A DNA stretch of 64,000 nt from Verrucomicrobiia bacterium (lineage in GTDB: Bacteria; Verrucomicrobiota; Verrucomicrobiia; Limisphaerales; JADLHS01), in contig WYBW01000025.1 of the NCBI GenBank assembly GCA_011525685.1, positions 1 to 64,000 of the forward strand. Reading direction: 5' to 3'. Shown here piece after piece: positions 1-64,000 of this stretch (position 1 is the stretch's first letter; each line of letters starts with the position of its first letter). The position numbers were made by a program, and so were the translations under genes. The notes beneath the pieces were generated by a model. It searched no databases. It was given only the letters and a program-made list of their open reading frames with translations, and was not told where the DNA came from.

Positions 1-2
1 AC

Positions 3-143
3 GTGGATTTCAGACCCATCGCCGCGGCGCTGCGCGAGGTGAATTATCAGGGTTACGTCTCGGTGGAAGTGTTCCAGTTCGAGGAAGGCGCGGAGGTCAT
101 TGCGGGCAAGAGCATCGAGTATTTGAAGCGGACGTTTGCTTGA
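3..143 (+). CDS. C-terminal end of a sugar phosphate isomerase/epimerase-like protein (partial)
   Basis: Only the last 46 codons are inside the window; the 5' part lies upstream. The visible peptide reads VDFRPIAAALREVNYQGYVS then VEVFQF and ends SIEYLKRTFA before TGA. This is the usual last strand and helix of xylose-isomerase-like TIM barrels (AP endonuclease 2 superfamily), in which the YxGYxSVEVF stretch carries the final metal-binding glutamate. Substrate cannot be judged from the tail. A REP doublet follows 33 bp downstream, and the next gene is convergent. The family call is fairly safe, the exact enzyme unknown. Confidence 0.6.
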   Translation: MDFRPIAAALREVNYQGYVSVEVFQFEEGAEVIAGKSIEYLKRTFA

Positions 144-176
144 ACAGCGCGTGGCGCTCGCTTCAGCCAGTGTCCC

Positions 177-319
177 GTAGGACAGGCGTCGCGCCTGTCG
201 CCAACTTCAGTCCTCCGCATCAGCGGTATGCTTTTACGGGCGCGTACGCAAAGAGCATGGCAACCAAATGGTGAACCAGTGACAGGAAGATGGAGACCGA
301 GGCGCGACGCCCGTCCTAC
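177..319. repeat. REP doublet (REPIN-like), family 1, copy 1
   Basis: An inverted pair of hairpin-forming ends. The left end begins GTAGGACAGGCGTCGCGCC, itself a palindrome (GACAGGCG/CGCCTGTC). The right end, finishing ..CCCGTCCTAC at 319, is its near reverse complement. The interior holds a small CCGC..GCGG stem near 214-225. Further copies are at 17662-17792 and 24701-24799. It fills the gap between two convergent genes. Confidence 0.8.
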
Positions 320-321
320 GT

Positions 322-3300
322 TCACTTCCCCTGCGGCAGCGGTGCGGCAGTTTCGCCCGCCGGGATGCGCCAGTGTCGCCATTGCAGTTTCTGCGCAACA
401 TCATCCAGCAGCGAATACGCCACGGGCGTGACCACCAGCGTCAGCAAAAGGCACAACGCCTGTCCGCCAATCACCACCACGGCCACGGCGCGGCGTTCTT
501 CCGCGCCCGGGCCGGTCCCCAAAGCCAGCGGCGTCATGCCCGCGATCAGCGTGAGCGTGGTCATCAGAATCGGTCGCAGCCGTTCACGGTTGCCCTGGAG
601 AATCGCGGCCAGGCGTTCCATGCCCCGCTCGCGCAGCTTGTTCATGTGGTCAATCTGCAGAATGGCGTTCTTCTTCACCACGCCAAACAAGACCAGCAGC
701 CCCAGCGCGGAATAGAGGTTGATGGTTTGTTGGGCGACCAGCAGCGACAAAAAGGCAAACGGCACGGAGAGCGGCAGCGAGAGCAGGATCGTGAACGGAT
801 GCACCAGACTCTCGAACTGCGACGCGAGAATGATGTACATCAGGATGACCGAGAGCAGAAACGCCCAGAGAAACTCGGTGAATGTCCGCTCCAGTTCCCG
901 CGCGCGGCCGGAGACGCGGGTCGAGTAGCCGGTCGGCAAACCCATCTTTTCGACCTCGGCGCGCAAGGCGGCGATGCGATCGGCCTGGGCGTAACCTGGT
1001 GCCACGGCCGCGCGCAGGCTGACCTGGCGCTGTCGGTCCAGCCGGTCAATGCGGGAGGCGGTCGTTGTCGGCACCAGCTTGACCACGTTGTCGAGCCGGG
1101 TGAGACCGCTGCCGCCGTTGCGGGACGGCACCCACAGGCGCGCGATGGTTTCCGCGTCATTGCGGTCGCCTTCCCGCAGGCGCACCTGCACGTCGTAATC
1201 CTCGTTCATCGTCTCGTCGCGGAAGCGCGTCACCCGGTCGTCCCCGCCCACCATGATGCGCAACGCCGTGGCGATGTCCTCGGTGTCCACGCCGAGATTG
1301 GCGGCGCGCTCGCGGTCTATCTGGACGCGCAACTCCGGCTTGTCGAGCTTGAGCGTGGTGTCGGCATCCTGCAGGCCGAGCGCGGGAGCATTGGTCCGCA
1401 GCCGCTCGGCATACTCAAACAGCACATCCAGGTCGGGACCGAGCAGGGCGAAATCAATGTCGAAGTTCGGCCCGCCGCCGATGAAAGTCTGCGGATTGCG
1501 GATGGCGATGCGGACGTCGGAGAACTTTCGCAGGCGCTGCCGGATTTCCTGTTGCACCTCGCGCTGGGTGAAATTGCCCTGGAAGGCGTGCCAGGGCGGC
1601 CATTGGAGCAGGCGCGCCCAGCCGAAGGTGCGTTGCTCATGCGGAATGAGCCGGACGTAAAAGTTGGCGCTGTTCAACCCGCCGAAAAACCCGCTGCCGA
1701 CGGTGGTGAGGATGAACTGGACACCGGGAACGCGCGTCAGTTCCTCCTCGACCTTGAGCGCCACGTCGTTGATCGCGCCCAGGCCGGTGCCCTCGGGCGC
1801 GCTGACGCGCACGTCAAATTCGCCCTCGTCCACGTTGCTGGGCAGGTATTCCTGCCGCACGAACTGGTAGAGCGGCACGGAGGATGCCATGACCGTCAGC
1901 GCCAGGGCCGCCACCAGCCAGCGACGGCGCATTGCGAATCCCAGCGTCCGCATGTAGAAGGAATCAATCACGTGATAAAAGCCGGTGCGGGAACGGGGTT
2001 GGGCTGAGGTGCGCTCTCCCTCACCCTGGCCCTCTCCCGCTGGGAGAGGGGACAGCAGGCTTCCGCTCTCCTTGATTCCAGCGTGCTCCGGCCGTTTGCC
2101 GCCTCCTGTCACACCGGGAGACGGAGTGCGACTCTCCCTTTCCCTCAGGGAGAGGGCCGGGGTGAGGGTGGACTCGTCGTCCAGTTGTTGCCCGTTCCCA
2201 CGCTTCACCCGCAACAACCGCGCGCTCATCATGGGCGTGAGCGTGAAGGACACCAGCAGGCTGACCAGCACCGCCACCGCCGAGGTGATGCCGAATTGAT
2301 AGAGGAACCGTCCCGAAATGCTCGACATGAACGAGACGGGCACGAAAATCACCACCAGACTCAAGGTCGTGGCCATGACGGCCATGCCGATCTCGGCGGT
2401 CGCCGCCCGGGCCGCCTCGAAGGGCCGCATTTTCTTCTCCTCGATGAAGCGAAAGATGTTCTCGAGCACCACGATGGCGTCGTCAATCACGATGCCCACC
2501 ATCAACACCAGCGCAAGCATGGTCACGCTGTTGAGGGTGAAGCCGACCGCCTTCATCATGCCGAACGAGGCAATGACCGACGCCGGAATGGCCACGGCGG
2601 CAATCACGGTGGCGCGCCAGTTCCGCATGAACAGCAGCACGATGATGCTGGCCAGGATGCTGCCCAGCACGAGGTGGGTTTTGATTTCGTGCAGCGCCTG
2701 GTAGATGTAGCGCGATTGGTCGCGGATGATCTCCATTTTCAGATCGCCCGGAAGCTGGGCTTCGAGCGCCCGCAACCGTTGCTTCACCCCTTCAATCACC
2801 GCCACCGTGTTGGCCCCGGACTGGCGGATGACCTCCAGCGTCACGTTCATTTCCCCATTCAGCCGGGAGATCGAACGTTCCTCCTTGGTGCCATCCTCGG
2901 CCCAGCCGATGTCCCGCACCCGGATGGGCGAGCCGTCCCGGGTGGCGATGACCAGATCGTTGAACTCCCGCGGGTCGGTCAGCCGGCCCATGGTGCGGAG
3001 GGTTTGCTCGCGTTGCTCGGTGGTGACGTTGCCGCCGGGCGTGTTCGCGTTCTGCCGGTCCACGGCGTCGCGCACGGCGGTGATGGGAATCCGGTAGGCG
3101 GCCAGCCGGTCGGCATCCACCCACACATTGATGGCGCGCTCCAGGCCGCCGATGACACTCACCTGGCCGACACCGGGGGAACGTTCGATGTGCGTCTTGA
3201 TGATCTTGTCAGCGATCTCGGTCAGCTCGCGTCGCGGGCGCGGACCGGAAACGGCGATGGTGAGAATCGGTTGCTGGTCGGTGTCGGACTTCGAGATCGT

Positions 3301-3681
3301 GGGCGGGTCCATGTTGCGCGGCAACTGCCGCACCACCGTGGCCACGCGATCGCGCACGTCCTGTGCCGCCACGTCAATGTCCCGGTTCAGATTGAAGGTG
3401 ACGACCACAAAGCTCGACCCACCGCCGTTGATGGAGCGCAATTCGTCAATGCCTTCAATGGTGTTGACGACCTCCTCGATGGGTTGGGCGACCTGCGACT
3501 CCATTTCGGCGGGTGAAGCGCCGGGCAGCCGGGCGTTGATGCGCACCACGGGAATATCCACCGAAGGAAAGCGGTCCACACCCAGGTGGATGTAGCCCGC
3601 GACGCCGATGACCACGAGCGTCATCACGATCATGGTCGCGAGCACGGGCCGGCGGATGCAGATTTCAGCAAGTTTTTGCAT
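322..3681 (-). CDS. RND family efflux transporter permease (HAE1/AcrB type)
   Basis: Inner-membrane proton-driven pump of a tripartite exporter; substrate unknown. The 1119-residue protein starts MQKLAEICIRRPVLATM, the standard cytoplasmic lead and first membrane helix of AcrB-like permeases. It has the TM4 relay motif GIVIDDAIVVLENI (D400, D401) and the usual two halves, each with a large periplasmic porter loop. The final helices contain LVVTPVAY. It follows its adaptor gene (3811-4932) after about 130 bp. Odd feature: residues about 503-556, in the cytoplasmic linker between TM6 and TM7, are encoded by a REPIN-like repeat (2014-2175) inserted in frame, giving peptides LTPALSLRERE and LPAGEGQGEGE. 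No TolC-like outer membrane gene is in view. Family call very secure. Confidence 0.95.
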   Translation of the reverse strand: MQKLAEICIRRPVLATMIVMTLVVIGVAGYIHLGVDRFPSVDIPVVRINARLPGASPAEMESQVAQPIEEVVNTIEGIDELRSINGGGSSFVVVTFNLNRDIDVAAQDVRDRVATVVRQLPRNMDPPTISKSDTDQQPILTIAVSGPRPRRELTEIADKIIKTHIERSPGVGQVSVIGGLERAINVWVDADRLAAYRIPITAVRDAVDRQNANTPGGNVTTEQREQTLRTMGRLTDPREFNDLVIATRDGSPIRVRDIGWAEDGTKEERSISRLNGEMNVTLEVIRQSGANTVAVIEGVKQRLRALEAQLPGDLKMEIIRDQSRYIYQALHEIKTHLVLGSILASIIVLLFMRNWRATVIAAVAIPASVIASFGMMKAVGFTLNSVTMLALVLMVGIVIDDAIVVLENIFRFIEEKKMRPFEAARAATAEIGMAVMATTLSLVVIFVPVSFMSSISGRFLYQFGITSAVAVLVSLLVSFTLTPMMSARLLRVKRGNGQQLDDESTLTPALSLRERESRTPSPGVTGGGKRPEHAGIKESGSLLSPLPAGEGQGEGERTSAQPRSRTGFYHVIDSFYMRTLGFAMRRRWLVAALALTVMASSVPLYQFVRQEYLPSNVDEGEFDVRVSAPEGTGLGAINDVALKVEEELTRVPGVQFILTTVGSGFFGGLNSANFYVRLIPHEQRTFGWARLLQWPPWHAFQGNFTQREVQQEIRQRLRKFSDVRIAIRNPQTFIGGGPNFDIDFALLGPDLDVLFEYAERLRTNAPALGLQDADTTLKLDKPELRVQIDRERAANLGVDTEDIATALRIMVGGDDRVTRFRDETMNEDYDVQVRLREGDRNDAETIARLWVPSRNGGSGLTRLDNVVKLVPTTTASRIDRLDRQRQVSLRAAVAPGYAQADRIAALRAEVEKMGLPTGYSTRVSGRARELERTFTEFLWAFLLSVILMYIILASQFESLVHPFTILLSLPLSVPFAFLSLLVAQQTINLYSALGLLVLFGVVKKNAILQIDHMNKLRERGMERLAAILQGNRERLRPILMTTLTLIAGMTPLALGTGPGAEERRAVAVVVIGGQALCLLLTLVVTPVAYSLLDDVAQKLQWRHWRIPAGETAAPLPQGK
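2014..2175. repeat. REPIN-like repeat, family 2, copy A, inside the RND permease gene
   Basis: Inverted pair of GC-rich hairpins. The left end has CCCTCACC..GGCCCTCTCCC with loop GCT and GGGAGAGGG. The right end has CCCTCAGGGAGAGGGCCGGGGTGAGGG in mirrored order. The length (about 160 bp) and arrangement match the intergenic copies at 22850-23008 and 23099-23258, so this is the same mobile repeat sitting within a coding frame without breaking it. Confidence 0.85.
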
Positions 3682-3701
3682 TCGCTATACCGCCAGATAA
3701 C

Positions 3702-3806
3702 CCAAGATCGCCACGGATAATTCGCCTCTTAATCTTGATCGTGCTCCTGATCTTAATCTGGAAAGAGGCGCGGAGATCATGATCAAGATTACGATTAAGA
3801 GACGAG
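3702..3806. repeat. Imperfect inverted repeat between adaptor and permease genes
   Basis: CGCCTCTTAATCTTGATC on the left is mirrored by GATCAAGATTACGATTAAG.. on the right, with an inner CTGATCTTAATCTGG copy. The sequence is AT-richer than its surroundings and looks like another small repeat family (GATTAAGATCAAG type). It could fold as an intercistronic hairpin and may set the adaptor:permease transcript ratio, which is inference. Confidence 0.55.
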
Positions 3807-3810
3807 AACA

Positions 3811-4932
3811 TCACTGTCCGCTTGCGGTTCTGGTCCCGTCGGCCGGCAACGTCTCGGGCACGTTCTCGAGCTTCAGCGCCTGACCCGTGCGGATGCCGAC
3901 CGGGTCCAAGACCACGATTTCTCCGGCGGCCAGCCCGGAAACGATCTCCACCCAGCCGTCTCCGCGCCGGCCGGTGGCCACAACTTTCTCCACAGCTTTG
4001 CCGTCCTTAACCGCCACCACTCGCTCCATTCCCGCAAACTTGATAACCGTGTCGGGCGGCACCGTGACGCCCGGCTCGCGCTGGCTCACGATGATTTGGG
4101 CGCGGGCAAACAGGCCGGCGCGCAACGCGCCGCGATTCGGAACATCCGCTTCGGCCTGCAACATGCGGTTGGCTTCGCGGATCGCCGGCGCGATGCGCAC
4201 CAGGCGGCCGGTGTAAACGTTGCTGTCGGCCTCGACCGTGACCCGCACCTCCTGGCCGACGCGCACGGCCACCGACTCGCGCTCCGGCACTTCCAGACGC
4301 AGGCGCAACGGCTCGGTCTGGACCACCCGGACAATGGGCGCGCCGATGCCGACGTAGTTTCCCACGCTCGCAACGCGCTCGGCGATGGCTCCGTCGAAGG
4401 GCGCTTTGACGCGCGAGCGCTCGAGGTTGAGTCGCGCGATGGCTTCCGCGGCTTCCGCCGCCTGCACATCCGCCCGGGCGCGCTCGACCTCGGCCACGGC
4501 CAGGTCCAGTTCACTGGCGGAGGCGATGTTGTCCTTGGTCAAATCCTGGATGCGCTTGAGCGTTTGCGTGGCGTTGGCGGCGCTGGCATTGGCCCGGGCG
4601 AGGTTGGCGGCGGCCTGCCGGGCGAGCGCCTCGTGGGCGGTCTGGTCAATCAACGCCAGTTCCTGCCCGGCGGTGACGCGGTCACCGATGTCCACGAAAG
4701 ACCGCTCGATCTGCCCCGCCACCTGCGCGGCCACGGTGGCCTCGTCGTGCGCCGCGAGCGTGCCCACCACGTGCAGGACGCGCTCCATCAGCCGCAACTC
4801 GGCGCGGGCCACTTGCACGGCCCGGGGAGCGGCCTCGGGGCGGGCTGGTTTCGCGGTGTCCGCCTTGCGGCAGGCCACCAGGAAGACCGTGGCTGCAATC
4901 AGCAGCGCCAAGGGAATGGGCCTGAGCTTCAT
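3811..4932 (-). CDS. RND efflux periplasmic adaptor (membrane fusion protein), lipoprotein
   Basis: Connects the inner-membrane pump to an outer-membrane channel. The 373-residue protein starts with a lipoprotein signal, MKLRPIPLALLIAATVFLVA followed by Cys21, so it is probably lipid-anchored in the periplasm. Family order is visible: a lipoyl-like half motif (VGTLAAHDEATVAAQVAGQI), a long alpha-hairpin rich in Ala/Glu, a second lipoyl half (VKAPFDGAIAERVASVGNYV), then beta-barrel and membrane-proximal domains with TVPPDTVIKF. It begins 8 nt after the PIN toxin stop codon and precedes its permease, so translation as one unit is likely. Specificity is not predictable. Confidence 0.93.
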   Translation of the reverse strand: MKLRPIPLALLIAATVFLVACRKADTAKPARPEAAPRAVQVARAELRLMERVLHVVGTLAAHDEATVAAQVAGQIERSFVDIGDRVTAGQELALIDQTAHEALARQAAANLARANASAANATQTLKRIQDLTKDNIASASELDLAVAEVERARADVQAAEAAEAIARLNLERSRVKAPFDGAIAERVASVGNYVGIGAPIVRVVQTEPLRLRLEVPERESVAVRVGQEVRVTVEADSNVYTGRLVRIAPAIREANRMLQAEADVPNRGALRAGLFARAQIIVSQREPGVTVPPDTVIKFAGMERVVAVKDGKAVEKVVATGRRGDGWVEIVSGLAAGEIVVLDPVGIRTGQALKLENVPETLPADGTRTASGQ

Positions 4933-4939
4933 GGCAGAA

Positions 4940-5359
4940 TCAACAATGGTATGCAGCCGTCACCCGCTTCAAGAACGCCGCTGGCTTGAGCACTTCCACC
5001 CCGAACGGCTTGCCCAACGCGAGCAGGTCTTTGTCATACGAAACAATGATCGGCGCATGAGCCGCCAGGGCCGCCGCCAGATAAGGGTCGTCGTCCGGAT
5101 CGCGGCTGCGCTGCTTGCCGAGCGGCGCGGGGGAAACGATTTTCAAATTATCGAGATACCAAATCAGCACGCCAGCCGCATTGTGGACGGCCTTGCGATG
5201 CTGGATCAACTCCGTGGCCGTCTCACGCGTTTCCGCAAGCGTGAATTCGCTGCCGTAGGCAAAAACCTGCCGTCGGGCCAGTCTGACCAGGCACGCCCAG
5301 GCTTCGCCGCGAAAAACGACTCCGGCGGCGACGACGTTCGCATCATATACCACGCGCAC
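4940..5359 (-). CDS. PIN-domain toxin (VapC-like ribonuclease)
   Basis: Probable RNA-cleaving toxin of a type II module. From the GTG at 5359 the protein reads VRVVYDANVVAAGVVF, the first PIN aspartate motif. A later acidic cluster (DPDDDPYLAAALAA, then IIVSYDKDLL) supplies the remaining metal-binding acids, as in COG1569-type putative toxins. This start was chosen because longer upstream reading runs through the antitoxin gene in another frame with no conserved residues; a second GTG lies at 5353. The gene overlaps the antitoxin 3' end by 17 nt, which is typical of translational coupling. It lies between two RND operons on the same strand, an unusual place. Confidence 0.82.
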   Translation of the reverse strand: MRVVYDANVVAAGVVFRGEAWACLVRLARRQVFAYGSEFTLAETRETATELIQHRKAVHNAAGVLIWYLDNLKIVSPAPLGKQRSRDPDDDPYLAAALAAHAPIIVSYDKDLLALGKPFGVEVLKPAAFLKRVTAAYHC

Positions 5360-5600
5360 GCAGTTTCCTTCTGGCCCGGCGCTGGAACTTGAGCACTTTC
5401 GCCACATCGGCCGCAGAAGGGCCGGCCGGCGCGCCTTTGAGGGCATCGTTCAAAAAAGCCACGTCCTCCCCGATTTCCTTTTGAATGCGTTCGCGGACCA
5501 GGTCGCGGAAATACTCGCTCACGCTTCCATACTCGCGTTTCGTCCGCTGGCGGACAAACTCCGCCATCGCCGGCGGCAGCGAGATGTTGATCGTGCTCAT
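5343..5600 (-). CDS. Ribbon-helix-helix antitoxin (ParD/CopG-like)
   Basis: Partner of the overlapping PIN toxin. The ATG at 5600 gives MSTINISLPPAMAEFVRQRT, a typical ParD-type N-terminus: a beta strand that pairs into a DNA-reading ribbon, followed by helices through GSVSEYFRDLVRERIQ. The C-terminal half (FLNDALKGAPAGPSAADV and a basic tail) would wrap the toxin. ATGs at 5621 and 5606 are in frame, but the family normally starts right before the ST-I-N-I-S-L strand. The protein probably binds its own promoter; an inverted repeat lies just upstream. Confidence 0.82.
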   Translation of the reverse strand: MSTINISLPPAMAEFVRQRTKREYGSVSEYFRDLVRERIQKEIGEDVAFLNDALKGAPAGPSAADVAKVLKFQRRARRKLRARGI

Positions 5601-5625
5601 TTTCATGATGTCAACCTGCATCTAA

Positions 5626-5640
5626 TGCCATTTATTGGCA
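5626..5640 (-). promoter_or_regulatory. Candidate operator of the toxin-antitoxin module
   Basis: TGCCA-TTTAT-TGGCA is a 5-5-5 inverted repeat 26 bp upstream of the chosen antitoxin start, in an AT-rich patch. Antitoxins of this type repress their own promoter through such sites. The role is inference from position and symmetry only. Confidence 0.35.
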
Positions 5641-5768
5641 AGTCGAGGCCCCGCGCTCAGTGTACCGCCTGCCGGTTGCGAAACCGATGTTACGCCCCCG
5701 CGGTTCAAAACCTTGAACCAGTTCGCCAGCAACCAGCGGCAAACCATGAGCCCCGGACCGGCGACAGC

Positions 5769-8700
5769 CTACTTGGCCACCGGCGCAACGTCCACTGGCA
5801 TCGGGTGGGGTTCGCGCCAGCGCCGCAACTTCGCGGCGAGATCACTGAAGAATGTGTAAACGACCGGCACAACGAACAGCGTCAGGAAGGTGCTGGTCAT
5901 CAGGCCGCCTACCACCGCGATGCCCATCGGCCGGCGGCTTTCCGCACCGGCGCCAAAGCCAATGGCAATCGGCAGAATGCCGGCGGTGGTGGAAAATGCC
6001 GTCATCAGAATTGGCCGCAGACGGATCATTCCCGCCTGGGTCATGGCTTCGTACGCTCCCAGGCCGGTGGCCATCTGCTGATTGGCAAACTCGACCAGCA
6101 GAATGGAATTCTTGGTGACCAGGCCGATGAGCAGCACCAGACCCACGAGGCTGAACAGGTTGATGTTCATGGCGGGGATTGGCGGATACAGCCCCAGTTT
6201 GCCGCCAAAGTCCAGCAGCCAAAGCAGACCAAACGCGCCGATGGCCGCCAGGGGCAGCGCGAGCATCACCGTGATCGGGTGGAGGAAGCTCTCGAACTGC
6301 GCCGCCAGCGTCATGTAGATGATGACGATGGCCAGACCCAGCACCCACCAGACTTCGGCGCTGGTTTCGCGCAGACTCCGGGCGTCGCCGCCCCAGGCGT
6401 ACAGAAATCCCGGTGGCAATTCCTTGGCCAGCATCTCCTCCACTTCTGCCACCACCGGCCCGATGGGCACGACGCCGGTGGACGCGGTGATGCTGGCGCT
6501 GCGGAGGCGGCCATAATGGTTGATCGAGTTGGGCGCGGCGCCCTGGGTGCGCGTTACGAGGCTGCTGAGTTGGATCAACTCTCCCTGCTGGTTGCGCACG
6601 AAGTTCCGGTCCAGGTCCTGCGGGGTCAGGCGCGAAGCGCGCTCGAGTTGCGCCATGACGTAATACTCCTTGCCGCCGACCTTGATGCGGCTGAGATCCA
6701 GGCCGCCGAAGAGAATTTGCATCGTGCGCGAGATGTCCTGGATGCTCACGCCCAGGGCCGCGGCCCGGCTGCGGTCAATCGTCACCCGCAACTCCGGTTT
6801 GTCCACCTCGAATCCGACGCGGATGTTGCGCAGGTAGGGCTGGCCGTCCTTGGTCATCGCACGAAGTTGGTTCGCGAACCGCTGCGACACCTCGTTCAAT
6901 GCGTCCAGGTCCTGGTTTTGCAGAATCAACTCGAACGGCGAATCGCGAAAATTGACCTCGATGGCCTTGGGCAGATTGGCGATGGCGAATCCGCCCTCGA
7001 CCTCCATGAAAAAGCGCTGGGCGATGCCGCCCGGCCCGTGAACGATCTCCTGCACGGATCGCTCGCGCTGGCTGCGGTCGGAGAAGCGTACGAAAACCAC
7101 GCCCATGTTGGCCTGGCCGGGGCCGGCGAAACCCGGCGCCACCATTGCGCCATAGGATTCCACCTCGGGCACCGCGGCCACGATCGCCTCGGCCTTTTGC
7201 AACTGCCGGTCGGTAAACTCGCTGGTGGAACCGTTCGGCGTGAACACAATGCAAAACATGCGGCCCTTGTCCTCGAGCGGGAGGAAATCCTGCTCCAGCC
7301 CCTTGTAGGCGAACACCATCACCGCCAAGGTTGCCACCGTGACCAGGAGCATGACCAGCCTATGGTGCAGCGCCCAGCGCAGTCCCCGGCCGTAAAGGCG
7401 CGACACGGCGGCGAAACCGCGCTCGAACCAGTTGAAGAGCGAACCGTGCTTGATGCCGGCCAGCGGCTTGAGCACACGCGCGGCCATCGCCGGCGTCAGT
7501 GTCAACGCCACGAACGCCGAGATCACCACCGCACCGGAAACCGCCAGCGCAAACTCGATGAACAACCGCCCGGTGGTGCTTTTCTGGAAGGCCAGCGGCG
7601 TAAACACGGCCACCAGCGAGATCGTGATGGCGATGACGGCAAAACTGATCTCCTCCATCGCCTTGAACGCCGCCTTCATCGGCGTCAGGCCTTCTTCGAC
7701 GTGACGGTAGATCGCCTCCAAGACCACGATGGCGTCGTCCACCACGATGCCGATGCTCAACACCAACGCCAGCATCGTGAGGATGTTCACCGAATACCCG
7801 AACGCATAGAGCATGGCGAACGACCCAACCACCGACACCGGAATGGCCACGGCCGGCACGATGGTCGAGCGCAGATTCCGGAGGAAAACGAAAATCACCA
7901 GCACCACCAGCACAAAGGCGATGCCGAGGGTTTCCCAGACTTCCGTGATGGCTTTCTCGACGTAGATGCTGGAGTCGTAGGCCACCCAGAGTTCGCAACC
8001 CTCGGGCAGCGTCGGTTGGATGGCGGCGATCTCGGCGCGGATGCCCTGGGCCACCGCCACGGTGTTGGCCTTGGCCTGCTTGACCACGCCGAGAAACACG
8101 CACGGCTTGCCCCGCGCGCGCGCGATGGTGCGGTAATCCTCCGCCCCTTCCTCAGCCCGGCCAATGTCGCGCAGCCGGACCAGCGTCGTTCCCTCCGCGC
8201 GCACGACCAGGTCGTTGAACTCCTCGGCGGTGCGCAGTTCGCCCCGCGTCTGGATGGTCATTTCGCGGTCGAGATTCTCCACCCGACCGCTGGGCAGCTC
8301 GATGTTCTGCTCCTGCAAGGCGCGTTCGACGTCGAGCACCGTGACCTGGCGCGCGGCCATCTTGTCCGCGTCGAGCCAAAGCCGCATGGCGAACCGCTTT
8401 TCCCCGCCGATCATCACCGACGACACTCCGGCCACCCCTTGCAGGCGCGGTTTGATCTGGCGCTCGGCGAGGGTGGTCAGTTCGACCGTCGAGTAACGGT
8501 CGCTGTTGAGCGCGTTCCAGATGATGGGCTGGGCGTCGGAATCCTGCTTGGCGATGACCGGTTCGAAAATGTCCCGGGGCAGGTTGCCGCGCACGCGTGA
8601 AACCCGGTCGCGTACGTCCTGAGCCGCAATGTCAATGTCGCGCGACAGATCGAACTCGATGGTGATGACACTGGCGCCCTCGCGGCTCTCGCTGCGGAGC

Positions 8701-8936
8701 GTCTTGATGCCCTCGATGTTATTGATCTGCTCTTCGAGCCGCTCGGTAACCTCGGTTTCCACCACCTGCGCGTTGGCGCCCGGATAAACCGTGGTCACGC
8801 TGACAATCGGCGGATCAATGTCGGGCAGTTCGCGCACCGGCAAACGCGACAGACCAATGATGCCGAACAGAATCAGCACCAGATTCATCATCGTGGCGAG
8901 CACCGGGCGCTGGATGCTGACGCGGCTGAGGAGCAT
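5769..8936 (-). CDS. RND family efflux transporter permease (second copy)
   Basis: A 1055-residue inner-membrane proton antiporter. It starts MLLSRVSIQRPVLATMMNLV and has the TM4 motif SIGIVVDDAIVVLEAI with D400/D401. The two periplasmic porter regions (WNALNSDRYSTVELTTLAER and others) and the closing VVPVVYTFFSDL are present. Unlike the permease at 322-3681, it has a normal linker between TM6 and TM7 with no repeat insertion. Its adaptor precedes it by about 50 bp. The two permeases are clearly diverged paralogues rather than a recent duplication. Substrate not predictable; the TetR gene at the head suggests induction by a small molecule. Confidence 0.95.
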   Translation of the reverse strand: MLLSRVSIQRPVLATMMNLVLILFGIIGLSRLPVRELPDIDPPIVSVTTVYPGANAQVVETEVTERLEEQINNIEGIKTLRSESREGASVITIEFDLSRDIDIAAQDVRDRVSRVRGNLPRDIFEPVIAKQDSDAQPIIWNALNSDRYSTVELTTLAERQIKPRLQGVAGVSSVMIGGEKRFAMRLWLDADKMAARQVTVLDVERALQEQNIELPSGRVENLDREMTIQTRGELRTAEEFNDLVVRAEGTTLVRLRDIGRAEEGAEDYRTIARARGKPCVFLGVVKQAKANTVAVAQGIRAEIAAIQPTLPEGCELWVAYDSSIYVEKAITEVWETLGIAFVLVVLVIFVFLRNLRSTIVPAVAIPVSVVGSFAMLYAFGYSVNILTMLALVLSIGIVVDDAIVVLEAIYRHVEEGLTPMKAAFKAMEEISFAVIAITISLVAVFTPLAFQKSTTGRLFIEFALAVSGAVVISAFVALTLTPAMAARVLKPLAGIKHGSLFNWFERGFAAVSRLYGRGLRWALHHRLVMLLVTVATLAVMVFAYKGLEQDFLPLEDKGRMFCIVFTPNGSTSEFTDRQLQKAEAIVAAVPEVESYGAMVAPGFAGPGQANMGVVFVRFSDRSQRERSVQEIVHGPGGIAQRFFMEVEGGFAIANLPKAIEVNFRDSPFELILQNQDLDALNEVSQRFANQLRAMTKDGQPYLRNIRVGFEVDKPELRVTIDRSRAAALGVSIQDISRTMQILFGGLDLSRIKVGGKEYYVMAQLERASRLTPQDLDRNFVRNQQGELIQLSSLVTRTQGAAPNSINHYGRLRSASITASTGVVPIGPVVAEVEEMLAKELPPGFLYAWGGDARSLRETSAEVWWVLGLAIVIIYMTLAAQFESFLHPITVMLALPLAAIGAFGLLWLLDFGGKLGLYPPIPAMNINLFSLVGLVLLIGLVTKNSILLVEFANQQMATGLGAYEAMTQAGMIRLRPILMTAFSTTAGILPIAIGFGAGAESRRPMGIAVVGGLMTSTFLTLFVVPVVYTFFSDLAAKLRRWREPHPMPVDVAPVAK

Positions 8937-8941
8937 GACAG

Positions 8942-8972
8942 GTGAGAAAGTGCGAAAGTGAGAAAGTGGGAG
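8942..8972. repeat. Short tandem direct repeats (GTGAGAAA/GTGCGAAA units)
   Basis: About three 10-bp units of the type AAAGTG(A/C)G in the 50-bp gap between adaptor and permease. A related CTCACTTTCCCAC run is at 29173-29188. Probably a simple-sequence member of the repeat burden seen across the window. Confidence 0.5.
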
Positions 8973-8987
8973 TTCTTGTTTCGGTGC

Positions 8988-10070
8988 TTACCCGCCGGCG
9001 TACGGCGCGGCCGCCTCCGGTGGTGCCAGTTTCACCGCGCCGCCCGGACGCAGTTTCTGCACGCCCTCGACCACCACTTTTTCCCCGGCGTTCAGTCCCT
9101 TGAGCACCTCCGCCCGGCCCGCCAGCCGGATACCGACCTCAATCGGACGAATCTGGGCGTTGCTGTCCTGGTCCACGATGAACACGGAAAAGTGGTCGCC
9201 GTTGCTCATGATCGCCGGCTCGGGAATCACGATGGCCGCGTCCCGCACCTGCAAGGTCAGCTCGAGACTGGCAAACATCCCGCCGCGCAATTTGCCATCG
9301 GCGTTCGGGATGCGCGCCTTGATCAGCGCGGTGCGCGTGGTCTCAAAGATTTGCGGGGAGATGAAATAGACCTCGCCCCGGAACTTCTCGCCGGGATACG
9401 CCGCCACCGAGAACTCGAGCGGCTGTCCGATGCGGAGCTGTCGCAGAAAACGCTCGGGGGCATGAACCTCCACTTTGACCAAGTCCAGGTCCACGAGCCA
9501 CGTCAAGGTCGTGTTCCGGGTGACAACCTGTCCGGGACTGATCTGCCGCGCCCCCACGATGCCGGTAAACGGCGCGTAAATGCGCGCGTCCGCAAGCTGG
9601 CGGCGACGAAGCTCCACGGAGGCCTCGTTGACGGCATGGGTGGACGTCGCCTGATCGTATTCCTGTTGCGAGATGAGTTTGTCCTCGAGCAGTTGCCGGG
9701 CGCGCTGGTAGTTGGCCAGGCTCAACTTGAGGTTGGCCTCCCCTTCGGCCAGCGTGGCGGCCAGCTTGGTTTCATCCAACGTCACCAGCAGCCGGCCTTT
9801 CTCCACCCGTTCGCCTTCCTTGAAATGGATTCCCTGCACGATACCGTCGGTTTCCGGCTTGAGTTCGACCATTTCACTGGCGGTGATCGTGCCCACCAGT
9901 GACAGCGTTTCTGTGACCGGCTGTTGTCTGGCCTCAACGGCCACGACCTGGATTGCAAAACCACCCGGTGGGCCGCCGGCCTGCGGCTGCTTTTTGCAGC
10001 CGACCAGCCAAGGTAGTGCCGCGACGATCGCCAGCACCCAGAATCCTGTCCGTTTCAAAGCTTTCAACAT
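8988..10070 (-). CDS. RND efflux periplasmic adaptor (membrane fusion protein), lipoprotein
   Basis: The 360-residue partner of the 5769-8936 permease. The lipoprotein signal is FWVLAIVAALPWLVG before Cys25. The lipoyl halves are LVGTITASEMVELKPETDGI and IYAPFTGIVGARQISPGQVV, split by a short hairpin (EGEANLKLSLANYQRARQLL). After that come the beta-barrel and a C-terminal domain ending GAVKLAPP. Its ATG lies one base after the TetR stop codon (TGAAATG), so regulator and pump are almost certainly co-translated. The organisation TetR-adaptor-permease is standard for self-regulated multidrug pumps. Confidence 0.93.
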   Translation of the reverse strand: MLKALKRTGFWVLAIVAALPWLVGCKKQPQAGGPPGGFAIQVVAVEARQQPVTETLSLVGTITASEMVELKPETDGIVQGIHFKEGERVEKGRLLVTLDETKLAATLAEGEANLKLSLANYQRARQLLEDKLISQQEYDQATSTHAVNEASVELRRRQLADARIYAPFTGIVGARQISPGQVVTRNTTLTWLVDLDLVKVEVHAPERFLRQLRIGQPLEFSVAAYPGEKFRGEVYFISPQIFETTRTALIKARIPNADGKLRGGMFASLELTLQVRDAAIVIPEPAIMSNGDHFSVFIVDQDSNAQIRPIEVGIRLAGRAEVLKGLNAGEKVVVEGVQKLRPGGAVKLAPPEAAAPYAGG

Positions 10071-10071
10071 T

Positions 10072-10683
10072 TCATTTCCTGTTCCGCTTCGCCGCGGCCC
10101 CGGCGAAGAACAAATCCACGATGCGCTCCGCGGTCTGGCGGTCCATCCGGCAATCCGGCATCAGTAGATGCGCCATCAGATAGGCGTTCGTCTGGCCGTA
10201 AAAACCAAACGCCAACTCGCGACTGTCGAAGCGACGGTTCAGTTCGCCTTTGGCCAGCGCCTTTTTCATCAGCGAATGCACGAATTCAAAATTCCGCTCA
10301 CAGCGATCAGCGTAACGCAAGCCCTCCGGCAGTTCGCCCGGCGACGCGAACGCCGTGGCCAGCGAGATGCGCATCAGTTCCCGGTTCTGCCGGAAGTAAT
10401 CGAACAGTACCGCCACAATCTCGACCAGTTGCTCCCGCGCCGTCCGCCCGCGCGCTGCCGCTTCGCGCATCAGCCGGTAGCGTTCATCGTGGGCCTCGTT
10501 GACCAGCGCCTGAAACAAACCGGCCTTGTCCCGGAAATAATAATACAGCGTGGGCTTGGACACGCGCGCGTGCTCGACGATCTGCTGCACGGACGTGGCC
10601 GCATAGCCCCCGTGCGCAAAACGCTTGAGCGCAGCGCGCAAAATCTCCCGGCGGGATTCGCCATTGACAGCGGGTTTGGCCAT
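10072..10683 (-). CDS. TetR/AcrR family transcriptional repressor
   Basis: A 203-residue regulator. The N-terminal helix-turn-helix spans about residues 10-57: REILRAALKRFAHGGYAATS, then VQQIVEHARVSKPTLYYYF, the consensus TetR recognition helix. The remainder is the all-helical ligand pocket and dimer domain. It heads the two-pump gene cluster and overlaps functionally with the palindrome at 10687-10702, which sits where its ribosome binding site should be, so autorepression together with adaptor and permease is likely. The ligand is unknown. Confidence 0.93.
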   Translation of the reverse strand: MAKPAVNGESRREILRAALKRFAHGGYAATSVQQIVEHARVSKPTLYYYFRDKAGLFQALVNEAHDERYRLMREAAARGRTAREQLVEIVAVLFDYFRQNRELMRISLATAFASPGELPEGLRYADRCERNFEFVHSLMKKALAKGELNRRFDSRELAFGFYGQTNAYLMAHLLMPDCRMDRQTAERIVDLFFAGAAAKRNRK

Positions 10684-10686
10684 GGA

Positions 10687-10702
10687 CCTACCGAACGGTA
10701 GG
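10687..10702. promoter_or_regulatory. Probable TetR operator (CCTACCG-AA-CGGTAGG)
   Basis: Two perfect 7-bp half-sites around a 2-bp centre, 3 bp upstream of the TetR start codon. This matches the TACCG-n2-CGGTA type site commonly bound by TetR/AcrR regulators of RND pumps. Being so near the ATG, a bound repressor would block transcription, and the same hairpin in the mRNA could hide the ribosome site. Confidence 0.75.
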
Positions 10703-10824
10703 GGAGAGTGCCCACCGGGTCAAATTGCATTTCAGAATCGGAATGGAACTTACGTTCCAGATGCCCGCGAATCCATGTTTGCCGGGCAGTGTGGCGGGGC
10801 AGGTCGCGGTCGCCGTGGCGGAAT

Positions 10825-12210
10825 TCAGAAAAACTTCACCCCGAACATGTTCAGGAGCATCAGAGAGACAATCAGAGGGCAGACGATGCGGATGAACCAG
10901 ACCCAGACTGTGGCGGGCGATAGACCCGCCAGCAGCGGTCGTGCGAACCACGAATTGCTCGCGGACATTTCCTCGACCGCGTGCTTTGGCCCCCAGGACC
11001 AGCCCACATACACGCTGCACAGCAGACAGATCAGCAGGATGATCGCCGTCCCGAAAATGTGATCCATGATGTCCAGGAATCCGGTCTTGCCCAGGAACTG
11101 CACCTTGGTCAGCCACTCGACGCCGCCGACCGACAAGGCCGAGGGCAGACCCACGACGAACGCGGCGCCACCCACCAGCCAAGCGGACTTCTTGCGCGAC
11201 CATTTCTTTTCGTCCACCAGCCAGGCGACCGGCACTTCCAGCATGGAAATCGTGGAGGTCAGTGCCGCAATGCCCAAGAGCAGAAAGAATGCGGCACCCA
11301 CCAACTGGCCGGCCGGCATTTGTTCAAAGACCGAGGGAAGCGTCTTGAATGTCAGCGCGGTGCCGGCATCGGGCGCCAGCCCAAACGCAAACACCGCCGG
11401 AAACACCATGAACCCTCCCATGATTGCCACAAACGTGTCCATCCCCGCCACCCAGATTCCGCCCGTAACGATGTCCTGCCGCTTGGACATGTAGGAGCCG
11501 TAGGTGATCATCAGTCCCCAGCCAACGCTCAACGAGAAAAACGCCTGGCCCAGTGCCTTCATCACCACGTCGCCGTTGATTTTGCTGAAGTCCGGATGCA
11601 GGTAGTACTTGATCCCCGCCCCGGCGCCCTCGAGCGTCACGCTGCGGATGATCACCACGCCACACAGCACGATCAACACGGGCATCAGCACCTTCGACCA
11701 CTTCTCAATGCCCTTCTCCACGCCACCCTGAACGATGAGAATCGTCATCAGGATGAAGAAGCCAAACAGCGGCAGCACGAACTCGGGTCGCGCCGCGAAC
11801 CGCTCGAACTCCACCTTCGTGTGCAGGAGGGACGCAATGGCATACCCCACCGTCCAACCGGCAATCACCGCGTAGTAGCTCAGAACGAAGAAACAACAGG
11901 CCAGGCAGAAGACGCCGGTGATCACGAAAGGCGTGCCCGGCTTGGTCACGCGAAACGCGCCGATGACGTCTTTGCCGCTGCGCCGGCCCAGGGCCAGTTC
12001 GTTGAACATGAGCGGCAGCCCGATGAGCAGGACGCAGAGCAGATAGACCACCACGAACGCCGCGCCGCCGTTTTCGCCGGTCATGTAGGGAAACCGCCAG
12101 ATGTTGCCCAACCCCACCGCCGAACCGGCCGCCGCCAGAATGAAACCCAGCTTCGATCCCCATTGACCGCGGGTGGATGCAGTCGTAACGCCTTCTGAGG
12201 TTGATTGCAT
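10825..12210 (-). CDS. Sodium-dependent transporter, NSS/SNF family
   Basis: Na+-coupled symporter of amino acids or related amines in the inner membrane. From ATG 12210 the protein (about 461 residues) begins MQSTSEGVTTASTRGQWGSK and then has the family signature GFILAAAGSAVGLGNIWRFP with the unwound TM1 region that binds sodium. About 12 membrane helices follow, with the TM6 region around FSLSVGWGLMITYGSY. An in-frame GTG or ATG further up (12246) is possible but adds nothing conserved. It stands alone, with a 120-bp gap to the TetR promoter and repeats on its other side. Confidence 0.93.
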   Translation of the reverse strand: MQSTSEGVTTASTRGQWGSKLGFILAAAGSAVGLGNIWRFPYMTGENGGAAFVVVYLLCVLLIGLPLMFNELALGRRSGKDVIGAFRVTKPGTPFVITGVFCLACCFFVLSYYAVIAGWTVGYAIASLLHTKVEFERFAARPEFVLPLFGFFILMTILIVQGGVEKGIEKWSKVLMPVLIVLCGVVIIRSVTLEGAGAGIKYYLHPDFSKINGDVVMKALGQAFFSLSVGWGLMITYGSYMSKRQDIVTGGIWVAGMDTFVAIMGGFMVFPAVFAFGLAPDAGTALTFKTLPSVFEQMPAGQLVGAAFFLLLGIAALTSTISMLEVPVAWLVDEKKWSRKKSAWLVGGAAFVVGLPSALSVGGVEWLTKVQFLGKTGFLDIMDHIFGTAIILLICLLCSVYVGWSWGPKHAVEEMSASNSWFARPLLAGLSPATVWVWFIRIVCPLIVSLMLLNMFGVKFF

Positions 12211-12311
12211 GGCGGAGCTTTTTAGACCGATTTGGACCAAAGTCAAAGCATAGTTTGCCGCCCCGGCGATGATGCGCGCATCTTAGTTTATTGCGGGCAG
12301 GCATTCCTGGC

Positions 12312-12444
12312 GTAGCGCAGGTTTCCCAACCTGCGGTATCGCCGACTTCCAGTCGGCTGGCCAAGGCAGGGCGTGGCAGGCCAGGAGTTCGCCGCGTTTG
12401 CGGATTGGAAATCCGCGATCCGGCAGACTGGAAGTCCGCGCTAC
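12312..12444. repeat. REPIN-like repeat, family 3
   Basis: The outer ends are GTAGCGC..../....GCGCTAC. Inner palindromic pieces are GCAGGTTTCCCAACCTGC, GCCGACTTCCAGTCGGC and CAGACTGGAAGTC. The element is 133 bp. The rest of the gap to 12675 holds shorter palindromes (CGACCTGAAGGTCG near 12613) and no gene that I can support. Confidence 0.7.
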
Positions 12445-12675
12445 TGCATCGCCTCGGCGCCCCCTGCAAGAAAATGAGATGCGCTCGCGATGATGAGAGC
12501 AATTGACTCCGTCCCCCGAACAAAGTCAGCCGCGGGGCGCGGCGTTTACGCCGCGTCAGTTCACGCAAGTTCAGAGGCCAATCGATTCGCCCAAGTCCGA
12601 CCGCACGCTGAAGCGACCTGAAGGTCGCGCTCCGGGGGCAGCGCCGAGATGCTTGCGGGAATGAGGCCGTTCCGG

Positions 12676-14100
12676 TCAAACGGCGGGGGCGCCGCGGACT
12701 GGTTGCGAAGCGCGCGCGATCTTCCACCCGGCGAACGCGATGATGATGGCGATGATGGGGTTGAGCAGGTTCAAGAACGCATACGGCAGATACGCCAGCG
12801 CCGAAACGCCCAGCGTCGTGCTCATGAACGCGCCACACGTGTTCCACGGCACCAACGGCGAACTGAGTGTTCCCGAGTCTTCCAAAGTGCGCGACAGCAA
12901 CTTCGGATGCAGTCCCTGCCGTTCGTAAGCCTCGCGATACATCCGACCCGGAACGATGATTGAGAGGTATTGATCCGGCGCCAGCACGTTCATGCCCAGG
13001 CACGTCACCACCGTGGCGCTCACCAACCCGCCGACGCCGCGCGCGAGCCGCAAGATGCCGTTGGCCAGCGCCCCGAGCAACCCGGTCCGTTCCATCACGC
13101 CGCCGAACGTCAGCGCGCACAAGATCAACGACACCGTCGGCATCATGCTTTCCAAGCCGCCCCGTGTCAGCAGTTCGTCCACCGGCCCGACCTCGGTTTG
13201 GGCCTTGAACCCGGTCTGCGCCGCCGCCAGCACTTCTTTGAGGGCGGCTCCTTGAACCGTCACCGCCAGAATCCCGCCCAGCAGCACCCCGCCCAGGAGC
13301 GACGGTAACGCCGGCAGCCGGAACGTCACCATCAGAATCACCAACAACGGCGGCAGCAGGAGCACCGGGTTCAGATTAAAATTCCCGCTCAAAGTCCGGC
13401 GGATGAGCGTCACGTTCTCCTCGTTGATGGCCTCGCGGCCGGCGGACGACCAGCCCAGCATGGCATAAATGGCCAGCGCAATCACCAGCGACGGAATCGT
13501 TGTGTACAGCATGTAACGCACGTGCTCGAAGAGTTCCGAACCCGCCACCGCCGGCGCGAGATTCGTGGTATCCGAGAGCGGCGAAAGTTTGTCGCCAAAA
13601 TAAGCCCCGGAGACGATGGCGCCCGCCACCATCGGCAGTGGCACGCCCAACCCCTGGCCCACGCCGACCAACGCGATGCCCACCGTGCCCACCGTCGTCC
13701 ACGAACTTCCGGTCGAGATGGACACGATGCAGCAAATCACGCATGCCGCCACCAGAAAGAAGGAGGGGTGTAGGATCTTCAGCCCGTGGAAAATCAGAAT
13801 CGGCACAATGCCGCTGGCGATCCAGGTGCCAATCAACATGCCCACCACCATCAAGATGAGAATCGCCTTCAGGCCGATGGCGATGCCTTCGATGATCCCC
13901 CGTTCCAAGTCAATCCACCGATGCCCGAGCCGCAACCCGATCACGGCGGCGATGGCGGCAGCCAGCAACAGCGGCAGGTGCGCGGTCCCGTCGAACCGCA
14001 CCAAACTTTCCCGGATCATCACAATCAGGGCCACGACCGGGACGAGCGCCTCCCACAAGGAGGCCGTGCGGGTGGTTGTTTGTGATACGGATGAGTCCAT
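12676..14100 (-). CDS. nhaC: Na+/H+ antiporter, NhaC family
   Basis: Sodium/proton exchange across the inner membrane, for pH and sodium homeostasis. The 474-residue protein has about 11-12 hydrophobic segments and the family's hallmark regions: IVSISTGSSWTTVGTVGIAL, VSGAYFGDKLSPLSDTTNLA and LGMNVLAPDQYLSIIVPGRM. The ATG at 14100 gives a short hydrophilic lead, MDSSVSQTTTRTASLWEALV, then the first helix. It lies on the same strand as the NSS transporter but is separated from it by 430 bp of repeats, so it probably has its own promoter. Some NhaC relatives exchange organic anions instead of H+. Confidence 0.9.
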   Translation of the reverse strand: MDSSVSQTTTRTASLWEALVPVVALIVMIRESLVRFDGTAHLPLLLAAAIAAVIGLRLGHRWIDLERGIIEGIAIGLKAILILMVVGMLIGTWIASGIVPILIFHGLKILHPSFFLVAACVICCIVSISTGSSWTTVGTVGIALVGVGQGLGVPLPMVAGAIVSGAYFGDKLSPLSDTTNLAPAVAGSELFEHVRYMLYTTIPSLVIALAIYAMLGWSSAGREAINEENVTLIRRTLSGNFNLNPVLLLPPLLVILMVTFRLPALPSLLGGVLLGGILAVTVQGAALKEVLAAAQTGFKAQTEVGPVDELLTRGGLESMMPTVSLILCALTFGGVMERTGLLGALANGILRLARGVGGLVSATVVTCLGMNVLAPDQYLSIIVPGRMYREAYERQGLHPKLLSRTLEDSGTLSSPLVPWNTCGAFMSTTLGVSALAYLPYAFLNLLNPIIAIIIAFAGWKIARASQPVRGAPAV

Positions 14101-14200
14101 GTGCCGGCTGACGGCCCAGAGCAGATTTCACCGGGCCGCCAAGGGCAAGTGAAAAATGCCAGCGTTCTCCGGTAGTCAGCGCGTAAGCAGGAAGGGGTTT

Positions 14201-15470
14201 TCACAGTTTCGGGCGTTGGGGGGACACGAAGGTGAGGGCTTTGGCGAGGTTGCCTTCGCCCAGGTCGGCGTGGAAGTCGGTGAGTGACTTGTGCCGTGGC
14301 TTGGGTTGGTGGGCGCGCCAGTGCAGGTAAAGGCTGATGACGACCCGGCGCACCATGCCCAGAATCCACTGGCCGTTGGGATGGCGCACCCGGCAGCGGT
14401 CTTCGTTGAGCGAGATGTCCAGGCGTGGATGCGTCCCGTTTTCGATGCCCCAGGCCTGGCGGTTGGCTTGGAGATAGTCCTTGGCCCCGGGGGTCGCCGG
14501 TTCCAAATCGGTGATGAGGCCGACGGTTTCATCCCGGCGGCCGCGCCGCTGCCGCGTCAGGAGCGCCACCTAGGCGGCGAAGGGGAAGTCAATGTCCTCC
14601 GCCGCCACGGGGAGGCTCTCCAGTGTGCGGCTTTCCGCCACGCCCTTGTTCTTGCCGGCGCTCCGTGCCCGGTTGGGCGTCTGGGGTAGAGGGGGAACAA
14701 CCCGTCGGGGGGACGGGCACTTTCTGTGCGATGTTCTGGCGCAGGGTGGGCTGGTTGTTTTTCACCGTCAGCAGATAGTGCGCGCCGTGTTCGAGGACCA
14801 GCTCCCGCGCGGTTTGATCCTGGGTGTGCAGCGCGTCCAGGGCCACGGGGCGGCCGGCCAGGTCCAGTTCGCCAAAGAGTTCGCGGGCCACGGGGATCTC
14901 GTTGGTCTTGGTGTCCACCCGCGCGCTGCCCAGGTAAACTGGCTGGGGACACTGACGGCCGTGAGGAGGGACTCGCCGGGGCCGTGGCGCGGTTGCTTGC
15001 CATCCACGGCGATCAGTTCGTCGGGCGGCGGCGCGCCGCGGATCTGGGTTTGAACGTCCAACAGCACCTGGTTGAGCCGCCGGGCGTCCAGCCCGGAGAA
15101 CAGGCGGGAGAAGGTGGACTGGCTGGGGGCCGGGAAGCGGCCTTGGGCCTTGGGCCGGATGCCCAGGGCGCGGCGCTGGGGTTGCGTCAGCCGCCGGGCC
15201 AGCTTGGCCCGGTCTTTCTGGCTGCGCGGGGCGTCGCACAAGAAGGCCAGGAGCATGAGCGTCACCAGGAACCAGACCGGATAGGATTCGACCCGGACGC
15301 GATACTCGGGCAGGGCTTTGAAGTGCTCAGCCAGGGCCTGGATTTGCGCACACGTGTGATAGCACCGGCCGCCCGCTTTCTTTTCCACGGCCGCCAGCGC
15401 AGGTTTGAGGTGCTCGGTCTGGAGGCTGCGTCGGGCGTGGCGGGCGATTTCGCGGACGAACAGCCGCTTG
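14201..15470 (-). pseudogene. ISAs1 family transposase (DDE), multiply frameshifted
   Basis: The reconstructed order begins with LFVREIARHARRSLQTEHL and VEKKAGGRCYHTCAQIQALA. The DDE_Tnp_1-associated helices follow (FKALPEYRVRVESYPVWFLV), then the first catalytic acid region PPDELIAVDGK. After a frameshift near 14940 comes VDTKTNEIPVARELFGELDL and the second acid ALDALHTQDQTARELVLEHG, then LLTVKNNQPTL. After another shift near 14700 the frame reads FPFAA, then TAG where homologues have Gln, then VALLTRQRRGR and the C-terminal QAWGIENGTHPRLDISLNED. At least three lesions make it inactive. No intact copy is in the window. Confidence 0.85.
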
Positions 15471-16017
15471 GCCGGTCATGTTGCACATAGTAATCGCGCC
15501 GGCAACGGCCCCAGCCGTCGGTCAGGCCCAGTTCCTGCCAGCCCTGTGCGGTATAGACGGTGCCGTTGAACTGCTCCGAATCCACGAAGGTTTCGACCAC
15601 CAGCACCGGGTGGTCGTAGCGCACCTGCCAGTCGGCGGAAAGTCGATCCAGCGCCAGCCGCAGCACGCGCGAGCCGAGGTTGGGGACATGAGCGTGGGGC
15701 GGAATGAGGAAGCGGCTGTCATTGACGACCGGGGCCAGCCGCCGGTCGCGTCGCGCGCGGGTCCAGCCGATCCACTGGTCGCGAGGCTGGAGATGCCGGG
15801 CGGCGGCGCTGAAGAGCAGCAGCGCCAGCCAGCGATCTTGGGCATCCACGGCCACGTAATACATCTGCTCGCCCACGGCCTTGAGGCCGCCCAAGTAATG
15901 GTGCTGGCGGAGCAGGGATTGAAAACGGCGGCGCGGCTGCGGCGCGGTGAGCGGCTCCACCCGCACCGCTTGCACGAGTGCCTGATCCGTTGCGGAAGGT
16001 GCGGGTGGACGATGATG
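15471..16017 (-). pseudogene. DUF4338 (DruA-like) domain, N-terminal part of the transposase-associated protein
   Basis: The frame holds VQAVRVEPLTAPQPRRRFQS, the LLRQHHYLGG turn, DRWLALLLFSAAARHLQPRD, QWIGWTRARRDRRLAPVVND, SRFLIPPHAHVPNLGSRVL and HPVLVVETFVDSEQFNGTVY. These are the core motifs of DUF4338, known from DruA of the Druantia defence system and from many transposase-linked proteins. An in-frame TGA stands upstream (about 16028), and I see no winged-helix N-terminal region, so it may be truncated. It continues into the transposase after a one-base shift near 15468. Confidence 0.75.
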
Positions 16018-16422
16018 GCCTGCGTTTCATGCCCTTCAGGGTAGAAAGTTCGGCGGCCCATGTCTCGTCAAACCGGCTTCAGCCCCATGATTCCGGGCTC
16101 AGAGCCATCTCATGCATACGCGCTGAACAGAACCGCAATTCGTGCTTTCATGGACACCCAACCTTGCTTCAGTCACGGGCAGTTGCATTAGCCGTTGGCG
16201 CAAATCATTTACAGGATGGCTTGGGCAATGTCTCCCCCATCGTGCGTCTCTCCCTTTCCGGGCCTTTTGCAACGGGGATTGTCACGAGCTCGGAATCCCA
16301 TTCTTCCTCAAGCATCCGCCCTTTGGTCACTGACGCCTCTATTGCCTCGGCGCCGGGTCAACGAGGTTGACAGCCATGCACGATGAGCCACGATGGGGGA
16401 CGGAAAGATTGCTCGAGGCTTT
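16018..16422. other. Intergenic stretch between decayed IS and UroD-like gene
   Basis: No open frame here shows family features. It must contain one end of the insertion sequence and the promoter of the UroD-like gene. I see no clear terminator, tRNA or repeat doublet. Confidence 0.5.
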
Positions 16423-17649
16423 ATGACTTCACGTGAACGAATCCTCTCCACGCTAGACCACCGCGAGCCGGATCGCATTCCGATTGACCTCTCCGGCCAT
16501 CGTTCCTCCGGCATCATGGCCGTGGCTTACGCCCGGCTGCGCGATCATCTCGGGCTGCCGAAAAGCCCCATCCGTGTCTATGATCCGGTCCAGCAACTCG
16601 CCATCGTGGATGAAGACGTGCTCCAGCGGTTTCGCGTGGACACCATCGAACTGGGCCGTGCGTTCGCGCTCGAAGACAAATGGTGGAGCGAGTGGGTCTT
16701 GCCCGACGGCTCGCCCTGCCTCATGCCTGTCTGGGCCAAGCCTGAGCGTCTCGAAGGCGAATGGGTGATCCGCTCCTCTAAGTCCAAACGGGTCATCACG
16801 CGAATGCCCGATGGTGTTATTTACTTCGAACAGACTCATTGGCCTTTCGCCGAAGAGGACAATCTCGACCGGTTGCAGGAGAAGTTGTCCGAGAGCATGT
16901 GGACCGCGATAGCCTCACCACCGGGACCGATCGTCGCCGGGCCGGACGGCATGAAGATTTTCCGCGAAGGCGCGCAACGACTGCGCCAGCAGACGGACCG
17001 CGCGATCATTGGATTGTTCGGTGGCAACCTGCTGGAGATGGGTCAGTTCCTTTATCGCAACGACAATTTCTACATGTTGCTGGCCGGCAACCCGAAGCGA
17101 GCGCACGAGTTCCTGGAGCGCGTCACCGAAATGCACCTGGCCAACCTCGAGCGTTTCCTTGGTGCAGTCGGCGAGTTCATTGACGTGATTCTCTTTGGGG
17201 ATGATCTCGGAATGCAAAGCGGCCCGCAGGTTTCGCCAAGGATGTATCGCGAGTTCTTTTTCCCGCGCGAGCAGCGAATGTGGACGCGCGCCAGGCAACT
17301 CGCGCCGCACATCAAGATCATGCTGCACTGCTGCGGCGGCGTGCGCGAACTGCTGCCCGGGCTGATCGAAGCGGGCCTCGATGCGATCAACCCGGTGCAA
17401 ATCACCTGCCGCGGCATGGACGCGGCTGGATTGAAGAGGGATTTCGGGCAGCAACTCACTTTTTGGGGCGGCGGTTGCGACACGCGCGCGGTTCTTATCG
17501 GAGGTACACCCCGGCAGGTGCGGGAACACGTTCAGCGGCAGATGGACATCTGGCGTCCGGGTGGCGGCTACGTATTTCAACAAGTCCACAACATCATGGC
17601 CGACGTGCCGCCCGCGAACATTGTAGCGATGTTGGATGCGGTAAACTGA
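16423..17649 (+). CDS. Uroporphyrinogen decarboxylase-family protein, methyltransferase-like (MtaA/UroD fold)
   Basis: From ATG 16423 (MTSRERILSTLDHREPDRIP, the usual start of this family) the protein has 408 residues. It is not HemE. It carries MLHCCGG with H302 and C304, followed by GGGC with C352, the H-x-C...C zinc-ligand pattern of the methylcobamide methyltransferases MtaA/MtbA, which activate a thiol for methyl transfer from a corrinoid. The TIM-barrel elements FGGNLLEMGQF, LFGDDLGMQSGPQVSPRMY and PGGGYVFQQVHNIMADVPP are as in the many UroD-like proteins of Verrucomicrobia and Planctomycetes. No other heme gene is near. An MtaB homologue lies 12 kb away (29177-30583). Function as a methyltransferase is inference; the substrate is unknown. 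Confidence 0.8.
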   Translation: MTSRERILSTLDHREPDRIPIDLSGHRSSGIMAVAYARLRDHLGLPKSPIRVYDPVQQLAIVDEDVLQRFRVDTIELGRAFALEDKWWSEWVLPDGSPCLMPVWAKPERLEGEWVIRSSKSKRVITRMPDGVIYFEQTHWPFAEEDNLDRLQEKLSESMWTAIASPPGPIVAGPDGMKIFREGAQRLRQQTDRAIIGLFGGNLLEMGQFLYRNDNFYMLLAGNPKRAHEFLERVTEMHLANLERFLGAVGEFIDVILFGDDLGMQSGPQVSPRMYREFFFPREQRMWTRARQLAPHIKIMLHCCGGVRELLPGLIEAGLDAINPVQITCRGMDAAGLKRDFGQQLTFWGGGCDTRAVLIGGTPRQVREHVQRQMDIWRPGGGYVFQQVHNIMADVPPANIVAMLDAVN

Positions 17650-17661
17650 ATTCGCCGACCA

Positions 17662-17792
17662 GTAGGACAGGCGTCGCGCCTGTCTCTAAATTCAAGAGTT
17701 TTCCGCCTGAGCGGGCTGGAAGGCGAAGGGACTTGATGCACAAATTGCTGCCGGGCTTCACGATATGGAGACAGGCGCGACGCCTGTCCTAC
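17662..17792. repeat. REP doublet (REPIN-like), family 1, copy 2
   Basis: The ends are perfect 25-bp inverted repeats (left begins GTAGGACAGGCGTCGCGCC at 17662, right ends at 17792). Each end is itself palindromic, and the interior holds a CCGCCTGAGCGG stem. It lies 13 bp after the UroD-like stop, between two convergent genes, where it could also act as a bidirectional terminator. Confidence 0.85.
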
Positions 17793-17820
17793 AATCCTGC
17801 CGAATTCGCACTCAACACAA

Positions 17821-20800
17821 TCACTCCAATTCAGCCCGCAGGCTGATGAGGCCATGTCCCGGAACCACCACCCGTCCGGCAAGCTGCGCGCCGGGCTGCT
17901 CGCTTGTGTCCGTCACAAACACTGCTGTTGGCTTTGCCGTGCCCCACGTGAGTTTCGCCGACTCTCTCTTTCCCGACGCGCCGAACAAACGCACGATGAT
18001 CGCCCGCCCGTCATCGCTGGGTTTGAGGCCGGTGACGACCACACCGTCGGAGTCGAGCTTGAGCAACGAGGCCTTGACCGGTTGCGCCCCGAGTGCGGGC
18101 AGTGGCAGGAACGGCTGGCTCAAGCCGGTCGCAAACCTTGTGCTCTCCGCCGGATCAGACCTGCGATACGGCCGCAGCACGAAGCGAAACCGCGTCGGGC
18201 CTTCCTGATAGGCGCGGTAGTTCGTGCCCCAATGATTGTTCATCGCCCACGAATACAGCTTCTGCGTTGGCTCGACTTCCTTGCGCCACACGTCGGGGTC
18301 GGTCTGGGAGTTCAGCAAGGTGGCCGTGATGCCACCGACCTGGACCAACGGCGCGTCGAGCGTGACCCATTGGATGCCGCAATTGCGATTAGCCACGTCG
18401 GCCCAGCGACCCACGGTGAACCAGTTCTTGCACGCGCTGGGCAGTTGATCCGCCTCGGGCCGCATTACGCCCAGCGGTAGATCGAGCCGCACATCGCCGC
18501 CGGGCACGTTGAACTCGAAGGCAAAGTTCACACTCTCTTTGGCCGCACGATTGCGATAGTCGCCCTCCGGGTGCTCAGCCTTCTTCGGGAAAGGCGCACG
18601 CTCCTTGTCGAGATCGTTGATCAACTCAACGGAGTCCATTCCCGCCACGACGCGCACTTCGCGGGTGAGTCTCCGGCAGCCGGGCGCGGCGGATTCGACG
18701 ATGAGCGAGGTGACAAGCGGACCGGGTTCGCCGACGCGGATCGTCACCGGGCCGTTGCGCTGGAGGTCTTTCAAGTCATCGGCGATGAGGTAGAGGTAGT
18801 CGTTGAGGCCGCGACCGGAACTGGTGTCGGCGAAGTTGCCCTCAATACCCTTGGCGGTGAGTTCAACAATTGCGCCGGTGGTCTCGTCGAGCCGGACGCG
18901 CAGGCGTCTTGTGTCGAGCGTGCTGCCGCTGGCCGAGGCTCGATCGGCAACGTGCGGCAAACCGGGTTGAACGGAATACCGCTTCGCACCGAACGCCGGC
19001 ACCTCGCTCGCAAGGAACACGAGTTCGCCCGAGAGCAACCGCTGCGACGGCACGGGTTTGCCGCGCTTGTCCAGCACTCGGTCGCCCGCGGGAGACAGTT
19101 CCTTTGACAAAGTCACCAGCTCGGTGCGCCGCCATGAGGTGGTGTTGATTACATCCACCGACGTGGCGGCACGGGCGTCTTGCCCAGGAGCTGGGGCAGG
19201 CATCATGCCCGCGGTTGAGTTGATTCCAACCGCCGCAGGCAGGATGCCTCCACTACGTGACAGGCTGGAAGCCTGTCCTGCTAATTCGCGCGATTGCCGA
19301 TCCGCCGCGAGCGCGTAGCCGCGTTTGATCTCCCACTGTTCCTTCGTCTCCTGCCGCTCCGGCCCCCACACGCTGCAATGCGCGCCCCACGTGTGTTCCG
19401 AGTACAGCAGCACGTTGCGCCAGGCGTCCTCGAACGCTGCGCGCGGATAGCTCCTTGGATCGAGCATCGCCCAGAGCGCTTCGGCCTGCGTCAGGCGATC
19501 CGAGCTTTCGCGGTTCATGGCCGTCTCGAGCGCCGAAGAACCCGCGCCGTCCTCCCAATAGGGTGTCCAATCGCCGCGCACGACCGGCAATTGCGCGCCG
19601 TGCCTTTCCTCGAACGCTCGGAACGCCTCGCTTACGCCGGAAATCATGAAGCGCGGCCACGCATACTTCGCGTTCCAATCCTTGACGAACTCGCAAATGA
19701 CCGGGTCGGGCACCGCGTTGTCGCCGTGGCCGCTCCAGCGCACGTGCGCGATGTCGTAGGGATAACCGCGTTGCTCCAGCCCGTCGTAGAAATCCTCCAC
19801 CAGCTTCGGAGAAAACTTTCCATAACGATGGGACATCGCGTAGCCCCAGAACGGAATCCAGACGAGCACCTTCGATTGCCCATCCGGCCCGACCCACCAG
19901 AATGGCTTGTTCTCCCACTCGCGCAGAATCGTGCCGATGCGGTCGAAGTAGTTCGGCGCCGTGTTGAAGTAACGGATGCCGGCGTGCGCCATCGCTGTCA
20001 CTGTGCCCCAAGTGTAACCCGGCACGTCGGAGATCATCACGGAATCAATCGGTCGGCCGGTTTGTTCGGCGAGTTGAGTGGCGTAACGAAACAGCCGAAC
20101 CAACTCTTCCGGCCGGCACAGCCCGGTGAGTTCGTTCAGATACATGCCGCACAAGACGACCTGACCACGCTGTACGGCGTCAAAAAACTCCGCGCGTTGC
20201 TGCGGTCCCAGGCGGCGCAGGTAAAGGTCTGCCGCCCACAGCACCTCCACGTTCCAGACGAAGCGCGAGCCTTCCGGATAACTCGCCGTCCGTTTCGCCG
20301 CCGCGATGCCGTCCACGAGATTCTGCACCTGCCGGTCTTCAATGGCCGTCTGGATTTCGGTGTAGCCGATGTCCGTGTGCGAATGAGGCAGAATGTAAAC
20401 CGTAAGCGGGCGCACGGGTTTGATTTCCGCTTCGCGCCGCGCCAGCACCTTGCCGCCGGACTCAACCGTCACCGGCACTGTAGTGTTTGAGTTTACCTGC
20501 GGCACCAGCAGTTCGACCGTGTTCACGCCTTTTTCCAGGCGAACCGTCTGTGGCGGGCTGCCGGCGATGCTGACGCTGGCGTTGGCGGGTTCGCCCACCT
20601 GCCGGAGCGAAACCATAACGGGATGAAAGAGTCTTCCTCGAACTTCCTTCAGCGCGCGAATGTTGGTGACGCCGGTGACCAGCGTCCGGTTGGCAACGGG
20701 CGCCAAAACCGCGCCCGCGGGCGCTTCGAGGGCGAGCGAATCATAGAGCATCCAACTGCCCGCCAGCGTGGTGATGGCGAGTTGGTTTTCACCGGCTCTC

Positions 20801-21345
20801 AGCGCACCCGCCGGGAAGGCGATTTCAAGCGCGCGTGGTTTGCCCTTCCCCGGCTGACCTTGAATACTGGCGTCGCCCGCGCCCGGTGGCAGGGTGCGCA
20901 CCTCCACCGCGTCGTTGAGCCGGAATTCCAGCCGCGGAGGGCCGCTCGCGTGAGTGTCGAGCAACCTCACCTTGAGCCGCGCTTCCCTGTTAGGCGGGGA
21001 TTCTTTCAATCCGAAGACCACGATGAAGGTGTGGCTTCGCTCGCCGGCCCAAGTGTCAGCAGGCCCGGGATGTGCGTATGGCCAGTCGCGGGCGGGCTCC
21101 GATTCGCCTACGAAAAACGCCGGGGCCTCTCCGAATTGTGCGTAAGCTCCGGGTGCCAGAGCGAACTCGCGGTTGTCGCCATCAGGCCGGCCGATTTCCC
21201 AGAGGGTTAAGTACTCCGCCGCTCCGCAGCAGCCAGCCCATGACAAACTCAGCCCCAACACGGCGGAGATGATTCTGGTAACGAACCTGCCGGTCGTTGA
21301 AGTTGAAGCGCCATCCGTCCCGGAGACATTTTCCCAAGTGCCCAT
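17821..21345 (-). CDS. Secreted glycoside hydrolase family 38-like alpha-mannosidase
   Basis: Predicted retaining alpha-mannosidase-type enzyme acting outside the cytoplasm. The ATG at 21345 gives a 1174-residue protein whose signal segment FVTRIISAVLGLSLSWAGCC ends before AAEYLTL; the frame upstream of it has no conserved sequence. After a beta-sandwich domain comes the GH38 metal motif HSHTDIGYTE (H321, H323, D325) and a probable nucleophile region ISDVPGYTWG (D440). The tail is the mannosidase beta-sandwich region (RGLNDYLYLIADDLKDLQRN). Residues about 688-727 (QASSLSRSGGILPAAVG and on) are encoded by a repeat pair and split the region after the catalytic and helical domains. It is divergent from pduS, with a 154-bp shared promoter region. 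Specificity uncertain. Confidence 0.85.
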   Translation of the reverse strand: MGTWENVSGTDGASTSTTGRFVTRIISAVLGLSLSWAGCCGAAEYLTLWEIGRPDGDNREFALAPGAYAQFGEAPAFFVGESEPARDWPYAHPGPADTWAGERSHTFIVVFGLKESPPNREARLKVRLLDTHASGPPRLEFRLNDAVEVRTLPPGAGDASIQGQPGKGKPRALEIAFPAGALRAGENQLAITTLAGSWMLYDSLALEAPAGAVLAPVANRTLVTGVTNIRALKEVRGRLFHPVMVSLRQVGEPANASVSIAGSPPQTVRLEKGVNTVELLVPQVNSNTTVPVTVESGGKVLARREAEIKPVRPLTVYILPHSHTDIGYTEIQTAIEDRQVQNLVDGIAAAKRTASYPEGSRFVWNVEVLWAADLYLRRLGPQQRAEFFDAVQRGQVVLCGMYLNELTGLCRPEELVRLFRYATQLAEQTGRPIDSVMISDVPGYTWGTVTAMAHAGIRYFNTAPNYFDRIGTILREWENKPFWWVGPDGQSKVLVWIPFWGYAMSHRYGKFSPKLVEDFYDGLEQRGYPYDIAHVRWSGHGDNAVPDPVICEFVKDWNAKYAWPRFMISGVSEAFRAFEERHGAQLPVVRGDWTPYWEDGAGSSALETAMNRESSDRLTQAEALWAMLDPRSYPRAAFEDAWRNVLLYSEHTWGAHCSVWGPERQETKEQWEIKRGYALAADRQSRELAGQASSLSRSGGILPAAVGINSTAGMMPAPAPGQDARAATSVDVINTTSWRRTELVTLSKELSPAGDRVLDKRGKPVPSQRLLSGELVFLASEVPAFGAKRYSVQPGLPHVADRASASGSTLDTRRLRVRLDETTGAIVELTAKGIEGNFADTSSGRGLNDYLYLIADDLKDLQRNGPVTIRVGEPGPLVTSLIVESAAPGCRRLTREVRVVAGMDSVELINDLDKERAPFPKKAEHPEGDYRNRAAKESVNFAFEFNVPGGDVRLDLPLGVMRPEADQLPSACKNWFTVGRWADVANRNCGIQWVTLDAPLVQVGGITATLLNSQTDPDVWRKEVEPTQKLYSWAMNNHWGTNYRAYQEGPTRFRFVLRPYRRSDPAESTRFATGLSQPFLPLPALGAQPVKASLLKLDSDGVVVTGLKPSDDGRAIIVRLFGASGKRESAKLTWGTAKPTAVFVTDTSEQPGAQLAGRVVVPGHGLISLRAELE
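19165..19282. repeat. REPIN-like repeat inside the GH38 gene (in frame)
   Basis: Read on the coding strand: GCAGGACAGGCTTCCAGCC, then GTAGTGGAGGCATCCTGCC, then GCGGGCATGATGCCTGCCC and GGCAAGACGCCCGTGCC. These are several small palindromic units of the same style as the intergenic families (ACAGGC-GCCTGT, GGCATCC-TGCC). The translated stretch is low-complexity compared with the enzyme around it. Confidence 0.75.
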
Positions 21346-21499
21346 AACGGCGTGATTCTCCTGCCAGCCTGACTCGCGCGCAAGCCTATTGGTTTCATCA
21401 AGCGCCCACTTGATGGTCCCGCCGCGATGCGGCGCGAGTTTCCGAGTTTTTGATGTGGCCTGCCCATTCGTCAGGACGTAATCTGGCTTGGGACTTGAA

Positions 21500-22813
21500 A
21501 TGAACCTGGCCGAACAAGTCAAGCAGGCCGGCGTCGTGGGCGCGGGCGGCGGCGGCTTCCCCACACATGTCAAACTAGCTGCGAAGGCCGACACGGTCAT
21601 CGCCAACGGTGCCGAGTGCGAACCGCTCCTGCACAAGGACGCGGTCATCATGGAGCAACACGCTGCCGACCTCGTGCGCGGGATGCAACTCGCCATGGAT
21701 GCGGTCGGCGCGAAGGATGGCGTCATCGGCATCAAGGGCAAGAAGTTGCACGCCGTCGAGGCGGTGACAGCCGCGTGCAGAGGCACGAACGTCCGCATCC
21801 AGTTGCTCGGCGATTATTATCCCGCCGGTGATGAATACGATTTGGTTTACAACGTCACGGGCCGCTTGATTCCACCACAGGGCATCCCTCTCAACGTGGG
21901 CGTGGTGGTGAACAACGTGGAGACCTTCGTCAACATCACCGAGGCTGCGAAAGGCAAACCGGTCACGCACAAGACGCTCACCATCGCCGGCGCCGTGCGG
22001 GCGCCGGTGACGTTGCGCGTGCCGCTGGGCACGACGTATCGCGATTGTCTCACGGCGGCGGGCGGTTTGACCACAGATGATCCCGTGTTGGTCATTGGCG
22101 GATTGATGATGGGTCAGACTACCGACGATCTGGACACGCCCATCACCAAGACCGCGACGGGGGTGGTGATCCTGCCGCGTTCGCACCATGTCATCCAACG
22201 CAAGCTCAAGCCGAACAAGGCGCAGGCACAGATTGGCAAGTCGGCCTGTGACCAATGCCGTTACTGTACGGAGTATTGCCCGCGCTTCTTGTTGGGATAC
22301 GCGGTCGAGCCGCATCAGGTCATGCGGAGTCTGGCCTTCACGGCCACCGGCGCGGACTATTTCAACCAGTGGGCCTCCCTCTGTTGTTCTTGTGGTCTCT
22401 GCACGCTCTACGCCTGCCCTGAAGAACTGTATCCGAAAGAGGCTTGTGACGACGCCAAAGCCGTCATGCGCCGGGCCAACACGAAGTGGACCGGGCCGAC
22501 AACGGTAAAGCCCCATCCCATGCACGATGGCCGCCGCGTGCCGATCAAAACGCTCACGAAGAGACTTCACGTGCAGGATTACGATCATCCCGCGCCATTG
22601 CGCGCCGACGCAGTCTCACCGAACCGCCTCGTCCTGCCGCTCAGGCAGAGCGCCGGCACGGCCTGCCAGCCCAAGGTGCGCGTTGGCGACCGGGTGCATG
22701 CTGGTCAGATCATCGGCGAACCGTCGCCGAATGCGCTGGGTGCGGTGTTGCACGCGCCGTTGGCTGGCCGGGTGAGTGAAGTGACGGAGCACCAAATCGT
22801 TTTGGAGAGATGA
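21500..22813 (+). CDS. pduS: PduS-like corrinoid/electron-transfer protein (RnfC-type, SLBB, two [4Fe-4S])
   Basis: Flavin and Fe-S electron carrier that in propanediol microcompartments reduces cobalamin. From ATG 21500 the 437-residue protein begins MNLAEQVKQAGVVGAGGGGF, PTHVKLAAKADTVIANGAEC, the FMN/NADH-binding glycine-rich region of RnfC and PduS. A soluble-ligand-binding beta-grasp region follows (VPLGTTYRDCLTAAGG). Two ferredoxin-like clusters are visible: C250-x2-C253-x2-C256-x3-C260 and C295/C296, C298, C301, C306 with CGLCTLYACPEELYPKEAC. The C-terminus is a lipoyl-like hairpin (VRVGDRVHAGQIIGEP). The CTEYCPRFLLGY and YPKEAC wording is PduS-like rather than Rnf-like, and no rnf genes are near. 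It is paired with the PduT homologue 516 bp downstream. Confidence 0.87.
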   Translation: MNLAEQVKQAGVVGAGGGGFPTHVKLAAKADTVIANGAECEPLLHKDAVIMEQHAADLVRGMQLAMDAVGAKDGVIGIKGKKLHAVEAVTAACRGTNVRIQLLGDYYPAGDEYDLVYNVTGRLIPPQGIPLNVGVVVNNVETFVNITEAAKGKPVTHKTLTIAGAVRAPVTLRVPLGTTYRDCLTAAGGLTTDDPVLVIGGLMMGQTTDDLDTPITKTATGVVILPRSHHVIQRKLKPNKAQAQIGKSACDQCRYCTEYCPRFLLGYAVEPHQVMRSLAFTATGADYFNQWASLCCSCGLCTLYACPEELYPKEACDDAKAVMRRANTKWTGPTTVKPHPMHDGRRVPIKTLTKRLHVQDYDHPAPLRADAVSPNRLVLPLRQSAGTACQPKVRVGDRVHAGQIIGEPSPNALGAVLHAPLAGRVSEVTEHQIVLER

Positions 22814-22849
22814 GGTGATGAACGTGACCTGGAAATGTGGTATGCGGCG

Positions 22850-23008
22850 CTCTCCCTCTCCCCGGCCCTCTTCCGCTGGGATAGGGAGAATGTTTCTCCG
22901 ATTAACCGACTGTGGGAAGAGTGGATTTGCCGAATGCTCGTCCGCAGTACGTGAAGCGTACGAGTGCTGTTCCCTCTCCCAGCGGGAGAGGGCAAGGGTG
23001 AGGGAGAA
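22850..23008. repeat. REPIN-like repeat, family 2, copy B
   Basis: Left end CTCTCCCTCTCCCCGGCCC.. with TTCCGCTGGGA; right end CCCTCTCCCAGCGGGAGAGG then GGTGAGGGAGAA. Same length and mirrored arrangement as copy A. It lies between pduS and pduT. Confidence 0.85.
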
Positions 23009-23098
23009 AGGTCCGAGACGCCGATGCCCGCGGACTCGGAGGACTCTTTTTCCATTTGCATCCTTCAGGCACAGGGAGCGGCTTTGCTATTCGTGCAG

Positions 23099-23258
23099 TT
23101 CCCCCTCACCCCGGCCCTCTTCCGCTGGGAGAGGGAGAATCGTTCGCGGATTGACCGCATGTCCAAAGTCTGAGTTCGTCCAAAGGTCCAAGGCAAAGTT
23201 CGAGTTGGCTGGCCGGTGTTCCCTCCCCCGGCGGGAGAGGGTAAGGGTGAGGGGGAAT
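23099..23258. repeat. REPIN-like repeat, family 2, copy C
   Basis: Left end CCCCTCACCCCGGCCCTC with hairpin TTCCGCTGGGAGAGG; right end CCCGGCGGGAGAGGGTAAGG then GTGAGGGGGAA. It is separated from copy B by 90 bp, so two full elements lie in tandem in the pduS-pduT gap, together filling nearly the entire 516 bp. Confidence 0.85.
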
Positions 23259-23329
23259 TCAACGATGTCCAACCAACGAGCGAAACTCTGCCAGCCATTG
23301 GCAAACGAATCCAATTTCCCTCTTAACTT

Positions 23330-23881
23330 ATGCCCGAAAAGTCCATTGGCTTGATTGAACTCTCGAGTGTCGCCTCCGGCTTTGAGGTGGCCGACACCAT
23401 GCTCAAGGCCGGCAATGTGCGCCTGCTGCTCTCGCGCTCGATTTGCTCCGGCAAATACATGGTGCTCATCGGCGGCGAAACTGCCGCAGTGGAAGCCGCC
23501 GTGCAGGCCGGCGCGGAAGCGGCCAACGGTTGTCTCATTGACAGTTTCACCATCGCGAACGTGCATCCGGATGTGTTTGTCGCTCTCAGCCGCACACAGC
23601 CGGTTCAACCGGACGGTGCGCTGGGCATCCTCGAATCGTTCAATGTCGCGACTCTGATTCAGGCGTCCGATGCCGCCGCCAAAACGGCAGCGGTTCAACT
23701 TCTCGAAATTCGCCTGGCGATGGCGCTGGGCGGAAAGGCGTTTTGCACGATGACCGGTGACGTGGCCTCCGTCCAGGCTGCCGTGGGCGCCGGTCGCAGA
23801 GTGATTGCCGACGCGGGTGTGTTGGTAAACGCCGTCGTGATTTCGCGACCGCACCCCGATGTGTATCGCGAGGTCGTTTAG
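23330..23881 (+). CDS. pduT: PduT-like microcompartment shell protein (tandem BMC domain, putative Fe-S)
   Basis: A 183-residue protein with two bacterial microcompartment domains in tandem. Domain 1 runs from SIGLIELSSVASGFEVADTM, domain 2 from GALGILESFNVATLIQASDA. Such BMC-T proteins form flat pseudohexameric trimers in protein shells. Domain 1 holds SICSGKYMVLIGGE, placing Cys39 where PduT has the cysteine (Cys38) that binds one [4Fe-4S] cluster at the trimer pore. DSFTIANVHPDVF is a typical link between the domains. Together with PduS it would form an electron relay through a shell facet. No BMC-H, BMC-P or encapsulated enzyme gene is in the window. The stop overlaps the convergent ThuA gene by 4 bp. 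Confidence 0.9.
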   Translation: MPEKSIGLIELSSVASGFEVADTMLKAGNVRLLLSRSICSGKYMVLIGGETAAVEAAVQAGAEAANGCLIDSFTIANVHPDVFVALSRTQPVQPDGALGILESFNVATLIQASDAAAKTAAVQLLEIRLAMALGGKAFCTMTGDVASVQAAVGAGRRVIADAGVLVNAVVISRPHPDVYREVV

Positions 23882-24654
23882 CGGGCTTCAATCCGGGCCT
23901 TAACGCCCGCGGCGAACTGAATGCCTCCGAGCAGGTGTTGCAGAAACAACGGTTCACTGAAGCTTTCTTCGGTGTGCCCCAGAGCCGTGTACCAGACTCG
24001 GCCCTTGCCGACCTGCTTGCACCAGGCAATCGGATGATCAGCCCCCATTGTGCCTCCTTTGTAAGTCGTCTCGTCGAGCGTTGCCAGCACGCGCACCTGG
24101 CCACGAGGACTGCTGATGAAGTTATACCACTCATCCGTGCGCGACCATCGCCTGGGCAGCGGCGCGGTCGAAGGATGATTCGCATCTTCGACATCAATCA
24201 CCGCCGGCACAATGGCTGAATGGTTCGTGAACGCGGCGCACAGCGCCTCGCCATACCACGGCCAGTTCCCCTCGGTGGCCACGTCCCCGTAAATCGCGGC
24301 ATGGACTCCCGCCAGACCGCCGCCGCCTTCGATGTATTGGCGAAAAGCCCCCTGCTGTTCCTCGTTCAGGATATCGCCCGAGGTGCTCAGGAAAACGACG
24401 GCCTGGTATCTGGCGAGCTTTGTCGGTGTAAACCAGTTCGCGTCTTCGGTCGCGTCCACACGAAAACCGTTTTCCACGCCAAGGTGCTTGATCGCCGCGA
24501 TGCCGATGGTGATCGAAGCGTGTCGGAACATGAGCGTGCGAGAAAACACTAGCACGTTGAAATCGCCTTGCCGAGGCGGATTGTCCGCGCAGTTAGCGCC
24601 GAACGATGCCAGCGTCAGGCCCAAGATCGGAAGAAACACCCTGAGAATCGTCAT
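23878..24654 (-). CDS. Secreted ThuA domain protein (trehalose-utilisation/glutamine amidotransferase fold)
   Basis: The 258-residue protein starts MTILRVFLPILGLTLASFGA, an export signal, followed by the ThuA fold: VLVFSRTLMFRHASITIGIA, a central FLSTSGDILNEEQQ with IEGGGGLAGVHAA, and the late HPIAWCKQVGKGRVWYTALG. ThuA proteins are class I amidotransferase-like but usually lack the catalytic triad. In Verrucomicrobia and Planctomycetes they are secreted next to sugar oxidoreductases and may bind or process carbohydrates. The exact role is unknown. It is convergent with pduT, and upstream lies a REP doublet, then the SSS symporter on the same strand. Confidence 0.88.
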   Translation of the reverse strand: MTILRVFLPILGLTLASFGANCADNPPRQGDFNVLVFSRTLMFRHASITIGIAAIKHLGVENGFRVDATEDANWFTPTKLARYQAVVFLSTSGDILNEEQQGAFRQYIEGGGGLAGVHAAIYGDVATEGNWPWYGEALCAAFTNHSAIVPAVIDVEDANHPSTAPLPRRWSRTDEWYNFISSPRGQVRVLATLDETTYKGGTMGADHPIAWCKQVGKGRVWYTALGHTEESFSEPLFLQHLLGGIQFAAGVKARIEAR

Positions 24655-24700
24655 GGCACGAAGCTTGTGCTTCCGGGACGCAGGCTCAAGCAGATTCGAC

Positions 24701-24799
24701 GTAGGACAGGCGTCGCGCCTGTCTCAAACTTCAAATCCACCGCTTGGGCGGAAAAAGACATGTGCAAGAAATTGGAGACAGGCGCGACGCCTGTCCTGC
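24701..24799. repeat. REP doublet (REPIN-like), family 1, copy 3
   Basis: The 25-bp ends are inverted repeats with a single mismatch (CTAC versus CTGC at the right end). The interior has CCGCTTGGGCGG. This is the shortest copy (99 bp), showing that the spacer length varies while ends and inner stem stay. It is located between ThuA and symporter genes. Confidence 0.85.
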
Positions 24800-24838
24800 G
24801 CAAGAGCGCAACCTTGCCGTGCGTGTTCAGCCGCCCGA

Positions 24839-26650
24839 TCAAGGTGGGACCTCTTCCTGCGCTTGCGCTCTCTCCGGTGCCGGCAGGTTTCGATACCAGG
24901 TGAAGAACAGCACGACACACATCGCCAGAGTGACGACCAAGCACGCTGCCGCCACGCGGTAGCGGTGCAGGATCAGGTAAAGTGCCCCGACATACAGCGC
25001 GCAGATGGCGGCCAGCGCCAGGAGCGTATTGAACGCATCGCGGGAAAACGGCGCTTCGCGGCGAAACGCGGGGTTCGCCGCCTGGACAATTCGTTTTACT
25101 TCGCCCCACGCACCGGCCGGTTGAACGGTTTCATAAAACCGGGCGAGCGTCGGTTGATCGGTCGGCTTCGTGAGCAACGCCACCACGATACAAATCACTG
25201 TTGAAGCCAGCGCGATGACCGGGAAGCCGACGTAGAGCGGCAGCGGCGCGTGCCAGACAAACTGTTCGCCAATCACCTGCGCCAGCGACAGCGCCATACC
25301 CCCGAAAATGCCCGAGGCGTAGCCCCAGCCGTTCAAACGCCACCAATACCAGCGCAGCACGTTCGGCGGCAGAATCCCCGCCGCCAGTGTGCCGAAAATC
25401 CACATGAACGCCGTGTTGATCGAAGTGCCAAACCTCGCAATCACCACACCCGTCACAATCAGCAGCGCCGACGCCAGGTAACTTGCATAGACCAGCCGAC
25501 GCTGGCTCGCGTTCGGGTCCACGTAACGTTGGTAGATGTCTTTCACCAAGTAAGCCGCGCCCCCATTGACCGTGGAACTGAATGTGGCGAGAAAGCCCGA
25601 CAACAAGGCCGCCAACATGAACCCCACCAGACCGTGCGGCAGTTGCGTGCTGATGATCAGCGGCAGCGCCCGTTCCGGGTCTTCCTTGAGCAGTTTGTCG
25701 AGCGCCGGGTCGCCGATGCCCATGATTGCCATCACGGCAATCGCCATCGCGAACGGCCAGCGGACCGTGTGAATCGCGCCCCACAACGCGCCGAGCTTGC
25801 ACGCGTCACGCGCATCGCGGGCGGCGAGGAAGCGTTGGAAGTCGTAAAGTTGTTCCGGCCCGCTCAGGCAGAGGAGGAATCCCTTTGCCAGCCAGACGGC
25901 CACAAGGGCGCCGAACAGGGAAAAGTCCGTTCCGCCCGATTGCACTCCTTGAAGCTCGGGCGGTCGCATGGCCGGCGCGATGGAATGCCAGCCGCCCGGC
26001 ACTTTGGCCGCGAACGTGGCGGCATCGAAATGTTGCCAGCCGATGACCGCGAAGGTGATCGCTCCCGCGCTGAGCACGATGGTCTGCACGATCTCGACGC
26101 GCACAATTCCGTGAAATCCGCCCACCACGACGTAGAGCCCGGTGAAGGCGAGAATCAGCACCGCGCACGTGAACGGCTCGAACGGCAGGAACACCGCTCC
26201 GAATTTCCCCATGCCGATCGCGCCATAGCCCAGCAACGCCGCGATGGTGAGGATGGCGAAGATCGTGTAAGCCAGCCGCGCCAGGTCGCCGGAGCGATTG
26301 TTTCCGAACCGTGTGTACATCCACTCCGCGCCGGTGAGCACCCCGCTGCGGCGAATCCATTTCCCCATGTAGGCCAGATAAAATGCCGTGAGCGGAAACC
26401 CCCACAACCAATGAACCCACATGCCCTTCAGTCCGAGCAGAATGAACAAGGACACAATCCACATCGTGCCCGTGATGTCGAAGTAGGACGACGACCCGCT
26501 CATGGCCAGCGCCCACCATGGCAGTTGCCGGCCGCCGAGAAAATACGCGGTCATCCCGCGCGCCGCCCGTCGCTTCATCGCGAAGCCGATGCCCATGATG
26601 AGCGCAAGGTAGAGCACGACGATGACCTGATCGAGCAGGGATAGTTTCAT
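24839..26650 (-). CDS. Sodium:solute symporter (SSS family)
   Basis: Na+-driven uptake of a sugar or similar solute. ATG 26650 gives 603 residues starting MKLSLLDQVIVVLYLALIMG, the normal first helix; the reading frame before it is not conserved. Family motifs include AYFLGGRQLPWWALAMSGSS, LGMWVHWLWGF-like TM regions, GFHGIVRVEIVQTIVLSAGA and LLSGFLATFSSTVNGGAAYL, with about 13 helices. The C-terminal helices end in VLFFTWYRNLPAPERA. It probably belongs with the neighbouring carbohydrate genes (ThuA, Gfo/Idh/MocA, GH38), but the substrate cannot be read. Confidence 0.92.
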   Translation of the reverse strand: MKLSLLDQVIVVLYLALIMGIGFAMKRRAARGMTAYFLGGRQLPWWALAMSGSSSYFDITGTMWIVSLFILLGLKGMWVHWLWGFPLTAFYLAYMGKWIRRSGVLTGAEWMYTRFGNNRSGDLARLAYTIFAILTIAALLGYGAIGMGKFGAVFLPFEPFTCAVLILAFTGLYVVVGGFHGIVRVEIVQTIVLSAGAITFAVIGWQHFDAATFAAKVPGGWHSIAPAMRPPELQGVQSGGTDFSLFGALVAVWLAKGFLLCLSGPEQLYDFQRFLAARDARDACKLGALWGAIHTVRWPFAMAIAVMAIMGIGDPALDKLLKEDPERALPLIISTQLPHGLVGFMLAALLSGFLATFSSTVNGGAAYLVKDIYQRYVDPNASQRRLVYASYLASALLIVTGVVIARFGTSINTAFMWIFGTLAAGILPPNVLRWYWWRLNGWGYASGIFGGMALSLAQVIGEQFVWHAPLPLYVGFPVIALASTVICIVVALLTKPTDQPTLARFYETVQPAGAWGEVKRIVQAANPAFRREAPFSRDAFNTLLALAAICALYVGALYLILHRYRVAAACLVVTLAMCVVLFFTWYRNLPAPERAQAQEEVPP

Positions 26651-26771
26651 GGCGTGAATCGCGCCTGCACGGGCAAACCCGTCATCCGTCCAATCTGGAG
26701 AACGCAAACGCCCGCGGACTTGACCTGAATCAACATCCCGTACCTCACCGGTTCGCAAACTCCCTCTCGCT

Positions 26772-27317
26772 ATGGAACTTTTTGAAGTCATTCGCGCCCG
26801 CCAATCGGTGCGCGCGTATCAAAGCAGAGGGATTGAGGCGGACCAACTGAACGCGATTCTCTCCGCGGCAAACCAGTCTCCTTCCGCCGGCAATTTGCAG
26901 GCTTACCAAATCATTCTGATCCGCGAGCAGCCTTTGATTCGCGAACTGGTCAAGGCGACCTACAACCAGGATTTCATCGCGCAAGCTCCCATCGTGCTGG
27001 TTTTCTGCGCCGACACCGAGCGTTCCGGGGCGAAATACGGCGAAGCTGGCCGGCGGCTCTTTTGCGTCCAAGATGCCACCATCGCCACGGCCTACGCCCA
27101 ACTCGCCGCCACCGCGCTCGGCCTGGCAACCTGTTGGATCGGAGCTTTTGATGAAAAAAAAGTTGTCGGGCTGTTGGGATTGCGGACGGGACTTCGACCT
27201 GTGGCGATTCTGCCGGTGGGCTGGCCGGCGGAATCGCCGCCGCGCACGCCCCGGCGAAGTGTGGACGAATTGATGAGCGAAGTTCGCAGACCCACGACCG
27301 AATCGGCTCGCGGTTAG
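26772..27317 (+). CDS. Nitroreductase family protein (FMN)
   Basis: FMN-dependent NAD(P)H oxidoreductase, cytoplasmic. The 181-residue protein starts [20 protein letters not shown], the conserved phosphate-binding RxSVR entry of the family. It continues with [17 protein letters not shown] for FMN and dimer contact, and a C-terminal [20 protein letters not shown]. It is divergent from the SSS symporter, with 121 bp between starts. Such proteins reduce nitro compounds, quinones or flavins; the substrate here is unknown. Confidence 0.9.
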
Positions 27318-27371
27318 GTTCGCGACGACCCACGACTGCTTTAACGTCGAACGCACTCCGCTGGTTGTGGT

Positions 27372-27520
27372 CGAAGTCTGAAATCCGAAGACCGAAATCC
27401 GAGAGAGGCCCGAAGTCCGAAATCCAAACGGCAAGGGCACGGTCGGACAGGCGAGCCGCTCGGGTTTCGGATTTCGGAAGTCTTTCGGGATTCGAATTTC
27501 GGGGCTCGAATTTCACTCAA
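27372..27520. repeat. Dispersed GAAATCCGAA-type repeat cluster
   Basis: Several direct copies (GAAGTCTGAAATCCGAAGACC, GAAATCCGAGAG, GAAGTCCGAAATCC) on the left. Inverted copies (GGATTTCGGAAG, GGGATTCGAATTTCGG) lie on the right around a GC-rich centre. The same unit occurs in frame in uvrA (51931-51955). It precedes the Gfo/Idh/MocA gene; I see no gene in 27318-27643. Confidence 0.7.
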
Positions 27521-27643
27521 CCAAATACGCAGGTGAGTCGAGCGTTCCATGCGGCGGATGGTTTCCAGCAAGTTCGATTCGACATTCGCCGTGAACTGAA
27601 TTACTCCACTCGGAGCAACAACACCCAACATCGCGACCACACC

Positions 27644-28996
27644 ATGAAACCGATCACCCGCCGTGCGTTCACGAAAACCATCGCCGCCGCCACCACCACC
27701 GCGGCGCTCTCACAGTTCCGCGTGCTGGGCGCCAATGACCGCATCCGCCTCGGTTTCATCGGGCTGGGCAACCGCGGGGACCAGGTGCTCGACGCATTTC
27801 TCAAGCAACCCGACGCCGAAGTCGTTGCCCTTTGCGACATTTATCAACCCTATCTCGATTTCGCCGGCAAGAAGATCGGCTCGAATCCAAAGCGCTTCAC
27901 GGATTATCGCCGGTTGTTGGAATTGAAGGACCTGGACGCGGTCGTGATCAACACGCCTGATCACTGGCACGCGTTGCAGACGATCCACGCCTGCGAGGCC
28001 GGCAAGGATGTCTATGTCGAGAAACCACTGTCGCTCTGTGTCGCGGAGGGTCGGGCAATGGTTGAAGCCGTGAAGCGGCACAAGCGGGTGTGCCAGGTGG
28101 GCATCCATCGCCGCTCCGTCCCGCTGTGTCGGGAGGCGGTGGAATTGGTCCGGGGCGGCGCACTGGGCAAAATCACCGCCGCGCGGGCATTCCACATCCA
28201 AAACGAGTGGCCGAGGGGCATTGACCATCCACCAGATGGAAACCCGCCACCGGGTGTGGATTGGGAAAGCTGGCTCGGCCCCGCGCCGAAAGTGCCGTAC
28301 AACCAGAACCGCACGTTCTATCGCTTCCGCTGGTTTTACGATTACTCCGGCGGTCAGGTGACCAACTTTGGCGTGCATTATCTCGATTTCATCCAATGGG
28401 CGCTCGGACAAACCGCGCCGCAGGCAGTGGCCGCTCTGGGGGGCAAGTTCGCCGGCATGGAGGACAACCGCGAGATTCCCGACACACTCGAGGCCGTCTG
28501 GCAATACCCCGGCGGCACGCTGGTGACTTTTTCCCAGTTCAACGCCACCGCCGCGCCTTGGAGTCTCCCAGGCTGCGAAGTCGAACTGCGCGGCACGAAA
28601 GGCACGCTCTACCTCTTTGGGAACGGTTATGAAATCGTGCCCGATGAAATCAAACAACACCCGTTCCCGGCGCGCAGCCCCGTGGAGCGGGAACGGGAGA
28701 AGCTGTATCGGATTACGCAACGGATGATCGAGCCGAAGAAAGTCGCCGGACGTTCCAGCAGCGACACCGCTCCGCACGCGCGCAACTTCCTGGACTGCGT
28801 CAAGAGCCGCGCTGAATGTCATTGCGACATTGAGACCGGCCACCGCAGCACCTCGGCCACGCTGCTGGCCAATATCGCCCTTAAGACCCGTTCATTGCTG
28901 GAGTGGGACGCGCAAGCGGAGAAGATCACCAACCACAGTGCCGCCAACAAGCTGCTGCGTTACGACTATCGAAAGCCGTACCAGTTTCCGGCCTGA
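27644..28996 (+). CDS. Gfo/Idh/MocA family oxidoreductase, Tat-exported
   Basis: NAD(P)-dependent sugar or inositol dehydrogenase-type protein. ATG 27644 starts [20 protein letters not shown], a clear twin-arginine signal (RRAFTK), so it probably folds with its cofactor and is exported. The Rossmann motif [16 protein letters not shown] follows, then [20 protein letters not shown] with the EKP lysine, the [16 protein letters not shown] region, and [20 protein letters not shown] typical of secreted PVC members. 450 residues. The frame before the ATG runs through a repeat cluster and is not coding. Likely part of extracellular or periplasmic carbohydrate turnover. Confidence 0.92.
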
Positions 28997-29054
28997 ATCA
29001 ACGACACGGCTCCAGACAATGCCAGCAAAGCCCTCGGCGAACCATGCCCGCAGT

Positions 29055-29096
29055 TTCCCTCTCCCAGCGGGAGAGGGATAAAAGGGTGAGGGAGAA
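29055..29096. repeat. Single half of the family 2 repeat
   Basis: TCCCTCTCCCAGCGGGAGAG then GGTGAGGGAGAA, the right end of family 2 without a partner in the 180-bp gap between convergent genes. It can form the same hairpin and may serve as terminator. Confidence 0.75.
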
Positions 29097-29176
29097 GGCT
29101 CGCTTCGTGGAGCGATCTTGCTTTGACTGGGGAGACCGCCGCGTTGGGCCACTGAGGTTTCCACCCGCCCACTTCC

Positions 29177-30583
29177 TCACTTTCCCACCTGCAACCCGTA
29201 CTCCTCCGGCAGGAACACACCTGGCTCAATTGTCGCCAACATCTCCCCGATGAACGCAGCCTCGCTCTCCGGCAAGGCATCCGCCTGGCGCTGGAGCAGG
29301 TCGAGCCAGCGGACTTCGCGCGCGGCGATTTTCACGTCACCAGCCTGATGCGCCCGCCGAAGTTCATCCAGCACCACCAGCACCGCGCGGCGCGTCCGCA
29401 GATAAGGAGTCTTCTCCGCGATAATCTGTTGCGAAAGCCGCAGCACCACGTCCGGGCGCAACACGAATGCCTGCGGATCGAGCGCCGCGTCGGATTCCAC
29501 CAGCCAGTCACGCAACCGATTCGCCTCATTCCGCCCTTTCGAGAGCGCGGTGTTCATCAAACGGCAATCGTAAGCCAGTTGTTCCAGACTTACGGTCGGC
29601 GCCGGCCCGCTGAGCAGCCGCACGTTTTGCACCGACTCGTTCGACCAACAGTCGCACACGGCTTGCGCAATGTTACCCACCGGACTCAGGTGGGCGCACG
29701 CCGCCGACCGGCCCTCCATCGAAATGGGCACGCCCGCAATGGCTTTCATGTACGGCCCTTCATAAGCGCAGTCCTTGCTTGGACCCACCGCGCCCATCTC
29801 GTAGGCGACCAGACTTCGCGGCACGGTGGCCACGCGAACCACCGCGGCAAACAGGCGCGGGATCATCTTCTGCTCGGCCAGCACCATCGCCGTGTTGGCA
29901 AAGCCGCAGGCTGTGTCGCCTGCAGGCACGATGTTGTTTTGGCGGCATAAGGTCACCAGTTTGCCCCAGAGAAACTCCATGTCCCGCGCGCCCAGCACGC
30001 CCAGGGCAAAAACCACTCCGCGCAAGTCCGCGTTCATCAACGCGGCATCGTTCACTTCCTTGCCGCCCGTGGATTCTATGGCCAGCAGGTCCGCGCCCGC
30101 GCCCGCCGCCGACTCGAACAACCGCACCATGCCCTCCCAATACGGTCCGCGCCGCATGAGCGCCGGGCGTTCATGATCACGATTGTCATTCGGCGTGAGG
30201 CGCAGGGCGGCCTTGAGTCCATGCTTCTCGTGATACTGACGCAAAGCGCCAGCCAGAATGTCCGTGATCTCGGCGCCCCACTCCGGCCGCACGGTCATGG
30301 GCGGCAGGGTCTCGAATTCCACCAGCAACCCGGGTACTTCCAGTTCGACCGCGCGACGGCAGACGCCGTTGATCATCTCCTCGTATTGCCGGCGCACCTC
30401 GGGCCAGGTGTCCTCGTTGATGTCCATCGGCGGCAGCGTGAAGTTGATTTCGGGAATCACCGTGCCACTACCAAACACCAGGCCGCGTCCGCAGGCGACC
30501 GGCCTTGGCGCGACGCCGAAGCAAAAGTCATCCAGCGTGGAGATTGCCGGCCGTTTGGAACTTTCAACATCCAGTGAGTTCAT
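29177..30583 (-). CDS. MtaB-like corrinoid methyltransferase (methanol-type, zinc)
   Basis: Homologue of methanol:corrinoid methyltransferase subunit MtaB, which moves a methyl group from a methyl donor to Co(I) of a corrinoid protein. The 468-residue length matches. The zinc ligands E164, C220 and C269 known for Methanosarcina MtaB have clear counterparts: E170 in LLAIESTGGKEV, C226 in AGDTACGFANT and C272 in PSKDCAYEGP (the first two with identical spacing of 56). Conserved stretches include GVLGARDMEFLW, WSNESVQNVRLL and LEQLAYDCRLMN. No MtaC corrinoid-protein gene is adjacent. In bacteria the natural donor may be methanol or another methyl compound; a UroD-type partner lies at 16423-17649. 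Confidence 0.88.
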   Translation of the reverse strand: MNSLDVESSKRPAISTLDDFCFGVAPRPVACGRGLVFGSGTVIPEINFTLPPMDINEDTWPEVRRQYEEMINGVCRRAVELEVPGLLVEFETLPPMTVRPEWGAEITDILAGALRQYHEKHGLKAALRLTPNDNRDHERPALMRRGPYWEGMVRLFESAAGAGADLLAIESTGGKEVNDAALMNADLRGVVFALGVLGARDMEFLWGKLVTLCRQNNIVPAGDTACGFANTAMVLAEQKMIPRLFAAVVRVATVPRSLVAYEMGAVGPSKDCAYEGPYMKAIAGVPISMEGRSAACAHLSPVGNIAQAVCDCWSNESVQNVRLLSGPAPTVSLEQLAYDCRLMNTALSKGRNEANRLRDWLVESDAALDPQAFVLRPDVVLRLSQQIIAEKTPYLRTRRAVLVVLDELRRAHQAGDVKIAAREVRWLDLLQRQADALPESEAAFIGEMLATIEPGVFLPEEYGLQVGK

Positions 30584-30704
30584 CTTTCGCCAAGGTTTGA
30601 GGCTGCCGGTCCGGCGCTCTGTTTGAATTGACCAAGGTCAACTCGAGAATGAGCGTTGCCCGCGATGCCGATCTGACCGGGCACAACCGTTCTCCTGGCC
30701 GGCC

Positions 30705-31544
30705 CTACTGCATGACCAACTCGCGGAACGCTTGTTGCAGGCGTCGTGTTACTGGCCCCGGTTGGCCGCGGCCGATCGTCCAGTCGTTGATGCGCACCAC
30801 GGGCATGACGTCGTTGGTGGTGCCAAGCAGCATGGCTTCGTCCAGTTCGGGCAGATCGGATTCGCTCACGGCGGTTTCCCGGACCGGGATGCTCAAGCGA
30901 TTAGATAGTTCGAGCACCACCAGACGGGTGATGCCGTTGAGGATGTGCTCGTCGGCCGGATGGGTGAGGAGCGTGCCGTCGCGGACTCCCGCAAAGTTCG
31001 AGTGCGAGCCTTCGGTGACGACTCCGTCGCGAACGAATATGGCTTCGTGCGCGCCGGCGCCCCGCGCCTGTTCGCTGGCCATCACGTTGGGCAGCAGCGA
31101 CGTCGCCTTGATGTCGCAGCGCCCCCAGCGCAGATCGGGAACCTTGATGACACGGATGCCGGCTTTCCATTCTTCCCGTGGGATGGCGAAGGGTGCGGCG
31201 AAGGCATAGACCGTTGGCGGAACGGCGGGGCGCGGATAGGAATGTCGGCGGGGTGCGACACCGCGGCTGACTTGCACGTAAACAGTCGCTTCACCCCCGC
31301 GCAGCCCGTTTTTCTCCAAGAGTGCTTCGGCAATGTCCTGAACCTGTCGGTGCGGCGGACTTTCCATTCCGATGGCCGCCAGGCTTTTGTTTAATCGCTC
31401 CCAATGCGCTGCGGCACGAAACAGGATCCCGCTGAACGACCGGACCACTTCATAAACGCCATCGCCGAACAGAAAGCCACGGTCGTCGGGCGAGATGCGC
31501 GCCTCTTCGCGGGGCAGGAATTGTCCGTTCAGAAAGACGACCAT
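30705..31544 (-). CDS. Class IV aminotransferase, probably D-amino acid transaminase
   Basis: PLP enzyme of fold type IV, cytoplasmic. The 279-residue protein opens MVVFLNGQFLPREEARISPD, DRGFLFGDGVYEVVR, the D-alanine aminotransferase/BCAT signature. The Schiff-base lysine is K146 in RCDIKATSLLPN, followed by EGSHSNFAGVRDG and ILNGITRLVVLEL. The RWGRCDIK wording and length favour D-amino acid aminotransferase over branched-chain enzymes (which are usually longer), so it could supply D-glutamate or D-alanine for the wall. It begins 19 nt after the YmdB gene stop, suggesting an operon. Confidence 0.85.
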   Translation of the reverse strand: MVVFLNGQFLPREEARISPDDRGFLFGDGVYEVVRSFSGILFRAAAHWERLNKSLAAIGMESPPHRQVQDIAEALLEKNGLRGGEATVYVQVSRGVAPRRHSYPRPAVPPTVYAFAAPFAIPREEWKAGIRVIKVPDLRWGRCDIKATSLLPNVMASEQARGAGAHEAIFVRDGVVTEGSHSNFAGVRDGTLLTHPADEHILNGITRLVVLELSNRLSIPVRETAVSESDLPELDEAMLLGTTNDVMPVVRINDWTIGRGQPGPVTRRLQQAFRELVMQ

Positions 31545-31563
31545 CGGTAGAGCTTGAAGCCGG

Positions 31564-32346
31564 CTAGCCCAGCGGTTCAGAGATTCGCCGGATGCCGATG
31601 GCCCGACCGCTGGCGTCGTCCAACTCGAGGATCGCGCCCTGCATGAACACGCGCTGACGGGCCACCTCGAATCGCTGCGGGAGGTTGGTCACGAAGCGTT
31701 TGATGATCGGCTCGATCTCCCGGCCCAGGACACTTTCGTGCGCGCCGGTGAAGCCGGCATCGCTCAAGTAAGCGGTGCCGCCGGGAAAAATCTGTTCGTC
31801 CGCGGTTTGCACGTGGGTGTGCGTCCCCACCACCGCGCTCACCCGCCCGTCCAACATTCTCGCGAAGGCGATCTTTTCCGAAGTCGCCTCGGCGTGAAAA
31901 TCCACGAAAATGAACTTCGTCTGCTGACGCAGGCGCTCCACCGCCGGCGGCACGAGCAGAAACGGGTTTTCCAGCAACGGCATGAAAGTACGACCCTGCG
32001 CGTTGAGGACGCCAAGAGTCGGGTGAGGCTGGACTTCAAAAACCGCGCTGCCCTGTCCCGCGGTGCCGGGCGGATAGTTCAGCGGGCGCAGAAACCGCGG
32101 TTCGTTTTGCAGCAGTTCCACGACTTCCTTCTGATCCCAGAGATGGTCGCCACTCGTGATGACATCCACGCCGGCGGCGAAAATCTCCCGGGCGGTTTTC
32201 GGTGTGATGCCCGAACCGCCCGCCGAGTTTTCGCCGTTGGCGATGACATAGTCGAGCCGGTGTTGTTCCCGCAGTTTCGGCACGAGCTGACTGACCGCCT
32301 TGCGTCCGGGTTCACCCACGATGTCGCCGATGAAGAGCAGTTTCAC
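31564..32346 (-). CDS. YmdB-family metallophosphoesterase (TIGR00282)
   Basis: 2',3'-cyclic nucleotide phosphodiesterase-type enzyme with a dinuclear metal site. The 260-residue protein starts MKLLFIGDIVGEPGR (D8) and continues YVIANGENSAGGSGITP, ITSGDHLWDQKEV, FVDFHAEATSEKIA and VVGTHTHVQTADEQIFPGGT, which together hold all metal ligands of the family. YmdB in Bacillus affects biofilm and RNA turnover; in other phyla the role is unclear. It is first in a two-gene unit with the aminotransferase. Confidence 0.92.
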   Translation of the reverse strand: MKLLFIGDIVGEPGRKAVSQLVPKLREQHRLDYVIANGENSAGGSGITPKTAREIFAAGVDVITSGDHLWDQKEVVELLQNEPRFLRPLNYPPGTAGQGSAVFEVQPHPTLGVLNAQGRTFMPLLENPFLLVPPAVERLRQQTKFIFVDFHAEATSEKIAFARMLDGRVSAVVGTHTHVQTADEQIFPGGTAYLSDAGFTGAHESVLGREIEPIIKRFVTNLPQRFEVARQRVFMQGAILELDDASGRAIGIRRISEPLG

Positions 32347-32516
32347 GGCGACACGGTAGAAAAAGTGACGGGGAATGTCGAGCGGGGCGCCATCTGACGG
32401 AGCAGTCCCACCCGCCGGTGTTCGGCTTCGGCAGAGCGAGGCCTTGAGAAAGGAGATGCATCACTGCGGGTGTTGAAGCCGGCCGGGCGTGCTGGCCGCA
32501 AGCGGAAGGGAGCGCG

Positions 32517-35360
32517 TCAAACCGCCGCTTCGACTGGTTCGTCACGAGCACTTGTGACCGGTGGAACCTCAGCGACGATGAGTTGCTCGGGAGCTGCGGC
32601 ACTGTTGCGGTGGCCGGCTGGCGGAGCATCGAGGCACTCGCGGACGGTGCGGGCCAGTTGAGAAGGTTGGTAGGGCTTCTCCAGCCAGACAGTGTCGTTC
32701 TCGCTGTGTTCGTTGCCGAAGGTCTTGAGCGAATAACCACTGGTGTAAATGACGCGCAGGTCCGGCTTGCGTTTGCGAAGCTGCTGGGCGAGTTCGCGCC
32801 CGGTCAAGCCCTCGGGCATCACCATGTCGGTCAGCAACAGGTCCACCCGCCCGTCTTGTTCATCCCAGACTTTGAGCGCCTCCACGCCCGAGGAAGCCTC
32901 GAGGATCCGGTATTGATACTGGCTGAGGATGTCGCGAACCAGTTGACGCAGCGCCGGCTCGTCTTCGACGTGAAGAATGGTTTCCGGGCCGCCACGAACC
33001 GGTCGGTTGTCCTTTTCTTCAATCGCAGGCTCTTGAGCGGCGCCGGCGGCGGGGAAGAACACCTTGAAGGTCGTACCCACACCAACCGAGCTGGCGACCT
33101 CCACCCAGCCTTGATGTTGCTTTACAATCCCGTACACCGTGGACAAACCCAGCCCGGTCCCGCGACCGACTTCCTTGGTGGAGAAGAATGGCTCAAAGAT
33201 GCGCCCGAGCGTCTTTTCATCCATGCCGCAACCCGTGTCCTGCACCGAGAGGCAAACGAACCGTCCGGGCCGGGCCTCCGCCCGATGATGGGCATAGTCC
33301 TCATCCAGTTTCACCATTTCGGTGGTGACAACCAGCTTGCCCCCCGATGGCATCGCGTCCCGCGCGTTGACGGCCAGATTCATGACCACCTGCTCCAACA
33401 TGCCGGTGTCTGCTTGAATCTGCGGCAAGCCGCTGGCGTAGTGGTTTTCCATCACGATGTCCTCACCCAGGAGCCGCGTCAGCATGTTCGACAGGTTCTG
33501 CAGCACGCAGTTGAGGTCCAGTGGACGCGCCTGAATGGCCTGCTTGCGGCTGAACATGAGCAGTTGACGGGTCAACGCCGCCGCGCGCCGCGAGGCCTCG
33601 GAAATGCGCTTCAGCGGCTTGGCCAGCGACTTGTCGTCCGCGTACTGCGACTGGAGGCAATCGGCATAACCCTGGATGACGGTGAGGATGTTGTTGAAAT
33701 CATGCGCAATGCCCGCCGCCATCTGGCCCACCGATTCGAGTTTTTGCGCGTGCCGGAACTGGGCCTCCAGGTTGAGCATTTCGGTGATGTCCGCGCCGTA
33801 GCAATGAACCACGCGCCCCGCGGACACCGGGAAGAAGGACCACGTAAGCGTGTGCCCGTTGAGGCAGACTTCTTCGCGAAGGCGTTTGCTTCCTTCCGCC
33901 AGGCATGTCCGCACAATCGCGGTCACGTCCGCCGGCAGGATGTCCAAGATCTGTTCCTTGCCCAGCGAGCGGGCGAGTTCGAGCGCGGCGCCGTTGGCGT
34001 AACTCAGCGCGCCGTCGGCGCTGAACTCCAGCACCGGGTTCGGATTCACGCGCGGGAACGCCGCCAGTTTCTGCGCCTGCTCCTCGGCTTCGCGGCGCTC
34101 GGTGATGTCATTGATGCTGCCGGAAGCTCCGAGCACCGTGCCGTCGTTGTCCAGGGTCAACTGCATGTAAAGTTCCACCCAGCGGACCTTGCCATCCTTG
34201 GTCAACAGCCGGGTCTCGTAGCGGCAAAAATCAATCTTGCGGCTGATCAACTGCAGGAAGATGTACCGCCCCTGCTCCCGGTCATCGTGGTGCAGGTAAT
34301 CCAGATAAAACGTCCCCAGCGCGTCCTTGATGGCAAACCCGGTGATCGTTGCCCAGGCCGGATTGAGGAAGGTCCAATAGCCGAACTCGTTCATCTGGAA
34401 GATGACTTCCTTGATGTTGGCCACGACCGAGCGGTAGCGGCCTTCGCTGGCGTCCAGCGCCTCTTCCGCCTGTTTGCGCTGGATGCAAAGCGCGATGCCG
34501 TTGGCCACGGAGTTCATCTCCTGGAGCACGGTTTCCGTGAGCGGCTCGCGCGAATACAGCGAGAGCATGCCCACCAAACGGTCCTCCAGCAACAACGGCA
34601 GCGCGGCGAAGGCCGTCAGTTGCTGCTGGCACGCCCAAGTCTGGGTGCTGAGTTGGGGGCCGTCGGCAAAGGACCGGACCAACACCGGCCGGCCGGCGGC
34701 CAGGTCCTCGAGATTCACCAGGGGAACGGGCAGGTTGGGGGGCGACTTGACCTTGTCAAACACCGGTCCGGCGGAGGCTCGCGGCTCGAGCACTTTCTGG
34801 GCGGCGTCATAAATCCAGACCTGCGCCAGGGCGGCGTTGAGATACTGCACCATCGCCCGGGCGCAACGACCTAGAATCTCCGGGAGGGCGGCCCGTTGCA
34901 TGAGCGCCAGACCGATCTGGGAACCAAACGCCGCCAACCGCGCGTGCTCGAACGCCGCGCGGGCCGCCGCGCGGTTGCGCTCGACCGCATAACGAATCGA
35001 ACGCTCCAACTGGTTCGAGTCAATCCGCCCTTTGATCAGGTAATCGGAGGCGCCCGCCTTCATGGCCGCCAGGTCCACCTCGGCCTGGCCCATGCCGGTA
35101 AGAATGATGACCGGTGCCGCGCAGCCCATGGCCTGGGCCGCCTTCAGCAAGTCCACGCCGTTCTGCGCCCCCAACCGGTAATCCACCAGGCACACATCGT
35201 GTTTGTTGCCGGACATGAGTGACAGGCCCTCGTCATAATTCCGAGCCCAGTCCATCCCGTATTCGCGGCCCTGGATCTCCCGCAGCAACTCTTTGACGAG
35301 AAAACAATCGTCCTCGTCATCCTCCACCAGCAGCACCCGGATGGTTTCGAGTTCGATCAT
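32517..35360 (-). CDS. Hybrid sensor histidine kinase: REC-GAF-PAS-PAS-HisKA-HATPase-REC
   Basis: A soluble 947-residue kinase. The ATG at 35360 overlaps the stop of the preceding response regulator (ATGA). Order: receiver domain 1-125 with phospho-acceptor D60 (CLVDYRLGAQNG); GAF about 150-315; PAS about 330-450 (RSVVANIKEVIFQMNEFGYW) and about 455-545; HisKA with H553 in GIAHDFNNILTVIQGYAD; ATPase with NLAVNARDAMPSGGKL and GTGLGLSTVYGIVKQHQGW; second receiver about 815-935 (LLLTDMVMPEGLTGRELA). The N-terminal receiver makes it a likely target of the upstream kinase; the HDFNN-type H-box usually donates to the fused receiver. No DNA-binding domain is present, so the output is protein-protein or a distant regulator. 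Confidence 0.92.
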   Translation of the reverse strand: MIELETIRVLLVEDDEDDCFLVKELLREIQGREYGMDWARNYDEGLSLMSGNKHDVCLVDYRLGAQNGVDLLKAAQAMGCAAPVIILTGMGQAEVDLAAMKAGASDYLIKGRIDSNQLERSIRYAVERNRAAARAAFEHARLAAFGSQIGLALMQRAALPEILGRCARAMVQYLNAALAQVWIYDAAQKVLEPRASAGPVFDKVKSPPNLPVPLVNLEDLAAGRPVLVRSFADGPQLSTQTWACQQQLTAFAALPLLLEDRLVGMLSLYSREPLTETVLQEMNSVANGIALCIQRKQAEEALDASEGRYRSVVANIKEVIFQMNEFGYWTFLNPAWATITGFAIKDALGTFYLDYLHHDDREQGRYIFLQLISRKIDFCRYETRLLTKDGKVRWVELYMQLTLDNDGTVLGASGSINDITERREAEEQAQKLAAFPRVNPNPVLEFSADGALSYANGAALELARSLGKEQILDILPADVTAIVRTCLAEGSKRLREEVCLNGHTLTWSFFPVSAGRVVHCYGADITEMLNLEAQFRHAQKLESVGQMAAGIAHDFNNILTVIQGYADCLQSQYADDKSLAKPLKRISEASRRAAALTRQLLMFSRKQAIQARPLDLNCVLQNLSNMLTRLLGEDIVMENHYASGLPQIQADTGMLEQVVMNLAVNARDAMPSGGKLVVTTEMVKLDEDYAHHRAEARPGRFVCLSVQDTGCGMDEKTLGRIFEPFFSTKEVGRGTGLGLSTVYGIVKQHQGWVEVASSVGVGTTFKVFFPAAGAAQEPAIEEKDNRPVRGGPETILHVEDEPALRQLVRDILSQYQYRILEASSGVEALKVWDEQDGRVDLLLTDMVMPEGLTGRELAQQLRKRKPDLRVIYTSGYSLKTFGNEHSENDTVWLEKPYQPSQLARTVRECLDAPPAGHRNSAAAPEQLIVAEVPPVTSARDEPVEAAV

Positions 35361-35818
35361 ATTCCCTTCAACTGGGCGCCGGGCAGTTCCACGATGCCAA
35401 ACCAATAGCGGCTCAGGGTTTTCATGACATTCACCAGCGCGTCGAACGCCACGGGTTTGCAGATGAACGAATTGGCACCCAGATCGTAAAGGGCGCCGAT
35501 GTCGGTGTCGGCTTTCGAGGTGGTGAACGCAATGACGGGAATGCGGCGCAGGTCCGGATGGGCACGGATTTCGCGCAACACCTCGCGGCCGTCTTTGCGA
35601 GGCATGTTCAAGTCCAGCAGAATCAGCCCCGGACGAGGCGCGGTGTCCGATCCGGTGTGTTTGCCCCGCTGGAGCAGGTAATCCATCAGGTCCTCCCCAT
35701 CCTCGACGAATCGCAGCTCGTTCCCCAGTCCACATTCCGAAAGGGCGTCCTTGACCAGCAGGCGGTCGTCCGCGTCATCTTCGGCCATCAAAATCAGGCG
35801 GGGGGAGTGGGAGTTCAT
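35357..35818 (-). CDS. Single-domain response regulator (Rcp1/CheY-like)
   Basis: A 153-residue stand-alone receiver. The acidic pair EDDADDR and phospho-acceptor D69 in LILLDLNMPRKDGREVLREI, the switch region VIAFTTSKADTDIGALYDLG and lysine in FICKPVAFD are all present. The RKDG type is that of Rcp1-like regulators that serve phytochrome-class kinases. The start overlaps the kinase stop by 4 nt, and its own stop overlaps the next kinase start by 4 nt, so it sits as a relay between the two kinases. Confidence 0.92.
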   Translation of the reverse strand: MNSHSPRLILMAEDDADDRLLVKDALSECGLGNELRFVEDGEDLMDYLLQRGKHTGSDTAPRPGLILLDLNMPRKDGREVLREIRAHPDLRRIPVIAFTTSKADTDIGALYDLGANSFICKPVAFDALVNVMKTLSRYWFGIVELPGAQLKGI

Positions 35819-37521
35819 GCCGGAGGGGAGGGCTTGCCGGGGTGTTGGTGCTGCACCGGCAGAGTCACAATGAATTTCGCGCCCTGGCCGGACTTGCTTT
35901 CGGCCGTGATGGTGCCGCCATGGCGGTCCACGATACGACGGCAGACGGCCAGACCAATGCCTGTGCCTTCATACTCCTGCCGCCCGTGCAGGCGCTGGAA
36001 CACGGCAAAAATCCGGTCCAGATACTTTTCGTCGAACCCAATTCCGTTGTCCTGCACCGTCAATACGCAGAATTGGTCGTCGGCGCTTTTCTCGCGCATC
36101 GCGCGCCGCTGTAGAAGGGCCGTTTCTGAGGTGCTGGCCGCCCCGGTGACAATCTTGCCGGTGATCTGCACCACCGGTTTGGCCCCCGGCTCATGAAACT
36201 TGAGCGCGTTGCCAATGAGATTCTGCAACAACTGGCGCATGTGCAGCGGGTCGGCCTCAATCGTGGGCAACTCCCCGACCTGCATCGTCGCTCCGGTCTT
36301 CTCGATGCGCACTTCGAGATCGCTCAAGACCTCCCGGACCACCTTGTTCAAGTCCACCGGCGCGAACGGTTCGGTGCGGCTGATGACGCGCGAGAAGGTC
36401 AACAAGTCGTCAATGAGCCGGCGCATCCGCGCCGCCGCGCTTTGCATGCGCTCCAAATATTCGCGCCCGTCCCCCAGGCTCGCCAGGTCACACTTGACCT
36501 TGAGCCGGTCGCCGAACGCCTGGATTTTGCGCAGCGGTTCCTGCAAGTCGTGCGAAGCCACGAACGCGAACTGTTCCAGTTCGGCGTTGGACCGCGTCAA
36601 CTCGATCGTCCGGTGCGCCAGCGCTTCCTCGGTCTTCTTACGCTCGGTGATGTCGGTGAACACCAGCACTTCGCCGACTTTCTGAGAGCCTTCGCGCAAC
36701 GCCGACCGGAAATACTCCACCACAAAGTGCGACCCGTCGGGGCGGTGGACGAGAATCTGAGAAGGCTTTCCGTGGCTGGTCTCCTCCGCCCCCGTGGTGT
36801 CGCCCGATTTCAGGCCGGGAAACAAATCTGTGAGTGGGCTGCCCACGAGACTCTCAATGGTCCCGCCCAGGATGCGCGCCGCCACCGGGTTTACGAACGC
36901 CACCCGGCCGTTGGCGTCCACACCGCAGATGCCTTCGCCCGCCGAGTTGAGGATCAACTCGTAGCGGCGTTGCATCTTTTCCATCTCCTGGGTGCGCGCC
37001 TGAACATGCATGCCGAGCACGTCGTTGGACCGCACCAGGTCCTGACGCTGCATCGAGAGGGCCCGTTCCGCCTGTTTGCGCCGGTTCAACTCCTCGTTCA
37101 AGGACGCATTGGCCTGCGTCAACGCCGCCACCTGTTCGGTGAGTTTGCCATGTTCCGCCCACACTTCCTGCTCGCGGCGGATTTGCTCGGACAATTGCAC
37201 GCGCAACCGTGCCTCCAGCGCTCCCCATTCGGTCAGGTGCGCCGAAAACCGCTCGGTCCATTTGCGACGCTCCTGCCGGTGCAAAAACCCCGCCGCCAGG
37301 GCGAGGAGAAAAACCGCGCCCGCGGCGGCGACCACGCTGACCAGGTCCAGCGTGCGGGAATGAATCCATAATGCGCCGGCCCCGGCCAGCGCGATGGCGA
37401 GCAAGAAAAGCCAGGCCGAAGAGGGCGTGGCGCGTGGCTCCGTCGCCCCAGCGCTCCGCGCCTCCGCCTTGATGCGGGCGGTGCCCCCCAGCGGCACGAT
37501 CAGTTGTTCGGTGCTTGTCAT
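35815..37521 (-). CDS. Membrane sensor histidine kinase with PAS domain
   Basis: ATG 37521 gives 568 residues. Two membrane segments (about 36-53 and 60-80) are separated by only a few residues, so there is almost no periplasmic sensor. A coiled coil of about 100 residues follows, then a PAS domain (YELILNSAGEGICGVDANGR). The H-box is FVASHDLQEPLRKIQAFGDR with H324, and the ATPase has NLIGNALKFHEPGAKP and GTGIGLAVCRRIVDRHGGTI. The SHDLQEPLR H-box is typical of phytochrome-type kinases. It is the first gene of a three-gene operon and is divergent from lpxI. Confidence 0.92.
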   Translation of the reverse strand: MTSTEQLIVPLGGTARIKAEARSAGATEPRATPSSAWLFLLAIALAGAGALWIHSRTLDLVSVVAAAGAVFLLALAAGFLHRQERRKWTERFSAHLTEWGALEARLRVQLSEQIRREQEVWAEHGKLTEQVAALTQANASLNEELNRRKQAERALSMQRQDLVRSNDVLGMHVQARTQEMEKMQRRYELILNSAGEGICGVDANGRVAFVNPVAARILGGTIESLVGSPLTDLFPGLKSGDTTGAEETSHGKPSQILVHRPDGSHFVVEYFRSALREGSQKVGEVLVFTDITERKKTEEALAHRTIELTRSNAELEQFAFVASHDLQEPLRKIQAFGDRLKVKCDLASLGDGREYLERMQSAAARMRRLIDDLLTFSRVISRTEPFAPVDLNKVVREVLSDLEVRIEKTGATMQVGELPTIEADPLHMRQLLQNLIGNALKFHEPGAKPVVQITGKIVTGAASTSETALLQRRAMREKSADDQFCVLTVQDNGIGFDEKYLDRIFAVFQRLHGRQEYEGTGIGLAVCRRIVDRHGGTITAESKSGQGAKFIVTLPVQHQHPGKPSPPA

Positions 37522-37875
37522 GATGTTTCGCCGACCACACTGCCTCGTCGGCGACAAGTCGTTTCGGGACCGGTTGGTCAAACCGGTGTTATGCCCCTCT
37601 GTAATAGCACCATGCAGACCACTTAAGGGCCGCTCGCCAAAATGCGCGCCAACCAAATCCCGCTGTCACTCCCGCTGTGTCGTGGCTCAATCCCGGTTGC
37701 TCTCGTGTCTCTGAGCGAGGCAACAATGCCACAAACAAAGACAGCCACGCCAAGTTGTGAATCACCGCAATCCACGCACGATGATCCCTGCGGCTGCGGC
37801 TGGCGGACCCTCCCGCATTGCGCGCTGGCATCCGAGATTCGACTCCGGCTACTATCCGACCCGGGAAGACCGCGC

Positions 37876-38697
37876 ATGAACACCGCCCTCGATTCACTCG
37901 GCCTGATTGCCGGCAACCGTTCGTTGCCGCTCGAATTCGCCCGCCAAGCCCGTCGCCTGGGCGTGAAACGCCTGGTCGCCGTCGCCTTTGAGGGAGAAAC
38001 CGATCCGGCGCTGGCGTCGCTGGTGGATGACATCGTGTGGCTCAAGGTGGGCCAGCTCTCCCGCATGATTGCCGCGTTCACCGATCGAGGAGTCCGCCAG
38101 TGCGTCATGGCCGGACAAATCGCTCCCAAAAACCTCTACGAAATCCGGCCCGACCTCCGCGCGATGGGACTCCTGTTCCGGCTCAAGGAGAAAAATGCCC
38201 ACACCATCTTTGGCGCCATTGCCGACGAACTTAAGAGGGACGGGGTGGAACTGATCGAAGCCACCCCCTGGCTCAAGCCGCTGATGCCCGGAGATGGCTT
38301 TCGCCTCGGCCCCAAGTTGTCTGCCGCTCAACAGGCCGACGTTGAATTCGGCTTCCGCATCGCGAAAGAAGTCTCGCGGCTCGAAATCGGCCAGACCATT
38401 GTCGTGAAAGACGGCACCGTGCTGGCCGTGGAAGGATTCGAAGGCACAGATGCTTGTCTCTCACGCGGCGGACAACTGGCAGGCAAAGACGGCGGTGCGA
38501 TCGCCGTCAAGGTCGCCAAAACCGGACACGACATGCGCTTCGACATCCCCTGCTTGGGACCGCAGACCCTTGAAACCTGCGCCGCCGCGTGCATCACCGT
38601 GCTGGCGGTGGAATCCGGCAAAACTTTGTTGTTGGACCAGGCAGAGTGCGAGCAACTGGCGCAACGTCACCGGGTCACGCTGACAACGGTGTCATAG
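37876..38697 (+). CDS. lpxI: UDP-2,3-diacylglucosamine pyrophosphatase LpxI (DUF1009)
   Basis: Lipid A pathway hydrolase producing lipid X, the alternative to LpxH found in many Gram-negatives. ATG 37876 gives 273 residues: MNTALDSLGLIAGNRSLPLE, FARQARRLGVKRLVAVAFEG, then the conserved QCVMAGQIAPKNLY and the C-terminal domain DGTVLAVEGFEGTDACLSRG and VAKTGHDMRFDIPCLGPQTL, the LpxI signature. The ORF extends further upstream, but that part is unrelated. It marks the cell as having LPS. Standalone gene. Confidence 0.93.
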   Translation: MNTALDSLGLIAGNRSLPLEFARQARRLGVKRLVAVAFEGETDPALASLVDDIVWLKVGQLSRMIAAFTDRGVRQCVMAGQIAPKNLYEIRPDLRAMGLLFRLKEKNAHTIFGAIADELKRDGVELIEATPWLKPLMPGDGFRLGPKLSAAQQADVEFGFRIAKEVSRLEIGQTIVVKDGTVLAVEGFEGTDACLSRGGQLAGKDGGAIAVKVAKTGHDMRFDIPCLGPQTLETCAAACITVLAVESGKTLLLDQAECEQLAQRHRVTLTTVS

Positions 38698-39099
38698 ACA
38701 TCGGCAACCAGATCATCTGGAGCGTACCCGGCAACAATGCCGAGCCGGCGTCGCAACTGCCTCACACCGGAGAAGTCTGAAAGGGCTTCCGATGGCGGGC
38801 AGCAGCCGTCGCAAGCAACCTGAAGGGGTGAAACTCCTATCAATCACGAACGAACGGCTCTTCGCGCACCACTCAGCTCCCATGGCCCTTCTCTTTCTCA
38901 CTACTGGTCTCACGCCTTCGACCGTTGTTGGTCCAGGTCAATCAATTTGAACATCATCTGAAGCGCGCCTGGCGGCAGACCGAGACCGTTGAGTTGATCG
39001 GACGGGCTGAGAAAAGTCTGGGAATGAGCGTTCCATTTGGTTTCGCCATGCCCACAGCGGAAAACCCTTCCAGGCTGGCCGCAAGCAGGCCACTATGCA
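38698..39099. other. Gene-free stretch between lpxI and the cupin gene
   Basis: No reading frame here has family features on either strand. I see no clear repeat doublet, tRNA or strong terminator. It separates a plus-strand from a minus-strand gene, so it should contain the 3' ends of both transcripts. Confidence 0.5.
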
Positions 39100-39564
39100 T
39101 CAACCTTTCGGTGGCCATTCCACGCCAGCGAGTTCCTTGGGCAACTGCTTCGGGTCGGTCGGGTAGATGAGTTTGAGATCCACGCCGGTGGATTTCGAGC
39201 CTTGCAGAAATTCCAGTTCCTCCGGCGCGCCGATAATCAGCCAGAGCACCTCGGCGTCCGTGTCATTGAACACCTGCCGAATCTGATCCGGCCCGACCAG
39301 CACGCCGCCGTATCGCGGCACGGTCAACGTCTCGTCGCCCACGCGCAGTCGCCCCGTGCCTTCCAGCACGAAATAAAATTCCTCCTGCCGGATGTGCTTG
39401 TGCAGCGTGTTCGCGCTCTTGGGCGGCAACCGCCAAAGGCGCGCGCTGAGATTCTCACTCCCTGTGCGCTCCAGAAAATCCGCGTTTGGGATCTTCATGA
39501 GATTCGACGGACGCCAGTGCAGATCGTCTGGCGTGATGAGTTGATAGCCTTGAAAGGTTTTCAT
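39100..39564 (-). CDS. Cupin domain protein
   Basis: Small beta-barrel protein of 154 residues. The cupin motif 1 is NTLHKHIRQEEFYFVLEGTG (H-x-H-x-E ligands recognisable) and motif 2 is GPDQIRQVFNDTDAEVLWLI. The N-terminus LITPDDLHWRPSNLMKIPNA and C-terminus are short. Members bind metals and act as isomerases, dioxygenases or sugar binders; this one cannot be narrowed. It begins 10 nt after the DUF4256 gene stop, so the two are probably co-transcribed. Confidence 0.85.
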   Translation of the reverse strand: MKTFQGYQLITPDDLHWRPSNLMKIPNADFLERTGSENLSARLWRLPPKSANTLHKHIRQEEFYFVLEGTGRLRVGDETLTVPRYGGVLVGPDQIRQVFNDTDAEVLWLIIGAPEELEFLQGSKSTGVDLKLIYPTDPKQLPKELAGVEWPPKG

Positions 39565-39574
39565 AAACCACGAA

Positions 39575-40129
39575 TTAGACCCTCAGCACGCCGCGAAATC
39601 CCCGCGCTGCGTAATACGACTGCGCGCCGTTGCAACCGATGAAGACGCGGCCGTAACTCCGGCCGCCCCAGAGCGCGCCGCCCTGCTCGCGAAAATCGGC
39701 CGGGGTGGCGATCCAGGACGATGTCTTCGTGTCGAAGTCGCCCAGCTTTTGCAGCGCGAGGTATTCCTCCTCCGTCAACAGCGCGATGCCCATCTCCGTC
39801 GCCATGTCCATCGCCGTGGTTTTCGGGCGGGCCTCCTTCCGCGACAACCAGCCTTCGCGGTCGTAACACACGCTGCGCCGGCCGGCCGGACTTTCCGGCG
39901 CGCAATCCATGAAAACGATCTCGCCGGTCTGCTTGTCCTGCGCCACCACGTCCGGTTCGCCGCCGGTGCGTTCCATTTCCGCGAGCGACCACAGCCTGTC
40001 CGGCCTGGCCTCCAACCGCGCCTGCACCCTGGCCCACATCAGTCCAGGGTGACGGGTCTTGTTCGCGTCAAACCGGGCTTTCAACACCGCCAGCAACTCT
40101 TCGCGTTGTTTGGGGGATAATTTTCTCAT
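39575..40129 (-). CDS. DUF4256 family protein
   Basis: ATG 40129 gives 184 residues starting MRKLSPKQREELLAVLKARF. Conserved features of DUF4256 are visible: MERTGGEPDVVAQDKQTGEI, FMDCAPESPAGRRSVCYDRE, then GIALLTEEEYLALQKLGDFD and the C-terminal GGRSYGRVFIGCNGAQSYYA. Function unknown. No export signal. It is upstream partner of the cupin gene. A thiC fragment begins immediately on its 5' side, so this gene lies at the border of the accessory region. Confidence 0.85.
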   Translation of the reverse strand: MRKLSPKQREELLAVLKARFDANKTRHPGLMWARVQARLEARPDRLWSLAEMERTGGEPDVVAQDKQTGEIVFMDCAPESPAGRRSVCYDREGWLSRKEARPKTTAMDMATEMGIALLTEEEYLALQKLGDFDTKTSSWIATPADFREQGGALWGGRSYGRVFIGCNGAQSYYAARGFRGVLRV

Positions 40130-40133
40130 GACT

Positions 40134-40622
<489 letters not shown>

Positions 40623-40641
40623 TCAGAAATTTAAGCAGGAA

Positions 40642-41043
40642 TCATTTGAGCAGCGCGGTGAAACCCGCTTGCTCGAAATGTTTGTCGCCGGTGAGGGCCT
40701 GGGTAATCCCCTCATCGCGCATGACCACGAAAGACAAGCAGTCCGTCAGCGACCACTCCTTGTCCTGTCGCTGCTCGAAGAAATCCACGCCGCGTTGAAA
40801 AAGACGGGTGTCGGCAGGAATGATTTTGACGCGGGGATGATTGAGGAGCGAACGGTAGAGTGCCACGAAATCGGCGCGGTCATTCGGGTGGCAATAAGCG
40901 TCGCCAAATTCGGCCAGCACCCATTCCGTGGTGAGAATGTGGAGTTGCGGATCGCGGGAAAATTCGGCGGCTTGCGAGTGACGATCTTCGCGGAAATCAA
41001 GCAGCGCCAGAAAGTAAAACGTGTCGGCAAAGACGGTCGTCAT
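40642..41043 (-). CDS. vapC: PIN-domain toxin (VapC family)
   Basis: Probable type II toxin RNase. The 133-residue protein starts MTTVFADTFYFLALLDFRED with the first Asp, has a central E in TTEWVLAEFGDAY, and the third acidic motif EWSLTDCLSFVVMRDEGITQ, ALTGDKHFEQAGF. This is the complete VapC layout. Its start overlaps the antitoxin stop by 4 nt. The pair is flanked on both sides by thiC scraps and similar short sequences, suggesting it arrived with the island. Confidence 0.88.
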   Translation of the reverse strand: MTTVFADTFYFLALLDFREDRHSQAAEFSRDPQLHILTTEWVLAEFGDAYCHPNDRADFVALYRSLLNHPRVKIIPADTRLFQRGVDFFEQRQDKEWSLTDCLSFVVMRDEGITQALTGDKHFEQAGFTALLK

Positions 41044-41249
41044 TTCTTCGGCTCGCCACGGAGATAGTGGCCGTGGTTGAGGGCGTAATCCTTCGGCAGA
41101 TGCGGGCGCGGCTTGGCGAGCCGTTCCACCGCCGCGAGGAATGGATCATCCGTGCCGATGGTCTCAATCTTCACCGCTGCGCCCTCCGGGAGCTTTGTTC
41201 CCGGCGGCAGGACGACCAAGCCGTTGACGATTTTTCCGGTCACACTCAT
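41040..41249 (-). CDS. vapB: VapB-like antitoxin
   Basis: A 69-residue partner of the PIN toxin. MSVTGKIVNGLVVLPPGTKL, PEGAAVKIE forms a short beta-rich N-terminus like that of small AbrB-like or DUF104-type antitoxins. The tail AKPRPHLPKDYALNHGHYLR, GEPKK would contact the toxin. Overlap with the toxin gene is 4 nt (ATGA). It would bind its own promoter in 41250-41300; no clear palindrome is visible there. Confidence 0.78.
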   Translation of the reverse strand: MSVTGKIVNGLVVLPPGTKLPEGAAVKIETIGTDDPFLAAVERLAKPRPHLPKDYALNHGHYLRGEPKK

Positions 41250-41267
41250 GGCTATTTTCTACGCTGA

Positions 41268-41600
41268 ATTTAGGTCAAAAGCAAGCCGCCGCGCACAATC
41301 CTCTTGGAAATGCGGGTCGCGGCACAATCGTCCGACCAGCGCGGCAGACAGCGCGCCCGCGCCAGCCCAGGCGTCGAGCAGATGCACTTCGCTCCGGGGA
41401 ATCTCGAACAGCGACGCCGTGAACTCCGCGACCGGATTGGGCGTCAGGAACTGCCCCTACTCGTGCTGCTTGTCCAAGTCGTCCGGCGATGCCGGAGCAT
41501 ACGGCGAAAGCGTGGGCGCTTTACCGGCAATGTCGTTCGGATGGATGGCGGCGGTTGTCACAAGCTCTGCCTCGATGATAGCAACGTCGTGGGCGCTATC
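41268..41600 (-). pseudogene. Fragment of an adenine-specific DNA methyltransferase-like gene
   Basis: The minus frame reads DSAHDVAIIEAELVTTAAIH, PNDIAGKAPTLSPYAPASPD, DLDKQHE, an amber codon (near 41458), then GQFLTPNPVAEFTASLF and HLLDAWAGAGALSAALVGRL before stopping near 41268. GQFLTP and the LLDAxAGAGALS region are the opening and SAM-binding motif I of N6-adenine methyltransferases. The catalytic NPPY part is absent, so this is a broken remnant. It may have been a restriction-modification gene replaced by the intact system at 41.8-44.9 kb. Confidence 0.7.
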
Positions 41601-41675
41601 AATGCTGATGAACGCTGATTGCTTTCAACGCAAAGACGCGGAGGCGCAAAGAATTTCTACCACGGATGAACGCCG

Positions 41676-41772
41676 ATGCTTGGCCATGTTGTCCTCGATC
41701 ATGTGCAACGGCAACTGGCGGCAACGTGGTTCAACTTGGGCAAAACTTTTCAAATTCAACTCAAGTAATTAT
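41676..41772. repeat. Second thiC scrap plus AT-rich repeat shared with 40496-40560
   Basis: CTTGGCCATGTTGTCCTCGA then TCATGTGCAACGGCAAC is a short copy of thiC (bases near 45512). It is followed by TTCAACTTGGGCAAAAC..TTTCAAATTCAACTCAAG, which resembles TTCAACTGGGTTAAAATG..TTTCAAATTCAACTCGCG at 40496. The two compound copies bracket the VapBC pair and the methyltransferase remnant. 41620-41770 holds no gene. Confidence 0.65.
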
Positions 41773-42297
41773 TCACACAACACCAAAGCTCTTTGTAACA
41801 AATGAATCAAGGCTTCCAAAATCTCGGATAATGCTGTTGTTTCTGTCAGAACTAATCCGCATGGCACTACGGTAGGAACGACAAAGATACGGCTGGAGGC
41901 TGGAGGCTGGAATGGCGATTTCTCTAGGTTTTGAAATGAAAATAATATTCTCCCAAGTCCACTCCCCCTTCGGCCTACCCCAAAGAGTTTCTGCAAGTTG
42001 ATCGTTTTGCAACTTTCCAATCAAACGTGAAACGACGCGGTAATGGAAATCAAAAAAACCGAGAACGCAGTCGCCCGGTTCTATTGTCTTCAACATCGTA
42101 AGCGTCCGTTGGTTTGTCCTGATGCCCCACGCGAAGAATCCACCGGCTTGCTCGCGCCAAGAGCGAAGCTCTGCGTGCTTCTCTGGGGGTGTGTTCGAGA
42201 AAACAAAACCCTCGGAAACCGGGTTAAGAATCGTTTTCCGGAAATTTGAGCGCGCGTTGCTTTCTCCAGCACAAAAAACGAAAATATTTCTCATCAC
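41773..42297 (-). CDS. Hypothetical protein, PUA/EVE-like candidate, last gene of the restriction-like operon
   Basis: A 174-residue protein I do not recognise with certainty. The part LTMLKTIEPGDCVLGFFDFH, YRVVSRLIGKLQNDQLAETL, WGRPKGEWTWENIIFISKPR, EIAIP has the rhythm of EVE/PUA-type small beta-barrels: ligand position after a GD turn, then a W-x-x-x strand. Such barrels read modified bases and are common beside or fused to restriction nucleases. It lies 32 nt behind the nuclease candidate on the same strand. The local base composition is AT-richer than the rest of the window. The start at 42297 gives MMRNIFVFCAGES. Confidence 0.5.
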   Translation of the reverse strand: MMRNIFVFCAGESNARSNFRKTILNPVSEGFVFSNTPPEKHAELRSWREQAGGFFAWGIRTNQRTLTMLKTIEPGDCVLGFFDFHYRVVSRLIGKLQNDQLAETLWGRPKGEWTWENIIFISKPREIAIPASSLQPYLCRSYRSAMRISSDRNNSIIRDFGSLDSFVTKSFGVV

Positions 42298-42329
42298 AGA
42301 GTTCGTATCTAAGCTTGCACTGAATCATT

Positions 42330-43055
42330 TCAAATCGCTCCGTGCTTGCGCATGAAATCCTGCAACGGCTGGTAGGGAATGCGTTTCAACTTTCCAAAGT
42401 TGGTATCCTTCTCAAAATCGGCTGCGGTTAATCGTTTGCCAGCAGCGTATTTTCCCTCGCTAGATTTCTTTACAACTTTTGGAACGCCATCAAACCAAAG
42501 TCCGCCTCGCTTTTTCAAACTCGCATCTCGCGCACGCACACACTCGACCATCGAAAACACGCCAATGTCTATGATGTAAGGAGAGCAACCTCCGGTTTCG
42601 TCCTCTTTGAGTTGTGCCGCTGCCAGCAGGAGTGCGTCGTTTTCCGGGTGAATCACGTCCATCGTTACGTTCTCCTTGAGCCGGGCGCTCGGCTCGCGAG
42701 CGGTCGGCGGTCGCTTCATGGCCAAGTCTGCATTGTCAACGAAGAGTCCCTTGAGTTCGACGCGCTTTCCTGAAGTATGGACGTAGTCTGGGTAGCCTTC
42801 CCGTTGACCAATGATGCCCGGTGCTTTTTTGAGGCCGATGCTTCGCAGACGCTTGGCGTTTTCATCGTCGGTTGCCAAGTGTTCAATCTGCGGAAGAATT
42901 GCGTCGAGCAACGTGTTGACGATGACGGCAATCTGACTCGGCTCAAAGCCGGGCAGCGCTTGGTTTGGGATGGAGAGCCAGTTGATTTTGAGACCGATGA
43001 GAGGTTGAAAGACCTTCCGCAGCGATTCCAGTTCGAGGGGTGTGATGTCAGCCAT
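42330..43055 (-). CDS. Putative restriction endonuclease, PD-(D/E)xK type
   Basis: A 241-residue protein with a helical N-terminus (MADITPLELESLRKVFQPLI). A nuclease-like core follows: GYPDYVHTSGKRVELKGLFV holds P89-D90 and E100-L101-K102, the PD...ExK spacing of restriction enzymes. Later residues DVIHPENDALLLAAAQLKED and SPYIIDIGVFSMVECVRARD look like strands of the same fold. I cannot name a family. It is between the specificity gene (3 nt upstream) and the EVE-like gene, which supports the restriction role. No helicase/translocase gene of type I is present. Confidence 0.6.
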   Translation of the reverse strand: MADITPLELESLRKVFQPLIGLKINWLSIPNQALPGFEPSQIAVIVNTLLDAILPQIEHLATDDENAKRLRSIGLKKAPGIIGQREGYPDYVHTSGKRVELKGLFVDNADLAMKRPPTAREPSARLKENVTMDVIHPENDALLLAAAQLKEDETGGCSPYIIDIGVFSMVECVRARDASLKKRGGLWFDGVPKVVKKSSEGKYAAGKRLTAADFEKDTNFGKLKRIPYQPLQDFMRKHGAI

Positions 43056-43058
43056 GAA

Positions 43059-43703
43059 TTACCTTATCGTCGAGTTCAGAAGCTCCTCGGCTTCCATGTA
43101 GTCGCGCCATGCGCGTTCCGCGCAAGCATTCAAGCAGCGATGGATTTTCTCGCGCACGGACTTGACCGGGACTTCGACGGGAGTGCGAAGCAAAAGCTCG
43201 CGGTCCAAACGGGGTCGTGTGCCGCCCGAACCAATGGGCAGGCTCTGAAGAAACTTCGGCGACTGGAGAAACGCCCACCAAAAATAAACCAAGCCGTCTT
43301 TGGGAGTGACGTGAACAAACTCCGACTTCACGGGGAAGAACATCGGCGATGGCTCGCCCAGCCAAGATGCCTTGGGTGTCACGAGCGCGTTGCCCAAGTA
43401 GGCGCGCATCGTTCCAAACAGCAGGCAGCTTTCTCCGACAACGGGAACACGTTCCGCTTGGATTCCAGTCGCAAGCTCAAGAGAAAAGACCGGGATTGTT
43501 CCCCGGTGTATGTGGCGATACTCGATTGGCAAATACTTGAATCCGCCGACGCGAGGCGAACGACCCTGAACTTTTTGAACCGAAGCAAAATGCTCCAGGG
43601 TCTCGCTCTGCATTTCCTCACGGTAGGCATAAGGATTCCAAACGCCAGTTTGCAAAGCATCCGGGGCAACGACCGACAGAAAAAATGTTCCGTTCTTTTT
43701 CAT
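43059..43703 (-). CDS. Restriction-modification specificity subunit (single target-recognition domain)
   Basis: ATG 43703 gives 214 residues, about half a normal HsdS. The sequence FSLELATGIQAERVPVVGES, CLLFGTMRAYLGNALVTPKA is the LLxGxRxYLG-type core of S-subunit target-recognition domains. SVREKIHRCLNACAERAWRD is the conserved helical spacer that binds the methylase. One TRD means that two copies must pair to read a bipartite site. The gap to the methylase stop is 7 nt, and to the nuclease start 3 nt. Confidence 0.8.
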   Translation of the reverse strand: MKKNGTFFLSVVAPDALQTGVWNPYAYREEMQSETLEHFASVQKVQGRSPRVGGFKYLPIEYRHIHRGTIPVFSLELATGIQAERVPVVGESCLLFGTMRAYLGNALVTPKASWLGEPSPMFFPVKSEFVHVTPKDGLVYFWWAFLQSPKFLQSLPIGSGGTRPRLDRELLLRTPVEVPVKSVREKIHRCLNACAERAWRDYMEAEELLNSTIR

Positions 43704-43710
43704 GAGGCAG

Positions 43711-44931
43711 TCATGCGGTTGCGTTGATGCACTCCAAGACGCGCGGGTCGCCTGCAATTAAGTCCAGCGAGTTTTCGCCAAAATAAGTCGTGCGCGAATT
43801 CAGGGGAAAGCCGACGGTTGGTGCATTGGCAAAAAACGCTTTGTGAGCCTGCTGTTGGCGGCCAGCTTTCTTTCGCAGTTGGATAATGTCCGCCCGAGTA
43901 GTGGTGTTTCCGGTCAGATAAAAGACGCCCTCTGGCAGCGTGACCACGCCACAAAGCTCCCAGTGTCGCTCCGCCGAACGCCTCAACTGCTCGAACTCGG
44001 AATTGACGATTAGCGAATGTGGCAACAAACAAACCAAGCTGCCGCCCGGAGCAAGCAAGTCCAGGCATACATCCAGGAACAGCGCATCGCTGTTGCGATA
44101 ACCGAGTCCAAATAGTTCACCGGGCTTCGCAACTCTTTCGAGCGGGAGCGAGAACGGTGGATTTGCCAAGATACCGTGAACTTTACCCCGTAGATTCCGC
44201 AACTCGGCATCAGCATCATAGAGGTTGAAGCACGAGAATTCCAAATCGTGATGCGCCGGAGCGGAAAGCGCCAAAACCAATTCCGTTAATCCAACAAGCA
44301 TCCGGTCAACATCGTTGCCGACCAATCGGCAGGGTGTGCTTCCCCAACGCCGCGATGCCTCACAAAGAAACGTGCCGCCACCACAAGTTGGGTCGAGCAA
44401 AATCGCGCCCGGCTGGACCGGAAGCAGTCGGGCCATCGCCGCCGCGATGGTTCGCGGCGTGAAAAACTTTCCTGAGCCTTCACGAAAGCGGCGACCAAAA
44501 AAGAACTGATACCACGTCGCCAAGTCACGGCCTTGCGGGTCGCCAGCCACAATGCCATCAAGAATCGAAAGAACCTGCTTATCGTGCGCAACGATGTTCA
44601 AGGCAGCAAAACCCCGCTCCACGGGAAAGAACGAAAAGTCACGGCGACACGCCTTCTGCGTGTCGAGATAGCGCGAAGCCAAAACCAGAAAAGCGTCTTC
44701 GCCTTCAACACCGTATCTACGAAGTGCGTTATGAAGCGCAACCGAAGCGGCGGCTGCGATTGGTTGCTCGCGCTGATTCAAGCCATCCAACCCATTCAAA
44801 CTGGCTTGCAGGGGGCGGGACATCGCCCCATTCGGAACACTATCTTCCTTAAGTCGGGAGACACGATGCTTGCGAATGGTGTATCGAACCGTCGTCGGCT
44901 TGCGGGCTTGGATTGCGCGTTTGGATGCCAT
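43711..44931 (-). CDS. N6-adenine DNA methyltransferase (HsdM-like, compact)
   Basis: The modification subunit. ATG 44931 (GTG at 44937 also in frame) gives 406 residues. Motifs: GSGKFFTPRTIAAAMARLLP (the FxTP entry), motif I ILLDPTCGGGTFLCEASRRW, an ND-x-D acidic turn, motif IV HGILANPPFSLPL and GGSLVCLLPHSLIVNSEFEQ. It is shorter than ordinary HsdM (about 500) because the N-terminal helical region is small. It begins 14 nt after the thiC stop codon on the same strand, so read-through from the TPP-riboswitch controlled transcript is plausible. Confidence 0.88.
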   Translation of the reverse strand: MASKRAIQARKPTTVRYTIRKHRVSRLKEDSVPNGAMSRPLQASLNGLDGLNQREQPIAAAASVALHNALRRYGVEGEDAFLVLASRYLDTQKACRRDFSFFPVERGFAALNIVAHDKQVLSILDGIVAGDPQGRDLATWYQFFFGRRFREGSGKFFTPRTIAAAMARLLPVQPGAILLDPTCGGGTFLCEASRRWGSTPCRLVGNDVDRMLVGLTELVLALSAPAHHDLEFSCFNLYDADAELRNLRGKVHGILANPPFSLPLERVAKPGELFGLGYRNSDALFLDVCLDLLAPGGSLVCLLPHSLIVNSEFEQLRRSAERHWELCGVVTLPEGVFYLTGNTTTRADIIQLRKKAGRQQQAHKAFFANAPTVGFPLNSRTTYFGENSLDLIAGDPRVLECINATA

Positions 44932-44945
44932 AGCCACTTTCTTTG

Positions 44946-46997
<2,052 letters not shown>

Positions 46998-47026
46998 TCA
47001 TATTTGGGAAAGCGGGAAAGGCGAGA

Positions 47027-47118
47027 GCTGTCGAACTTCCTACGCTGGCATTACCCAGACAGGTTCAACGGGTCGTCCGCTCCAGCGGACCTCTCAGCCG
47101 TTCCAACGGCTCCCCAGT
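47027..47118 (-). promoter_or_regulatory. TPP riboswitch (THI element) upstream of thiC
   Basis: On the minus strand: GGGGAGCCGTTGGAACGGCT, then CTGAGAGG with a small GTCCGCTGGAGCGGAC stem, then GACCCGTTGAACCTG-TCTGGGTAATGCCAGCGTAGGAA. The CTGAGA and the ACCTG..GGGTAATGCC..GTAGGAA blocks are the invariant parts of the thiamine pyrophosphate aptamer. It ends about 80 nt before the thiC start, so it probably controls initiation or attenuation of thiC and perhaps the genes behind it. Confidence 0.95.
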
Positions 47119-47177
47119 GACAGACAGACACTAAGGCTGACGCAAAACCGGGTCAAGAAAACGAATGGAGAAAGGAG

Positions 47178-47212
47178 ACGAAAAACAAACCGCCCCGCAT
47201 CACACGGGGCGG
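47178..47212 (-). terminator. Rho-independent terminator after erpA
   Basis: CCGCCCCG/CGGGGCGG is an 8-bp perfect stem (47190-47197 with 47205-47212). On the minus strand it is followed by GTTTGTTTTTC, the U-rich tail. It closes the TPR-erpA transcript and insulates the thiC riboswitch. Confidence 0.85.
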
Positions 47213-47246
47213 CGTTGGGAGGCCGAAGCCGGTTGATCAGGCCAGC

Positions 47247-47594
47247 TCAGGTCTCAAAGGATTTGCCGCAACCGCAGCTTTGGCGCGCATTCGGATTTGT
47301 GATCTTGAATCCGCCGGCGGTCAATGCGTCGCTGAAGTCCACCATGGCACCCTGAAGATATTTGGCACTAAACGCATCCACCAAAACCTCGATACCCTCG
47401 AATCCGCAAACCAGATCACCGTCGCGTTGCTCGTCGAACACCAGACCGTATTGCATTCCGGAGCAGCCGCCCTGCTCCACAAAAACCCGCAGGTACTTGC
47501 CAGCGTTTTCCGGTTGAGTCAGCAGATGCCTTATTTCCGCCGCTGCCGCTGGCGTCAACTGGAGGAGGTTTTCAGTTGTTGCTGTCTCATTCAT
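47247..47594 (-). CDS. erpA: Iron-sulfur cluster carrier protein of the A type (ErpA/IscA/HesB)
   Basis: Delivers Fe-S clusters to apoenzymes. ATG 47594 gives 115 residues: MNETATTENLLQLTPAAAAE, RVFVEQGGCSGMQYGLVFDE with C44, VDAFSAKYLQGAMVDFSDAL and the C-terminal SCGCG with C107 and C109, the three cluster-binding cysteines. Which A-type subfamily is uncertain. It starts 38 nt after the TPR gene and is followed by a clear terminator. ThiC and PduS in the same window are potential clients. Confidence 0.93.
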   Translation of the reverse strand: MNETATTENLLQLTPAAAAEIRHLLTQPENAGKYLRVFVEQGGCSGMQYGLVFDEQRDGDLVCGFEGIEVLVDAFSAKYLQGAMVDFSDALTAGGFKITNPNARQSCGCGKSFET

Positions 47595-47632
47595 TTCGAC
47601 CTGCTCGAAGCTAACGGGCGGGGTGGTGGATG

Positions 47633-50248
47633 TCAATTTTTTCCAACCCCAAGCCGCTCCTGGGCGCGCACGATTCGCTTCTCCAACGACGCTTGCAATG
47701 GCGGCAGAAGCTTTTGCAGTTCCCGGTAAAGGCTCAGGGCCTGCGCCCAATCTTCAAGCGACTCGGCCACACGCGCGGCCTCTTGTCCGGCGTAGCGCAC
47801 CCAGAACCAATCCGGCTGTTCACCCTCCCGCAGAATTTTGTCGTAGAGAAACACGTCGAGGTAATGATTCAGCGCCTGCTTAAGCAGGACAGTTCGCTCA
47901 TCACCCACCTTTGCTGCCGCCTGGGCTTCGCCCACCTTGCCGAGTCCAATCCGGGCTTGGGCACGCACGGCGAAACCGGCAGCGGGCAAGTTGAAGACTT
48001 GTTGCCAGGCATTCGACGCCGACTCGTAATGGCGGGCATCCAGCGCGGCCAGTTGAAAATAGCACCGGGCAATTTCGAACCAAGCGTGGGCAGCGGATTC
48101 GGTTCCAGGCTGTTCTTGCGGTATGGTGCTGAACACTTGGATGGCCAGTTCGAGATTGGCGGTCTTGTTCGTTTCGCCGGGATTCAGCGACATCAAGGCG
48201 GCGCCGTAGCCGAATTTGGCCCGCAGCTTCAGGGCTGGCGGACAGGCCGGGTTAAGCGTCAGATTGGTGAAGTGTTCGATGGCGGCGGGATAGTCCGGCC
48301 GGGCCAGCGCCACGCGCCCCGCCATCATGCGAGCTTCGAGTGCCTGCGGTGATGCCGGCCAGGTTTGGAACAACAGTTTGTAGCTCGCTTCGGCAAACAG
48401 ATTGAATTCGGCTCCCTGGCGATCGTAGTAGTCGGCCACCCACCACTGCGCCTTGGGCGCCAGTTCATGGCTGCGAAATTGAGCAACGAAATTGGTGAAC
48501 AACGCAAAGGCGTTCGTTTCATTCCCTGCCCGAAAATGTGCCAGCGCGCGGTAGAACTCCGCCTGGGGCCGCAACGCATGGGTCGCGAAGCGGCTCAACC
48601 ACTGTTCATAAGCCCCAATCGCACCCGACCAGTCAGCCTTCTGTTCATAAGTGTGGGCCAGGGCAAGTTCCACCTCCGGCCGCAGCGCGGACTCCGGAAA
48701 CTTCTCGATGAATTCGCCAAACAGCGCCCTGGCCCGTTCCGGTTCGTCCAATTCGGAAAAGCCCTGCGCCACGAGCAGGACGCTTCGGTCGGCAACAGGA
48801 TTGTTCGGATAGGACTGCAAGAGTTGCTTCATCGCATCCGAGGCGCCCGTTAGATCCTTCAACTCGAGGCTCGAGCGCAGGACCTGGTAAAGCGACTGGG
48901 TGGTGAGAGTGTCCTTTACCCTGGGCCAGTTCGTGGCGATTTCGTAAGCGGCCCGATAGTTCTGCAAAGCGCCGGCGAAGTCCCGTTGCGCAAACAACGC
49001 ATCGGCCAGTTTGAACCGGGCCACGGCCAGGTCTTCCGATGGCGCGAGTTGTTCGGCCGCCAGTTTGAAAGCCTCGGCGCTCGCGGGGAGGTTGTTGGAA
49101 ATCCAGTGGCACCAGCCGCGTCCCAACTGGGCCTTGCCGATGAGGTTGCTGTTGGACCAGGTGTTGATCAATTGGTCGAAGCTCGCCAGGGCTCGCGGCA
49201 CCGAGGCGGCGGAATGTCGGAGCAAAAGCTCGCCGTGGGTCAACAACGCCACATCGGTCGCGGGCGAATTGGTGAACTGCAGGAGAAACTGTTCCACGCG
49301 TTGAATGGCTTCTTCGAGACGGTTTTGCGCCAGCGCGATTTGTGCGATCTTGGTCAGCGCCTGACGCTGCCGGCCCGGCGGCGCGTTGGTGCTGAGGTTG
49401 AGCGCGTAAGCCGCCTTGGCCTCCTCCCATTGGCCGAGCTGCTCCAGCAAACCGGCCCGGAAGGCGACGCTTTCCGGCAGCAATTCGCGGCGCGGGGTCG
49501 TCTCCGCCAGCGCAAGGAGATTGGTGGTGCCGGCCAAGGCCTCGTTGGTCCGGCCCAATGCAAACTGCACCTGGCAAAGCAGGTACTGCCGTCGCCAGCC
49601 GAATTCAGGTTTCAGGCTGGCGGGAGCAGGCGTGGCCAGTGCAACCTCGGATTCGGCGAACCTCTTCAAGTTCAACGCAGCCTCCGCCAGCAATAACAGC
49701 CCCCGCGTGGCCGCTTCACTTTCCGGAGCCGCCGGCATGGCTTGACGAAACGCGCCATCGGGTTTGCCAAGCAAATCCGCCACCGCCTCCCACTGGCCCA
49801 GTTTGCCCTGCGACTCCGCCTCGCGGACGCTGGCTTCCAAGCGAATCGGGGAAGTGCCAAACTCCCGGGCCAGCTTGCCGAAATTCGCGGCGGCGGCGGC
49901 ATAATCGGCGGTTTGAAACTGCGCTTCAGCGAGCCAGTGGAGGTATTGGTCCGCGAGCGACCCCGCCTTTGACTGTCCTGCCGTCAATACGGTGATTGCT
50001 TCGGCGAACTTCCGCTGCTTGAATTGGGCCTGAGCCTGACGCAGGGCCGCTTCCGGGAGAAGTGTGGATTCCGGGTATTTGGCGATGAACTCGGCCAGTT
50101 CGCGTTCGGCCCGTTCCCATGAGCTCACGGCGAGCGCGTTGGTGGCCGCGCGGTAATCCCGCTGCTCCTCGGCGGAGGCGGCCACAAGCCCGGAGGCGCT
50201 GACCACCAGCATCAGCGAAACCAGAAACCACTCACGCGGCGTTGCCAT
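47633..50248 (-). CDS. Exported tetratricopeptide-repeat protein
   Basis: An 871-residue protein with a signal peptide (WFLVSLMLVVSASGLVAASA) and then near-continuous TPR-like helical hairpins: WERAERELAEFIAKYPESTL, FSELDEPERARALFGEFIEK, and the BamD/YbgF-like FPESALRPEVELALAHTYEQ. Such long solenoids act as scaffolds for outer membrane assembly or gliding/biopolymer systems. No catalytic domain is seen. The gene continues closely into erpA, although a functional link is not obvious. Confidence 0.85.
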   Translation of the reverse strand: MATPREWFLVSLMLVVSASGLVAASAEEQRDYRAATNALAVSSWERAERELAEFIAKYPESTLLPEAALRQAQAQFKQRKFAEAITVLTAGQSKAGSLADQYLHWLAEAQFQTADYAAAAANFGKLAREFGTSPIRLEASVREAESQGKLGQWEAVADLLGKPDGAFRQAMPAAPESEAATRGLLLLAEAALNLKRFAESEVALATPAPASLKPEFGWRRQYLLCQVQFALGRTNEALAGTTNLLALAETTPRRELLPESVAFRAGLLEQLGQWEEAKAAYALNLSTNAPPGRQRQALTKIAQIALAQNRLEEAIQRVEQFLLQFTNSPATDVALLTHGELLLRHSAASVPRALASFDQLINTWSNSNLIGKAQLGRGWCHWISNNLPASAEAFKLAAEQLAPSEDLAVARFKLADALFAQRDFAGALQNYRAAYEIATNWPRVKDTLTTQSLYQVLRSSLELKDLTGASDAMKQLLQSYPNNPVADRSVLLVAQGFSELDEPERARALFGEFIEKFPESALRPEVELALAHTYEQKADWSGAIGAYEQWLSRFATHALRPQAEFYRALAHFRAGNETNAFALFTNFVAQFRSHELAPKAQWWVADYYDRQGAEFNLFAEASYKLLFQTWPASPQALEARMMAGRVALARPDYPAAIEHFTNLTLNPACPPALKLRAKFGYGAALMSLNPGETNKTANLELAIQVFSTIPQEQPGTESAAHAWFEIARCYFQLAALDARHYESASNAWQQVFNLPAAGFAVRAQARIGLGKVGEAQAAAKVGDERTVLLKQALNHYLDVFLYDKILREGEQPDWFWVRYAGQEAARVAESLEDWAQALSLYRELQKLLPPLQASLEKRIVRAQERLGVGKN

Positions 50249-50366
50249 GCGGAAAGTTTAAGCGAAAGCGCTGCCGCGCAAAGCGCTAATTCCAATCGGC
50301 GAAGCGGCTGTGCCCTGTGACCGGTTGGCGAGCAGCCCGATCCTCAAGCCGAGGGGCGGAAACGCA

Positions 50367-53345
<2,979 letters not shown>

Positions 53346-53475
53346 GCGTCCGAATTCCTCGATTCAAACAATCGAAAAGTGTATGACGCTGGGCCAAGGA
53401 AGCAAAGCCAGATGTCGCGCTGATGAAACTTCGGCTTTGCAGTTTGGGCGCGACCGGTAAACTTCTGATCAGTTC

Positions 53476-56400
53476 ATGGCTTGGTTTGAACCGAGTATTC
53501 ATCCGCGTTTCCGCGACGCCATCCGGGCTGCGGCGGGAGGGATGACCTTGCTGCTAGTCTTGGCGGGCGGGCAGGCGGTTGGCGCGCGGGGGGAGGGATT
53601 TGTCGTGCGAACTTGGGGAACAGAGTCCGGCCTGCCGCAAAGCACGGTCAGCGCGATCGTCCAGACCCGCGAAGGTTACTTGTGGCTGGCCACGCGCGAG
53701 GGGTTGGCGCGGTTTGACGGCGTGCGCTTCACCGTGTTTGGTCTGCGCGAGGGTTTGGAGAGTGTGGCGGTTCAGACGCTGTTGGAGGACCGCGAGGGGA
53801 GACTCTGGATTGGCACCGACGGTGGCGGGCTGAGTCGTTGGGTGAACGGTCACATCGAGACGGTGTCTCTGCCGCCACTGGGAGTGGGCGGCAACAGCAT
53901 CAACGCGCTCGCCGAGGACGAGCAGGGCCGAATCTGGGTGGGCACTCGAGCGGGTCTGGTGGTTTGCGGCACGGAAGGCATCGAGATCATCCCAGAGTTG
54001 GCCGAATTGCGGAAATCGCCGATTTCCGCCCTGTTGCGAGGCCGAGATGGCGCGGTTTGGATTGCCACTGTCGCACAGGGACTTTACGAATTTCGGAACA
54101 GCCAATTGTTGCAGGAACAGCCTTCCCCTGAGATTACCCGAATCCTTGCCTATTGCCTGCTGGAGGATCGTCACGGTCGGCTTTGGGCCAGCATTGGGAA
54201 CGGAATGATGTTGTGCCGCGAGTCAGGGGCTTGGCGAATCTACACCCAGGCGGACGGCGTGCCATTTAGTTACATAAACTGCATGGTCGAGGAGGCGGAT
54301 GGGACCATCTGGACCGGTTCGGTGGACGAAGGCTTGCATGTTCTGCGGGGGAATCGCTTCGAAGCGGTCACCAACGGAACGACCCAGTTGTCGAGGGCGA
54401 TCCGTTCGTTGGGCTTCGATCGCGAGGGTAATCTTTGGGTGGGCACGCGCACCAGCGGCCTGGGCCGCGTCACACGACCCAAAGTGCTGACGGCTGGGGC
54501 GGCTCAGGGACTGACCAGTGATTTTGCGCGATCGGTGGCCGAGACGGCCGACGGCACGCTCTGGGTGGCCACGACCGGCGGCGGCCTCTTTCATGGCCAG
54601 CGTGACGCCTTGCAACCGTTCGGCTCGGGAGTGATCCGATATTACTCAGTCGTGGAATCGGTACTGGCCGCGAGCGACGGCAGTTTGTGGTGGGGCGGCG
54701 CACGAGCGCTTTTGCGGTGGCGTGACGGAGCACTTGCGGGCTGCTACACGAATCACTCCTGGATTCACACGGCAAGTGTCACTGCCCTGTGCGAAGATGG
54801 GCGAGGCGGAATCTGGATTGGCACTTCAATGGGAAGTCTGGTGCATTTTGACGGCAGCCAATTCAGGGAGTTTGCGGGCGAGATTGCGCGGGGCGCGGTG
54901 ACGGCGCTGGCGCAGCAGGCGGATGGTTTTTTGTGGGTTGGCTCCTTGGCCGGCGGCTTGAAGCGGATTCAGCCCGGCAGCGACTCGGTTTATTCGGTAA
55001 CCAGCGACCTGCCCAGCCGGGCAATTCGAACCCTCCACCTTGAGCAAGATGGCACACTCTGGATTGGGACTGCGGGCGGCGGTTTGAGCCGCTGGCGAGC
55101 CGGGCAGGTGTTCAACTTCAGCTCCCGGCAGGGTCTTGGCGCGGATACCGTTTCGCAAATCATCGAGGATCACGAAGCCAACTTGTGGCTGGGTTGCAAC
55201 CGGGGGATTCTGCGCGTGAACAAGATGCATTTGAATGAACTGGCGGCGGGCCGGAGGGCTTTTGTTCACCCACGCGCCTTCGGCCTGGGTGACGGGTTGC
55301 CTGCGGAGGAGTGTTCCAGCGGCTTCTACCCTGCCGGGTTGATGCTGCAATCCGGCGAGCTTTGCTTTTCCACCGTCAAAGGCCTGGTGTTCATCAATCC
55401 AAAAACCCAAACCGCCAGCCATTCTCCGCCGGTTCTGCTGGTGGAGGAGGCAGTGGTTGGCGGTCAGGTCCTGCGCCCGGAATCGGAGTCCTCGGCCAGC
55501 GCCTCCGGTCCGCCGCGGTTGCGATTGCAAATCCCTCCCGGCGGCCGCCCGATCGAGATCAACTACACCGGTCTTAGCTTCGCCGCACCGGAGAAGGTGC
55601 GCTTCCGCTACCGGCTTGATCCTTATGATCCAAACTGGATCGAGGCCGGTGGCCGGCGGACGGCGTATTATGCCTATCTTCCCCCAGGCGGCTTCACCTT
55701 TCGCGTCACGGCCTGCAACGCGGACGCGGTCTGGAGCCCGGAAAGCACCCTGGCACTGACCGTTCAGCCTTACCTCTGGCAGGAAGGATGGTTCGTCAGT
55801 CTGTCGGTTTTGGCAGGCATCATCGTGTTCGCCGCCCTGCTGCGAGTGGTAGAACGCCGAAGGTATCACCGGCGACTGGCGGTGATCGAAACCCGACACG
55901 CCATAGAACGCGAAAGGCTGCGGATTTCTCAAGACATGCACGACCACATCGGCGGGATGCTGACTCAGGTCTCTCAGTTGAGCGATCTGGGGCAAAGTGA
56001 AGCTTCGACGTCCCGAGTTGCCCACAGCTTGTTCGAGCGGGTTGGGGGTCAGGCGCGGGCCGCAGTGCAGGCGCTCGACGAAATTGTCTGGGCCACAAAT
56101 CCCAAGAACGACAATCTCCCGCGGTTTGCGGATTACCTCAGCCGCTATGCGGATGAGTTTTTTGAAAGCTCCCCCGTGCGCTGCTGGCAGGAGATGCCGG
56201 CGGAGTTGCCGCATTTGCCTCTGCGTGCTGACGTCCGGCACAACGTCTTCCTGGCACTCAAGGAGGCCTTGAACAACATCCTGAAGCACTCCGGGGCCAC
56301 TCGCGTTTGTTTGCGGTTGACCTTGAACGACCACGCCGTGCGACTCGAGGTGGAGGATGACGGCCGCGGATTCGATGCGAGCAAAGCCCACGCCCACGGC

Positions 56401-56532
56401 AACGGCTTGGAGAACATGAAATCGCGCCTGGCGGAGTGTGGCGGGTCCACGCAAATCACCAGCTCACCGGGGCAGGGCGCCAGAGTGTGTTTCCGTTTTC
56501 CTCGCCCGCACGTCAGCACGGCCGAGAAGTAA
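53476..56532 (+). CDS. Sensor histidine kinase with periplasmic beta-propeller and Y_Y_Y domain
   Basis: A 1018-residue one-pass sensor like the outer part of hybrid two-component systems. The signal/anchor is DAIRAAAGGMTLLLVLAGGQ. About a dozen propeller blades follow, of the type DREGRLWIGTDGGGLSRW and DGRGGIWIGTSMGSLVHFDG (Reg_prop), up to about residue 620. The Y_Y_Y domain (INYTGLSFAAPEKVRFRYRL) comes next, then a membrane helix (FVSLSVLAGIIVFAALLRVV), HisKA_3 dimerisation with H822 in ISQDMHDHIGGMLTQVSQLS, and HATPase with EALNNILKHSGATRV and DDGRGFD. Ligand probably extracellular carbohydrate, unproven. Its regulator follows 38 bp downstream. Confidence 0.93.
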   Translation: MAWFEPSIHPRFRDAIRAAAGGMTLLLVLAGGQAVGARGEGFVVRTWGTESGLPQSTVSAIVQTREGYLWLATREGLARFDGVRFTVFGLREGLESVAVQTLLEDREGRLWIGTDGGGLSRWVNGHIETVSLPPLGVGGNSINALAEDEQGRIWVGTRAGLVVCGTEGIEIIPELAELRKSPISALLRGRDGAVWIATVAQGLYEFRNSQLLQEQPSPEITRILAYCLLEDRHGRLWASIGNGMMLCRESGAWRIYTQADGVPFSYINCMVEEADGTIWTGSVDEGLHVLRGNRFEAVTNGTTQLSRAIRSLGFDREGNLWVGTRTSGLGRVTRPKVLTAGAAQGLTSDFARSVAETADGTLWVATTGGGLFHGQRDALQPFGSGVIRYYSVVESVLAASDGSLWWGGARALLRWRDGALAGCYTNHSWIHTASVTALCEDGRGGIWIGTSMGSLVHFDGSQFREFAGEIARGAVTALAQQADGFLWVGSLAGGLKRIQPGSDSVYSVTSDLPSRAIRTLHLEQDGTLWIGTAGGGLSRWRAGQVFNFSSRQGLGADTVSQIIEDHEANLWLGCNRGILRVNKMHLNELAAGRRAFVHPRAFGLGDGLPAEECSSGFYPAGLMLQSGELCFSTVKGLVFINPKTQTASHSPPVLLVEEAVVGGQVLRPESESSASASGPPRLRLQIPPGGRPIEINYTGLSFAAPEKVRFRYRLDPYDPNWIEAGGRRTAYYAYLPPGGFTFRVTACNADAVWSPESTLALTVQPYLWQEGWFVSLSVLAGIIVFAALLRVVERRRYHRRLAVIETRHAIERERLRISQDMHDHIGGMLTQVSQLSDLGQSEASTSRVAHSLFERVGGQARAAVQALDEIVWATNPKNDNLPRFADYLSRYADEFFESSPVRCWQEMPAELPHLPLRADVRHNVFLALKEALNNILKHSGATRVCLRLTLNDHAVRLEVEDDGRGFDASKAHAHGNGLENMKSRLAECGGSTQITSSPGQGARVCFRFPRPHVSTAEK

Positions 56533-56570
56533 CCCGAATGTGGTATGGCGCATCATCGTTCCCAACCGGT

Positions 56571-57239
56571 ATGAATACCCACCGGCGAGTGAATAAAACC
56601 ATTCAAGTAGCCCTCGTGGAGGACGACGCAGGAGTCCGGGCCAATCTGGCCGCGATCCTCAATAGCGCGCCGGGATTCCACTGCCAGGCCGCGTATCCCG
56701 ACGGCCGCGCCGCACTCAAAGCCATTCCCGCGAACCCCCCGGACGTGGTGCTCATGGACATCAATTTGCCGGGACTGCTCGGGCCCGAGTGCGTCCGTCA
56801 GCTCAAGGGCCTGGTGCCCGGCCTGCCGGTGTTGATGCTGACGGTTTACGATGACAGCGAGCAGGTTTTCACATCCCTGATGGCCGGAGCCACCGGCTAT
56901 CTCTTGAAGCGCACCCCCAGGGCCAAGTTGCTCGAAGCCATTCGGGAAGTACACAGTGGCGGCGCACCGATGTCCCGCCAGATCGCGCGCCGAGTGGTGC
57001 AGTTTTTCCAGGAAATTGACCGGCTGCCCATGAGCCCGGCCCGCGCTCCGGAACTCACCAAGCTGACCGAACGGGAGCAAGAGGTTCTCGCGAGTCTGGC
57101 CAAAGGACATTTCTACAAGGAAATCGCCGAGTTGCTGAACATCAGCTTTGAAACGGTGCGGACGCACGTGCGCAGCATTTACGAAAAACTTCATGTCCAC
57201 AGCCGGACCGAAGCGGTGCTGAAGTATTTGGGCCGATAA
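56571..57239 (+). CDS. NarL/FixJ family response regulator
   Basis: Partner of the propeller kinase. ATG 56571 gives 222 residues: receiver IQVALVEDDAGVRANLAAIL with D63 in VVLMDINLPGLLG and K in YLLKRTPRAKL, then LuxR-type HTH (LTEREQEVLASLAKGHFYKE, IAELLNISFETVRTHVRSIY). HisKA_3 kinases act with NarL-type regulators, which fits. Another in-frame ATG lies at 56538. Target genes unknown; the LamG protein downstream is a possible candidate because it is near, but it is on the other strand. Confidence 0.93.
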   Translation: MNTHRRVNKTIQVALVEDDAGVRANLAAILNSAPGFHCQAAYPDGRAALKAIPANPPDVVLMDINLPGLLGPECVRQLKGLVPGLPVLMLTVYDDSEQVFTSLMAGATGYLLKRTPRAKLLEAIREVHSGGAPMSRQIARRVVQFFQEIDRLPMSPARAPELTKLTEREQEVLASLAKGHFYKEIAELLNISFETVRTHVRSIYEKLHVHSRTEAVLKYLGR

Positions 57240-57439
57240 CGGGCTCGCGATGTTCAGGGCGGCTTTTCCCGGCGACTGCATGCTTCCCGACGGGCGCCAG
57301 CGATTGTTCCGCGGAGACAGGCTCACCGCCTGCTGCCGAAGACCGCGTTCGCGCGCGGCCATCGTCCTGAGACAGCAGCGCCATCCCGTATTCCCCAAGC
57401 GCGCCTCATTTCCTGTCCGGCTTCGTCCAAGTTTTCGCC

Positions 57440-57476
57440 ATCAAAAGCAAAGGCCGGAGATTTGATCCTCCGGCCT
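57440..57476 (-). terminator. Terminator of the LamG gene
   Basis: AGGCCGGAG..CTCCGGCCT is a 9-bp perfect stem (57451-57459 with 57468-57476) with an 8-nt loop. On the minus strand it is followed by TTTGCTTTTG. It lies 62 bp beyond the LamG protein stop. The rest of 57240-57537 carries nothing I can support. Confidence 0.75.
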
Positions 57477-57537
57477 GTGCCATGCTCAACCCAACCGGCC
57501 GGTTCTGTCGGACCGGTCGCTTGATCCTCCATCAAGA

Positions 57538-60500
57538 TTACCGTGCAATCCGGAAGTATTGCTGGTTGGTCTGGGTGGTGCTGATCACCGCCGAACCGCT
57601 GCCAAGGTCAACCCAGGTGCCGGAGCCCAGGTCACCCTGCTTTCGCTCCAGGCTGCCACAGGGGCAGGTCACCAGCGCGGTCCCGCCGATCCCTTCGAGG
57701 AGTTGAACACTGGCGATTTGCCAGCCTGGCGGATTGAGGTTGCCCGTGGCGCCGTAGTCGTAGGCGGCCACGAAGCGCACGCTTACTGAGTCTCCGGCGT
57801 TCGCGCCGGTCAACCAGCAGGAACTGGTGAGGTAGGCGGGATGCCCCGCCGAGTTGCCGATGAATGCCTGTTTCCCAGAGAGCGCCGGCGCACTCTCAAC
57901 CACGCCGGTGTACCCGTTTTGATCGAACTGCACGGCTGGCACATAGGTCCATGGACCACCGTTAATGCTCACTTCCACCGCGCCACCATCCCAGTTCACG
58001 GTGTCACGTTCGAAGCTGTAGCGATGACTGAACGTCAACTTCAGCGTTCCCGATTTCGTCACCGTATTGATGGGGCTGATCAAGTACGAAGCGTTGTCAT
58101 TTCCAAATCCGGTATTCTCACCGGCGCTCCACCAACTGCTGCCATCATAGATCCAGGGCGCTTCAAATGAGCCGCCGGGCGTTTCCACGGTGAACCCGCC
58201 ATCACCAGCGCTGAAGTTCACGTTGGCAAGCCCCTGCTGGCCCGTTCCGCTGATCAGGCTGAACGTGGGCTCAAATTCACCGGCATGGCCGCTGCCTTTC
58301 AAATACAGGGCGCACACTTCCTGTACCGTCAACACGCGGTCAAACAGCGCCACTTCGTCGAGGTCGCCCGCAAAGTAGTTGCCAGTGCCGTCGAAGATGC
58401 CACCACCGCCGATGTTGAAATTGAAGTTGTTGGTCACCGAGTTGGAACGCCCCCCGCCCCGCGCCGCCACCTGGCCATTGATGTAAATGGTGCGGCTGGC
58501 CGTGTCCGTGGTGACGACCACGAATCCCCATTCGCCGTCGGCAAACGGGTTAGCCACGTCGAGGTTGTTTCCAGGGACACTATCCCAGGCCTGGATGGTT
58601 GCGTCCGAGATGTAGCCAAACTCGAAGTTGTCGTTTTGACCGAACAAACCGGTGCGGGCCAATTGTGGCCCCGCCCGGCGCACCCACCCGGCCAGGGTGA
58701 AATTCGTCAGCCCGTTCAGCAGGGGTGAGGTGCCAACGAAACTGGTGAATCCGTCGAAGCTTCCGCAGGCGTTGGCATCACCGCTCACGGCACCGGCAGT
58801 TCCCTGTGTGACGTTGTTGTAGGTGCCGTCGTTGCCACCCGCGTAATCATACGCCGTGGTCCCGCTGGTTTCACCCAGTCGCCAATAGGCGAGTGGCCGC
58901 ATGCCCGCTGCCAGGGACTCATAGGTATTGGCCGCCGGGGTGCGCAACGAGAGGGTCACCGTTGAACTGTTCACCCCACCCGGAGAAGCCACGTTGAACA
59001 CGCTGACCTGATAATTGCCGGTCTCGGCCGCGGTGCAGTTTGGCACCACGAGAGTGGCGTTGGTGGCGCCGGGCAGAATGGTTCCGGAGCGTCTCCACTG
59101 GTAAGTCAAGGGCTGGGTGCCGCTGGCCACCACCGCGAATCTGGCCGTGCCACCGGGATAGACCTGGCGGGCCACCGGCTGCACGTCAATCGTTGGGGGA
59201 ACGGCAGGATTGATGGTCACGGTCACCACCGAACTCGTGACAAAGCCATAGGCGTTGCCGACCACCACAGCATAATTGCCCGCGTCGGCCGCAGTCGCCG
59301 CCGCCCGGCTGAACACTCTCTGAGTGGCGCCGGGAAGATTCGTTCCTTCAAGCCGCCACTGGAACGTCAGGGGCGGTTCACCGTAGGCGTCGGCCGTCAA
59401 CTCAAACGGCGTGGTCGAGTAGATGATGCCACTCGGAGATAGCACCGGTGGATCGGTCACGAATGTCGGCGGGTTCATCGCCGGGTCCCCGAAGCCGGCC
59501 AGGGCATGAGTGCGAAGCTGGCCCTCGGTCAGCGTCTTCCCATAGATCGCCGCCTCATCAATCAAGCCATTGAAGAAGCGGGCGGCGTCCTGGTCGGCGC
59601 CGATCCGAGTGATGTCGGCAAAGGCCTGGACCGGATGGCTTACAGCATTGATTGCGGTGCTCCAAGTGATGCCGTCATACATGTACATGGTGGCCTGCTC
59701 GGGCGAGACGGCCAGGGCGACATAGGCCCACTCTCCATCGGGCGGTATGAGTCCAGAAGACCAGTTATACGTATTGGCTTGGTCATTCCAGTGGTAGCCG
59801 AGCGTGTCGGAAGTGCCCACAAAGTCAATGCCCGTGGCCGTACCGCCGGCGCTGCCTCGGTGGAAGAGGACCCCGGCGTAGCTGGACTGCGGACCGTTGC
59901 GCTTGATCCAACACTCCATGGTCACCTGGTTGGCGTTGAGATTCAGGGCCGGAATGGCGACCAGCCCGTTGGTGCCGCTGGTGTGGAGCACCGTGTTGGT
60001 CGCGGAAAAACCAGGATAAGCGGGGCCGGTCAGGTCGGTGGTGTTCGCGCTCCAGTAGCGATAGATGCCGTTGTTTGCCGAACCGAGGCTGCCGCTGTTG
60101 ACCGCGACGGTAACTGGGTCAGCCGGCTCGTTCAACCGCCAGTAGCCGACCGGCGCGGCGGCAAGAATCTGGCTGGCATAGTTGGCCGCGTTGGTCGTGC
60201 GAGCCGCGTGATGGGCGGCAATGATGTCAGCGCCCAGTACCGCGCTGTAGAAAACGACTTCATCCACGCTTCCGTCAAAAGTCCGGTTGGGGGCCGAGGT
60301 GGCACCGATGCAGAATGGCGCGTTGTCATTGACCTCGTAGGTCGCGGCCGCAGATCCCACCGCAACACCGTCCACGTAAAGGGTCATGGTTCCCGACGGG
60401 CCGCCCGAATAAACCCCGACAATGTGTTGCCATTGGTTCGCCAGCACCGCGCCGCCGTTCAATACCGAAGCCGTGGTGCTGGTGGTCACACCGATGCGAA

Positions 60501-60999
60501 ACTGCCAGGTCGCACCATTCTGGTAGAACAGGTATCCGGAACGTCCTGTGGTAAAACTCATGGAATTCACTGGCGAGAGCAGGGAAGAAACAGTGCCGTT
60601 GGGTTTGGCCCAGAACTCGATGGTGAACCCGCCGCTGGGATTCAAGGCGGGATGGTTGGGAACATTCACTGAACCAACGTAAGCAACCGTGGTCGAGCCG
60701 GGATTGGAGAAGCCCACGGCGGTGTCCCCAGGCATCGCGCCCTCAACAGGCTTCAGGTACGATCCGGAATACGCACCGTTCCCGGTCACACCCAACGAGC
60801 CGAGGTTGGTCGCCACCGGAGGGGGTGGCGTCACGGCGTTGTCATTCAAGCGGAAGTAAGCCGCCGGGCCATCGGCCAAAACCGTGGAGGCATAGTCCGC
60901 ATGTGCGGTGTGGCCGGCCAACAGGCCAACCAATGCCACCGTCGAGACGGCCAGCGCCGTCCGATTCTGCAGCGTCATACAGAGAGAATTTCTTTTCAT
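57538..60999 (-). CDS. Large secreted LamG (concanavalin A-like) and Ig-like domain protein
   Basis: 1153 residues. Signal peptide: MTLQNRTALAVSTVALVGLL, AGHTAHA, before DYASTVLADGPAAYFRLND. Three LamG-type jelly rolls are recognised by FTIEFWAKPNGT, VTMECWIKRNGPQ and FTLAGWVRRAGPQ, each followed by an LYVDG/MYDG/YINGQ strand and a DEVVFY or DEVALFDRVL end (about 110-260, 340-490, 750-905). Between the second and third are two Ig-like domains, each with TYQWRRSG/TFQWRLEG and AADAGNYAVVV or TAETGNYQVSVF. The C-terminal beta-sandwich ends in QQYFRIAR. Probably surface- or exo-polysaccharide-binding; no catalytic residues are seen. Common style in Verrucomicrobia. Confidence 0.9.
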   Translation of the reverse strand: MKRNSLCMTLQNRTALAVSTVALVGLLAGHTAHADYASTVLADGPAAYFRLNDNAVTPPPPVATNLGSLGVTGNGAYSGSYLKPVEGAMPGDTAVGFSNPGSTTVAYVGSVNVPNHPALNPSGGFTIEFWAKPNGTVSSLLSPVNSMSFTTGRSGYLFYQNGATWQFRIGVTTSTTASVLNGGAVLANQWQHIVGVYSGGPSGTMTLYVDGVAVGSAAATYEVNDNAPFCIGATSAPNRTFDGSVDEVVFYSAVLGADIIAAHHAARTTNAANYASQILAAAPVGYWRLNEPADPVTVAVNSGSLGSANNGIYRYWSANTTDLTGPAYPGFSATNTVLHTSGTNGLVAIPALNLNANQVTMECWIKRNGPQSSYAGVLFHRGSAGGTATGIDFVGTSDTLGYHWNDQANTYNWSSGLIPPDGEWAYVALAVSPEQATMYMYDGITWSTAINAVSHPVQAFADITRIGADQDAARFFNGLIDEAAIYGKTLTEGQLRTHALAGFGDPAMNPPTFVTDPPVLSPSGIIYSTTPFELTADAYGEPPLTFQWRLEGTNLPGATQRVFSRAAATAADAGNYAVVVGNAYGFVTSSVVTVTINPAVPPTIDVQPVARQVYPGGTARFAVVASGTQPLTYQWRRSGTILPGATNATLVVPNCTAAETGNYQVSVFNVASPGGVNSSTVTLSLRTPAANTYESLAAGMRPLAYWRLGETSGTTAYDYAGGNDGTYNNVTQGTAGAVSGDANACGSFDGFTSFVGTSPLLNGLTNFTLAGWVRRAGPQLARTGLFGQNDNFEFGYISDATIQAWDSVPGNNLDVANPFADGEWGFVVVTTDTASRTIYINGQVAARGGGRSNSVTNNFNFNIGGGGIFDGTGNYFAGDLDEVALFDRVLTVQEVCALYLKGSGHAGEFEPTFSLISGTGQQGLANVNFSAGDGGFTVETPGGSFEAPWIYDGSSWWSAGENTGFGNDNASYLISPINTVTKSGTLKLTFSHRYSFERDTVNWDGGAVEVSINGGPWTYVPAVQFDQNGYTGVVESAPALSGKQAFIGNSAGHPAYLTSSCWLTGANAGDSVSVRFVAAYDYGATGNLNPPGWQIASVQLLEGIGGTALVTCPCGSLERKQGDLGSGTWVDLGSGSAVISTTQTNQQYFRIAR

Positions 61000-61366
61000 A
61001 TTATGGGTCGTTGGGGTTGAGGGATTCCAATCACTCGATCTTCCCGATTATTGACTTGAGCATGGTCGCTACCGGCAAAACAACTCGTGATCAGGCCGAT
61101 CGCATTTAGAGACAGTCTCGCGCAAAAGGAGAGGCCAGTGCCATACCACAAAAGGGGGAGAAGCGGCTCATCGGCGAGCCTTGCAGATTCCAGGCACGGG
61201 ATTAGCCTGCGGACATGGAATGCAGGCTCGTCATGGACCAAAGCCCGAAGCCACCGCCTTTTCCAAGCCAACCTCCAGCCGCGCGGGCGGGCACCTCCAT
61301 CCCTGCGAGGTCTTGGATTCTGTCGCCAGCACCCCGCTGTTTGCCGAAACCTGACTCCGCAATCCC
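61000..61366. other. Divergent promoter region between LamG gene and putA
   Basis: 367 bp without a gene I can support. It should carry both promoters. I see no repeat doublet and no clear riboswitch. Confidence 0.5.
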
Positions 61367-64000
61367 ATGAAAATTGAATCTCTCTTCGACGGCTTTGCTC
61401 CCGATCGGCAATCGCCTCACTCGCCACACATTCAGAAGGCGCTCTTCGTGGCACGGCAACTCCAGACGCGGGCGTCGCAATTGCAGACTGCGTCAGAGAG
61501 GCGACAGCAGGCGGAACTGGACCGCATGCTCCAAACGCCTTCGGACAAGGTCACGCTTGCCCAGATGACCGACCAGGCGTTCCGCACCCGCGAACCGCAT
61601 CGGGCGGTCGAGCATCTCATCCACATCCTCGACGTGCAGGGCGTGCCTCGCTTCTTCAGCCCGCTGGATCGCACGCTGTTGAAGGGCTTTCAATCCTTTG
61701 GCGGTTACGCGCCCGGCGTGGCGCTGCCCCTGGTGAAGGAGCACATGCAGAAGGAAACCGCCAACGTCATTCTGCCGGGCGAGCGGGAGATGTTGACGGA
61801 GCATTTGCGCGAGCGTCACCACGAAGGAGTTCGCATGAATGTGAATTTCCTCGGCGAAGCCATCCTCAGCGAGGCCGAGGCCGAACGCCGGCTCCAGCAG
61901 TATCTGCAAGGCCTGCAGTGGCCCGAGATCGAGGTGGTCTCGATCAAAATCTCGACGCTCTACTCCCAGATCTCGGCCCTCGCCCGCGAGCACACCGTCG
62001 CCACGTTGTGCGACCGGCTGGAGCGACTGTTTCTGACCGCCAGTCGCGCCCGGTTCACCCGCCCGGGCGGTCAGGTTGTGCCCAAGTTCGTGTATCTCGA
62101 CATGGAGGAGTACCGCGACAAGGAATTAACGGCCGAGGCCTTCATGCGAACCCTGGATCGGCCCGGCTTGAAGCGGGTCGCCGCAGGCATCGCCCTGCAA
62201 AGCTACATTCCGGATTCGCACGAGACTTTGTTGCGGTTGCAGCAATGGGCGCGGCAGCGCGTCGCCGCCGGCGGCGGACGGATCACCATCCGGCTGGTCA
62301 AAGGGGCGAACCTGGAAATGGAGCGCGCCGAAGCCTCGATGCGCGGCTGGCCGCAGGCGCCATACAAAACCAAGCTGGAAACCGACGCCAACTACAAGCG
62401 CATGCTGCATGAATTGATGAAACCGGAAAACCTGGCCGCCATGGATGTCGGCGTGGCTTCCCACAACCTGTTCGATCTGGCTTACGGGATTGTCCTTGCG
62501 CAGGAACGCGATGCGCTGGACCGCGTGCAATTCGAAATGCTCGAGGGCATGGCGAACCATCAGCGCCGCGCGCTCTTCGAATGCAGCCGCAACGTTTTGC
62601 TCTACGCGCCCGCTTGCAAACGCGAGAACTTCATCAACGCCATCGGCTATCTCATCCGGCGGCTGGACGAAAATACGGGTGAGGAAAATTTTCTCCGCCA
62701 CGCCTTCAAAATCACCGTTGGCAGCCCGGAGTGGCACAAGCTGGAGCGGGGCTTTCTCGATTCGTTCGACGCCCTCACCCGGACCAGCACCTCCCCGCGC
62801 CGCACCCAGGACCGCCGCCAACCTCCGCCCGCGAGCTCACCGGCCATCGAGCGTGGCTGGCAGAATCTTGTCAATGAGCCGGACACGGATTTCGCCTTGC
62901 CGCAAAACGGCGAGTGGGCGCAGCACATCATTGCCCAATGGCAGCCGCGCTGTGGCGGGCGCGCTCGGGAAATCCCGCTGGTGATCGCCGGTGGCGAAGT
63001 TCTCGAAAACCGGCCGGTGCGTGAGTGTCTTGATCCATCACGACCGGGAGTCGTCGTTGGCCGATATCGCCAGGCCACCGAGGCGGACATTCAGCGGGCG
63101 GTGGAGTGCGCCGCAACCGATCCCGATGGTTGGCGCGCGCTGCAACCGCAGCGACGGGTCGAACTGCTCGGGCGGGTTGCCCAGGAGTTGCGGTTGGCGC
63201 GGGGCGACCTGATGGGCGCCGCGCTGGCGGATGGTGGCAAAACGCTGGCGGAGTCCGACCCCGAAGTGTCCGAGGCGGTGGACTTCCTCGAGTTTTACCG
63301 GGACACCGCGCGTTGGTGGCAACAGATGCCAACGCTCCAGGCGCGGCCGAAGGGTGTCGTGGTGGTCGTGCCGCCGTGGAATTTCCCCATCGCGATTCCC
63401 TGCGGTGGCATGGCGGCCGCGCTGGCCGCGGGCAACACCGTGATCATCAAGCCGGCTTCGGACACCGTGTTGGTGGCTTGGGAACTCTGCCAGTGTTTCT
63501 GGCGGGCCGGCGTTTCGAAAAGCGTGCTTCAGTTTGTTCCCTGCACCGGGGGTCGGGAAGGACGAAAACTCGTGAACCATCCCACGGTCAACGCGGTGAT
63601 TCTAACCGGCGGGACCGAGACGGCGTTAACCATGCTTGGCGACAATCCGCGGCTGAATCTCTTTGCCGAAACCGGCGGCAAAGACGCCACGATTGTCACC
63701 GCGCTTTCGGATCGCGACCAGGCCATCAAGCACATTTGCCATTCGGCGTTCAGCCATGCGGGCCAGAAGTGTTCCGCCACCTCCCTGTTGTTGCTGGAGG
63801 CCGAGGTTTATGACGATTCCGCCTTTCGCCGTTCGCTTTGCGAAGCGGTGCAGAGCCTCAAGGTCGGTTCCGCGTGGGAACTCGACACCAAAATCGGCCC
63901 GCTCATTCGCCCGCCGTCGGGCGACCTTGAGAACGCCTTGAAAGTGCTCGAACCGGGCGAGGAATGGGCGGTGATGCCGCAGAATCTCGAAGGCAACCCG
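61367..64000 (+). CDS. putA: Bifunctional proline dehydrogenase / L-glutamate gamma-semialdehyde dehydrogenase, 3' part outside window
   Basis: Proline catabolism: FAD-dependent proline to P5C, then NAD-dependent oxidation to glutamate. ATG 61367 gives MKIESLFDGFAPDRQSPHSP; 878 codons are inside the window and the frame is still open. PRODH domain: VRMNVNFLGEAILSEAEAER, VSIKISTLYSQI, GGRITIRLVKGANLEMERAE and the closing YGIVLAQERDALDRVQFEML. Dehydrogenase domain: VVVVPPWNFPIAIPCGGMAA, E768 in LFAETGGKDATIV and nucleophile C802 in SHAGQKCSATSLLLL. No N-terminal ribbon-helix-helix DNA-binding domain, so it is a non-regulatory PutA. The linker near residue 470 is basic and variable. Confidence 0.95.
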   Translation, partial: MKIESLFDGFAPDRQSPHSPHIQKALFVARQLQTRASQLQTASERRQQAELDRMLQTPSDKVTLAQMTDQAFRTREPHRAVEHLIHILDVQGVPRFFSPLDRTLLKGFQSFGGYAPGVALPLVKEHMQKETANVILPGEREMLTEHLRERHHEGVRMNVNFLGEAILSEAEAERRLQQYLQGLQWPEIEVVSIKISTLYSQISALAREHTVATLCDRLERLFLTASRARFTRPGGQVVPKFVYLDMEEYRDKELTAEAFMRTLDRPGLKRVAAGIALQSYIPDSHETLLRLQQWARQRVAAGGGRITIRLVKGANLEMERAEASMRGWPQAPYKTKLETDANYKRMLHELMKPENLAAMDVGVASHNLFDLAYGIVLAQERDALDRVQFEMLEGMANHQRRALFECSRNVLLYAPACKRENFINAIGYLIRRLDENTGEENFLRHAFKITVGSPEWHKLERGFLDSFDALTRTSTSPRRTQDRRQPPPASSPAIERGWQNLVNEPDTDFALPQNGEWAQHIIAQWQPRCGGRAREIPLVIAGGEVLENRPVRECLDPSRPGVVVGRYRQATEADIQRAVECAATDPDGWRALQPQRRVELLGRVAQELRLARGDLMGAALADGGKTLAESDPEVSEAVDFLEFYRDTARWWQQMPTLQARPKGVVVVVPPWNFPIAIPCGGMAAALAAGNTVIIKPASDTVLVAWELCQCFWRAGVSKSVLQFVPCTGGREGRKLVNHPTVNAVILTGGTETALTMLGDNPRLNLFAETGGKDATIVTALSDRDQAIKHICHSAFSHAGQKCSATSLLLLEAEVYDDSAFRRSLCEAVQSLKVGSAWELDTKIGPLIRPPSGDLENALKVLEPGEEWAVMPQNLEGNP

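Follow-up and report, generated by a model that had tools for sequence, protein, structure and literature searches.

The window, a 64,000-nucleotide stretch of the genome of a Verrucomicrobiia bacterium, carries a pduS-like gene followed by a pduT-like gene. Judging from gene content and linkage across genomes, this pair very probably constitutes a satellite locus of the PVM-type (Planctomycetes-Verrucomicrobia, fucose/rhamnose) microcompartment whose genes lie on another contig of this genome; the products of the pair probably relay electrons of lumenal NADH outward. The two genes are arranged head to tail on the plus strand, with the following features.

21500..22813 (+): pduS-like gene, 437 aa, of the NADH/FMN/2x[4Fe-4S] oxidoreductase type, with four Pfam domains
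21518..21940 (+): Complex1_51K, NADH/FMN-binding domain, PduS residues 7-147 (PF01512, E 1.3e-46)
22244..22429 (+): 4Fe-4S dicluster domain, PduS residues 249-310 (PF13534, Fer4_17, 2.8e-14)
22610..22801 (+): RnfC_N barrel-sandwich hybrid domain at the C-terminus of PduS (PF13375, E 4.3e-14)
22814..23329 (no strand): enlarged gap between pduS and pduT, holding two elements of ~158 bp with inverted-repeat ends
23330..23881 (+): pduT-like gene for a tandem-BMC (BMC-T) shell protein, 183 aa, with two PF00936 domains above the cut-off
23444..23446 (+): codon of Cys39, the predicted pore ligand of the trimer [4Fe-4S] cluster, in the motif LSRSICSGKY; it aligns with Cys38 of PduT

We set the start of the pduS-like gene at the ATG at position 21500, and an in-frame TTG at 21488 is also possible. 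The Pfam search recovered an SLBB domain in addition to Complex1_51K, Fer4_17 and RnfC_N, and the PduS homologue thereby matches the composition of four domains described for PduS, namely Complex1_51K, SLBB, 4Fe-4S dicluster and RnfC_N (PMC6325248). Two cysteine motifs, C250xxC253xxC256xxxC260 and C295xxC298xxC301xxxxC306, were found together with the RnfC_N domain, in agreement with the original prediction of two ferredoxin-type clusters and an RnfC-like region, and the eight cysteine columns were conserved in 36-37 of 37 sequences in the orthologue alignment. Among solved structures, RnfC chains were the nearest to the PduS homologue. The structure model was closest to RnfC in overall fold and of low confidence over the dicluster region, and we used it for the overall RnfC-like fold only.

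The PduT homologue was aligned with solved PduT chains with E-values of 8e-40 (3n79) and 5e-49 (3nwg). Its AlphaFold model (pLDDT 91) superposed on 3nwg of Desulfitobacterium with a TM-score of 0.93 and on the PduT structures 3pac and 3n79 with a TM-score of 0.88. Cys39 was aligned with the residue changed in 3n79, which is the C38S mutant of PduT, and was invariant among all of the intact PduT orthologues spanning that position; both observations bear out the claim that the pore cysteine is kept. Altogether, the tandem BMC domains, the BMC-T fold and the pore cysteine by which a PduT shell protein is recognized were all present. On the other hand, the protein scored 128.6 bits against the cut-off of 250.3 bits of the NCBIfam PduT equivalog TIGR02526, and we therefore term it PduT-type.

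No shell gene other than pduT was detected on the 92-kb contig of the window by searching with the PF00936 and BMC-P profiles. Genome-wide, shell genes were confined to contigs C77 and C195: there were five PF00936 domains, of which three were BMC-H on C77 and two were the halves of the PduT homologue in the window, and three BMC-P genes, all on C77. The genes on C77 were ordered as DeoR (minus strand), PduL, BMC-H, BMC-H, AckA, BMC-H, BMC-P, cupin, AldDH, BMC-P, BMC-P and class II aldolase, followed by a conserved protein of 434 aa and by citrate synthase, the last recognized by eye from the sequence. A main PVM locus is defined by a class II aldolase (PF00596), AldDH, DeoR, PduL, acetate kinase and more than one BMC-P, and each of them was found on C77. 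Thus, C77 carries a complete PVM locus of the gene set published for fucose/rhamnose degradation (PMC4207490), albeit with neither pduS nor pduT. The lactate/malate dehydrogenase (LDH) of PVM was found neither in this locus nor, at E<=1e-40, anywhere in the genome. L-rhamnose isomerase RhaA was encoded on C155. The 434-aa protein (18316-19620 of locus L009 on C77) had no Pfam, NCBIfam or PDB sequence match, and most of the PVM loci in the order encode it next to LDH or the aldolase.

A satellite BMC locus comprises shell genes that do not suffice to build a shell (PF00936 alone or PF03319 alone) in a genome with a complete locus elsewhere (Axen 2014). Here, PduT stands alone on its 92-kb contig, and the PVM locus with both BMC-H and BMC-P lies on C77. 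The original prediction described the pair as an orphan with no microcompartment operon in view, which holds for the window; the label fails at the level of the genome, as the search for BMC-H and BMC-P genes that it proposed returned the complete locus on C77. Second copies of the two genes in a full locus nearby, which it named as evidence against itself, were not found: pduT had no second copy in a whole-genome search, and the matches to PduS other than the gene in the window were weak and partial, at 32-34% identity.

We then surveyed the pair in relatives, another of the checks proposed, in 196 genomes of the order (the named relatives are labelled as Verrucomicrobia subdivision 3, Limisphaerales or Pedosphaerales). 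A PduT orthologue was detected in 38 of them, including one with a broken, frame-shifted pair (G049), and PduS was adjacent wherever the contig allowed. The PVM AldDH was found in 35/38 genomes with PduT and 89/158 without (p=2e-5). In six genomes of the order, the pair lay beside the PVM locus, and in G083 it was located ~57 kb from the PVM locus on the same contig. These PVM-adjacent pairs and that of G083 formed a single clade nested inside the satellites. G097 is a closed genome in which ~2 Mb separate the PVM locus (at 0.13 Mb) from the pair (at 2.14 Mb); the detachment is therefore not merely a matter of contig breaks. A scan of named genomes yielded 80 loci from Limisphaerales, Opitutae, Akkermansiaceae, Spartobacteria, Acidobacteriota, Latescibacterota and others. 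PduS was next to PduT in 78 of these, the remaining two being cut by a contig end, and in 26 the pair adjoined a BMC locus, either PVM-type or other; two further BMC-adjacent pairs, L123 and L124, came from the phylum search. The BMC-adjacent pairs took at least three arrangements, namely behind DeoR, behind the aldolase and in front of PduL. No other evidence speaks as strongly for a putative function shared by the pair and the PVM as this linkage, which recurs in different positions. The suggestion of a satellite belonging to a distant BMC locus is thus well founded in both the PVM locus without pduS and pduT on C77 and the PVM-linked orthologous pairs in many relatives. In G049 (L079, 9484-11164), pduS and pduT are decaying, with frame-shifts and stops, and the AldDH type (see below) is retained; G086, a genome of the same genus with 86% completeness, also retains the AldDH type, and no PduT was found in it.

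Around the pair in the window, the neighbours were a GH38 enzyme, ThuA, an SSS symporter and Gfo/Idh/MocA, as had been stated. We rejected a conserved satellite context, as the sister genome G130 was the only one to keep GH38, a URO-D-family gene was shared with G130 and G119 alone, and the remaining matches were scattered and weak. The gap between pduS and pduT was 519 bp in the window, 269 bp in G130 and 2-44 bp in most relatives. It contains two copies of the ~158-bp element (22851-23008 and 23100-23257), which are spaced by 249 bp and end in inverted repeats of 37-46 nt; the difference from G130 amounts to approximately one unit. Some of the other genes in the window are recorded here as separate observations. 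A URO-D-family gene (PF01208, a family that includes corrinoid methyltransferases too) at 16393-17649 (+) was also found near the pair in G130 (88%) and G119 (69%). An MtaB-family methanol:cobalamin methyltransferase gene lies at 29177-30583 (-) (PF12176, E 1.6e-165), with no obvious corrinoid-protein gene among the neighbours checked, and a copy with 74% identity occurs near the pair in G152. The ORFs at 14600-15400 (-) resemble, on reading by eye, a broken or frame-shifted transposase.

In the published models of the PVM, NAD+ is regenerated by reducing a second lactaldehyde, with LDH as the predicted enzyme. We propose a different course for the organelle of this genome. PduT would form some of the PVM shell facets and hold a [4Fe-4S] cluster in its pore, and PduS would be encapsulated and docked on the lumenal face of PduT. 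AldDH of the PVM would convert lactaldehyde into lactyl-CoA and yield lumenal NADH, which PduS would oxidize, and the electrons would leave via FMN, both PduS clusters and the pore of PduT for an acceptor in the cytosol. Lumenal NAD+ could then be regenerated without spending lactaldehyde on reduction to 1,2-propanediol. We know of no PVM lumenal enzyme that needs low-potential electrons or reducing power from outside, and export is thus the simplest direction; we lean towards outward flow as the mechanism, a little less firmly than towards the explanation as a whole. Of the original suggestion of a redox conduit used differently, what stands is a likely role inside the PVM organelle, with neither B12-dependent nor glycyl-radical lumenal partners. 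The proposal has precedents, as PduS, a flavo-Fe-S protein that oxidizes NADH, binds PduT in Citrobacter and an exit of electrons via PduT was proposed for the Pdu microcompartment (PMC2982820), and likewise for the organelles of Bilophila (PMC8667426).

Satellite shell proteins have generally been proposed to tune permeability (PMC8217296), and the PduT-type protein might accordingly serve mainly to alter the permeability of the shell, its redox cofactors being incidental. We consider this unlikely, because orthologues down to 58-66% protein identity retained Cys39 and the eight PduS cluster cysteines with hardly an exception and PduS was always kept alongside PduT, both of which point to redox work.

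The electron relay predicted above is consistent with the distribution of other PVM genes. LDH, usually encoded after the PVM aldolase, was found in 5/35 PVM genomes with the pair versus 41/89 without (Fisher p=9e-4). Both LDH and the pair were present in G012, G046, G100, G152 and G171, as well as in the named loci L159 and L202, and approximately half of the PVM genomes without the pair were also without LDH; the swap is therefore not strict. The PVM AldDH sequences fell into two types. Among the genomes with an AldDH at least 69% identical to that of the genome studied here, 26/30 possessed the pair, compared to 9/94 of the rest (p=3e-15; the threshold of 69% was chosen after the data were seen). 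The AldDH type changed 11 times on a tree built from nine PVM proteins other than AldDH and twice on the AldDH tree. The genus of the window genome together with G047 grouped with G108 and G165, both lacking the pair, in the tree of the rest of the locus, but with satellite-bearing genomes in the AldDH tree, on which the core-locus placing was rejected (p-AU 1e-8). The AldDH gene has thus been exchanged inside an otherwise stable PVM locus. In terms of gene content, the pair goes with the AldDH allele although the two are unlinked. A Cys-rich N-terminus of AldDH as the direct electron partner of PduS was considered and rejected, as the Cys pair 44/46 occurs in both AldDH types.

In independent pairs on the core tree, the pair and LDH were opposite in ~3.4 of 10 and the same in 0.1, while the AldDH type and the pair were the same in ~4.1 of 6 and opposite in 0.3. 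The sign tests ran in the expected direction, mostly without reaching 0.05; thus, both associations keep their direction after correction for phylogeny but lack power. We tentatively suggest that the PVM may come in two redox versions. In the closed version, LDH would regenerate NAD+ by reducing lactaldehyde; in the wired version, the electrons would be exported by PduS and the pore cluster of PduT. The wired version would travel as a module of two unlinked parts, the satellite pair and the matching AldDH allele of the main locus, and be used mainly by anaerobic Verrucomicrobia.

The pair might instead feed electrons to the activating enzyme of a glycyl-radical enzyme, as has been proposed for GRM organelles. 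The genome encodes two glycyl-radical enzymes on C176, one of which is HpsG-like with 998.4 of the 1000 cut-off bits, and such enzymes were enriched in the genomes with the pair (18/38 versus 10/158, p=1e-8). Nevertheless, no shell gene was found on C176, and a GRM requires a glycyl-radical enzyme encoded with shell genes. The two glycyl-radical enzymes identified from relatives were trans-4-hydroxyproline dehydratases, with no shell genes seen by eye in their regions. Furthermore, glycyl-radical enzymes were found in none of 20 of the 38 genomes with the pair, including the six with PVM-adjacent pairs, G083 of their clade and the sister G130. Glycyl-radical enzymes are a mark of anaerobic life, and a shared anaerobic habit accounts better for the association; this reading is quite improbable. 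The two enzymes on C176 are those at 4141-6687 of L236 and on L220, HpsG being (2S)-3-sulfopropanediol dehydratase; the gene neighbours of the C176 enzymes are unusual, with similar ones in G015, G100 and G120.

It is just as improbable that PduS takes the place of LDH in the lumen and turns lactaldehyde into propanediol by its own activity. The depletion of LDH where the pair is present would fit this activity, which was suggested for a PduS homologue in GRM5 (PMC4207490), but PduS possesses no alcohol-dehydrogenase-like domain, and the activity would not account for PduS always being paired with a shell protein that binds a cluster. Least probable of all is the classical role, in which PduS would reduce the corrinoid of a B12-dependent enzyme and PduT would serve as its anchor. 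Reduction of cobalamin is known for Citrobacter PduS (PMC2982820), and the MtaB-like gene is ~5 kb from the pair with a relative near the pair in G152, but that linkage was seen in two genomes only while linkage to BMC loci recurs in dozens, no B12 enzyme was recognized in the PVM locus on C77, and the genome had no match to the large subunit of B12-dependent diol dehydratase (PF02286; control genomes gave none either, so that this search is uninformative).

Tandem direct repeats of ~10 bp, AGATNNTGNN, were found before pduL (L009 10840-10925; C77 18839-18924), and most PVM loci in the order carry related tandem repeats ahead of this gene. They likely represent a DeoR-family operator. No operator of the AGATNNTGNN type was detected upstream of the satellite pduS genes, in the window or elsewhere in its genome, and a DeoR operator common to the PVM promoter and pduS was rejected on this ground. 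The satellite pair may be expressed independently, for instance according to oxygen.

Compared with known systems, the locus on C77 has the same set as the PVM of the Planctomyces limnophilus type for aerobic use of L-fucose/L-rhamnose (DeoR, PduL, AckA, aldolase, AldDH, BMC-H and three BMC-P), but differs in lacking LDH in both locus and genome, in encoding PduS and PduT separately and in its distinct AldDH allele. The pair resembles PduS-PduT of the Pdu systems of Citrobacter and Salmonella in domain make-up, the two cluster motifs, the pore cysteine and the BMC-T fold; in contrast, PduT is ~39% identical and under the equivalog cut-off, the pair is a unit of its own outside a large operon, and no diol dehydratase was matched (with the uninformative controls noted above). 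A tandem pduS-pduT is shared with GRM-type/isethionate systems (GRM5, Bilophila), and the organelle of Bilophila has no alcohol dehydrogenase for lumenal NAD+ (PMC8667426, PMC6325248). Unlike in those systems, the pair here is a satellite, and the PVM aldolase takes the place of a glycyl-radical enzyme as the signature enzyme.

Both the components and the satellite concept are already known. In the open literature, BMC-catalogue supplementary tables aside, we came across neither a PduS-PduT satellite of the PVM nor the AldDH swap. The passage of electrons across microcompartment shells through Fe-S clusters was proposed more than 15 years ago and has been considered mostly for B12-dependent and glycyl-radical systems. 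The lumen chemistry of the PVM is simpler, making the export of electrons from AldDH a plain reading that is directly testable. If this is true, the addition of two unlinked genes would have adapted a catabolic organelle to anaerobic life, and the pair would be a marker for Verrucomicrobia that use fucose/rhamnose without losing half of the lactaldehyde.
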